Shown: piece after piece, positions 1 through 40,336 of the stretch | Layout of the letters: each line of letters opens with the position of its first letter | Position numbering within the stretch: position 1 is the stretch's first letter | Assembly: GCA_026002835.1 (NCBI GenBank) | Contig: BPGC01000016.1 | Coordinates: 1-40,336 of the forward strand | DNA from: Candidatus Nitrosocaldaceae archaeon | GTDB lineage: Archaea > Thermoproteota > Nitrososphaeria > Nitrososphaerales > Nitrosocaldaceae | Direction: 5' to 3' | DNA: 40,336 nucleotides | Notes under the pieces: generated by a model | Database searches by the model: none | Told to the model about the DNA's origin: nothing | The model's input: only the letters and a program-made list of their open reading frames with translations | Translations under genes and position numbers: made by a program

Positions 1-55
1 AATTTTGCTGTATCTACAGTAACTTTTAAGTATTAGATTCATTGTTTATCAAACA

Positions 56-985
56 ATGAGGTTAGCAATAGCAATACTAGCAATTGCAGCATTATCAATA
101 AGCATAAGCAGTGTATATGCACAAGAAGCAAGTGTTAGTATAGCAGAAGGTTCATCTATAGCAGACTGTAGAGAAGACTTTAGTAATGAATGCTATAACC
201 CAGGTATATTAACTATAAGCAAAGGAACTACAGTAACATGGTCTAATGATGATACTACTACCCATACAGTAACAAGTGGTATATCATTCGGTCTAATACA
301 ATTTGATGAGTATAAGGATAAAACACCAGGACCAGATGGATTATTCGATTCTGGAATGATGGCACCAGGAGCAACATTCAGTTATACATTCAATGATGAA
401 GGAGAGTATCTATACTATTGTTCATTACATCCATTCATGGTAGGCAAAGTTATAGTTGAAGCAGCAGCAGAAGAGGTAACAGAAGCAAATGTTATGCAAG
501 GAATGAATATAGATTTAGAGACAGATCTAGCATTACCATTCGATAGAGAGGCTAATGATAGTATAACATTAAAGTTTGTACCAAAGGCTGATGAGATAGT
601 TGGGCATCACTTAGACTATCATGTAGAGATAACTAGAGATGGTGAACAAGTATGGGATCAAGTTTTGCATGATCATGATGGAGTATTAGAATTGATAATA
701 ACACCATCAGAAGGAGTTCCTGAGGTTAGTGGAGGAGAGGCTGGAGAAGGTAATGTATCTACTGCGCCATATACAATATCTGGAGCAATATTCAATGAGA
801 ATGGCCAATATACTATTAAAGTAGAGATAGTTGGTATAGATCATACCCCATTAGATGAACCAACTGCTGAAGATCAATATAGCATAAGCGTTGTACCAGA
901 GTTCCCATTAGCAGCTTTAATACCATTAGTAGTAGGATTTACTGCAGTATTAGCAGCAATGAGAGTAAGAAAGATAACATTCTAA
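56..985 (+). CDS. Secreted cupredoxin (plastocyanin-like) protein with PEFG-CTERM-like tail
   Basis: A 309-residue exported protein. Residues 1-22 form a signal peptide ending ...VYA-QE. Residues 25-134 are a plastocyanin-like domain with a complete type I copper set: H70 and the C122-x2-H125-x2-M128 cluster. Residues 165-278 form a second beta-rich domain rich in His and Asp (HH at 184-185; H205-D-H207-D). The tail has PEFP at 281-284, a hydrophobic helix and a basic end (RVRK), the layout of the thaumarchaeal PEFG-CTERM sorting signal with Pro in place of Gly. Family knowledge: small blue copper proteins are numerous in ammonia oxidisers and act as extracellular electron carriers or copper-binding proteins. 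The redox partner is unknown. No operon partner is evident. Confidence 0.88.
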   Translation: MRLAIAILAIAALSISISSVYAQEASVSIAEGSSIADCREDFSNECYNPGILTISKGTTVTWSNDDTTTHTVTSGISFGLIQFDEYKDKTPGPDGLFDSGMMAPGATFSYTFNDEGEYLYYCSLHPFMVGKVIVEAAAEEVTEANVMQGMNIDLETDLALPFDREANDSITLKFVPKADEIVGHHLDYHVEITRDGEQVWDQVLHDHDGVLELIITPSEGVPEVSGGEAGEGNVSTAPYTISGAIFNENGQYTIKVEIVGIDHTPLDEPTAEDQYSISVVPEFPLAALIPLVVGFTAVLAAMRVRKITF

Positions 986-1036
986 ACCTTATTTTTATCC
1001 AAAGAAATTTATTGCTCAATGCATAACTGCTTTTGA

Positions 1037-1183
1037 ATGGCACTAATCGATGCTATATATCCAGCAGTAACAGTATTATTCGTAATTGGATTAATATTAA
1101 TACTGTTATATGTCAATGAAGAGAGAGAGAAGAAGAGAGCAAAGCTTAGAGAGCGTAGAAGGGGAAGTATTAGAAGCGTTTAG
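1037..1183 (+). CDS. Putative 48-residue single-span membrane protein overlapping the helicase start
   Basis: A short ATG reading frame, unrecognised. Residues 9-25 are a clean hydrophobic helix, followed by a highly charged, Arg/Lys-rich tail, which fits a single-pass protein with a cytoplasmic tail. A TATA-like AATTTATTG lies at about -30 from the ATG, as at other leaderless genes here. The last 74 nt overlap the downstream helicase gene in another frame, so the basic tail may be a by-product of the helicase coding sequence. It is either a real small membrane protein or a chance frame. The helix and promoter favour real; the long overlap argues against. Confidence 0.42.
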   Translation: MALIDAIYPAVTVLFVIGLILILLYVNEEREKKRAKLRERRRGSIRSV

Positions 1184-3806
1184 AAGCATAGGCTATAATA
1201 AATTAACAGATATTCAGAAGAAAGCGTTACATACAATTGTTAGAAGGATAGATACATTACTTATAGCTCCTACTGGTTCTGGTAAGACAGAAGCAGCTAT
1301 AATACCTATCTTTACACTTTTGGATAATAAGAAGAGAGGTATTAAAGCATTATATATAACTCCATTAAGAGCATTGAATAGAGATATCCTAAGAAGGATA
1401 GTATCTTATGGAGAAGCAAAAGGGTTAAGGGTTGCTGTAAGGCATGGCGATACAAGCACTAAAGAGAGAAGAGCTATAGCATCAAATCCTCCAGATGTGC
1501 TTATAACAACTCCAGAATCACTAGCCATAATGCTTGCTAGTGAGAAGATGATTAAAGGATTAAAGAGTATAGAATGGATTGTTATAGATGAGATACATGA
1601 ACTAGTATCAAATGAGCGAGGCTCACATTTATCACTAAGCCTTGAAAGATTAGAAGCGTTAAGTGCTAATAGCATTACTAGAGTTGGATTATCCGCAACA
1701 TTAGGTAACATAAGAGATGCAGCAGATTTTCTAGTTGGAATTAATAAGAGATGCGCTATAATGATAGATAACTCAATTAGAAAGTATGATATAGATGTAA
1801 TCTATAAGGAAGGTACTCTTAATACTATAGCAAAATTCATAGCTGATTATGTTAAGAATTTAGATGGTAATATATTATTATTTACTAATACTAGAGATGA
1901 GGCAGAGTATCTATCAACAGTAATGAAGAATTATACAAATGTGAATGTGGATGTGCATCATGGCTCGTTATCAAGAGTTGTTAGAGAAGAGACGGAAGAG
2001 AAACTTAGAGATGGTAATGCTGGGATAGTAGTAACTACATCATCACTAGAACTGGGTTTAGATATAGGATCAGTTGATACAGTAATCCATTATGGCTCTC
2101 CTAGACAAGTTAGCAAATTGGCACAAAGGATAGGAAGGAGCAAACATAAAGTAGGTTATTCAGCAAAAGGATTGATAATAGTAAATAGCAAGGATGATGA
2201 GTTAGAAGCAAGAGCTATAATCTCTAGACTTAAGAAAGGTTCGATAGAAGAACAATTAATCCATTACTCAGCCTATGATGTTTTAGCACATCATCTAGTA
2301 GGTTTAGCATTGGAGCATGATAAGGTTATGATAGATGATGCATGTGAGATATTAACAAAGGCTTATCCATTCAAAGATATAAGCATAGATGATATTTATC
2401 AATGCTTAGAGTTATTAGATAAGCATAGATTAATTAGATTATATGACGATTATTATAAACGAAGTATAAGAAGTAGGAAGTATTATTTTGAGAATATATC
2501 AACAATACCAGATATTCTAAAGTTTGAGGTAGTAGATGCTATAAGCAATAAGGTCATTGGAACCCTAGATCAAGAGTTTGTAGGAGATTATGGAGAGAAG
2601 GGTAACGTATTTGTATTGAAAGGATCTCAGTGGAGAATATTAGCAGTAGATGATACAAAGTTAAGAGTTACAGTAGAACCTATCAAGGGTGCAGCAATAA
2701 ACGTTCCATACTGGGTAGGCGAGATGATCCCAGTAGATTACAAGACAGCACAATTGGTAGGAAGGTTAAGGAATGATAGCATAAATGGAGTAATACCAAA
2801 CGATCATACTATAGTCATAGAATCTCTTAAACATGAGAATACAATCGTGATACATGCATCATTTGGAAATAAAGTAAATAATACAATTGCATCGTTATTA
2901 TCTACGATAATATCATCAAAGATAGGTTATTTGGTTGAGGCTAGAGCAGATGCATATAGGATAGCATTGACATCTAATGCAAGGATATTTGAGAGACATA
3001 TAATGGATTGCTTGAAAGATGATTATGAGCTAGAACCTATAATAATTGCATCTTTAACAAATACACATAACCTAAATTGGAGAGTTTGGCTAGTAGCAAA
3101 AAGGTTTGGTCTGATAGATAGAAAGGCTGTATATGATAAGAAGAGTGCTAGGCTATTATATGATAGATACTCTAAGACTTTGATAGTTAAAGAAGCTATA
3201 AGGGAATTGTTACATGATAAGTATGATATTACCAATACAAAACATGTATTGGATAAGATTAGAAATAATAGCATAAGATTGGTCTGGTTAGAAGTTGATA
3301 ATTTTTCAGAGTCAGCAAAATCTATAATAGATCATACAAGCAAGTTTGCATCCATGCCAGCAAATATAGAGCAAGGTGTTATAGAACTCGTTAAGGAAAG
3401 GTTAGAGAAAAGTAAGCATAGATTGATATGCATAAGGTGTGCAGAGTGGGAAAGGATAATTGAGAGTAAAGATGCTCCAGATGTATTAAGATGCTCATTA
3501 TGCAAATCTAGGCTTATAACATCAACATATACTAGTGATGATAGGTTAAAAGAGATAATAAGGAAGAGGCTTAAAGGAGTAAAATTAGATGACGAAGAAG
3601 AGAAAGAGTTCATGAGAGCATGGAAGCGAGCCTCATTACTCCATAACTTTGGAAGGAAAGCATTGATAGTATTATCAGGCTATGGTGTGGGAGTAGATAC
3701 AGCTGCTAGAATATTGAGGAATTGTGTAGACGATTCTAATATATACAAGATGATATATGAGGCTGAGAAACAGTATATAACTACAAGAGGATTCTGGAAT
3801 GACTAA
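1110..3806 (+). CDS. lhr: Lhr-type superfamily 2 DEAD/DEAH-box helicase
   Basis: An 898-residue ATP-dependent nucleic-acid helicase. Visible motifs are a Q-motif-like stretch near 30-40, Walker A APTGSGKT (53-60), DEIH (160-163), SATL (195-198) and motif VI QRIGRSKH near 340. The long C-terminal part matches the Lhr family in length. A C774-x2-C777 / C795-x2-C798 pair suggests a zinc site, and a Gly-rich hairpin (SGYGVGVDTAARIL) close to the end resembles a helix-hairpin-helix. Archaeal Lhr proteins remodel replication or repair intermediates; the substrate here is inferred. ATG codons at 1110 and 1116 are the only good starts. The gene overlaps topA by 8 nt, so the two are probably translationally coupled. 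Confidence 0.9.
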   Translation: MSMKRERRREQSLESVEGEVLEAFRSIGYNKLTDIQKKALHTIVRRIDTLLIAPTGSGKTEAAIIPIFTLLDNKKRGIKALYITPLRALNRDILRRIVSYGEAKGLRVAVRHGDTSTKERRAIASNPPDVLITTPESLAIMLASEKMIKGLKSIEWIVIDEIHELVSNERGSHLSLSLERLEALSANSITRVGLSATLGNIRDAADFLVGINKRCAIMIDNSIRKYDIDVIYKEGTLNTIAKFIADYVKNLDGNILLFTNTRDEAEYLSTVMKNYTNVNVDVHHGSLSRVVREETEEKLRDGNAGIVVTTSSLELGLDIGSVDTVIHYGSPRQVSKLAQRIGRSKHKVGYSAKGLIIVNSKDDELEARAIISRLKKGSIEEQLIHYSAYDVLAHHLVGLALEHDKVMIDDACEILTKAYPFKDISIDDIYQCLELLDKHRLIRLYDDYYKRSIRSRKYYFENISTIPDILKFEVVDAISNKVIGTLDQEFVGDYGEKGNVFVLKGSQWRILAVDDTKLRVTVEPIKGAAINVPYWVGEMIPVDYKTAQLVGRLRNDSINGVIPNDHTIVIESLKHENTIVIHASFGNKVNNTIASLLSTIISSKIGYLVEARADAYRIALTSNARIFERHIMDCLKDDYELEPIIIASLTNTHNLNWRVWLVAKRFGLIDRKAVYDKKSARLLYDRYSKTLIVKEAIRELLHDKYDITNTKHVLDKIRNNSIRLVWLEVDNFSESAKSIIDHTSKFASMPANIEQGVIELVKERLEKSKHRLICIRCAEWERIIESKDAPDVLRCSLCKSRLITSTYTSDDRLKEIIRKRLKGVKLDDEEEKEFMRAWKRASLLHNFGRKALIVLSGYGVGVDTAARILRNCVDDSNIYKMIYEAEKQYITTRGFWND

Positions 3807-5502
3807 ATTGGTTATATCTGAAAAGTATAATGCTGCAAAGAGGATAGCATCTGCATTAGGCAAATATCATACAAAGAAGGTTAATGGAATAAGCATATTT
3901 GTAGTTGATGATTATATAATAGCATATGCATCTGGTCACCTCTACAACTTGGCATCTAACAAAAGATCATATCCCATATTCGATCCAACATGGCAGGCTA
4001 GAGATAATGCGTATAAGATGATCAATGCTATAAGAGAGTTAGCAGATAAGGCTGAATACTTTATAAATGCATGCGATCTTGATCAAGAAGGTGAGGTTAT
4101 AGCATACAATATACTAACATTCGCATGTAATGATGCGTATGCAAGATCTTATAGAGCAAAGTTTTCAGCATTAACAAAAGATGAGATCGTAAAAGCATTC
4201 TCCAATCTAGAAGAAAGTTACAAGTTCAAAGGTTTAGCAGATGCTGGTATTACAAGACATACTCTAGATTTCATCTACGGAATAAATCTATCAAGAGCAT
4301 TAATAGATGCTAGTAAAAAGATATTGAGTATAGGTAGAGTTCAAGGACCTACGCTAGCATTCATAATAGATAGAGAGATTGAGATACAGACTCATATTCC
4401 TAAGCCATACTGGCTTATAGATGCATTATTATCTAAAGATGGTAACAAGTTTACTGCAAGATACGAATCTATAATATATAATGAAATGGATGCAAAGAGT
4501 ATAGTAGATAAATGTAAAGATAAAGACGGAGTAGTTAGAGATATTAAAGATGATACTATTTATTTGAAACCTCCTACACCTTTCAATCTATTAGATCTAC
4601 AGAGAGAAGCTTATAACTATTATAGATTATCACCTTCAAAGACTCTAGCAATTGCTGAAAAGTTGTATCTTAACGCTTTAATATCATATCCTAGAACATC
4701 TAGCCAAAGACTTCCAAGGATGAATTATAAGCAGATAATTAAGAGGTTATCTAATATCAGATCGTATTACAATATATCAAGTAAATTGTTAAGTAAAGAT
4801 AGATTGAAACCTAATAATGGCTTGAAAGACGATCCAGCACATCCAGCAATATACCCAACTGGAGAACTTCCAAAGAGATTGGATAAATTAGAGTATAAGG
4901 TTTATGATCTAATAGTAAGAAGATTTCTTGCAACGTTTATGGATCCAGCAGTTATAAGCAAGGTTAAAGCGTTTATAGATATAAATAATTATACATTTAT
5001 CGCTGAAGGAAGTAGTATATTAGAGAGATCATGGCTAAATATTTATGGTTATTATAATGAGAAATCTCTTCCTCCATTAAGGATTAATGATATAGTAATA
5101 AATCTTGGAATAAATTCTAATGAAGAGTTTACGAAACCAAAACCTAGATTTAATTCAAGTAGTTTACTAGTCTTGATGGATAAAGAGAAGATAGGGACAA
5201 AGTCAACAAGAGCTATGATAATAGATACTTTGATAAAACGAGGTTATATAACTAATAGATTTGAACCAACTCAACTAGGATTTACAATATTTGAGGTTAT
5301 AAAAGAGTATATGCCAGATATATTATCTGTAGAACTTACTAGAGAGATGGAAGATAAATTGGAGAAGATAGAAGAAGGCTTGATTAAACCTAGTATGGTT
5401 ATAAGCGATGCTAGTGAAAGATTGATCAAGGTATTGAATAAATTTATAGATAATAAGGAGATAATAGGCATTAAATTACAAACAATTCTTAACAATAGTT
5501 GA
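3799..5502 (+). CDS. topA: DNA topoisomerase IA
   Basis: A 567-residue type IA topoisomerase that relaxes negatively supercoiled DNA by single-strand passage. The N-terminal TOPRIM domain shows the Glu of ISEK (E8) and D93-L-D95-Q-E97-G-E99. The catalytic Tyr is Y297 in SYPRTSS, and a conserved GRVQGPTLA segment precedes it. After the core, the protein ends without the Cys4 zinc ribbons found at the C-terminus of many TopA proteins, so it is a short, core-only form. It starts within the last codons of the Lhr helicase gene. Mesophilic Thaumarchaeota are better known for topoisomerase IB, so a IA enzyme may be a trait of thermophilic or deep lineages (general knowledge, not checked here). Confidence 0.92.
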   Translation: MTKLVISEKYNAAKRIASALGKYHTKKVNGISIFVVDDYIIAYASGHLYNLASNKRSYPIFDPTWQARDNAYKMINAIRELADKAEYFINACDLDQEGEVIAYNILTFACNDAYARSYRAKFSALTKDEIVKAFSNLEESYKFKGLADAGITRHTLDFIYGINLSRALIDASKKILSIGRVQGPTLAFIIDREIEIQTHIPKPYWLIDALLSKDGNKFTARYESIIYNEMDAKSIVDKCKDKDGVVRDIKDDTIYLKPPTPFNLLDLQREAYNYYRLSPSKTLAIAEKLYLNALISYPRTSSQRLPRMNYKQIIKRLSNIRSYYNISSKLLSKDRLKPNNGLKDDPAHPAIYPTGELPKRLDKLEYKVYDLIVRRFLATFMDPAVISKVKAFIDINNYTFIAEGSSILERSWLNIYGYYNEKSLPPLRINDIVINLGINSNEEFTKPKPRFNSSSLLVLMDKEKIGTKSTRAMIIDTLIKRGYITNRFEPTQLGFTIFEVIKEYMPDILSVELTREMEDKLEKIEEGLIKPSMVISDASERLIKVLNKFIDNKEIIGIKLQTILNNS

Positions 5503-5775
5503 TTATCTTAGTTATAAAAATCTTGATATTCTATATAATAAAAATATTCTAACTATTAAGAAGATGAAATATATTGACTAATAAAGCATTTAATATACAT
5601 ACTTAACAAAATTACTAATTGATAATATGACCCATTTAGTCAACTTTTAATAATTAATATGTATAAAAGTAAAGAATTAATAATCTTACTTATAAATAAT
5701 GTTAGTATAATATTCATTGATAAATATTTTGTTCAAATTGAATTTTTATATATTAGAATATAGTAGTGTATTGGG
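5503..5775. other. AT-rich intergenic region upstream of nrdJ
   Basis: About 270 nt without a convincing gene. It holds a spaced inverted repeat (5574-5643) and a TATA-like TTTTTATATATTA at about 5743-5755, some 30 nt before the nrdJ ATG, which is the likely core promoter. I see no tRNA or structured RNA. A cobalamin riboswitch, common for bacterial nrdJ, is not recognisable and would be unexpected in an archaeon. Confidence 0.5.
5574..5643. repeat. Spaced inverted repeat TTGACTAA ... TTAGTCAA upstream of nrdJ
   Basis: TTGACTAA at 5574-5581 is mirrored exactly by TTAGTCAA at 5636-5643, with 54 nt between. It lies 130-200 nt upstream of nrdJ, so it could be a distal operator pair or chance in AT-rich DNA. 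The 10167 regulator promoter was checked for the same word; only a partial match (GTTAGTC near 10074) was seen. Confidence 0.25.
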
Positions 5776-9371
<3,596 letters not shown>

Positions 9372-9378
9372 TTATCTC

Positions 9379-9843
9379 ATGTCTGAAGAACAACTGTTAG
9401 TTAGAAGGATAAAGGATGGCACAGTTATAGATCATATAGATAGTGGTAAAGCACTTATAGTATTAAAAGCATTGAATATAACTGGTAACGAAGGTAATGT
9501 TATAACTATAGCTATGAACGTTCCAAGCGATAAATTGGGCAAGAAGGACATAATCAAGGTTGAGAATAGATTCTTAGAGCCAGAAGAGACTAACAAGCTT
9601 GCATTATTCGCTCCACATGCATCGATAAATATAATATCAAATTATAAAGTTAAGGAGAAGAGGAATGTAGAACTACCAGACAAGTTTATAGATATTATAA
9701 AATGTGTAAATCCTAACTGCATAACTAATAGTGGAGAGAATATCTCAAGCGTTATAGAGGTTATAGATAAACATGAAAGACGGTTGAGATGCAGATACTG
9801 TAGAAGGCTTATTAACGTCTCGGAACTTTTATATCAGATCTGA
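9379..9843 (+). CDS. pyrI: Aspartate carbamoyltransferase regulatory chain
   Basis: A 154-residue regulatory chain. The N-terminal allosteric domain starts RRIKDGTVIDHIDSGKA, the nucleotide-binding signature of PyrI. The C-terminal zinc domain has C109, C114, C138 and C141, which bridge to PyrB. Family knowledge: PyrI confers CTP inhibition and ATP activation on the PyrB trimers. The ATG has a TATA-like element at -28. A small membrane-protein gene follows 8 nt downstream and is probably co-transcribed. Confidence 0.95.
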   Translation: MSEEQLLVRRIKDGTVIDHIDSGKALIVLKALNITGNEGNVITIAMNVPSDKLGKKDIIKVENRFLEPEETNKLALFAPHASINIISNYKVKEKRNVELPDKFIDIIKCVNPNCITNSGENISSVIEVIDKHERRLRCRYCRRLINVSELLYQI

Positions 9844-9851
9844 TCAATAAG

Positions 9852-10076
9852 ATGGATATGTTCAAGAATATAGATCCAGAGTTATTATACAAGATGATAT
9901 ATATCAGTCTATTACTTGCACTAATCTTAGCTCTTCCAGGAGTATTGGTATTACTAGCAATATATTATAGCACTGACAATCTTATACTTGCAGCAGTAAT
10001 AGGTTTCTCTATACATTTTGTAACACTTGCGTTCTCTCCTAGGATAAGCAAGGCATTGATAAAGTTCTTTGGTTAG
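9852..10076 (+). CDS. Small two-span membrane protein, function unknown
   Basis: A 74-residue protein I do not recognise. After an acidic start (MDMFKNIDPELL) there are two hydrophobic helices, about residues 14-38 and 44-62, joined by a short polar turn (YSTDN), with a basic end. It lies 8 nt after pyrI on the same strand and may be its operon partner, although nothing in the sequence links it to pyrimidine synthesis. Confidence 0.7.
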   Translation: MDMFKNIDPELLYKMIYISLLLALILALPGVLVLLAIYYSTDNLILAAVIGFSIHFVTLAFSPRISKALIKFFG

Positions 10077-10132
10077 TCGTTACCCTCTAGTTAATATTAT
10101 TTGCTCTTTAAGTAAAGAATCTTTTATAAACC

Positions 10133-10162
10133 TGCTTTAATCAATAGATGATGCAAGAGGTG
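10133..10162 (+). promoter_or_regulatory. Promoter and Shine-Dalgarno of the HTH-ATP-cone-NrdD-like gene
   Basis: TTTATAAA at 10133-10140 is a good archaeal TATA box. AGGTG at 10158-10162 stands four nt before the ATG at 10167 and is a plausible ribosome site. Having both suggests a short-leader or SD-led mRNA, unlike the many leaderless genes in this window. Confidence 0.45.
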
Positions 10163-10166
10163 TATA

Positions 10167-11945
10167 ATGGAGTTGAGTTATGATTACAAAAATACTAAAT
10201 CAAGTAAGAAGGCAAAGACTATATTCTCTGTATTAGCAAGCGCAAATAGAGTTGATATATTAAAGATCCTTAACTCTAAAGGACCATTAACATATTCAGA
10301 ACTTAAAGAGTATGCTGGCTTCAAGTCTAAGAAAGAGAGTGGAAAGTTTGCTTATCATCTAAGAAAGTTAACAAGACAGTCATTAATAGCATTGAATAGA
10401 GGAGAGAAGAAGTATACCATAACAAATCTAGGTAAACTCGTATTAAATCTAGTTAGACAGATCGAAGAAAGATCTCTAGTTGAAAGCGGGAAGATATACA
10501 TAAGAACTACTAAAAGATTCCAAGAGTTTAATACTCAAAGAGTTATGCAATTATTGATAAGAGATGCTGGAGTATCTCCAGAAATAGCAAATAAGATAGC
10601 AGAAGAAGTAGAATCAAAGATATTCAAATTAAACTTATCATATTTAACTGAACCAATCTTGCTAGAGATAATAAACAATACATTGTTAGAGCATGGCTAT
10701 GAAGAGTATAGAGAGAGGCTTTCTAGAGTAGGCATGGCAGCATCAGAACTATCCAAATTCTTTAGATATAATATCAACGATTTAATGTATAGATTAACAA
10801 ATAGCATATTAGAAGAGTATATGCTCTTCTCATACATCCCTAAAGATATCGCAGATCAGCATATCGAAGGAAATATAAATATTCCAAGTGGTTTAAATGC
10901 TATAACATATGATACTCTCTTCATAGATGTTACTAGCATTGATAATTATAAAGATCCTTATTCATTACTACAGCTATCTAGTTTAATAAAAGAAGCGTCT
11001 AAAGAGGTTGTATTTACTAATATAGAGTTCGATCTTACTAGTGATGAGATAGCAAGATTGTTTGATATATTAACATATAATACAAATGCATTACTATCAT
11101 TTGTAGTTAAAGATGGTAAAGAGAATGTGTTAGAAGGTTATAAACAGTATCTAGATAATAAAGAGATACCTAAGATTGGTTTGATATTAAAACCAGAGGA
11201 TAGCATAGAAGAGATATTAGAGTTAGGCGGTTTGATATCTATTGGTAACGGGGATAGAAGTATTTATGGTGTTAAGAGATATAATAGTATGGAAGCTGTA
11301 GTTCATTCAATATCTATAAACCTTCCAAGATTAGCTTATGAATCAAACAACGATGAGATGTATTTCAGAGCCAAACTAGCTATGATGTTAGATCCAGCAT
11401 TAGAGGCTATAAAGATAAAGCATGAATTCATTGCTAATACTAGAATGTTAAATAAAGATCTCAATGCTATAAGATACTCTATAAACCTAATAGATCCATA
11501 TACAGCAATTAACAAGATACTTGCGTATGAGAATTATCATGAAGTACTAGAGAAAACGATCAATACTGTTAATAACATACTTTCTGAGAAGGAAGATAAT
11601 TTTAGAGTATCTATAATCCATGATAATTGCATATCTAGATTCCTAGTATTAGATCTTGAGAGATATGGTAAGAATAAAAGTATCGAGAGTTATAATGAAG
11701 GTATTATAATAGATGATCTCAATACTATCAAGCATTATGCTAAGATAGATGCATTATTAGATGGTTCGAGTATATTTGTAGATCTAGATGCAACAAACGC
11801 TAGTATAACCGAAGTATCAAGAATGCTGGATCATTTCATCCCAATGATAAAGATCTATGCTTGTAATAAATGTAAGAGGAAAGGTAGATATGATTTCTGT
11901 AAATTATGTAATGCGAATGCTTCTCTATTAAGCATATTTACTTAA
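10167..11945 (+). CDS. Winged-helix / ATP-cone / NrdD-like fusion, probable dNTP-responsive regulator
   Basis: A 592-residue protein with four parts. Residues 15-95 are an ArsR-like winged helix (AYHLRKL recognition region). Residues 108-190 read as an ATP-cone, the allosteric nucleotide domain of reductases and NrdR. Residues 195-560 resemble anaerobic class III reductase NrdD: DQHIEGNINI parallels the NrdD start of the barrel, and SINLPRLA (383-390) is a characteristic NrdD string. Residues 566-581 form a Cys4 zinc site (C566, C569, C578, C581). It lacks the glycyl-radical motif and has essentially no Cys in the barrel, so catalysis is not expected. Inference: a retired reductase fold reused as nucleotide-sensing transcription factor, perhaps for nrdJ 2 kb away. 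Confidence 0.75.
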   Translation: MELSYDYKNTKSSKKAKTIFSVLASANRVDILKILNSKGPLTYSELKEYAGFKSKKESGKFAYHLRKLTRQSLIALNRGEKKYTITNLGKLVLNLVRQIEERSLVESGKIYIRTTKRFQEFNTQRVMQLLIRDAGVSPEIANKIAEEVESKIFKLNLSYLTEPILLEIINNTLLEHGYEEYRERLSRVGMAASELSKFFRYNINDLMYRLTNSILEEYMLFSYIPKDIADQHIEGNINIPSGLNAITYDTLFIDVTSIDNYKDPYSLLQLSSLIKEASKEVVFTNIEFDLTSDEIARLFDILTYNTNALLSFVVKDGKENVLEGYKQYLDNKEIPKIGLILKPEDSIEEILELGGLISIGNGDRSIYGVKRYNSMEAVVHSISINLPRLAYESNNDEMYFRAKLAMMLDPALEAIKIKHEFIANTRMLNKDLNAIRYSINLIDPYTAINKILAYENYHEVLEKTINTVNNILSEKEDNFRVSIIHDNCISRFLVLDLERYGKNKSIESYNEGIIIDDLNTIKHYAKIDALLDGSSIFVDLDATNASITEVSRMLDHFIPMIKIYACNKCKRKGRYDFCKLCNANASLLSIFT

Positions 11946-12738
11946 CATTTATACTGTAAATATCAACCCTCCTATTTCTTAGCAATGGTAGTTTTTCTCT
12001 TATATCATTTAGATAGTTTATATCAAGATCGGCTATACCTAAACCTTCTTCATCTCCCATATCTAATATTATATCTCCAAAAGGATCTATTATCATGCTC
12101 CTTCCTATGTATATATTACCTACTTGATCTGGCGCTACTATATAACAACCATTCTCTATAGCTCTAGCTCTTAGCATTACTTGCCAATGTTCAACTTTCT
12201 TATCACCAGCAACCCATGCTGATGGAACTATCAATACATTAGCACCATTTAATACAATCATTCTAGCAAGTTCTGGAAATCTTAAATCATAGCATATCAT
12301 CATGCCTATCTTCTCTTCATTAACCTTGATCAGTTCTGGAAGTTTATCTCCAGCAATGAGTTTTTCTGACTCTTTGAATCCTAATGCATCATATAGATGC
12401 AACTTTCTATAAACTGATATAACTTTATCTTTTATGAATACTGCAGTATCATATACTCTTGGTTTAAGATTACTTTTTTCATAAATAGTAGCAATTACTG
12501 CTATTTTATATCTCTTAGATGCTTCTACTAACGAAGATACAAACTCCCCATCTATACTTTCAGCAAGACTGTATAACTCTTCAACAGTTTGAGAATTAGG
12601 AGAATAAGCCATCAAAAATTCTGGAAATGCTATTAATTCAGCATTTTTCTTAGAAGCTTCCTCTATATACTCTAAAGCAAGTTTTAAATTCTCTTCTTTA
12701 TCTGTGGATGATCTAACCTGTGCTACCGCTACTCTCAT
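11938..12738 (-). CDS. Nitrilase-superfamily carbon-nitrogen hydrolase
   Basis: A 266-residue amidase of the nitrilase/omega-amidase fold. The catalytic triad is clear: E40 (AFPEF), K112 (YRKLHLYD) and C149 (MMICYDLRFPE). Length and motifs suit the Nit/omega-amidase branch that hydrolyses alpha-ketoglutaramate or deaminated glutathione, but the substrate cannot be set from motifs alone. The tautomerase gene lies 42 nt upstream on the same strand, so the two may share a transcript. Its 3' end overlaps the convergent regulator gene by 8 nt. Confidence 0.88.
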   Translation of the reverse strand: MRVAVAQVRSSTDKEENLKLALEYIEEASKKNAELIAFPEFLMAYSPNSQTVEELYSLAESIDGEFVSSLVEASKRYKIAVIATIYEKSNLKPRVYDTAVFIKDKVISVYRKLHLYDALGFKESEKLIAGDKLPELIKVNEEKIGMMICYDLRFPELARMIVLNGANVLIVPSAWVAGDKKVEHWQVMLRARAIENGCYIVAPDQVGNIYIGRSMIIDPFGDIILDMGDEEGLGIADLDINYLNDIREKLPLLRNRRVDIYSINVK

Positions 12739-12780
12739 GCTATAAGTTTATACATTAAATAATAAAAAGATAAAGGATTA

Positions 12781-12960
12781 TTACTCCAATTTATTTCCTG
12801 CTATGTACCAATTCTCTTTAGGTGTATCTTGATATACAACTATAACATGTTCTTTCTTAGAACCCAATACTCTATTTACAGCATCTGTTATCTCTTTTGC
12901 TAACTCTTCCTTCTGCTCTGGTGTTCTTCCAGGCCATAGGGATATAGTTATTAACGGCAT
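12781..12960 (-). CDS. 4-oxalocrotonate tautomerase family protein
   Basis: A 59-residue tautomerase subunit. Starting at the ATG at 12960, the mature protein begins with Pro (MPLITISLWPGRTPEQK), the catalytic N-terminal proline of the 4-OT family. An upstream in-frame ATG (12975) would bury that Pro and is rejected. Family members are small oligomers catalysing keto-enol tautomerisation; the substrate in this organism is unknown. It is likely first gene of a pair with the nitrilase-like hydrolase. Confidence 0.88.
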   Translation of the reverse strand: MPLITISLWPGRTPEQKEELAKEITDAVNRVLGSKKEHVIVVYQDTPKENWYIAGNKLE

Positions 12961-13247
12961 ATGGAGCATTACCAATCCTACTATATGTACTTAATCTAAT
13001 AGTAATTATAGAAAATTATTGTTTTTATAATTATTATAGAAAAGTTTTTCAATCTAATATATATGTGAAAATAGTAGTTTATTATCAAATATATTAGCAT
13101 TTCCTCTTAATAAAATAAAATTTTTAATGTAATTATTATAAATTTTACCAAAGATAATATCTGATTATAGCTAAGAAAAGCAAGATTATTATAAGAAAAA
13201 CTTTCTAAGCGATAAGTTAATTTATAATAAAGTATAAGGGTATTGTT
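12961..13247. other. AT-rich divergent intergenic region
   Basis: About 290 nt between the tautomerase (minus) and the coiled-coil protein (plus). A TATA-like AATTTATAATA lies about 29 nt before the ATG at 13248. No ORF, RNA gene or strong repeat is visible. Confidence 0.4.
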
Positions 13248-13478
13248 ATGAGCGGAGATGTGGAAGATAAAGACAAGTTTGATGAATATCTAACTGAGAG
13301 TGATTATGTATTATTATATAGAGAGTTAGAGTCTAGATTAGAGAGTTTAGAAGAGATAGTTGCTAGACTTAGTAAAGAAGTAGCTATTATTAAGAAAGCT
13401 GTAAGGAATGATATAGCAAGATACGAGATCAATCGTATAAAACAAGGTTATGATATAAACTCTATACTGGATGATTAA
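13248..13478 (+). CDS. Small coiled-coil protein, function unknown
   Basis: A 76-residue acidic protein, not recognised. Residues 20-52 show heptad spacing of Leu/Val/Ile (ELESRLESLEEIVARLSKEV) and probably form a coiled coil; there is no membrane segment or Cys. A TATA-like element 29 nt upstream supports the ATG. Its last four bases overlap the convergent Cas4-like gene. Confidence 0.65.
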   Translation: MSGDVEDKDKFDEYLTESDYVLLYRELESRLESLEEIVARLSKEVAIIKKAVRNDIARYEINRIKQGYDINSILDD

Positions 13479-14101
13479 TCTTCCCTTACTTTTCCTAGTA
13501 ACTTCTCGATCAACGAATCTCCATATTTCCATTTACGCATATAACATCTCTCTTGGTATTGACATTCGATACATTCTTCACTAGGTTCTATTATTGGAAT
13601 CTTTTGCTCCTTTAGTAATGTGTTGAGTATTCTGATCCTTCTTATTAATTCATTGAATACTCTATTATCTCTACTTAATGAGAATTCTATAGTATTACCA
13701 ACTCCATCTGTATAAATCAAAACGCCATTATCTATGTTAAATATGCATAGATTAGCATTCAAGTATAAGAGATCTTTTGGGAGAGGTTCTTTAGGAAGTT
13801 CATTACTAACCATTATATTGAATAATACTCCATCTATTATAGCATCTGCATAGCCTACTATAGTAATATTATCTATAGCAAACTCTTTCCTTTTTGTCCT
13901 CATCGAGTTTGTTAACACTTTATGTAATCTTACCTTCTTAGACTCTCTACTTGGTTCTATTCTATTATAATAAGATCTTCTTAAGCAGCCTATACATTCA
14001 TCTATACTTATCTTATTAGGATCATCAAACTTTTCTATCTGTTCAAACTTTTCGTCTATAGCCTTATTTATTATATCTCTCCAGCTGCTCTCACCAAGCA
14101 T
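13475..14101 (-). CDS. Cas4/RecB-like Fe-S protein of the PD-(D/E)XK fold, possibly inactive
   Basis: A 208-residue protein with the Cys layout of Cas4-type nucleases: C36 and C39 near the N-terminus, and C177-x2-C180-x5-C186 near the end, enough for a [4Fe-4S] cluster. GYADAIIDG (83-91) supplies the metal-binding Asp (D86). The next strand, where Cas4 has an E-x-K, reads FNIMVSNE here, so the Glu and Lys seem lost and catalysis may be impaired. No cas gene or CRISPR array is in the window, so it is a stand-alone archaeal Cas4-like protein, probably tied to DNA repair rather than adaptation. The assignment rests on Cys pattern and fold logic. Confidence 0.62.
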   Translation of the reverse strand: MLGESSWRDIINKAIDEKFEQIEKFDDPNKISIDECIGCLRRSYYNRIEPSRESKKVRLHKVLTNSMRTKRKEFAIDNITIVGYADAIIDGVLFNIMVSNELPKEPLPKDLLYLNANLCIFNIDNGVLIYTDGVGNTIEFSLSRDNRVFNELIRRIRILNTLLKEQKIPIIEPSEECIECQYQERCYMRKWKYGDSLIEKLLGKVRED

Positions 14102-14172
14102 AGTTATAATCTGTATAGTTGGTAAATAACCTTTACGTAAGGTTTATTTTAATTCCTTCTTATTATCTATGC

Positions 14173-14361
14173 ATGAGAGTAGAAAAGAAGAAAGCAAAGC
14201 ATGTATCTATTATCTTCTTTGGTGTTGGGGCATGGGGAACTGCTATGAGTTTATTTCTTAACAATTCCTTCTTACTCTTCCTAGCTGGCATTAATATAGC
14301 TTTAGGAGTACTATTCGTTTTTCTATATAAGAAACCAGAAGATAAAAGATCTAGAAGATAG
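14173..14361 (+). CDS. Small two-span membrane protein
   Basis: Unrecognised. The frame is open from 14119, but a TATA-like TTTATTTTA about 30 nt before the ATG at 14173 favours a 62-residue product starting MRVEKKKAKHV. It has a basic N-terminus, two hydrophobic helices (about residues 9-27 and 29-50) and a basic tail KKPEDKRSRR. Divergent from the Cas4-like gene with 71 nt between. Confidence 0.6.
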   Translation: MRVEKKKAKHVSIIFFGVGAWGTAMSLFLNNSFLLFLAGINIALGVLFVFLYKKPEDKRSRR

Positions 14362-14401
14362 TATCATAAATTTTATAATATTTATAATTTATTATAAATT
14401 T

Positions 14402-14432
14402 TGATAATCAATAGATTAATAAATGATTATCA
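14402..14432. promoter_or_regulatory. Paired palindromes TGATAATCA and TGATTATCA before the 40-residue membrane gene
   Basis: TGATAATCA at 14402-14410 and TGATTATCA at 14424-14432, 22 nt apart and so about two helical turns. The downstream copy lies between a TATA-like ATTAATAAA and the ATG at 14445. The same word recurs at amt1 (16051) and between amt2 and glnK (17558), making it a candidate operator for nitrogen genes. Confidence 0.45.
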
Positions 14433-14444
14433 CTATATCTACTT

Positions 14445-14567
14445 ATGGCTGAGGCATCGGTAGCACATATAGGAGCTATGATAGTGATATTTGCCATATG
14501 CGTAGGTATATGGTTTGCAGTTCGTGCATCAAGGCCTAAAAGCGAAGAGGCAAAAGCTTCAACATAA
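14445..14567 (+). CDS. 40-residue single-span membrane protein next to amt
   Basis: A very short but convincing gene: ATG, one hydrophobic helix (about residues 9-26, GAMIVIFAICVGIWFAVRA), a polar tail rich in Lys, Glu and Ala, and a T-rich stretch right after the stop. A TATA-like element at about -27 gives a leaderless mRNA. Two TGAT(A/T)ATCA palindromes precede it, and it is convergent with amt1, whose promoter holds the same palindrome. Function unknown; a small partner of a membrane complex is plausible, and co-regulation with ammonium uptake is inferred from the shared element. Confidence 0.6.
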   Translation: MAEASVAHIGAMIVIFAICVGIWFAVRASRPKSEEAKAST

Positions 14568-14569
14568 TT

Positions 14570-14584
14570 AATTTTTTATTTTTA
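14570..14584 (+). terminator. T-rich terminator after the 40-residue gene
   Basis: AATTTTTTATTTTTA directly after the stop codon, typical of archaeal poly-T termination. It lies in the 41-nt convergent gap with amt1. Confidence 0.4.
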
Positions 14585-14608
14585 ATAAAAATATGGATGA
14601 TGAAGAGT

Positions 14609-16042
14609 TTACTCCTCTACATATGCTCGTTCTCCATGCTGTGCTATATCTAAGCCTACTTCCTCTTCTCTTGGAGTTACTCTTATTCCTCCTGGCCATA
14701 CTAGATCCATTACCTTGAATATCAGTAATGATAAGCCAAATGCATATGCTATACTAACAGCCGCACCTAATGTATTGATTCCTATTTGCGCTATATTTCC
14801 TTCCCAACCTCCAGCAACTCCTCCTATATGCTCATTAGCAAGTACTCCAGTCAGGATTGCTCCTACTGTACCTCCAGTTCCGTGTACTCCCCATACATCT
14901 AGTGCATCGTCCCATCTTCTCTTGTTCTTGAATACTACTGCGCCATAACATATCATTGCTGCTGAGAAGCCAATTATCATAGCTCCCATTGGGCCTACAA
15001 ATCCTGCTGCTGGAGTTATTCCTACTAACCCAGCTACTGCACCAGATGCTGCACCTACTACACTAGGTCTTCCAGTATGAGCCCAGCTCATAAGCATCCA
15101 TGTTACTGCTGCCGTACCAGTTGCTATATTTGTTACATTCCAAGCGCTAGCTGCTATACCATTTGCCGCTAACGCACTTCCAGCATTGAATCCAAACCAA
15201 CCAAACCAGAGTAATGCTGCTCCTAATACAACCATTGGTATATTATGAGGTTCCATTGGGACTTTACCCAGACCTAACCTTCTTCCTAAGACTAATGCTC
15301 CAGCTAAAGCTGACCAACCTGATGTTATATGCACGACAGTACCTCCAGCAAAGTCTAATGCTCCTATATCTCCTAAGAATCCACCACCCCATACCCAGTG
15401 AGCTACTGGATCGTATACTACAGTAGCCCATATTACCATGAATATTACAAACGCACTAAACTTTATCCTATCAACTAAACCTCCTACTATTAGCGATGGC
15501 GTTATTATTGCGAATGTCAATTGGAAGAACATGAATGTCTGATGAGATATACTAGACCATTCACCATCTTCATAACTTCCTAATGGTGCATCATGAGATA
15601 CTCCGTTAAGGAATATGTATGAAAAGTCTCCTACGAAATTATGCATACCATCTTTTGGTGGTCCAAATGCTAAACTATATCCATATAATGTCCATTGCAT
15701 AGTAATTATGCCCATACATATGAATACCATCATTATTGTAGAGTTAACACTCTTCCTTCTTGCTAAACCTGCATAAAAGAATGCCACTCCGGGTGTCATT
15801 AACAATACTAGTGCTGATGATACCAGCATCCATGCCATATCTCCAGTATCAGTAGGACAAGGATTGCCTTCTGGATCTCTACATTCATAAGGGTTCTGAT
15901 CTGGTTCTATAAATGGAGGCAAACTACCATTCTCATTTGGTTCGACTTCTCTACCATGTGCTCCAAATGCTAGATCTGCTACAGATATACTAATTATCAA
16001 TGCTGCTAATACTGCTAGTGTTGTAGTCTTCTTTACATCCAT
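14609..16042 (-). CDS. amt: Ammonium transporter Amt, with N-terminal signal peptide
   Basis: A 477-residue Amt/Mep/Rh channel for ammonium uptake. An N-terminal signal-like segment ends near ...ADLAFGA, followed by an extracellular stretch with a Cys pair (CRDPEGNPC), then about eleven membrane helices. The twin pore histidines are present in VHITSGWSALAG and WGVHGTGGTVGA. The C-terminal tail (EEEVGLDIAQHGERAY) matches that of the second Amt and is where PII proteins usually dock. The ATG at 16042 is chosen because TTTTTATA lies 24-31 nt upstream; an earlier ATG at 16060 would fall inside the promoter. A TGATAATCA palindrome separates TATA box and start codon. Confidence 0.95.
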   Translation of the reverse strand: MDVKKTTTLAVLAALIISISVADLAFGAHGREVEPNENGSLPPFIEPDQNPYECRDPEGNPCPTDTGDMAWMLVSSALVLLMTPGVAFFYAGLARRKSVNSTIMMVFICMGIITMQWTLYGYSLAFGPPKDGMHNFVGDFSYIFLNGVSHDAPLGSYEDGEWSSISHQTFMFFQLTFAIITPSLIVGGLVDRIKFSAFVIFMVIWATVVYDPVAHWVWGGGFLGDIGALDFAGGTVVHITSGWSALAGALVLGRRLGLGKVPMEPHNIPMVVLGAALLWFGWFGFNAGSALAANGIAASAWNVTNIATGTAAVTWMLMSWAHTGRPSVVGAASGAVAGLVGITPAAGFVGPMGAMIIGFSAAMICYGAVVFKNKRRWDDALDVWGVHGTGGTVGAILTGVLANEHIGGVAGGWEGNIAQIGINTLGAAVSIAYAFGLSLLIFKVMDLVWPGGIRVTPREEEVGLDIAQHGERAYVEE

Positions 16043-16047
16043 TAACC

Positions 16048-16062
16048 AAATGATTATCATTT
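16048..16062 (-). promoter_or_regulatory. Palindromic candidate operator at amt1 (AAATGATTATCATTT)
   Basis: Seven-base perfect arms (AAATGAT / ATCATTT) around one central base. It sits between the TATA box and the start codon at 16042, a position where a bound protein would block transcription. The core is the same nonamer seen at 14402, 14424 and 17558. Confidence 0.5.
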
Positions 16063-16065
16063 GAC

Positions 16066-16073
16066 TATAAAAA
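16066..16073 (-). promoter_or_regulatory. TATA box of amt1
   Basis: TTTTTATA on the minus strand, 24-31 nt before the preferred ATG at 16042, implying a leaderless transcript. Confidence 0.5.
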
Positions 16074-16213
16074 TATTTTGTTTTTTGATTACTATTTGAT
16101 TATTAAATGATTAGCAACAGCTAAGTAAATTAATATACATACAAAGCTTATAATTAAGAGAAATATCTAATAATTTCATCAAAAATACAAATAAGAAAAA
16201 TATTGTATGAAAG

Positions 16214-17434
16214 TTAAGCTAGTTCATATGACTTTTCTCCATGTAGCGCTACATCTTCTCCTATCTCTTCTTGTTCTGGTGTTAGTCTTATTGGCGTTAC
16301 TGCATTGATTATCCTTAGTATTACGTATGTAGCAGCAAATCCAAATGCGGCTCCAACTGCAGTACCAACTGCTTGCGGTCCTACTAGATCTGCAGAACCA
16401 TATGCCAAACCAGCAACTCCTCCTATTGCTGGAGATGCAAATATGGCTACACTCATTGTACCCCAGACACAAGTCATTCCATGTATCGCTATGACATCAC
16501 ATACATCATCTACCTTTAACCTATCCTTGAAGAACCATACTCCTGCATAGAATACCACGCCAGCAATCAAACCTATGACAAGCCCAGCCCATGGTTCGAT
16601 AAATCCTGATGCAGGTGTTACTGCTGCTAAACCAGCTATGGGTCCGTTTGCTCCTAAACTAGCACTAGGTTTCTTTGTAACTGCCCAACCAGTAAATATA
16701 GTCGATAAGCCTGCTCCAGCAGCTGCTAGATTAGTTGCTACTACTGCAGCTACTGCGGTCTCATTAGCAGCTAATGCACTTCCTCCATTAAATCCGTTCC
16801 AGCCAAACCAGAGCAAGAACAATGCTAAGAATTGGTATGTTACATTATGACCGCTCATTATTGTTGGAGTGCCGAATCCTAACCTTCTTCCTAATACTAG
16901 TGCCGACGCTAATGAACCAAATGCTGCTGACAAGTGTACTACAATACCTCCAGCAAAGTCTAATGTTCCTAGTTCAGCTAACCAACCACCACCCCATACC
17001 CAATTTGCTAATGGAGCATACACTAGAACCATCCATATGGGTATAAAGACTAGCCATGGACCAAACCTCATCCTTTCTGCAAGACCACCAGTAATCAATG
17101 CTATAGTAATGGCTCCAAACAATCCTTGGTAAAGGAAGAATAGATATCCTGGTATTGTATGTCCCTCAAACAATGGTTCAGTTGTGACATTCATCAACGC
17201 TATATAATCTAAGCCTCCTATCCAGCCATTTGTAGTTCCAAACGCTACTGTAAATCCTAGTATGAACCATGCTATAAGCCCTAGTACTACAGAGAACAAT
17301 ACTTTCATTATTATCCCCGATGCATTCTTTGCCCTGATCAATCCAGCTTCTAGAAATCCTACTCCACCTATCATCAGAAATACCAGTCCTGCCGATACTA
17401 TTATCCATGCTGTATCTCCCGAATCTATAGGCAT
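16214..17434 (-). CDS. amt: Second ammonium transporter Amt, without signal peptide
   Basis: A 406-residue Amt paralogue of the gene downstream. It starts directly at MPIDSGDTAWIIVSAGLVF with no signal peptide, giving about eleven membrane helices. Pore histidines are in VHLSAAFGSLAS and AIHGMTCVWGTM. The tail EEIGEDVALHGEKSY is the likely PII contact. A TTTAAAAA box at about -29 supports the ATG. It is divergent from glnK across roughly 220 nt. The pair probably represents high- and low-affinity forms, as reported for ammonia oxidisers; which is which cannot be told from sequence. Confidence 0.95.
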   Translation of the reverse strand: MPIDSGDTAWIIVSAGLVFLMIGGVGFLEAGLIRAKNASGIIMKVLFSVVLGLIAWFILGFTVAFGTTNGWIGGLDYIALMNVTTEPLFEGHTIPGYLFFLYQGLFGAITIALITGGLAERMRFGPWLVFIPIWMVLVYAPLANWVWGGGWLAELGTLDFAGGIVVHLSAAFGSLASALVLGRRLGFGTPTIMSGHNVTYQFLALFLLWFGWNGFNGGSALAANETAVAAVVATNLAAAGAGLSTIFTGWAVTKKPSASLGANGPIAGLAAVTPASGFIEPWAGLVIGLIAGVVFYAGVWFFKDRLKVDDVCDVIAIHGMTCVWGTMSVAIFASPAIGGVAGLAYGSADLVGPQAVGTAVGAAFGFAATYVILRIINAVTPIRLTPEQEEIGEDVALHGEKSYELA

Positions 17435-17557
17435 ATAATTGTGTAAAAGCCATACTTTTTAAATTTTATGGTTTATAAGTTAATTCTTATCTATGATAAA
17501 CCTCTTTGCTAAGGTATATTATTATCTTTAACAACAAATTAGCAAATAATTATTAAT

Positions 17558-17574
17558 TGATAATCATGTGATTA
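17558..17574. promoter_or_regulatory. TGATAATCA plus TGATTA half-site between amt2 and glnK
   Basis: TGATAATCA at 17558-17566 followed by a half-site TGATTA at 17569-17574, in the divergent region. It is about 90 nt from the glnK start and 125 nt from amt2, farther than the copies at amt1 and the 40-residue gene. Confidence 0.35.
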
Positions 17575-17657
17575 GCGTCTAAGCATAATACTTTAATATA
17601 ACTCAACTGATTAGATTGACTCGTAATATTTTTGTAATAGAATGCTATATACTCTCT

Positions 17658-17996
17658 ATGCCAAAGAAGATAGAAGCTATAGTACGATTAGAAAGGATGC
17701 AGCATGTTAAAGATAGTTTAGTTGATGCGGGCGTGGGCGGAATGACTATATCTCAAGCAACTGGTTGGGGCAAAGAACGTGCTATTCAACATCTCGGTAG
17801 AGCTGGCAAGAGTGTTGAAGTTGATCTCTTACCAAAAGCAAAATTTGAGATAATAATAGACGATTCTAAAGTTGATCAGATTGTAAAAACTATAATTCAA
17901 GCAGCAAAGACCGGTGCTGTTGGTGATGGTATAGTTATAATTAGTGATGTAAATAATTGTATTAACATAAGAACTGAAACAGAACTAGAGCTGTAA
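17658..17996 (+). CDS. glnK: PII nitrogen-regulatory protein (GlnK type)
   Basis: A 112-residue PII signal protein. The core starts MPKKIEAIVRLERMQHVKDSL; the frame extends upstream to a TTG at 17616, but the ATG at 17658 fits the family and has a TATA-like TAATATTTTT about 30 nt before it. ATP-binding features include GVGGMT and TGAVGDGIVII. The T-loop reads GWGKERAIQHLGRAGKSVEVDLLPK in two overlapping parts and has Ser/Lys where bacterial GlnB has the uridylylated Tyr51, so that modification is not expected. Family role: binds ATP/ADP and 2-oxoglutarate and gates Amt. Adjacent divergent amt2 supports this. Confidence 0.93.
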   Translation: MPKKIEAIVRLERMQHVKDSLVDAGVGGMTISQATGWGKERAIQHLGRAGKSVEVDLLPKAKFEIIIDDSKVDQIVKTIIQAAKTGAVGDGIVIISDVNNCINIRTETELEL

Positions 17997-18008
17997 AATA
18001 ATTAAAAA

Positions 18009-18019
18009 TTTATTTTTTA
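18009..18019 (+). terminator. T-rich terminator after glnK
   Basis: TTTATTTTTTAT in the 23-nt gap after glnK, which also serves as convergent boundary with the PII-like fusion gene. Confidence 0.35.
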
Positions 18020-18559
18020 TTACAACTTGCGATTCTCCATTATCGCATTGTGTTTAATCTCATCCTCTAGTATAGGGAGGTATGATACTATACAGAAGTT
18101 TATAAAATCACTATAAGATCTTATTCTATACTCTGATCTCAATATATCTTTATGTATATCATAGAACTTCTCAGCCCTTACCATTGTATATTTCTGTAAT
18201 GGTACCAATCTGCTTCTTTTAGGGATGTTTTTGTCTTCAGTTTTAGGAGTAACCTCTAGTTCTTTCTTACTCTCAAAAGTTCTAGCATCTATTATCTCAT
18301 TTAGATCTGAAACGAAGATCTTGCCATGCTCATCTGCATATCTAGCAATCATATTTATTATCCTATGAGCATCTTTATCACTGGTTATAAGTTCTATTTT
18401 GCTTAGGAATAAGCCTTTCTTGTTACCAATAGTTTCACCAGAAATTATAGCACCACCACTAATATCATGTTTGCTTAAGCTATATACATTCATATTCTCT
18501 AGTATACTTCTAACCTCAGGATATGCTTCTGTTCTAATTATAGCTTCTATTCTTTTCAT
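18020..18559 (-). CDS. PII-like domain fused to a ribbon-helix-helix-like C-terminus
   Basis: A 179-residue protein. Residues 1-100 follow the PII fold: MKRIEAIIRTEAYPEVRSIL, then a shortened, altered T-loop (SGGAIISGETIGNKKGLFLS), ELITSDKDAHRIINMIARYA and GKIFVSDLNEIIDART, the last matching the GxxFVxxVxxxxxIRT end of PII proteins. A charged linker (101-118) leads to residues 121-170, which read strand (KYTMVRA), helix (EKFYDIHKDILRSEY), turn (RIRS), helix (YSDFINFCIVSYLPILEDEI), the order of a ribbon-helix-helix DNA-binding domain. Convergent with glnK. Inference: a DNA-binding nitrogen sensor, possibly acting on the nearby TGATWATCA sites. The RHH call is by pattern only. Confidence 0.65.
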   Translation of the reverse strand: MKRIEAIIRTEAYPEVRSILENMNVYSLSKHDISGGAIISGETIGNKKGLFLSKIELITSDKDAHRIINMIARYADEHGKIFVSDLNEIIDARTFESKKELEVTPKTEDKNIPKRSRLVPLQKYTMVRAEKFYDIHKDILRSEYRIRSYSDFINFCIVSYLPILEDEIKHNAIMENRKL

Positions 18560-18838
18560 ATTATTATTGATAACTTATTGGTTATATATGTATTATCATT
18601 TATTCTAAGATATTGGATTTATAGCTATATTATATAAAATATAATTAATGTACATTCTATGTTTTAGATGCTTCTATTCTACGTTTTGTAATCTAAAAAT
18701 TATCTGAATTTATAATTGTTGCATTGAATTTTATAATTAGAGCTCCAATTTATAATCTATATTAATATTTGGATCTATATAGATAGAAGTTATAGCAAAG
18801 AGTTATATACAAATTTTTCCATTATTTCTATATTAAAA
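18560..18838. other. AT-rich divergent intergenic region
   Basis: About 280 nt between the PII-RHH gene and the sensor kinase. Several TATA-like words occur, but I see no ORF, RNA or strong dyad. A TGATAAT half-site is present near 18590 on the minus strand, upstream of the PII-RHH gene. Confidence 0.35.
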
Positions 18839-21130
18839 TTGAAAAAGGGCTTTACAATAAGCATTAATAGTAAGATAATTGCTCTAAGTTTACTTCTTTC
18901 ACTAGGTACATTAATTATAATAACATCATTAAGTTTCTCTACAGCTAATGAGTTATTGAGGAAGCGAGCTGAAGATCAGTTGCTTAGTGAAGCAACTGGC
19001 AGAGGGGCTGCAATAAGATCATTAATAACACTAAGGATAGAACAGATAAGATTCTTAGGAGAAGATGAGGCAATTAAAGACATTCTAAAAGATTTGCATA
19101 ATAATCAGATAGATAACCATCGCTCATTATTCTTAGCAGAAGTTGAACCATTTATTAATATATTAGGCGCTTCGTTAGAGATAGATAATATTAAACTTCT
19201 TGATAATAATGCTAACATATTGTTATCTACAGATTCTATTGAAGAAGGTAAAAGATTTACTATCGATAAAGTTGAGAAAGCTTTTCTTACATTCGCTCCA
19301 GTAAATGGTGAGAGAAAAGCTATAGTTGCAGTACCAGTATTAGACGATGGAAGATCTATAGGATCTGTAATTGCTACTTTAGGAGTTAGTGATTTTGATG
19401 AGATTCTGCTTAATAGAAAGGGATTAGGGGATACAGGAGAGGTGTATATGGTTAACGAAGATAAGATGCTTATCTCAGAATCCAGGTTTATAGAGAATGC
19501 AGCATTTAGGACAGTAGTAGATACCTTACCAGTTAGAGAATGTTTTGATAAGGGTATAGAGATAAGCGGGAGAATATATCCAGATTATCGAGGAGTACCA
19601 ATATTCGGTTCTTCCTACTGTGCTAGAGATCTAGGTTTTGTGCTTCTTGCTGAGATAGATGAAGCAGAGTTATTTGCTCCTATTACAGAACTTAGAGATG
19701 CCACTTTGATGACAGCATTAATAATCAGTGCAGTTGTTACAATGATTGCATTATTCATATCAATGAGCATTACAAAACCATTGAAAGAGTTAGAGCACGC
19801 AGCAAGTAGAATATCAGAAGGTGATTTTACATATAAAGTAAATGTAAAATCAAATGATGAGATAGGACAATTAGCTAGGCAATTCGATCGTATGAGAAGG
19901 AGCATATTAGAAACTAACATGAACTTGAACAGATTAGTAAAAGAGAGAACAAAAGAGTTAACAGATATAACTACAGCATTAGATACAACGGCTATAGTAT
20001 CTATAACAGATAAAGAAGGAAGGATAATGAAAGTAAATAAAAAGTTTGTAGAGATATCAAAGTATAGCGAAGAAGAATTGTTAGGCAAGACTCATAGTGT
20101 ATTAAAATCTGGCTATCATGATCCTAAATTCTTTGAAGATATGTGGAAGACAATAAGCAGTGGTAAGATATGGGAAGGTGAGATAAAGAATAGAGCAAAG
20201 GATGGAACTTATTACTGGGTAAAAGCTACCATAGTTCCGTTCTTAGACGAGAATGGTAAACCGAAACAGTATATATCAATACAACACGATATTACCGAAC
20301 TTAAGAGGATAGAAGAACAATTACAAGAAGCATTAGAGAGGAATAAGGCAAGCGCTAAGATAATAAAAGAGCAGTTAGAAGAGTTGGAAAAGGTTAACAT
20401 AGAACTTAGAAGAAAAGATAAATTAAAGGATGAGTTCTTAAGTATGGCTTCACATGAATTGAAGACACCATTAACACCAATAATAGGATGGTGTAGTGCA
20501 TTAAAGTCTAATATGCTTGGCAAGTTATCAGATGAACAGAGAGCTGCTATAGATACTATAGAATCAAATGCTGTAAAGTTAGAAAAGTTGATCAGCGATA
20601 TGTTAGATGTGCAGAAATTAGAGTTAGATGAGATGAAGTTCAATATTGGTGAAGTAGATATAGATAAATTGTTAGAGAATATAAAGAGAGATTTTGAGTT
20701 AATGATGAAAGAAAAAGGAATAACTTTTATAATTACTGCAGATAAAGGCTTGAAATTAAGATCTGATGGAAGCAGGATATCTCAAGTATTATCTGCACTT
20801 CTCTATAATGCGGTAGATTTTGTACCAGCAAATACTGGAAGGATAGAGGTTATAGTTAAAGATAAAGGAGAAAATATAGAGTTTTGTGTAAAAGATAACG
20901 GACCAGGCATTCCTAAAGATAAACAACGTTTCTTATTCAAGAAATTTTATCAGATAGATACATCTTTGACAAGAAAACATGGAGGAACTGGATTAGGTTT
21001 AGCAATAAGTAAAGGAATAGTTACAAAATTAGGAGGTGATATATGGGTCGAAACAGAAGAAGGCAAAGGGTCTAGTTTTTATTTCAGTTTGCCGAAGGGG
21101 TATAAGTATGAAGATATTAGTAATAGATGA
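18839..21130 (+). CDS. Membrane sensor histidine kinase (extracellular sensor-HAMP-PAS-HisKA-HATPase)
   Basis: A 763-residue sensor kinase. Membrane helices at about 12-33 and 287-309 enclose an extracellular domain of some 250 residues resembling Cache/PAS-type sensors. HAMP follows (about 310-365), then a PAS/PAC unit (about 375-490; TDKEGRIMKVNKKFVEIS, GTYYWVKATIVPF), a coiled-coil linker, HisKA with phospho-acceptor H539 (SHELKTPLTP) and an ATPase domain with NGPGIP and GGTGLGLAIS. The start is a TTG at 18839, the only one giving a sensible N-terminal membrane anchor. The stop overlaps the response regulator by 23 nt, so the two form a coupled two-component system. The ligand is unknown. 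Confidence 0.93.
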   Translation: MKKGFTISINSKIIALSLLLSLGTLIIITSLSFSTANELLRKRAEDQLLSEATGRGAAIRSLITLRIEQIRFLGEDEAIKDILKDLHNNQIDNHRSLFLAEVEPFINILGASLEIDNIKLLDNNANILLSTDSIEEGKRFTIDKVEKAFLTFAPVNGERKAIVAVPVLDDGRSIGSVIATLGVSDFDEILLNRKGLGDTGEVYMVNEDKMLISESRFIENAAFRTVVDTLPVRECFDKGIEISGRIYPDYRGVPIFGSSYCARDLGFVLLAEIDEAELFAPITELRDATLMTALIISAVVTMIALFISMSITKPLKELEHAASRISEGDFTYKVNVKSNDEIGQLARQFDRMRRSILETNMNLNRLVKERTKELTDITTALDTTAIVSITDKEGRIMKVNKKFVEISKYSEEELLGKTHSVLKSGYHDPKFFEDMWKTISSGKIWEGEIKNRAKDGTYYWVKATIVPFLDENGKPKQYISIQHDITELKRIEEQLQEALERNKASAKIIKEQLEELEKVNIELRRKDKLKDEFLSMASHELKTPLTPIIGWCSALKSNMLGKLSDEQRAAIDTIESNAVKLEKLISDMLDVQKLELDEMKFNIGEVDIDKLLENIKRDFELMMKEKGITFIITADKGLKLRSDGSRISQVLSALLYNAVDFVPANTGRIEVIVKDKGENIEFCVKDNGPGIPKDKQRFLFKKFYQIDTSLTRKHGGTGLGLAISKGIVTKLGGDIWVETEEGKGSSFYFSLPKGYKYEDISNR

Positions 21131-21482
21131 TAATAAAGATATAACAGACTTGCTAACTAAGGTTCTTAGCATAGCTGGTCATGATGTAAAAGCATCAAAT
21201 GATGGAAGGGAAGGTTTAGAACTTATAATGAATGACAAATTTGATATAGTATTTTTGGATATAGCTATGCCTGACTTTTCTGGTTTAGATCTCATAGAAA
21301 AGTTGATAGAGAATAACAAGATCAATTCTAGTAAGATAGTATTATTTACAGCATCGTCTATAACTGACGATGAGGTAAACAAACTTGTTGAACGTGGAGT
21401 ACATTCATGCATAAGAAAACCAGTAAGAATGGAAACATTATTTGCTAAAATAAATGAGATAGCACAAGAGGCTGGTATATAA
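21108..21482 (+). CDS. CheY-like single-domain response regulator
   Basis: A 124-residue receiver domain. Key residues are the acidic pair D7-D8, phospho-acceptor D51 (FLDIAMPD), T81 and K104 (RKPVRM). The frame is open from 21036, but the ATG at 21108 gives the canonical MKILVIDDNKD start. It has no output domain, so it must act through a partner protein. Upstream overlap with the kinase and a 12-nt gap to the cyclase-like gene suggest a signalling triad in one transcript. Confidence 0.93.
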   Translation: MKILVIDDNKDITDLLTKVLSIAGHDVKASNDGREGLELIMNDKFDIVFLDIAMPDFSGLDLIEKLIENNKINSSKIVLFTASSITDDEVNKLVERGVHSCIRKPVRMETLFAKINEIAQEAGI

Positions 21483-21494
21483 GTAGGTGCTAAG

Positions 21495-22127
21495 ATGAAT
21501 GATAATAAATTAGAACCAGATGCTCATAGGAAGAGAGAAGAGCAACAGTTAGAATTCCTTTTGGAATTCCTTTCATATAGCAAGAATTATTGCGTATGTA
21601 TTGTAGATATGGTAGGCTCTACTAAAGCAGTTATGAAACTTGATGGTAATCAAGTAATGATGTATTATAGTATATTCTTGAATATGATGGCTAACATAGC
21701 AAAGAGTTTCAATGCAGTAGTAGTTAAGAACATAGGAGATAGTCTATTATTCTATTTTCCAAAAACTGAAGATGAAGATACTGATGCTTTTAAAGAAGCG
21801 TTCGAATGCTGCTTAACGATGCTTGATAAACGAGGTGAGGTTAATATGCTCATGAATAAAGAAGGTTTGCCAGAAGTAAGTTATAGAATAAGTTCGGAAT
21901 ATGGTTCTGTAGTAGTTGCAAAGATGTCAACCTCATCTGTTAACGATATATTTGGTTCTACAGTAAACATATGTTCTAAGATAAATTCTATAGCAAAACC
22001 TAATAGTTTTATTATAGGACAAGAACTTTATAATAGAACTAGATCATTTAACGAGTATATATTTACCGAGATCAAAGATGCTAGATTGATGAAAGATTAC
22101 CATGTATACTTGATAACAAGAAGGTGA
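21495..22127 (+). CDS. Class III nucleotide cyclase-like protein
   Basis: A 210-residue protein with the class III adenylate/guanylate cyclase fold: metal Asp D38 in CIVDMVGSTKAV, the second acidic residue D82 in KNIGDSLLFYF, and FGSTVNICSKINSIAKPN (153-170), equivalent to the GxxVNxAxR segment with N158 kept but the transition-state Arg replaced by Lys (K162). It may be an active but unusual cyclase or a nucleotide-binding effector. A Shine-Dalgarno AGGTG precedes the ATG. Its place right after the kinase and receiver suggests it is their output, but this is inferred from order alone. Confidence 0.82.
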   Translation: MNDNKLEPDAHRKREEQQLEFLLEFLSYSKNYCVCIVDMVGSTKAVMKLDGNQVMMYYSIFLNMMANIAKSFNAVVVKNIGDSLLFYFPKTEDEDTDAFKEAFECCLTMLDKRGEVNMLMNKEGLPEVSYRISSEYGSVVVAKMSTSSVNDIFGSTVNICSKINSIAKPNSFIIGQELYNRTRSFNEYIFTEIKDARLMKDYHVYLITRR

Positions 22128-22556
22128 TCATCCAACTATTACCTCTATACTCTTCTTTTTTGTTAAAACCTCTCTTCCATCTATATCACTCCATACAAAT
22201 ACTGTTATTTTATACTCTCCTTTTTCTTGTGGTATCCATGAGTTTGCTACACTAACCTTCTCATTTGGCGATAAAACTCCTTTATTGTATGATATAGAAT
22301 TTGCTACACCTTCCTTCTCTACCTTTACTATATATACAAATGGTTGAGTCTTGTTCTGCAAATTTATAATATCAGTCTGTATCAATACTATCTGGTTTGG
22401 CTTTATACTTTTTATCTCAATACCAAATTCATTATTTAATTTTATATTAGTTATATTTACCTTATTTAATGATGCCTTATTTACATGATTATCATTATCT
22501 GATACTGATAACATGTATATGCTGATGATTATTATACTAATTCCTATAGCTACCAT
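22128..22556 (-). CDS. Membrane-anchored extracellular beta-domain protein
   Basis: About 142 residues from the ATG at 22556, which has a TTATAAC box at -27; an in-frame TTG at 22574 is a weaker option. An N-terminal hydrophobic anchor (MVAIGISIIIISIYML) precedes an outside domain of about 110 residues resembling Ig-like/CARDB modules (LSPNEKVSVANSWIPQEKGEYKI can be seen in two overlapping parts). Function unknown. Abuts the convergent cyclase gene. Confidence 0.68.
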   Translation of the reverse strand: MVAIGISIIIISIYMLSVSDNDNHVNKASLNKVNITNIKLNNEFGIEIKSIKPNQIVLIQTDIINLQNKTQPFVYIVKVEKEGVANSISYNKGVLSPNEKVSVANSWIPQEKGEYKITVFVWSDIDGREVLTKKKSIEVIVG

Positions 22557-22602
22557 TATATCTGTCTTATGCAAGTTATAACAACTATAATTAATTCTGA
22601 TT

Positions 22603-22929
22603 TTAACCTTTCTTGCTAATATTAACCTCTACTATATCTCCTACTTTTGGCATTCCCATCCTTTCATATATCTGCCTTGTTACTGTTATACTCATCTGTA
22701 TTGGAGATATAGTCACTGCTTGTTTAGGCATAGTAGGAGCAAGCATAGCTGGGAGTACTTTCTTCATCATTGCCTTACTATCCTCATCTAAACCTTCAAT
22801 GCTATCTATCCTCTGTTTTATGATCTCTGCTTGATCTACAGCCTCAGTTCTTATCTCTTGATGTAAATTTAGTGTTAACAATCTACCTTGATCCATTATG
22901 CTTTTAACTACGAACTCTAAACTTGTCAT
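22603..22929 (-). CDS. Conserved-looking protein of unknown function
   Basis: A 108-residue protein not recognised. The N-terminal two thirds are helical and charged (EIRTEAVDQAEIIKQRIDSI), followed by a Pro-rich stretch (MLAPTMPKQAVTISP) and a beta end, GMPKVGDIVEVNIS. No membrane segment or Cys. It starts 4 nt after the upstream zinc-rich gene ends, so the two are likely one operon. Confidence 0.65.
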   Translation of the reverse strand: MTSLEFVVKSIMDQGRLLTLNLHQEIRTEAVDQAEIIKQRIDSIEGLDEDSKAMMKKVLPAMLAPTMPKQAVTISPIQMSITVTRQIYERMGMPKVGDIVEVNISKKG

Positions 22930-22933
22930 AGGA

Positions 22934-23266
22934 TCACTCTTTGACTACAATAACATCTATATGATTCATTGAGCATGGAGGACCATCAATGAGCCATGAA
23001 TATTCTGGCGAAGGGCATATCTTGCCATTTGGATACATCTTCATACACTTCACTTTTGTTCCTTTAGGAATCTTCGACTTTTCTTCATTATTACATACTG
23101 GACATTTATCATTATCATCACTAAGATAGATATGCTTAGGATTACCATTGCACATAACCCATCTACCTAGAGGATGCTTATTCTCACATCTAGGCTCATC
23201 TATTCTTAGATATATATAGTTCACATGAGTCTTACATTCTGGGCAATCTACCATACTATCATACAC
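22934..23266 (-). CDS. Cys-rich zinc-ribbon protein of unknown function
   Basis: A 110-residue protein with about ten Cys in paired settings: CPECKTH, CENKHPLGRWVMC, CPVCNNE, and single Cys later (KVKC, CPSPEY, PPCSMNH). This suggests at least two zinc ribbons. No enzyme signature is visible. Upstream member of an apparent operon with the 108-residue protein. Confidence 0.68.
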   Translation of the reverse strand: MYDSMVDCPECKTHVNYIYLRIDEPRCENKHPLGRWVMCNGNPKHIYLSDDNDKCPVCNNEEKSKIPKGTKVKCMKMYPNGKICPSPEYSWLIDGPPCSMNHIDVIVVKE

Positions 23267-23288
23267 ACTTTACAATAATATATACTTG

Positions 23289-23687
23289 TTACTCCATACC
23301 TAGCAACAGGTCTATCTCTTCTCCAGGTTTACCAGTCAATTGCACCAATGATATCATATATCCATCTGGGTCTTCTATTATTGCATGCTTGCCAAAACTC
23401 TCCTCTTTTGGTTCTTTTACAAACTTTACACCTTTTTCATGTAATATTTTACTAGTCTCATCCATATCCATAACCATAAATCCAATCAATATACCTACTT
23501 TAGAGGTCATCTTACTCTTCAATTTCTCATTTATTGGATGTAAAGCTAGTTTAGTTCCTTTCATAAAGAACTCAGTCCAATCTGAAGATTGACTCTTTAA
23601 TGGTAAACCTAATACATTTTTATAAAAGTCTATAGACTTTTGCATATCAGATACCAATAAGATTATAGCATCTATCTTTCTGAACAT
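23289..23687 (-). CDS. Glyoxalase/VOC-superfamily protein
   Basis: A 132-residue vicinal-oxygen-chelate protein. The N-terminal half begins MFRKIDAIILLVSDMQKSIDFYKNVLGLP, seen in two overlapping parts, and the C-terminal half ends FGKHAIIEDPDGYMISLVQ, the two beta-alpha-beta modules of the fold. The ATG at 23687 has CTTTTAAAT about 30 nt upstream. Members include glyoxalase I, dioxygenases and binding proteins. The exact role is not determinable here. Confidence 0.85.
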   Translation of the reverse strand: MFRKIDAIILLVSDMQKSIDFYKNVLGLPLKSQSSDWTEFFMKGTKLALHPINEKLKSKMTSKVGILIGFMVMDMDETSKILHEKGVKFVKEPKEESFGKHAIIEDPDGYMISLVQLTGKPGEEIDLLLGME

Positions 23688-23939
23688 GATAAGTAGCATA
23701 CTTTAGACCGATTTAAAAGTTTATTGCTAACATATCTAATAGAGCATATAAGCTTATCTTTTGATAATCTTTTAGTTTTCGCATATTCATAGGTTTATAT
23801 ATACCTATATTCTAAAATCAAAAAGTAAACTTTTTATTTTTTACTAGAAATATTAAATTTTCATTATATACATTTTTATTACCTAATTTAAATATAAAAA
23901 TAGTTAATTATATATGCTAGGTATAAGTAGAATTATGCA
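23688..23939. other. Divergent intergenic region with several dyads upstream of the second glnK
   Basis: About 250 nt. It holds ATAAGCTTAT (23748-23757), a near-perfect palindrome ATAGGTTTATATATACCTAT (23789-23808) enclosing a TATA-like core, and a short AT-only hairpin followed by T6 (23820-23842). No ORF or tRNA is seen. The arrangement could encode a short leader or small RNA ahead of glnK, but this is speculative. Confidence 0.35.
23789..23808. promoter_or_regulatory. Palindrome ATAGGT-N8-ACCTAT upstream of glnK
   Basis: Six-base perfect arms with a TATATA centre, only one mismatched pair over 20 bp. It lies 132 nt before the glnK ATG and 102 nt before the VOC gene. A TATA box inside a palindrome suggests a regulated promoter pointing either way. 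Confidence 0.3.
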
Positions 23940-24284
23940 ATGAAGAAGATAGAGGCAGTTATACCAACTGAGAAGGTTAGTATAGTTAATGAAGAGTTAA
24001 AGAAGGTAGGAATAGGAGGTTTAATAGTAGATGAGGTTAAAGGTAGGGGAGCTGGCAAACGTGCTCCAGTGGCAGTTGCTAGAGGAACATCATACTACGT
24101 TCCAGAATTCCATTCAAGAACTATGCTAATAACAGTTGTAGATGATTCCTTGGTTGATAAAGTTGTAGATGCGATAATCAGCGTTACTAGCACTGGCTCT
24201 CCTGGAGATGGTAAGATCTTCATATACAATGTAGAGGATGCAATAGATATAGGAACAAGGAAGAGAGGTAAAGAAGCTATCTAG
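23940..24284 (+). CDS. glnK: PII nitrogen-regulatory protein (GlnK type), stand-alone copy
   Basis: A 114-residue PII protein, MKKIEAVIPTEKVSIVNEEL. Unlike the copy near amt2, its T-loop (GRGAGKRAPVAVARGTSYYV, 35-54) keeps Tyr at 52-53 near the position of bacterial Y51. GSPGDGKIFIYNVEDAIDIGT is the typical nucleotide-binding end. No amt is adjacent, so its partner may be one of the two Amt proteins some 7 kb away, or another enzyme. A dyad-rich 250-nt region precedes it. Confidence 0.93.
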   Translation: MKKIEAVIPTEKVSIVNEELKKVGIGGLIVDEVKGRGAGKRAPVAVARGTSYYVPEFHSRTMLITVVDDSLVDKVVDAIISVTSTGSPGDGKIFIYNVEDAIDIGTRKRGKEAI

Positions 24285-24295
24285 CATTCAATTTT

Positions 24296-25762
24296 TTATA
24301 TTCTTGCTTTTGCTCTAATCTTGAAGAATTTCTTTGTTTCTCCAAACGTTAACGTTGGAGAACTAGCACTCCTTATGACTATTGGTAGATCATTAACTAC
24401 CTTTCCTATAACAAAACAATGTCTTTGGGGTAACGTTCTAACTATGGACTTTATTGTATCTGTATCAGCTAATGATATCTTGCTTATCCTTTCTAGATCA
24501 GCATCGCTAGTAAAGTTAAATAAGAAGATGTTATCTACTTGTCTATATATACATTCATCTATAGCATCTGGTTGATTCGTTATAAATGTAGTAAAGATAC
24601 CAAAATGTCTCATCCTAGTTACTATATCTTCCCAATATGTATCTCTAAGATATAGATGGGCCTCTTCAGCAAACAAGAATATTGGAGGTATCTTGTTACC
24701 TTCTAACAATTCTACCAATTTGCTAAGTATTATCTCTACAGTCATCCTCCTTATAACTGGACTGACTTTACCCATGCCTATTACTATAGCAGCGCCTTCA
24801 CTCTTACTTCTAACTATATCCTCGAACTTTATACTTTTATCTTCATTATCTGTGAATAATCTAGAACCAATTATAGTATGCAATCTAGATAGCATAGCAT
24901 CTCTTATCAACTCATTAATATTCCATGTTGTTATAGCCTTACTTAATGATGCTAAGGTTAGATTAGAGGCATTTGCTAATGAATCCCAGATCCTAGAGAA
25001 TTCACGCATAGAAGCTGCTGGCATATCCAATGCATATTTAAGCATGCTTGAAACTGATGCTTTGCCTATATAATCTAAAGTAAATCTTAGATCTTTTCCA
25101 GCCTCTAGAACGATAACTTTTTTATTTATACTACTAGCCTTACCATCTCTATTCCAACCTAACCCTATATACTCATTGTTAAGATCTAATATTATTACAT
25201 ATGCTCCATGTTCAACCAAACCCTTTACTAATATCTTAGCTAAATGTGACTTGCCACTCTCTTTCTTGCCAGTTATTATATTCAATCTACCATCGAGATC
25301 TTCTGCATATATATTCAATTGCTCATTATTCTTAGTATAACCTATTGTTATTGGCAAGATACCATCTCTTTTTAATAAATTATCTACTTCAGATACATTC
25401 AACTTTTTTACAGTAGAGTCAACTCTAGATGGCAGATAAGATATTGAAGTATGGAATGTATTATTAATTATAGCACCTCTTATCTTACACCTTAGCAATC
25501 TAGCATCTCTTATTATCCTAGATATATCACTAACATTCAATGGATCTATCCTATTCTCTATGCTAGATAATCTTATGATCTCATCCTTTATCATATCATC
25601 AACTACAGATTCTGTATTCAGATAAGATTCATCATACATCTGTATTAATAATGCTTTATCACTGTTATCATTAACCATCAGATAATCTCCTTTCTCTACA
25701 TGATCTTCCTTTAATGCTAATAAGATCAGATCATTACCTTCTTTACCTATAACCTTCATCAT
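24296..25762 (-). CDS. herA: HerA-type DNA-translocating ATPase
   Basis: A 488-residue HerA/FtsK-like hexameric ATPase. It has an N-terminal HAS-barrel-like region (1-130), Walker A GKKESGKS (165-172), Walker B FLFAEEAH near 366 and an arginine-rich C-terminal region. Archaeal HerA works with the NurA nuclease, and with Mre11-Rad50, in resection of double-strand breaks. The gene begins 4 nt inside the end of nurA, so the two are translationally coupled. Mre11 and Rad50 are not in the window. Confidence 0.9.
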   Translation of the reverse strand: MMKVIGKEGNDLILLALKEDHVEKGDYLMVNDNSDKALLIQMYDESYLNTESVVDDMIKDEIIRLSSIENRIDPLNVSDISRIIRDARLLRCKIRGAIINNTFHTSISYLPSRVDSTVKKLNVSEVDNLLKRDGILPITIGYTKNNEQLNIYAEDLDGRLNIITGKKESGKSHLAKILVKGLVEHGAYVIILDLNNEYIGLGWNRDGKASSINKKVIVLEAGKDLRFTLDYIGKASVSSMLKYALDMPAASMREFSRIWDSLANASNLTLASLSKAITTWNINELIRDAMLSRLHTIIGSRLFTDNEDKSIKFEDIVRSKSEGAAIVIGMGKVSPVIRRMTVEIILSKLVELLEGNKIPPIFLFAEEAHLYLRDTYWEDIVTRMRHFGIFTTFITNQPDAIDECIYRQVDNIFLFNFTSDADLERISKISLADTDTIKSIVRTLPQRHCFVIGKVVNDLPIVIRSASSPTLTFGETKKFFKIRAKARI

Positions 25763-26736
25763 CTAACACCTATCTTACCAAGTAATACTTTTCTAGCATC
25801 GCAACCATCTATCTCATTAAGATTAAATCTTGATGAGATTATTCCTATAGTTGCTAATACCTCGGTCTTTGTAAATACTGATAGGTGATGTGCTAACCTA
25901 AGAGTCTCTGGGTAACCATTATGTAACGAATCATTTGATAATAATAATGATAATACTTGCTCTATATTATTAATTATATCTGCTCTTAATACTAAACCAT
26001 TTTTGCTTAATCTAATAAGTAATTGTTCTCCTATTAGATTGCTAATATATGATCTTAATATATGCGATATATTCAGATAGCAAGGTTTGTTATGATTATT
26101 TAAAGATGATATCAACCTTTCAACCAATTTTAACCTAGAAACCTTGCTTATCCCAACTAATATATTCTCATTAGCATTACAATTATCTACTATCTTAGTT
26201 AGATGATTTATATTATCTTCAAATAACGATACCTTAAGAGAACCATCTACTAATATTATTGTATTACTTAAACTCTCTGCAAGTTTGTTCTGTAATGCTC
26301 GCTCAACCTTGATCCTTATCATACGCTTAACTATGCTATGATCCAATAATGCTAATTTGTTTATATTTTGATAAGATTCATTTATGTATAGTAATGTAGG
26401 TCCGATCTTGAAGTGCATGATAGATTTTTTGTTATACGCTATAGCTATACCAGATTTAGCAGCATAAATTGAACCATTAGGTGTATCTGCTATAAATATA
26501 GCGCTAGAGTCTACCGCAGCTATTTGAGATGCTTTATCACTAGCATCTATATCTTTAATATTCGCATTACATAAATTATTCCATCCATTTAATGGAGTTA
26601 ATGTCTCATTTGGATCAAATAAGACTTGACTTCCTTCCAATCCATTGAACGAATCTCTTCTATTATTCAATGCATCTTCAATACATTTGGCAAGTTCTTG
26701 CATATCAAGATCGGGAAGATTTAATTGTGTGTTCAT
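25759..26736 (-). CDS. nurA: NurA 5'-3' nuclease
   Basis: About 325 residues from the ATG at 26736. An upstream in-frame start (26778) would overlap the divergent winged-helix gene and is less likely. The NurA domain is seen in the strand AAVDSSAIFIADTP, whose Asp (D76) is the first metal ligand, and in IILVDGSLKVSLF, which gives the second Asp. NurA binds HerA and degrades DNA ends. The sequence is diverged overall; the call rests on these motifs and on overlap with herA. Confidence 0.8.
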   Translation of the reverse strand: MNTQLNLPDLDMQELAKCIEDALNNRRDSFNGLEGSQVLFDPNETLTPLNGWNNLCNANIKDIDASDKASQIAAVDSSAIFIADTPNGSIYAAKSGIAIAYNKKSIMHFKIGPTLLYINESYQNINKLALLDHSIVKRMIRIKVERALQNKLAESLSNTIILVDGSLKVSLFEDNINHLTKIVDNCNANENILVGISKVSRLKLVERLISSLNNHNKPCYLNISHILRSYISNLIGEQLLIRLSKNGLVLRADIINNIEQVLSLLLSNDSLHNGYPETLRLAHHLSVFTKTEVLATIGIISSRFNLNEIDGCDARKVLLGKIGVR

Positions 26737-26756
26737 GTTGATCAATATGAGAGAAG

Positions 26757-27182
26757 ATGAGCCATATAAATGTTGCACAACATGATCAATATGAACAACA
26801 AAGTAAAGGCAAAGTTGTTACTGTAAAGTTGAAGAGAGGAGATTGGGAAGTTGAGATAACATGTAGAGAAGATAATGTTAAGCAAGTAGTTGAGAGTGTT
26901 TTATCTGGTATGAACAATAAGATAGAGAAGGTTGAAAGTAAGCATATAGAGAAGAGAGGACATGCTACTTGTAAAGGTTTGATCGAAGAGTTATGGAAAG
27001 AGAACTGGTTTGTTGAAGAGCATACATTATCTGAGGTTCATGAAGAGTTGAAGAGAAGAGGATACAATTATGATAAGACAGCGGTATCGCATGCATTAAC
27101 AGATCTTGTTAGAGAAGGTATATTGAGTAGAGTAGGAACTATGAGAGCTTATAGATATATACAGAAGAGGCCTAGTTCATAA
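26757..27182 (+). CDS. Winged-helix protein next to nurA (paralogue 1)
   Basis: A 141-residue protein. The N-terminal part has a beta-hairpin and helix (VVTVKLKRGDWEVEI then KQVVESVLSG). The C-terminal 75 residues form a winged helix (LIEELWKENWFVEEHTLSEV, KTAVSHALTDLVREGILSRV). The same layout and clear similarity are seen in the protein at 27664-28077, and a looser version at 27177-27671. Divergent from nurA with only 20 nt between start codons, so the promoters must overlap. I do not recognise a named family. Confidence 0.75.
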   Translation: MSHINVAQHDQYEQQSKGKVVTVKLKRGDWEVEITCREDNVKQVVESVLSGMNNKIEKVESKHIEKRGHATCKGLIEELWKENWFVEEHTLSEVHEELKRRGYNYDKTAVSHALTDLVREGILSRVGTMRAYRYIQKRPSS

Positions 27183-27671
27183 CTTTTTATCATGCTTTAA
27201 TAACTCCTCAGCTAACCAATGTATGCCATATGTAGTTATTCCATATTTGATACCATTACTAGATATCTTATCTACTACTCTCATCTTGACTAACTCACTA
27301 AGTCTAGAGCTTATAGTCTTTGGTTTAAGATTGGTTAACTTTTGTAATTCATTACTTGATAATTTATCATCATCAATTCTATCTAAGAGCTTAGCTATCC
27401 TATATGCTACAAGGTATAATGCTATTATATGTCTATCTGGGATCTTCTTCTTAACTATTACATTAGGACCTTCTGGTGTTAATTTTATATAATCGCTAAA
27501 TATATCGATCATCTCTGGCAGAGAATAATCTAACGAGATCTTATCTGCTAGATCTAAGTTTGGAACTTGTTTTGCTAGAAATCTATATAACGATTCTAAT
27601 ACAGCATCTGGCTTACCTTTAAACTCTACAGTAGTATCTTTGTAACTTATTATAGCATGAACCTCATCCAT
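27177..27671 (-). CDS. Winged-helix protein (paralogue 3, more diverged)
   Basis: A 164-residue protein. The N-terminal module (MDEVHAIISYKDTTVEFKGK, then a helix) matches the small beta-hairpin domain of its two neighbours. The C-terminal half is a longer MarR/winged-helix-like region (SSNELQKLTNLKPKTISSRL). The ATG at 27671 is chosen because GGTGA stands 5 nt upstream; it starts 8 nt inside the upstream paralogue, implying coupled translation. An ATG at 27683 is possible. Function unknown, presumably DNA-binding. Confidence 0.72.
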   Translation of the reverse strand: MDEVHAIISYKDTTVEFKGKPDAVLESLYRFLAKQVPNLDLADKISLDYSLPEMIDIFSDYIKLTPEGPNVIVKKKIPDRHIIALYLVAYRIAKLLDRIDDDKLSSNELQKLTNLKPKTISSRLSELVKMRVVDKISSNGIKYGITTYGIHWLAEELLKHDKKL

Positions 27672-28077
27672 CAATTTCACCATTATTTAGTAATTGAATG
27701 CTAGCAGTATATAGATACTCATTGTTATCTCCTTTAAACCTTCTAAGTTTTCCATTCTGAGTTAAACGCATAAGAGTTACTGCTATAGATTGTTTTGGAT
27801 ACATTAAACCATATGACTCTAATACATTCTTAACATCTGATAACCTTCTAGCATTTCTGCCCCAATCATCTTTGAATAATTTCAAGATAACATCACTTAA
27901 AGAGTCACTCTTCTCTATAGTTATGTTTGGAATATTAGAATTGATATCCATCTTTTTGTCATCCATCTTTGCCATAACTTTAGGAATAAATTCGATTGCA
28001 TTATCCATAACTTCTATAGGAGCCTCAACTTCTATCTCATTTGATCCCATCTTAATCCTGATCTTTATGTTACTCAA
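27664..28077 (-). CDS. Winged-helix protein (paralogue 2)
   Basis: A 137-residue protein with a beta-hairpin/helix module (NIKIRIKMGSNEIEVEAPIE) and a C-terminal winged helix (LSDVKNVLESYGL, KQSIAVTLMRLTQNGKLRRF) closely parallel to the protein at 26757. The start is a TTG at 28077: a TTTATAAA box lies 23-30 nt upstream, and the first beta strand, shared with the paralogues, would be lost if the ATG at 28050 were used. First gene of a two-gene overlapping unit. Confidence 0.72.
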   Translation of the reverse strand: MSNIKIRIKMGSNEIEVEAPIEVMDNAIEFIPKVMAKMDDKKMDINSNIPNITIEKSDSLSDVILKLFKDDWGRNARRLSDVKNVLESYGLMYPKQSIAVTLMRLTQNGKLRRFKGDNNEYLYTASIQLLNNGEIDG

Positions 28078-28099
28078 TATCTTGAATTATGATCATATA

Positions 28100-28107
28100 T
28101 TTATAAA
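28100..28107 (-). promoter_or_regulatory. TATA box of the winged-helix pair
   Basis: TTTATAAA, 23-30 nt before the TTG start at 28077. This supports leaderless initiation on a TTG codon. Confidence 0.5.
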
Positions 28108-28110
28108 ACT

Positions 28111-29973
28111 TTACTTATATTCTGAGATCTTTTGTTTGATAATCATGCTTACCTTCTTCCCATCAACCTTTCCTCTTAGTTGGCTCATGGCTTTGCCCAT
28201 AAGCATACTGAATGCATGCTCACCTTTCTCTTTTATTATGCTAATATTATCATTGATTATATCATCTATGATCTTCTCAACCTCTTCCTCATCTACCTTC
28301 TTTATATCTAACAGTTTTATTGCTTCATCTACACTAACCTTCTTGCTCATTATAGTCTCTAGTATTTTGTCTATAACCTCTTTTGCTATCTCTCCTCTAT
28401 CTAACCTTCTAAATATATCTACAAGTATCTCATCATTTAATATTCTAGTATCATAACCTTCTCTCTCTAAACTAACTATCGTTTCTGTTAATGTAGATGC
28501 TATTAATGTATTAGGAACATTCTTACAAACCTCTGCTATATCTTCAAATAGATTCAGATATTCAGAATCGAATACCTTTTCAGCCAATACCTTATTGATA
28601 TTATACTTTTTACTTAACTCATCGATATATTCATCCCATTGTTTTGGAATGTATTTCTTTAAAGAATTTAACATATCTTTGCTTATAACTACTGGTGGTA
28701 TATCTGTCTCTGGATACATTCTAGCAGCACCAGGTCTTGGTCTACTATATACAGTCTTTCCATCACTTGTTGCCGCTCTTGTTTCTGCTGGTACTCCTTT
28801 TAATGCTTCATTTAATCTCTCAATTATTGCATTTATTGAATAATTAACATTCTCTTCATTTCCAGCAAGTATTATTATCCCATCTTCATCTCTAGCATCT
28901 AACACTTCTTTAACATTTACTAGATCTTCCTCAGTTATACCATATGCAGGGAGTTCATCCGAATGAAATATTCCTCCTAAACCATAAAACCTTACCAACT
29001 CTCCTAACTCTCTTCCTAACCTTATACCTTCATATGGTTCAAATCCTAAAATGCCAGAAATATTATCAATTTTAATAGCTTTTACAACACCATTTACTAA
29101 AGCCTTCTTGATCACTTTTGATCCCGAATTCTTGAATATATTGCTAACATCAGCAACTTTGTAATTTATACTATCTATCCTCTCCTTCAATTTGTTAGCA
29201 ATTATTAACAATCCATGCTGTCTTTTCATCTCATATTCTATAACACGCTTCAATTGATCCAGCTTTTGAACTCCTTTAACCTCTATTACATTACCTCCTT
29301 TAATAGATATATTCACATCTTGTCTTATAGTTCCTAAACCTCTAGCAACCCTTTTGCTGGCTCTTAATAGCCTTCCTAACTTTAATGCCAAATCTGCTAT
29401 CTCTTCTGGTCTCTTTGTTACTGGTGCTAATGATATCTCAATTAATGGCACCCCTAGCCTATCTAAAGCATAACTCTTAATCTTCTCATTCTCGTCAATT
29501 ATTCTAGCAGCATCTTCTTCTAATGATATAGTTTGTATCTTAACACCATCTATTTCTCCTCCTATAGCTATAAGCATCGTTCTCTGAAAACCAGTAGTAT
29601 TTGATCCATCAATGACTATCTTACGCATTACATGAACCTCATCAACTATATCTGCACTCAATGCTAGAGATAATATCAATGCTGTCTCTAAAGCTTCTTG
29701 GTTTAGATCATGTGGAGGTTCTTCATCAGCCTCAACTAAGCATGAGTTAAAATTGCTAGCAAGGTATCTTATCATCCTACCTTTCTTGAATTCAAATATT
29801 GCTGCTGGATCGTATTCTCCTAACTCACTTTGTGTTGGTCTTAACCTTCTAAAGAATTCATGCTCATGCTCTTCAACCTCTATAGGCTTACAGTTACAGA
29901 ATAATTTATTTCTAGTAGCGAGTTGTTGGTGTATCTCTAATCCTACCTTCAATCCAATAGCTTCTGGATCCAT
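28111..29973 (-). CDS. gatE: Glutamyl-tRNA(Gln) amidotransferase subunit E
   Basis: A 620-residue archaeal GatE, the tRNA- and ATP-dependent kinase part of the GatDE complex that turns Glu-tRNA(Gln) into Gln-tRNA(Gln). It starts GLKVGLEIHQQLATRNKLFC, followed by the GatB-like cradle (RQDVNISIKGG, GVPLIEISLAP) and an AspRS-like insert in the middle. The C-terminal tail domain (about 470-620, LMGKAMSQLRGKVDG) binds tRNA. It follows gatD by 4 nt. Presence of GatDE implies no direct glutaminyl-tRNA synthetase. Confidence 0.96.
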   Translation of the reverse strand: MDPEAIGLKVGLEIHQQLATRNKLFCNCKPIEVEEHEHEFFRRLRPTQSELGEYDPAAIFEFKKGRMIRYLASNFNSCLVEADEEPPHDLNQEALETALILSLALSADIVDEVHVMRKIVIDGSNTTGFQRTMLIAIGGEIDGVKIQTISLEEDAARIIDENEKIKSYALDRLGVPLIEISLAPVTKRPEEIADLALKLGRLLRASKRVARGLGTIRQDVNISIKGGNVIEVKGVQKLDQLKRVIEYEMKRQHGLLIIANKLKERIDSINYKVADVSNIFKNSGSKVIKKALVNGVVKAIKIDNISGILGFEPYEGIRLGRELGELVRFYGLGGIFHSDELPAYGITEEDLVNVKEVLDARDEDGIIILAGNEENVNYSINAIIERLNEALKGVPAETRAATSDGKTVYSRPRPGAARMYPETDIPPVVISKDMLNSLKKYIPKQWDEYIDELSKKYNINKVLAEKVFDSEYLNLFEDIAEVCKNVPNTLIASTLTETIVSLEREGYDTRILNDEILVDIFRRLDRGEIAKEVIDKILETIMSKKVSVDEAIKLLDIKKVDEEEVEKIIDDIINDNISIIKEKGEHAFSMLMGKAMSQLRGKVDGKKVSMIIKQKISEYK

Positions 29974-29977
29974 ATTC

Positions 29978-31264
29978 TCATCCTATAATAGATCTCTCGT
30001 TCATCTCTCTGCTAATATTCTCAAGCATAATATCTTTAACTTGATCATGATCGTAATTTGCTAATGCCCATGACAATTTTGTAAATGCAGTTTCTGCTAA
30101 CATATCTTCAAGAGGAATAACTCCTAACCTTAAGAGATCTCTGCCAGTCTCATATACAGTCATTCTAACCCTACCTTCTATGCATTGTGATGTCATGCAT
30201 ATTATAACATTCTTATTTATAGCATCTTCTATAGCATTGAATAATGTTTTCCCAACATGCCCTAAACCAGTGCCTTCTATTACTATACCTTTACTATCAT
30301 CTGCTAGATATTTTATGATATTAGCATCCATACTTGGATAATATTTAAGTAAAGATACTTTTGCAAATGATGGTTTGATATATTCTCTAACTTCGCCTCT
30401 TTTAGGAAGAGATCTATCGTTATAGATTATCTCTCTACCATCTTTAACATATGCTATAGGCTTTATACCAATAGATCTAAAAGCATCTCTTCTACTTGTA
30501 TGACATTTTCTAACTCTTGTACCTAGATGAATAGATATAAGGTTATCACTCAGATTATCATGCATTGCTACAAATACACCAGTAAGATCTGTCTTTGATG
30601 CAAATAAAGTAGCAGCAATGAGATTGGTAGCAGCGTCTGATGATGGTCTATCAGAAGACCTCTGAGCTCCTACTAATACTATAGGTATGTTGATCTTTAA
30701 TGCGAATGATAAAGCTGATGCTGTATAATGCATTGTATCTGTTCCGTGAGTTATTATTATACCATCGTAATCTCTCTTCTCATAAACCTTTTCTGCAATT
30801 GCTTTCCAATGTTCATATGTTAGATTCTCACTATATTCATTAAATAATACTTCTGGCTCTATGTTTGCTATATTACTTAACTCTGGAACTGCATTATACA
30901 ACTCCTCAGCAGATAGTATGGCTTTAACTCCTCCAGTCCTATAATCTATCTTACTTGCTATCGTTCCTCCAGTACTTATCATAGCTATTCTAGGAAGATC
31001 TCCTCTAACTTTATGTTCAATCTTTCTAGCACTTTTCATAACTTTAGACTCTAGCACTTCTATAGAATTGATCTTATCTATATCTATACCAACATTATAT
31101 CCATTAGATAGTTTTATAACAATATGTTTATCATCAGCAAACTCATATCTAGGCATCAATATGCCTTCGAAACTCTTATCATCTAACTTTATCTTAACCT
31201 GATCTCCAACCTTAGCATTACATCTATCTAATAGCTCTAATGCCTTTCCTCTATAACCTTGCAT
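29978..31264 (-). CDS. gatD: Glutamyl-tRNA(Gln) amidotransferase subunit D (asparaginase-like)
   Basis: A 428-residue GatD, which releases ammonia from glutamine or asparagine for GatE. After an SH3-like N-terminal domain (about 1-90) the asparaginase fold shows the two catalytic Thr regions, MISTGGTIASK and HGTDTMHYTASAL. The distinctive GatD N-terminal domain separates it from ordinary L-asparaginase. First gene of the gatDE operon, with a GGAGAGG sequence a few nt before the ATG. Divergent from the Lrp-like regulator, whose operator-like dyads lie in between. Confidence 0.96.
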   Translation of the reverse strand: MQGYRGKALELLDRCNAKVGDQVKIKLDDKSFEGILMPRYEFADDKHIVIKLSNGYNVGIDIDKINSIEVLESKVMKSARKIEHKVRGDLPRIAMISTGGTIASKIDYRTGGVKAILSAEELYNAVPELSNIANIEPEVLFNEYSENLTYEHWKAIAEKVYEKRDYDGIIITHGTDTMHYTASALSFALKINIPIVLVGAQRSSDRPSSDAATNLIAATLFASKTDLTGVFVAMHDNLSDNLISIHLGTRVRKCHTSRRDAFRSIGIKPIAYVKDGREIIYNDRSLPKRGEVREYIKPSFAKVSLLKYYPSMDANIIKYLADDSKGIVIEGTGLGHVGKTLFNAIEDAINKNVIICMTSQCIEGRVRMTVYETGRDLLRLGVIPLEDMLAETAFTKLSWALANYDHDQVKDIMLENISREMNERSIIG

Positions 31265-31319
31265 GTAATCCTCTCCTATTTATACTCATTAAAGTATTGC
31301 TATTCATAGGGTGAGAATA

Positions 31320-31340
31320 ATGCTTATATTTTATAAGCAT
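31320..31340. promoter_or_regulatory. Perfect dyad ATGCTTATA-N3-TATAAGCAT
   Basis: Nine-base perfect arms around a TTT spacer, in the gap between gatD and the Lrp-like gene. Its core GCTTAT/ATAAGC is repeated in the next dyad, a layout typical of operators of dimeric Lrp/AsnC proteins. It is 41-62 nt before the regulator ATG and 55 nt from gatD. Confidence 0.55.
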
Positions 31341-31345
31341 AACCG

Positions 31346-31378
31346 AGCTTATTTTATACAAGTTATACATAATAAGCT
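31346..31378. promoter_or_regulatory. Spaced dyad AGCTTATT ... AATAAGCT flanking the TATA box
   Basis: AGCTTATT (31346-31353) and AATAAGCT (31371-31378), 17 nt apart, enclose TTTTATA (31352-31358), the likely TATA box of the regulator gene starting at 31382. Binding here would shut the promoter, so self-repression is a good guess. Confidence 0.5.
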
Positions 31379-31381
31379 TGC

Positions 31382-31960
31382 ATGAGACGGGTTAGGATAA
31401 TAGATAGTGTAGATAAGGAGATCTTGAGGATAATAGCTAAACATCCAAAGATAAATCAAGTAGAATTGGCTAGTAAGATGGGCTTGACTCAGCCAGCAAT
31501 ATCATTAAGGTTAAGAAAGTTGAGGAAGATGAACGTTCTTAATGATGAGAATGTAATAATAGATCCTAGCATTCTAGGCATAAGGTTGCTTAGTATAGAT
31601 ATTCATGCTAAAAATAATAGTCATATGATAGAGAAAGCAAGAAGATGTCCTATGGTAATACATTGTTATGCCATGGAAGGCAATACATTATCATTAGTAG
31701 CAATGGGAGAGAATAAACAATTCCTAAACTGTATGGTTAGTAAGCATATAGAATCTGATGCAGTTGAGGTTAATGCTAGGAATATAATTGAGAGTATAAA
31801 AGGTATTAATACAACAGTAGATCTTGATCAGAGATTAGAAGAGCCGCCTTGTGGAGATCCACCTTGTACAGAATGTGAATATTACATAGATAATGGAGGA
31901 GAGTGTGTAGGCTGTCCATTAACTATACACTACAAAGGCTCATTATGGAATGGAGTATAA
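31382..31960 (+). CDS. Lrp/AsnC-family regulator with C-terminal Cys cluster
   Basis: A 192-residue regulator. Residues 5-60 are the AsnC-type HTH (DKEILRIIAKHPKINQVELA, TQPAISLRLRKL). Residues 65-145 resemble a shortened RAM effector domain (LLSIDIHAKN, MVIHCYAMEGNTLSLVAMG). The tail is unusual: C157-x4-C162-x2-C165-x9-C175-x2-C178, a motif fit for an Fe-S cluster or zinc; C89, C95 and C117 add further thiols. Inference: redox or metal control of an Lrp-like repressor. Two GCTTAT dyads cover its own promoter, suggesting autoregulation. Divergent from gatDE. Confidence 0.82.
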   Translation: MRRVRIIDSVDKEILRIIAKHPKINQVELASKMGLTQPAISLRLRKLRKMNVLNDENVIIDPSILGIRLLSIDIHAKNNSHMIEKARRCPMVIHCYAMEGNTLSLVAMGENKQFLNCMVSKHIESDAVEVNARNIIESIKGINTTVDLDQRLEEPPCGDPPCTECEYYIDNGGECVGCPLTIHYKGSLWNGV

Positions 31961-32046
31961 CTATATTTTTTGTCAACGCTATATAGTAAACTAGTCAAAG
32001 AATACTAACATAATCCCAAATTAATATAGTATGAGATGCTAAAGAT

Positions 32047-32283
32047 ATGGTAAGAGTAGAAGTAGAGATCCCCGATGGTGCAGTAAGGTTCTTACAAGCA
32101 ATGCAGATACTATGGCAGTTACCTCAAGATTGGGCTAAGCATTACATGTCTAATGCTATACTAAAGGCTATTGAGAATGATGCGGATGGATTTCTAGATA
32201 AAGAGAGGTTGAAGGAGTTATATGGCATAGGTAGGATGGACTCTCAAGAATTACCAACAAATAGAGAGGTAGTTACTACCTAA
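32047..32283 (+). CDS. Small conserved-looking protein of unknown function
   Basis: A 78-residue protein, mostly helical after a short strand (MVRVEVEIPDGAVRFLQAMQ). Acidic, without Cys or membrane helix; Trp at 23 and 28. A TATA-like AATTAATATA at about -27 supports the ATG. The start resembles short ribbon-helix-helix strands but no such fold is clear. Not recognised. Confidence 0.68.
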   Translation: MVRVEVEIPDGAVRFLQAMQILWQLPQDWAKHYMSNAILKAIENDADGFLDKERLKELYGIGRMDSQELPTNREVVTT

Positions 32284-32290
32284 ATCTTTT

Positions 32291-32764
32291 TTATCCTCCA
32301 GTTAGTCTAGTAAACTTGTTTATCTTCTTAATATTAGATACATAATCTATATTGCTTAATGCTATTATGGCCGATTCTCTAACCTCTTTATCCTTATCAT
32401 TTAATGCTTTCTCTAAAGTTTTTCTACCTTCTTCAGATCCTATGACTCCTATAGCTATAGCCGCTTCATGCCTAACAAACATACTAGGATCGTTCTCAAC
32501 AGCTTTTGCTAGAGCATCTAAACCTTTCTTAAAACCCATCTGACCTAGAGAGAATGCTGCTTCATGCCTAACCAATTCATTAGGATCGTTTAATAATACA
32601 TAACTGATATCATCTATAACATCTTCATCACCTATATCTGCTAATATGCATACTGCTCTTGTTCTAACTACAAAATCCTCATGCCTAATCATCTTCTTAA
32701 AATATGCTATATCACGCTTATCATATGCATCTTCCATCTCAGCAAATATAGCTAGTCTATCCAA
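32291..32764 (-). CDS. HEAT-repeat protein
   Basis: A 157-residue alpha-solenoid with about four HEAT/PBS-lyase-type repeats of roughly 31 residues. The repeated core is seen as VRTRAVCILADIGDEDVIDD, VRHEAAFSLGQMGFKKGLDA, VRHEAAIAIGVIGSEEGRKT and VRESAIIALSNID. Such modules are protein-protein scaffolds; deoxyhypusine hydroxylase-like HEAT proteins are longer and have His-Glu metal pairs. HE pairs do occur in two repeats here (RHEAA), but a hydroxylase role is not supported by length. Confidence 0.85.
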   Translation of the reverse strand: MDRLAIFAEMEDAYDKRDIAYFKKMIRHEDFVVRTRAVCILADIGDEDVIDDISYVLLNDPNELVRHEAAFSLGQMGFKKGLDALAKAVENDPSMFVRHEAAIAIGVIGSEEGRKTLEKALNDKDKEVRESAIIALSNIDYVSNIKKINKFTRLTGG

Positions 32765-32879
32765 TGCAAATATGATAAATAATAAGTGATATTTTATCTT
32801 TATTTAATATACAGCAAGTTAATATAGACATATGAGCTTCAAAAACTTTATAACTTAATTACTTCTAACCAAATGTGTC

Positions 32880-33200
32880 ATGGTAGTTGAAGTAGTAAAG
32901 TCTGGGGATGGTTGGTTAATAAAATGTAGCGATTCGGGCAATAGAGGGGCTGGTCCCGCTCGTGCTAGAGGTGTTGGAATTATGATGTATCCTAAAGATG
33001 TTGGAGATTTTATAATGGCTATAGATAAGGCTTCAGCCGGTTTGTCATATGCCTTTACTAGAAGTGATGGGGCAGTTATTAGAGCTTACCCTAGCGAAAC
33101 CAAACCTGGAAGTATAGTTATAGAGAGGAGCGGGGGTAATTGGATAAGATTGGATGCTAATGATGCAGCAGAACTAAGATTGGCATTAACTAGACTATAG
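32880..33200 (+). CDS. Small beta-rich protein with two internal similar halves
   Basis: A 106-residue protein, unrecognised. Two halves look alike: a strand pair followed by a helix (MMYPKDVGDFIMAIDKA; then WIRLDANDAAELRLALTRL). This recalls PC4/PUR-type nucleic-acid-binding repeats, but the resemblance is weak and by eye. The middle contains a basic Gly/Ala/Arg stretch (NRGAGPARARGVG). A TTTATAAC box lies about 32 nt before the ATG. G and C are locally richer than in neighbouring genes. Confidence 0.65.
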   Translation: MVVEVVKSGDGWLIKCSDSGNRGAGPARARGVGIMMYPKDVGDFIMAIDKASAGLSYAFTRSDGAVIRAYPSETKPGSIVIERSGGNWIRLDANDAAELRLALTRL

Positions 33201-33230
33201 AAATATCATAATTTTTTGTTATAAAATTAT

Positions 33231-33692
33231 CTAATCTTTATTATCTTTATTACAGCATTCTCCTCTAGGTATCCTATGTCCATGCGGGCATCTTTCTGGG
33301 TGATTTAATAATGAGCATAATGCATCTGTAAACCTTTTATTCATATGGTGTTCTATGCCACAAACCATCTCTTCATCTATATCTATCTTTAGAGCATTCT
33401 TCATCATAACCTCTAATAACCTACTGTTCCTTACCATCTGCCTTCCTATATCTTCTCCCTTCTCTGTAAGTTCAGCTGTTCCTTTCTTGTATATAACTAA
33501 ACCCATATCATTAAGCTTCTTCAACATCTGAACTACGCTAGGCTGTGTTACATTCAATACTCTAGCTATAGAACTAACCTTTGCTTGCTCATTCATATCC
33601 TTTAACCACCAGATAGCTTTAAGATACATCTCTATATGCTCAGATTCAGCAGTTCCTACGAATAATACCTCTTTCTCTCCTTTCTCCATCAT
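33231..33692 (-). CDS. DtxR/MntR-family metal-dependent regulator
   Basis: A 153-residue repressor. The N-terminal winged helix is typical (SEHIEMYLKAIWWLKDMNEQ, VTQPSVVQMLKKLNDMGLV). The dimerisation part has metal ligands in MVCGIEHHM and the tail HPERCPHGHRIPRGECC is rich in Cys and His. DtxR-family proteins repress metal uptake when Fe(II) or Mn(II) binds. It is 33 nt downstream of the TrmB-like gene on the same strand and probably co-transcribed. The extra Cys (CC at the end) may tune metal choice. Confidence 0.88.
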   Translation of the reverse strand: MMEKGEKEVLFVGTAESEHIEMYLKAIWWLKDMNEQAKVSSIARVLNVTQPSVVQMLKKLNDMGLVIYKKGTAELTEKGEDIGRQMVRNSRLLEVMMKNALKIDIDEEMVCGIEHHMNKRFTDALCSLLNHPERCPHGHRIPRGECCNKDNKD

Positions 33693-33725
33693 ATCTCTCT
33701 ATTAACAATTATAAACTATTAAGTT

Positions 33726-34478
33726 TTATTCTTTAGCATCTTGCCAGAGATATTGGAAGTACTCCTTTGCAAACCTAGCCAAACCTATATGCTCAGCCCA
33801 TATAGCCAATGCTTCACTAGCATTATTATCTCCTGCTAACAATATTATAACTTCTTTAGAATCGCTTATAACTCCTCCACCAAACATACTATCTTTAAGC
33901 CTAACCTCACTAACCCTAGATAACGCTTTTATGATATCTTTAGATGTATTCTCTGCGGCTAAAACATATATCTTTACACCCTTTTCATATAACATTCTTA
34001 GTAAAGGCTGTAATGGTTTTGCTAATTCTTCAGCTGCTGCTGGGAATGCTATCAATAACTCTTCTCTACTATTCTCGATAATCTCCTTTACTCTAGCTAA
34101 TATATTAAAGACTCCTCTTATAACCCAGATCTCTGGTTTCTCTTTTACACCAGTTTTCTCATATAAACTCTTCAATTCATTTAATACAATACTTTCATTC
34201 TCTTTCAACTCATTCTCAAGTCTTAACCTAGTTGCTTCTAATGCAGTAGTTGGGGATTTAGGATAAAATTTTGTAGGTCTTGAACCATCTGTTTCAATCC
34301 AACCTTTCTCTTCTAATTTGTCCAAAACTTCATAGATCTTGCTATAAGGAACATTAGATTTATTGCTTAACTCTTGAGCTGTTAAAGCTCCTTCATTAAG
34401 TAATGTAACATATGCTTTGATCTCATAGCCAGTAAGTCCTAAATTTTCCATAGCCTTTTTTGCTTTCTCACTTAACAT
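33726..34478 (-). CDS. TrmB-like transcriptional regulator
   Basis: A 250-residue protein. The N-terminal winged helix fits TrmB (GLTGYEIKAYVTLLNEGALT, ELSNKSNVPYSKIYEVLDKL), followed by a coiled-coil dimer helix (about 78-110) and a C-terminal domain (about 115-245; PEIWVIRGVFNILARVKEII) of the PLD-like/effector type in short TrmB proteins. It lacks the extra sugar-binding domain of long TrmB, so a sugar ligand is not assured. Divergent from the tetraether synthase gene, with two perfect palindromes between. AATAAATA about 27 nt upstream suits leaderless start. Confidence 0.86.
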   Translation of the reverse strand: MLSEKAKKAMENLGLTGYEIKAYVTLLNEGALTAQELSNKSNVPYSKIYEVLDKLEEKGWIETDGSRPTKFYPKSPTTALEATRLRLENELKENESIVLNELKSLYEKTGVKEKPEIWVIRGVFNILARVKEIIENSREELLIAFPAAAEELAKPLQPLLRMLYEKGVKIYVLAAENTSKDIIKALSRVSEVRLKDSMFGGGVISDSKEVIILLAGDNNASEALAIWAEHIGLARFAKEYFQYLWQDAKE

Positions 34479-34533
34479 ACATTCTTTTATAGTTTGACGG
34501 TATTTATTCTCTATCTTGACTATGTATAAATTC

Positions 34534-34550
34534 GATCTAATAATTAGATC
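34534..34550. promoter_or_regulatory. Perfect palindrome GATCTAAT-A-ATTAGATC
   Basis: Eight-base perfect arms in the divergent gap between trmB-like and tes genes, 56-72 nt before the trmB-like ATG. CTAAT is shared with the second palindrome 14 nt away, consistent with a pair of sites for one dimeric regulator. Confidence 0.5.
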
Positions 34551-34563
34551 TTTATAATCTATT

Positions 34564-34581
34564 TATTAGTCTAGACTAATA
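34564..34581. promoter_or_regulatory. Perfect 18-bp palindrome TATTAGTCTAGACTAATA
   Basis: Fully self-complementary over 18 bp, 86-103 nt before the trmB-like ATG and 89-106 nt before the tes ATG. Such long perfect symmetry in non-coding DNA is a good operator candidate, for the adjacent TrmB-like protein first. Confidence 0.55.
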
Positions 34582-34633
34582 TCGCTAGAGTTATAGTATA
34601 ACCAAGCAATACACTATTAAAAGTTGGATAATA

Positions 34634-34641
34634 TTTATATT
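34634..34641 (+). promoter_or_regulatory. TATA box of the tetraether synthase gene
   Basis: TTTATATT about 27 nt before a TTG (34661) and 36 nt before the ATG (34670). Transcription would start near 34660, giving either a leaderless TTG start or a 10-nt leader to the ATG. Confidence 0.4.
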
Positions 34642-34669
34642 CTATTATGAGATCACCATCTTGATAGCG

Positions 34670-36343
34670 ATGGAATTAATCCATATTGCAAGCAATGTTA
34701 GCAAAAAGAAAGGTAAGAAACAGACTATAAGGTATACTCAAAGTATATGCCCAGATTGTAACATGATATTAGACGCTGAGATATTTGAGAGAGATGGAAA
34801 GGTATACATGAGCAAGGTTTGTCCAACTCATGGAGAGTGTGAAGAACTATACTATGGTTCTTATGAGATGTATCAAAAGTTTAGTGCTTATTGGAGAGAT
34901 GGAAAAGGGATGGAAGCTCCAAATGTTATGATAGATAAATGCTCATGTCCAATGAACTGTGGTTTATGCACAAACCATCTTAGCCATTCTGGTTTATCAA
35001 ACATGATAGTAACAAATAGGTGCGATCTAACATGCTGGTATTGCTTCTTCTATGTAAAGAAGGGCTTGGAAGGTGCATATCTATACGAACCCTCATTAGA
35101 ACAGATAAGAGCTATGGCAAAAACCTTAAAGGCTGAGAGACCAATTCCTGGCAATTCATTACAGATAACTGGAGGAGAGCCGATGCTTAGAGAGGATATA
35201 GTTGATGTTATAAAGACCATAAGAGAAGAAGGTATAGAGCATGTGCAAATGAATACTAATGGTATAAGGTTAGCTATGGATCCAGATCTAATGAGGCAAG
35301 TTAGAGAGGCTGGAGTTAACAATCTATATCTATCGTTCGATGGAGTTACTCCTAGAACAAATCCAAAGAATCATTGGGAAGTTCCATATGTTCTAGAGAA
35401 TGCTAGAAAGACTGGCATGACTATAGTCTTTGTACCAACAGTAATAAAATCTATAAATGATCATGAGCTAGGAGATATAATAAGATATGCTCAGAAGAAT
35501 ATAGATGTGGTTCATGGAGTAAACTTCCAACCAGTATCCTTGACAGGAAGGATGACAAAGAAGGAGAGAGAAAAGTATAGGATAACCATACCAGATTGTA
35601 TAAAGAGGATTGAAGAGCAGACAAATGGAGAGATACCAGAAGATGCATGGTTCCCAGTACCAAGTTGTATGCCATTAACTGATGTAATTGAAGCATTTAG
35701 TAAGAGACCAAAGTATGAATTGAGCATACACTTTGCATGTGGAGCGGGAACTTATGTATTTGAGGATGCTGAGACTAGGAAGTTGGTGCCATTAACTGCA
35801 TTTGTAGATATAAAAGGATTACTAGAATACTTTGAAGAAAAGGCAGAGGAGATAAGATCTGGTAAGAATAGATATGCAACTATGTTGGATGTTGTTAGGA
35901 AACTGAACTCATTCGTAGATAAGAAGAAGCAGCCAAAAGGCTTGGATCTAGCAAAGATGTTTGCTAGTATATTGATAAAGAGGAACTTTGATGCTGTAGG
36001 TTCATGGCATGTTAGAAGTTTGTTCCTAGGCATGATGCACTTCCAAGATAAATATAATGAAGACCTTGAGAGATTGCAGAGATGTGATATTCATTATCTA
36101 ACACCAGATTTGAGAATAATACCATTCTGTGCTTTCAATGTTATACCAGAGTGGTATAGAGATAGAATACAGAAGAAGTATGGTATCGAGGTTGAGGAAT
36201 GGGAGAGAGCAAATAATACTAAACTAGAGGCAGGATTGTATAGAGGAACATTGAGAAGAGGAATGAATATGAATCCAGCATCTTGCGCATTAAGCGAGAT
36301 GCATAGACAAGCAGAGTTATCACAGGGCATAAACGGCGTCTAA
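34670..36343 (+). CDS. tes: Radical SAM tetraether lipid synthase (Tes/GDGT-MAS type)
   Basis: A 557-residue radical SAM enzyme. The radical SAM cluster motif is C118-x3-C122-x2-C125 (CDLTCWYC), with TGGEPMLR as SAM-binding strand. The N-terminal region has CPDC (27-30) and CPTHGEC (51-57), a rubredoxin-like metal site, and C91/C93/C97/C100 for an extra Fe-S cluster; more Cys occur later (CGAG, CAFN). This layout is that of archaeal tetraether synthase, which joins two diether lipids tail to tail into GDGT membrane lipids (established for the MJ0619 family). Membrane-spanning tetraethers are expected in Nitrososphaeria. Start ATG 34670; a TTG at 34661 is possible. Confidence 0.88.
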   Translation: MELIHIASNVSKKKGKKQTIRYTQSICPDCNMILDAEIFERDGKVYMSKVCPTHGECEELYYGSYEMYQKFSAYWRDGKGMEAPNVMIDKCSCPMNCGLCTNHLSHSGLSNMIVTNRCDLTCWYCFFYVKKGLEGAYLYEPSLEQIRAMAKTLKAERPIPGNSLQITGGEPMLREDIVDVIKTIREEGIEHVQMNTNGIRLAMDPDLMRQVREAGVNNLYLSFDGVTPRTNPKNHWEVPYVLENARKTGMTIVFVPTVIKSINDHELGDIIRYAQKNIDVVHGVNFQPVSLTGRMTKKEREKYRITIPDCIKRIEEQTNGEIPEDAWFPVPSCMPLTDVIEAFSKRPKYELSIHFACGAGTYVFEDAETRKLVPLTAFVDIKGLLEYFEEKAEEIRSGKNRYATMLDVVRKLNSFVDKKKQPKGLDLAKMFASILIKRNFDAVGSWHVRSLFLGMMHFQDKYNEDLERLQRCDIHYLTPDLRIIPFCAFNVIPEWYRDRIQKKYGIEVEEWERANNTKLEAGLYRGTLRRGMNMNPASCALSEMHRQAELSQGINGV

Positions 36344-36380
36344 TCTTTATTATTTTATAGTTAAAAATTATGTGTATAAA

Positions 36381-36635
36381 TTAATCGAAATCGAATATAT
36401 CATCCCAGAAGCGTCTCTTTTTCTTTTTGTATTTATAATAATCATCGTCATACTCTTTCATATGATATCTTCTCTCATAATCATCATATTCTCTTTCTAT
36501 ACTAGCTGATCTCTCTATAATCTTATCTAATTCTCCTCTATCAAGCCAAACTCCTCTACATTTGGGACAATAATCTATCTCAACTCCTTGTCTATCCGCT
36601 ATCATTAGGTCTACATTACAGACTGGGCACTTCAT
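36381..36635 (-). CDS. TFIIB-type zinc-ribbon protein
   Basis: An 84-residue protein beginning MKCPVCNVDLMIADRQGVE and then DYCPKCRGVWLDRGELDKI, the Cys4 ribbon of the zf-TFIIB family (CPxC...CPxCxGVWLDxGEL). The remainder is charged and rich in Asp, Lys and Tyr. Family function is not defined; it is not the transcription factor TFB itself. Single gene, facing tes. Confidence 0.85.
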   Translation of the reverse strand: MKCPVCNVDLMIADRQGVEIDYCPKCRGVWLDRGELDKIIERSASIEREYDDYERRYHMKEYDDDYYKYKKKKRRFWDDIFDFD

Positions 36636-36686
36636 ATTAGAATATGAAGCATAATAATATTTATTCTTTTAAAATACTTTACAATT

Positions 36687-37448
36687 TTATTCATTGATAA
36701 AATCTAGAACTAATCTATTGAATAATCTAGGTTTTTCATAATGTGCCCTATGCCCAACTCCTTCTAATAATATCAATCTACAATTCTTCATATCTATGAA
36801 TGGTTTACAGTATCTAACTGGTATTATGCTATCTTCTTTACCCCAGATAACCATAGTTAATGATTTAATTCTATCTAATCTATCATACAATCTAGGAGCT
36901 TTAGAGCTATGCTCTAATGCTGAATAGAAAGCATATTTTGCATTATCCATCTTTATATAATCATACATATAATCTATATACTCTTCATCATCACTCATCA
37001 ATCTCTTCTTGAGATCTTCTTTATCTTTTGCATCGAATATGCTAGCATATAGATGCAGATCTTTACTACCTCTAAAGCTGTAAGGTGTTATTCCAGCTGG
37101 ACTTACAAGAACAAGTTTATCAACTAACTTTGGATACCTAATAGCAAATTCTGCAGCTATCTGTCCTCCTAATGATGAACCTAAGATGCTAGTATTATCT
37201 ATAGATAATTTATCTAGGAATGCATGTATCAATCTAGTAAACATGCTAATGCTATACCTTATTCTTGGTTTATCACTATAGCCAAAGCCTAATAGATCTA
37301 ATGCTATGATATGAAGATCTTTAGACAATTCTTTATTATGCTTAAAGCTATCTAAGGAACCTCCTAAACCATGTATTAATAATAAATTGTTGCCATCTCC
37401 TTCTTCATGATACCTTACTTTATATCCTAATATATCAATGTATTGCAT
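36687..37448 (-). CDS. Alpha/beta hydrolase
   Basis: A 253-residue alpha/beta-fold hydrolase. The oxyanion loop HGLGG begins at H26, the nucleophile elbow is G-S-S92-L-G-G, the acid is the Asp of WGKEDSIIPV and the His is in GVGHRAHYEKP. This resembles carboxylesterase or C-C hydrolases (MhpC-like); the substrate is unknown. The start is the ATG at 37448; the frame reaches a TTG 9 nt upstream. Divergent from the methyltransferase with 39 nt between starts. Confidence 0.88.
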   Translation of the reverse strand: MQYIDILGYKVRYHEEGDGNNLLLIHGLGGSLDSFKHNKELSKDLHIIALDLLGFGYSDKPRIRYSISMFTRLIHAFLDKLSIDNTSILGSSLGGQIAAEFAIRYPKLVDKLVLVSPAGITPYSFRGSKDLHLYASIFDAKDKEDLKKRLMSDDEEYIDYMYDYIKMDNAKYAFYSALEHSSKAPRLYDRLDRIKSLTMVIWGKEDSIIPVRYCKPFIDMKNCRLILLEGVGHRAHYEKPRLFNRLVLDFINE

Positions 37449-37487
37449 ACAATACAATTAAAAAAAGTTTGTAATAAAGTTATTGTA

Positions 37488-38171
37488 ATGCTATCTATAG
37501 CTGTTATAGAACCAGAATATGAGATCAATCTAGGATATATTGCTAGGGTAATGAAGAACTTTGGTTTGGAAGAGTTGTTGCTAATTAATCCTAAATGTGA
37601 TATAAGTAAAGCTAGGATATATGCTACTCACGGTTCTGATATACTAGATAATGCCAAGGTTGTTAGTAAAGATTATTTGAAGAATTATGATCAATTGATA
37701 GGAACTACAGCAATAAAGGCTAGTTCTAGGATGAATATAATTAGAGATGCAATAAGTCCAGAAGATGCGGTTATAAGCAAGAATGCATGCTTAATACTAG
37801 GCAGAGAGTCTACTGGACTAACTAATGATGAATTAGCGTTATGCGATCTAATAATAACAATTAATGCTGGCAAATATAATACATTAAACATATCACATGC
37901 ATTAGCTATAATATTATATGAATTAACAAAGAAGAAAGATGCTAATGTAAATAGTGCTAGCAGAGAAGAGATCGAACTATTATTAAATTATGTATTGATG
38001 TTAGCAAAGAAAGCAGGAATAAAGGAACATAAGCATAAGCATATAGAACATTCATTAAAAAGATTACTAGGCAGAGCACTTCCAACATCAAGAGAAGTCA
38101 AGTTATTGGTTATATTATTAAGAAAGGCTATCCTTGCAATTGAACGTAAAAAGCAAGATCTTGGTTCATAA
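37488..38171 (+). CDS. trmJ: SPOUT-class tRNA 2'-O-methyltransferase, TrmJ-like
   Basis: A 227-residue SpoU/TrmJ-like methyltransferase. The N-terminal motif is EPEYEINLGYIARVMKNFG; the knot motifs are LILGRESTGLTNDELALCD and NISHALAIILYEL. A helical tail (about 165-227) matches TrmJ proteins, which methylate the 2'-OH of residue 32 in tRNA. The start ATG at 37488 is chosen because the family begins right before the first strand; the frame is open 15 codons further. Confidence 0.87.
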   Translation: MLSIAVIEPEYEINLGYIARVMKNFGLEELLLINPKCDISKARIYATHGSDILDNAKVVSKDYLKNYDQLIGTTAIKASSRMNIIRDAISPEDAVISKNACLILGRESTGLTNDELALCDLIITINAGKYNTLNISHALAIILYELTKKKDANVNSASREEIELLLNYVLMLAKKAGIKEHKHKHIEHSLKRLLGRALPTSREVKLLVILLRKAILAIERKKQDLGS

Positions 38172-38239
38172 AAATAGATATATTATAATATAGTAAATAA
38201 ACAAATACTTTATTAATAGAGATGTAGAATATATTATTC

Positions 38240-39943
38240 ATGTGCTCTATCATAGCCTATAAAGGTAATAATAAAGCTTCAAGTATTATAGTAGATGCAT
38301 TAAGGAAGATGGAGTATAGAGGCTATGATAGTGTTGGTATAGCAACTCTAGCGGATAATAATATTCTAGTTAAGAAAGGTATAGGAAAGGTAGACGAAGT
38401 TAACGCTAAATTAAATCTAGCAAGTTTAGATGGTAATATTGGCATAGGACATACAAGGTGGGCTACTCATGGTGCAGTTACAGATTATAATGCGCATCCT
38501 CACAAAGCTTGTAATGATATAGCTATAGTCCATAATGGTAAGATTGATAATTATCAGCAGTTAAGAGAATTGTTAAAAGATCATAAATTTAATAGCCAGA
38601 CAGATAGTGAAGTTATTGCTCATTTGTTAGAAGAGAATTTAAAACATAAAGCTCTTAAAGAAGCAGTAATAGATACTTGTAAAGCATTAAAAGGTTCTTA
38701 TGCATTTGTTGCAATGATCAATGATAAGATAGTAGGAGCTAGAAGAGACGAGCCATTGATAATTGGTATAAGTAATAATGAGTATTATTTATCGAGTGAT
38801 ATACTAGCATTTATTGAATATACAGATAATGCCATATTCTTAGATAATAATGAGATAGTAATAATTGATGATAAATTGAGCATATATGATATTAATGGCA
38901 ATAATATTAAGAAGGATGTAACACAGATAGCATGGGAGTTTGCTGATATAAATAAAGGCAAATACGCTCATTACACTCTTAAAGAGATACACGAACAATT
39001 AGATACAATACCTAGAGTATTCAATTATAATTATAATTTAGATGATTTCATTAATGCTATAAAAGATGCCAATAAACTAACAATAGTTGCTAGCGGTTCG
39101 AGTTATAATGCATCATTGTTAGCAAAGATGTTGTTTAAGGTTAATTGTGAAGTTATAATAGCTAGCGAATGTAAATATTATAAAGATATGCTTGACGATA
39201 CAGTATTAGCTGTATCACAATCTGGAGAGACTAGAGATGTGTTAAGAGCTGTAAACTATGCTAAAGAGAATAATGCAAAGATATTATCAATAGTTAATGT
39301 TAAAACATCATCATTAGCAAGAATAAGCGATATATCATTAAGCCTTAACTGTGGACCAGAGATTGGAGTAGCTGCTACTAAAAGTTTTACTGCACAATTA
39401 GCATTATTCTATAGGATAGCAGATGCTATTAATAATAAAGATTATACTTATAAGATAACTGATGCAGTAAAACAAGCATTATCTATAAAGTTAGATGATA
39501 TTATTGATGATATTAAAGATAAGAATGATATATATCTTTTAGGAAGATCAATACATTATCCAATAGCATTAGAAGGGGCATTGAAGATTAAAGAGCTAGC
39601 ATATATACATGCTGAAGGCATGCCAGCTGGAGAGTTTAGACATGGGCCATTAGCATTGGTTGATAAGAATACAGTAGTAATAATGATAAATCCTAGTGAT
39701 CAAACGTTTGATGATACATATAGTAATTTAAAAGAGATCAAGGCTAGAGAGGCTAAGATAATAGGCATATCTGATAAAGAGTTAGATTATGATTATAGCA
39801 TAAAATTGCCAAAAGTAGATGATAGATTATATCCTTTAATAGAAGTAATACCTTTACAATTACTAGCATATAATCTAGCATTAAAGAAGAATTATAATCC
39901 TGATTATCCTAGAAACCTAGCAAAATCAGTTACTGTAGATTAA
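38240..39943 (+). CDS. glmS: Glutamine-fructose-6-phosphate aminotransferase (isomerising)
   Basis: A 567-residue GlmS making glucosamine-6-phosphate from fructose-6-phosphate and glutamine, the entry to amino sugars for glycans and the archaeal surface layer. The N-terminal glutaminase begins with the nucleophile C2 (MCSIIAYKGN), with YRGYDSVGIA and GHTRWATHG. Two SIS sugar-isomerase domains follow (ASGSSYNASLLAKM, SQSGETRDVLRAV, GRSIHYPIALEGALKIKE), ending in the conserved PRNLAKSVTVD. Slightly shorter than the usual 600 residues, with a short insert lacking between domains. Bacterial ribozyme control is not expected or seen. Confidence 0.95.
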   Translation: MCSIIAYKGNNKASSIIVDALRKMEYRGYDSVGIATLADNNILVKKGIGKVDEVNAKLNLASLDGNIGIGHTRWATHGAVTDYNAHPHKACNDIAIVHNGKIDNYQQLRELLKDHKFNSQTDSEVIAHLLEENLKHKALKEAVIDTCKALKGSYAFVAMINDKIVGARRDEPLIIGISNNEYYLSSDILAFIEYTDNAIFLDNNEIVIIDDKLSIYDINGNNIKKDVTQIAWEFADINKGKYAHYTLKEIHEQLDTIPRVFNYNYNLDDFINAIKDANKLTIVASGSSYNASLLAKMLFKVNCEVIIASECKYYKDMLDDTVLAVSQSGETRDVLRAVNYAKENNAKILSIVNVKTSSLARISDISLSLNCGPEIGVAATKSFTAQLALFYRIADAINNKDYTYKITDAVKQALSIKLDDIIDDIKDKNDIYLLGRSIHYPIALEGALKIKELAYIHAEGMPAGEFRHGPLALVDKNTVVIMINPSDQTFDDTYSNLKEIKAREAKIIGISDKELDYDYSIKLPKVDDRLYPLIEVIPLQLLAYNLALKKNYNPDYPRNLAKSVTVD

Positions 39944-40336
39944 TCTTCATCTTTGAAATATTTATTTTCTATACTTTTAAGCAATCTTCTAACCTCTTCT
40001 ATCTCTTCTTTGCTCGCTTTACCTAACTGCATATCAATCAATATCCTAAAAAATTTTGCCATCATTGGATTACTTGTGATTGTCATAGTTGTATCTACTC
40101 TTAATTGCGTGGTTCTATGCCAATGTCCTATCAATATAGCTGCTGGGATGTATATTACTATAAAGAATAGCACGAATATCCAAAGTTCTGAGAAGATTGC
40201 TTGCAACGTTGGTATTCTTTCTATCAATAATCTATAACTAATTAGTATGAAGTTTGAGAATGACATTATGAATACCAAATATATGCTATGGCCTTGTCTA
40301 AATTCAAACCATCTTCTTCTAAGCCAATCTTTCTCC
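39940..40336 (-). CDS. Membrane protein, 5' end cut by the window edge
   Basis: The frame is open to the end of the window and continues outside it: upstream of an internal ATG (40266) the translation reads EKDWLRRRWFEFRQGHSIYL, which looks like genuine coding sequence. At least 132 residues are visible. There are two hydrophobic helices (about ISYRLL and ELWIFVLFFIVIYIPAAILI), then a cytoplasmic tail ending in a charged helix (KASKEEIEEVRRLLKSIENK). No known family. Its stop overlaps the glmS stop by 4 nt. Confidence 0.7.
   Translation of the reverse strand, partial: EKDWLRRRWFEFRQGHSIYLVFIMSFSNFILISYRLLIERIPTLQAIFSELWIFVLFFIVIYIPAAILIGHWHRTTQLRVDTTMTITSNPMMAKFFRILIDMQLGKASKEEIEEVRRLLKSIENKYFKDED

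Follow-up and report, generated by a model that had tools for sequence, protein, structure and literature searches.

A gene on the forward strand of the window, as the whole analysed stretch of 40,336 nucleotides is called hereafter, encodes a protein in which a winged helix and an ATP-cone are joined to a catalytically dead barrel of the type found in NrdD, the class III ribonucleotide reductase (RNR), and to a zinc ribbon. We read this protein, with a probability of about 0.74, as a one-component transcription factor that arose from a duplicated class III RNR and controls the RNR gene of the cell. It belongs to a large archaeal family whose members lie next to genes for two different classes of RNR and have lost the residues on which NrdD catalysis depends.

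Domain architecture and spread of the family

The gene, hereafter the regulator gene, and its domains are laid out as follows.

10167..11945, + strand: coding sequence, 592 aa, with winged helix, ATP-cone, catalytically dead NrdD barrel and zinc ribbon
10215..10451, + strand: winged helix, aa 17-95, ArsR/MarR-like (Pfam DUF7347, HTH_20)
10491..10736, + strand: ATP-cone, aa 109-190
10737..11846, + strand: NrdD-like region, aa 191-560, a helical lead-in and a barrel without the NrdD catalytic cysteines
11313..11336, + strand: SINLPRLA motif, aa 383-390, common to NrdD and the window protein
11862..11909, + strand: C-terminal CxxC-x8-CxxC zinc ribbon, aa 566-581, which aligns with the NrdD zinc site

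Starting from the N terminus, HTH_20 and DUF7347 both score above the Pfam cut-off, in agreement with the ArsR type that an earlier note, made from the sequence, had given to the winged helix, and profile matches to the PDB lead to HlyU/ArsR with E values of about 0.003-0.005. The winged helix, which includes the stretch GKFAYHLRKL, is the best conserved part of the protein. Across 19 sequences, its mean pairwise identity is 83%, with 40 of 79 columns invariant, as against 62% for the cone and 42% for the barrel, where 28 of 429 alignment columns (310 window residues) are invariant. As in ArsR-type regulators, a winged-helix fold thus goes with an ArsR-type profile; unlike in the ArsR/SmtB and MarR winged-helix regulators, no metal-sensing role is indicated, and the presumed sensor is the cone together with the barrel.

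The ATP-cone, also proposed earlier, is recovered in the structure model, where it matches 7p37, and its Pfam score lies below the cut-off in the window copy, L058 and L126 and above it in L003, L048, L070, L063 and L068. Counterparts of the nucleotide-binding positions of NrdR are kept in the family cone (I/V112, R/K113, E119 and K/R125), with position 119 being Q in the window copy and E in most relatives. For the N-terminal part of the model, the VIA rows are filled by winged helices, and NrdR provides the single cone row among the rows shown. Further along the chain, Foldseek and VIA find in the predicted structure an RNR barrel fold that matches NrdD ahead of NrdJ, the very similarity on which the earlier note had staked its reading, and the SINLPRLA motif that it had singled out is one that NrdD has as well. 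Comparison of the window protein with PDB sequences by phmmer gave chance matches only, so its link to RNRs depends on profile or fold.

Regulation of RNR by a DNA-binding ATP-cone protein is already known from NrdR (TIGR00244), the bacterial RNR repressor. Like NrdR, the archaeal protein contains an ATP-cone, but its N terminus is a winged helix where NrdR has a zinc ribbon, and it adds an NrdD-like body of ~370 residues or more. No N-terminal zinc ribbon of the NrdR type was found in the window protein, and the TIGR00244 profile did not match it at E values up to 1, so that the different build proposed at the outset stands.

A protein search returned 3942 matches among 7999 candidates scored, and all 120 of 120 examined among the matches listed combine winged-helix and NRDD domains, under source names as different as ArsR family transcriptional regulator and anaerobic ribonucleoside-triphosphate reductase. 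At 1e-5, the window protein has a match in 260 of 398 genomes from the phylum of the L001 genome, some of these being partial or to other ATP-cone proteins; 74 of the 398 are Nitrososphaerales-type genomes with E below 1e-140, and across the order a match at 1e-60 occurs in 269 of 300 genomes. Used alone as query against genome contigs, the window protein found one locus. Further members have ~750 aa in Bathyarchaeia and ~540-650 aa in other Nitrososphaeria, such as Caldarchaeales, and the reading frame is open in nearly all places listed.

NrdR is described as rare in archaea (PMC9110341), and neither NrdR (at 1e-10) nor NrdD (at 1e-40) was found in any of the 74 Nitrososphaerales-type genomes, all of which have the archaeal protein; the 35 of 398 genomes that carry NrdR all lie outside these 74. 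Several of them (G325, G282 and G238) have NrdR directly beside NrdD and the family protein too, so the latter is not simply a replacement for NrdR, and both systems can coexist.

Gene linkage and upstream sequences

The neighbouring genes in the window, together with two copies of a short upstream sequence considered below, are as follows.

5667..5677, + strand: AAGTAAAGAAT, second exact copy, 99 nt ahead of nrdJ (weak hint)
5776..8403, + strand: nrdJ, class II (B12-dependent) RNR with an ATP-cone of its own, the presumed target (TIGR02504, 769 bits)
8400..9371, - strand: pyrB, aspartate carbamoyltransferase catalytic chain, a neighbour in relatives too
9379..9843, + strand: pyrI, aspartate carbamoyltransferase regulatory chain
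10110..10120, + strand: AAGTAAAGAAT, 47 nt ahead of the regulator start codon (weak hint)
11938..12738, - strand: carbon-nitrogen hydrolase of the nitrilase family, convergent with the regulator and close to it in many relatives

The class II enzyme that the earlier note placed nearby is thus present, in the order nrdJ, pyrB, pyrI, regulator and nitrilase; because pyrB and pyrI stand between nrdJ and the regulator, control of nrdJ in the window would be in trans. L001 has the nitrilase first, followed by regulator, nrdJ, pyrB and pyrI, with other genes between the nitrilase and the regulator. This closer arrangement is the rule in Nitrososphaerales-type genomes, where nrdJ starts no more than 500 nt downstream of the regulator on the same strand in 71 of 74, a tie to the RNR gene that upholds the proposed connection. 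The other three consist of L111, which has an apparent frameshift with nrdJ still downstream on the same strand, and of L113 and L114, which are cut by contig ends; with L111 counted, nrdJ is beside the regulator in at least 72 of 74. Of the remaining window genes, a small ORF between pyrI and the regulator (window:9852-10076) encodes 74 aa, hydrophobic and probably a membrane protein, and two adjacent ammonium transporter genes with a P-II protein (window:14609-17434 and 17616-17996) are consistent with an ammonia-oxidising archaeon. The Nitrosocaldaceae-like genome G427 has two full-length nrdJ genes (L127 and L128) on different contigs, neither of them the contig of the regulator.

More distant members are linked to either class of RNR. 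In the bathyarchaeal-type locus L035, nrdJ is the next gene, and at least 13 genomes among the matches listed have a co-directional NrdD match downstream, at a distance of 1.8-2.4 kb from the N-terminal match of the regulator (G314, G306, G060, G277, G244, G107, G119, G125, G074, G272, G369, G088 and G155, of which G125, G074 and G272 look like near-copies). These 13 take in L042, L048 and L052, where nrdD lies 0.5-0.6 kb downstream on the same strand and the NrdD keeps its glycyl motif. It is chiefly this linkage to two RNR classes, in lineages far apart, that leads us to call the protein an RNR regulator.

Upstream of the regulator gene in many genomes lies a conserved near-palindrome, AGTCAYAARTCTTAWTTAC (AGTCATAAG-T-CTTATTTAC), which overlaps a TATA-like stretch. 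The pattern was derived from the upstream regions of the same 15 genomes that were then searched with it, allowing up to 2 mismatches. At 0-1 mismatch, 14 of the 15 contain one copy each, always just upstream of the regulator gene, and the fifteenth (G204) has no match at up to 2 mismatches. Matches total 19, the 5 that lie elsewhere all having 2 mismatches. A control with the reversed pattern, counted without a breakdown by mismatch, also gave 19 at up to 2 mismatches, so the number of matches is uninformative and the case rests on the place and the uniqueness of those with 0-1 mismatch. At 15 or more of 19 letters, the element occurs upstream of 51 of 87 loci, a set in which at least six genes were entered twice under two locus numbers and from which one further locus, too short, was left out; the column profile of the element was computed from rows picked by the same motif. 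It was not found in the window or in G427, nor in Nitrososphaera-type or L001-type promoters, where a different AT-rich block is present. It is a 19-bp candidate operator, and it could instead be a conserved core promoter.

The two copies of the 11-mer AAGTAAAGAAT listed above are the only exact ones in the 40 kb window. As a signal shared by nrdJ and the regulator, this sequence was rejected: among 653 upstream pairs, the top 15 have 12 to 16 letters in common, and because longer matches are so commonplace, it carries little weight. In G427, the region upstream of the regulator shares no motif of more than 11 letters with those of the two nrdJ copies. A 16-letter exact match, ATACAAGATGATATAT, occurs in the window within 280 nt upstream of both the topoisomerase gene at 3799 and the regulator at 10167, and both stretches that share it overlap other ORFs.

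The unit formed with nrdJ in 71 genomes would suit a protein partner equally well, namely a dead RNR subunit that pairs with NrdJ or titrates it by direct contact, the winged helix serving for dimerisation only, and there is precedent in an anaerobic RNR that is regulated through its oligomeric state (PMC11226230). We consider this improbable, as the barrel resembles NrdD ahead of NrdJ, other lineages are linked to nrdD, the winged helix rather than the barrel is best conserved, and the promoter element is conserved as well.

The carbamoyltransferase neighbours suggest another role, as a regulator of pyrimidine or arginine biosynthesis, the pathways that use carbamoyl phosphate, which would stand beside RNR genes by chance in some lineages. 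Beyond pyrB and pyrI in the window and L001, 20 bathyarchaeal-type loci (L033-L052) include 12 with an adjacent convergent pyrB, 3 with an adjacent pyrI and 1 with pyrB at 1.4 kb (L049), as against RNR neighbours in the form of nrdD in 3 (L042, L048 and L052) and nrdJ in 1 (L035), so that the bathyarchaeal-type copies read are mostly beside pyrB/pyrI and not an RNR gene. Eight members of 540-720 aa (L053-L058, L063 and L064) are divergent from a carbamoyltransferase gene, and all three of these carbamoyltransferases that were tested are ornithine carbamoyltransferases. Even so, such a role seems unlikely to us, because those co-directional neighbours whose identity was established are nrdJ or nrdD, and pyrB and pyrI, being convergent in the bathyarchaeal-type loci, have no promoter in common with the regulator. 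The body of the protein is moreover that of an RNR, and the ATP-cones that have been studied bind adenine nucleotides (PMC9110341).

Catalytic loss and separation from NrdD

The protein shares with NrdD the RNR barrel fold and the SINLPRLA motif, and differs from it in having neither the glycyl loop nor the catalytic cysteines and in the added winged helix. When 360 homologues were aligned with 25 NrdDs as controls, the three barrel cysteines (positions 179, 390 and 391 of the L048 NrdD), present in every one of the controls, were found in 1, 6 and 0 of the homologues, respectively, with the window copy not among the keepers. As the third is Cys in none, no homologue keeps all three. Cys occupies the second position of the NrdD pair in 0 of 360. 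To say simply that the barrel holds no Cys would go too far for the family, since 170 of 360 homologues have some Cys ahead of the NLPR motif (118 of 120 in one subset, from the search for ~750-aa Bathyarchaeia members). A winged-helix recognition motif is present in 288 of 360 homologues and 0 of 25 NrdDs.

The glycyl radical site is lost in a similar manner, as had been noticed for the window protein, which stops ahead of the glycyl loop. The RVxGY-type loop motif occurs in 25 of 25 NrdDs and in neither the window protein nor any of the 360 homologues, where the regular expression has 2 matches, both ahead of the ribbon and outside the loop. The glycyl Gly itself, found in 25 of 25 NrdDs, is G in 1 of 360 homologues (P0194), another residue in at most 39 and a gap in 320. 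A looser motif, RxxG anywhere past the ribbon, has 10 matches among the 360, of which five short tails (P0180, P0181, P0183, P0185 and P0186) and P0194 may retain the Gly. Thus L070, P0194 and perhaps those five have Gly at or near the glycyl place without the remaining motif, in tails such as TRVYGKYLP and SRLDGRYRPLSLW (L070:8179-10506; also P0194), and none of these copies has the conserved NrdD cysteine pair. A model of NrdG, the activase, had no match in 7 ORFs scanned around L070 or among four scanned window neighbours (topoisomerase, pyrB, pyrI and nitrilase), and no orthologue with an intact glycyl motif beside NrdG was found among the homologues and ORFs scanned.

A smaller set of 77 members (the window protein, 5 Nitrosocaldaceae-like, 31 AOA-type, 23 of 750 aa and 17 of 600 aa), aligned earlier with 3 NrdDs, gave a similar picture, with Cys at any of five barrel columns in 2 of 77 and Gly kept in 1 of 77 (L070), another residue standing there in 19 of 23 of the 750-aa class. 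The cysteine segment appears as gaps in this alignment and mostly as substitutions in that of 360 homologues; the exact cysteine columns vary with the alignment and the loss, judged from the sequences, does not. Several tails of the 750-aa class remain NrdD-like (ARTENMFTPLTLWAEAKRKDL in L033, compared with SRVTGYYQAVSGWNKGKREEL in NrdD), others end just past the ribbon, and the shortest align only roughly. AOA-type proteins terminate directly after the zinc ribbon. This ribbon is retained by 31 of 31 AOA-type proteins, 23 of 23 of the 750-aa class, 2 of 5 Nitrosocaldaceae-like homologues and 6 of 17 of the 600-aa class.

In a tree of FastTree quality with 53 family members (including 7 of the 31 aligned AOA-type rows) and 25 NrdDs, the NrdDs form one clade apart from the family with support of 1.0, a grouping that rests on the NrdD bipartition with no outside root; support within the family is modest in places. 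When the tree is rooted on NrdD, L070, L071 and L072 branch first (support 0.66-0.97), which fits a stepwise decay from the enzyme, and L070 and P0194 are possible intermediates in its loss.

Many members are named reductases in JGI and NCBI records, and the NrdD of T. maritima is active although its crystal structure is without the cysteine at the tip of the finger loop, which raises the idea that the family is still a reductase with a different radical route. That NrdD, however, keeps Gly621 and needs Cys329 and Cys330 (PMC4493059 for both statements). Given the near-complete absence of the corresponding residues from the 360 homologues, and the presence of nrdJ beside the regulator in at least 72 of the 74 Nitrososphaerales-type genomes, none of which has NrdD at 1e-40, continued reductase activity is strongly disfavoured and very improbable. 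A functionless, pseudogene-like relic, as the stepwise loss of glycyl loop, barrel similarity and zinc ribbon (missing from 3 of 5 Nitrosocaldaceae-like homologues and from 11 of 17 members of the 600-aa class) might suggest, is disfavoured by the open frames, the occurrence in 269 of 300 genomes of the order and the highly conserved winged helix, and is the least probable reading of all.

Proposed mechanism and meaning

We therefore return to a transcription factor derived from class III RNR. A duplicate of the enzyme would have gained an ArsR-type winged helix at its N terminus while its barrel cysteines and glycyl loop disappeared, the ATP-cone and the barrel being retained as a sensing and oligomerising body. 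Its target would be nrdJ in ammonia-oxidising and related archaea and probably nrdD in some Bathyarchaeia, and it would usually control itself too, being the first gene of the regulator-nrdJ unit. By analogy with NrdR, whose dATP/ATP-loaded forms bind RNR promoters (PMC9110341), a high ratio of dATP to ATP would load the cone with dATP and turn the protein into an oligomer. The paired winged helices of this oligomer would then sit on the palindromic operator that overlaps the promoter, stopping transcription of nrdJ and of the regulator itself, until dNTPs are drawn down and the operator is released. More speculatively, the cone may read dATP/ATP and the barrel, kept together with its dimer interface, may still accommodate dNTPs or NTPs where the specificity site or the active site used to be, as the earlier note had supposed for the specificity site, a division of labour that we regard as doubtful.

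Metabolic enzymes that double as regulators or have turned into them include PutA, BirA and NadR. As with these, an enzyme scaffold is predicted here to serve ligand-dependent gene control; unlike in these, catalysis appears lost. We know of no such case derived from an RNR, and to our knowledge the control of RNR genes in archaea is poorly understood. Among open-licence papers on archaeal RNR regulation or this architecture, none describes, by title or the start of its abstract, an RNR regulator made of a pseudo-reductase and a winged helix.

For an archaeal group that ranks among the most abundant, the finding provides a candidate RNR regulator, which can be tested directly because its presumed target gene is named and it has a candidate operator of 19 bp. 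It also indicates that the name ribonucleoside-triphosphate reductase, which databases give to many members, is misleading, as it points to an oxygen-sensitive RNR in archaea that oxidise ammonia aerobically. The family would represent a radical enzyme that has been converted into a regulator and whose intermediate stages survive. If the proposed sensing is true, one protein would sense how much DNA precursor is present as well as how the precursors are balanced, and would set RNR transcription, and the family would be an ancient archaeal counterpart that does the job of bacterial NrdR, reached through duplication of NrdD, across Nitrososphaeria and Bathyarchaeia.
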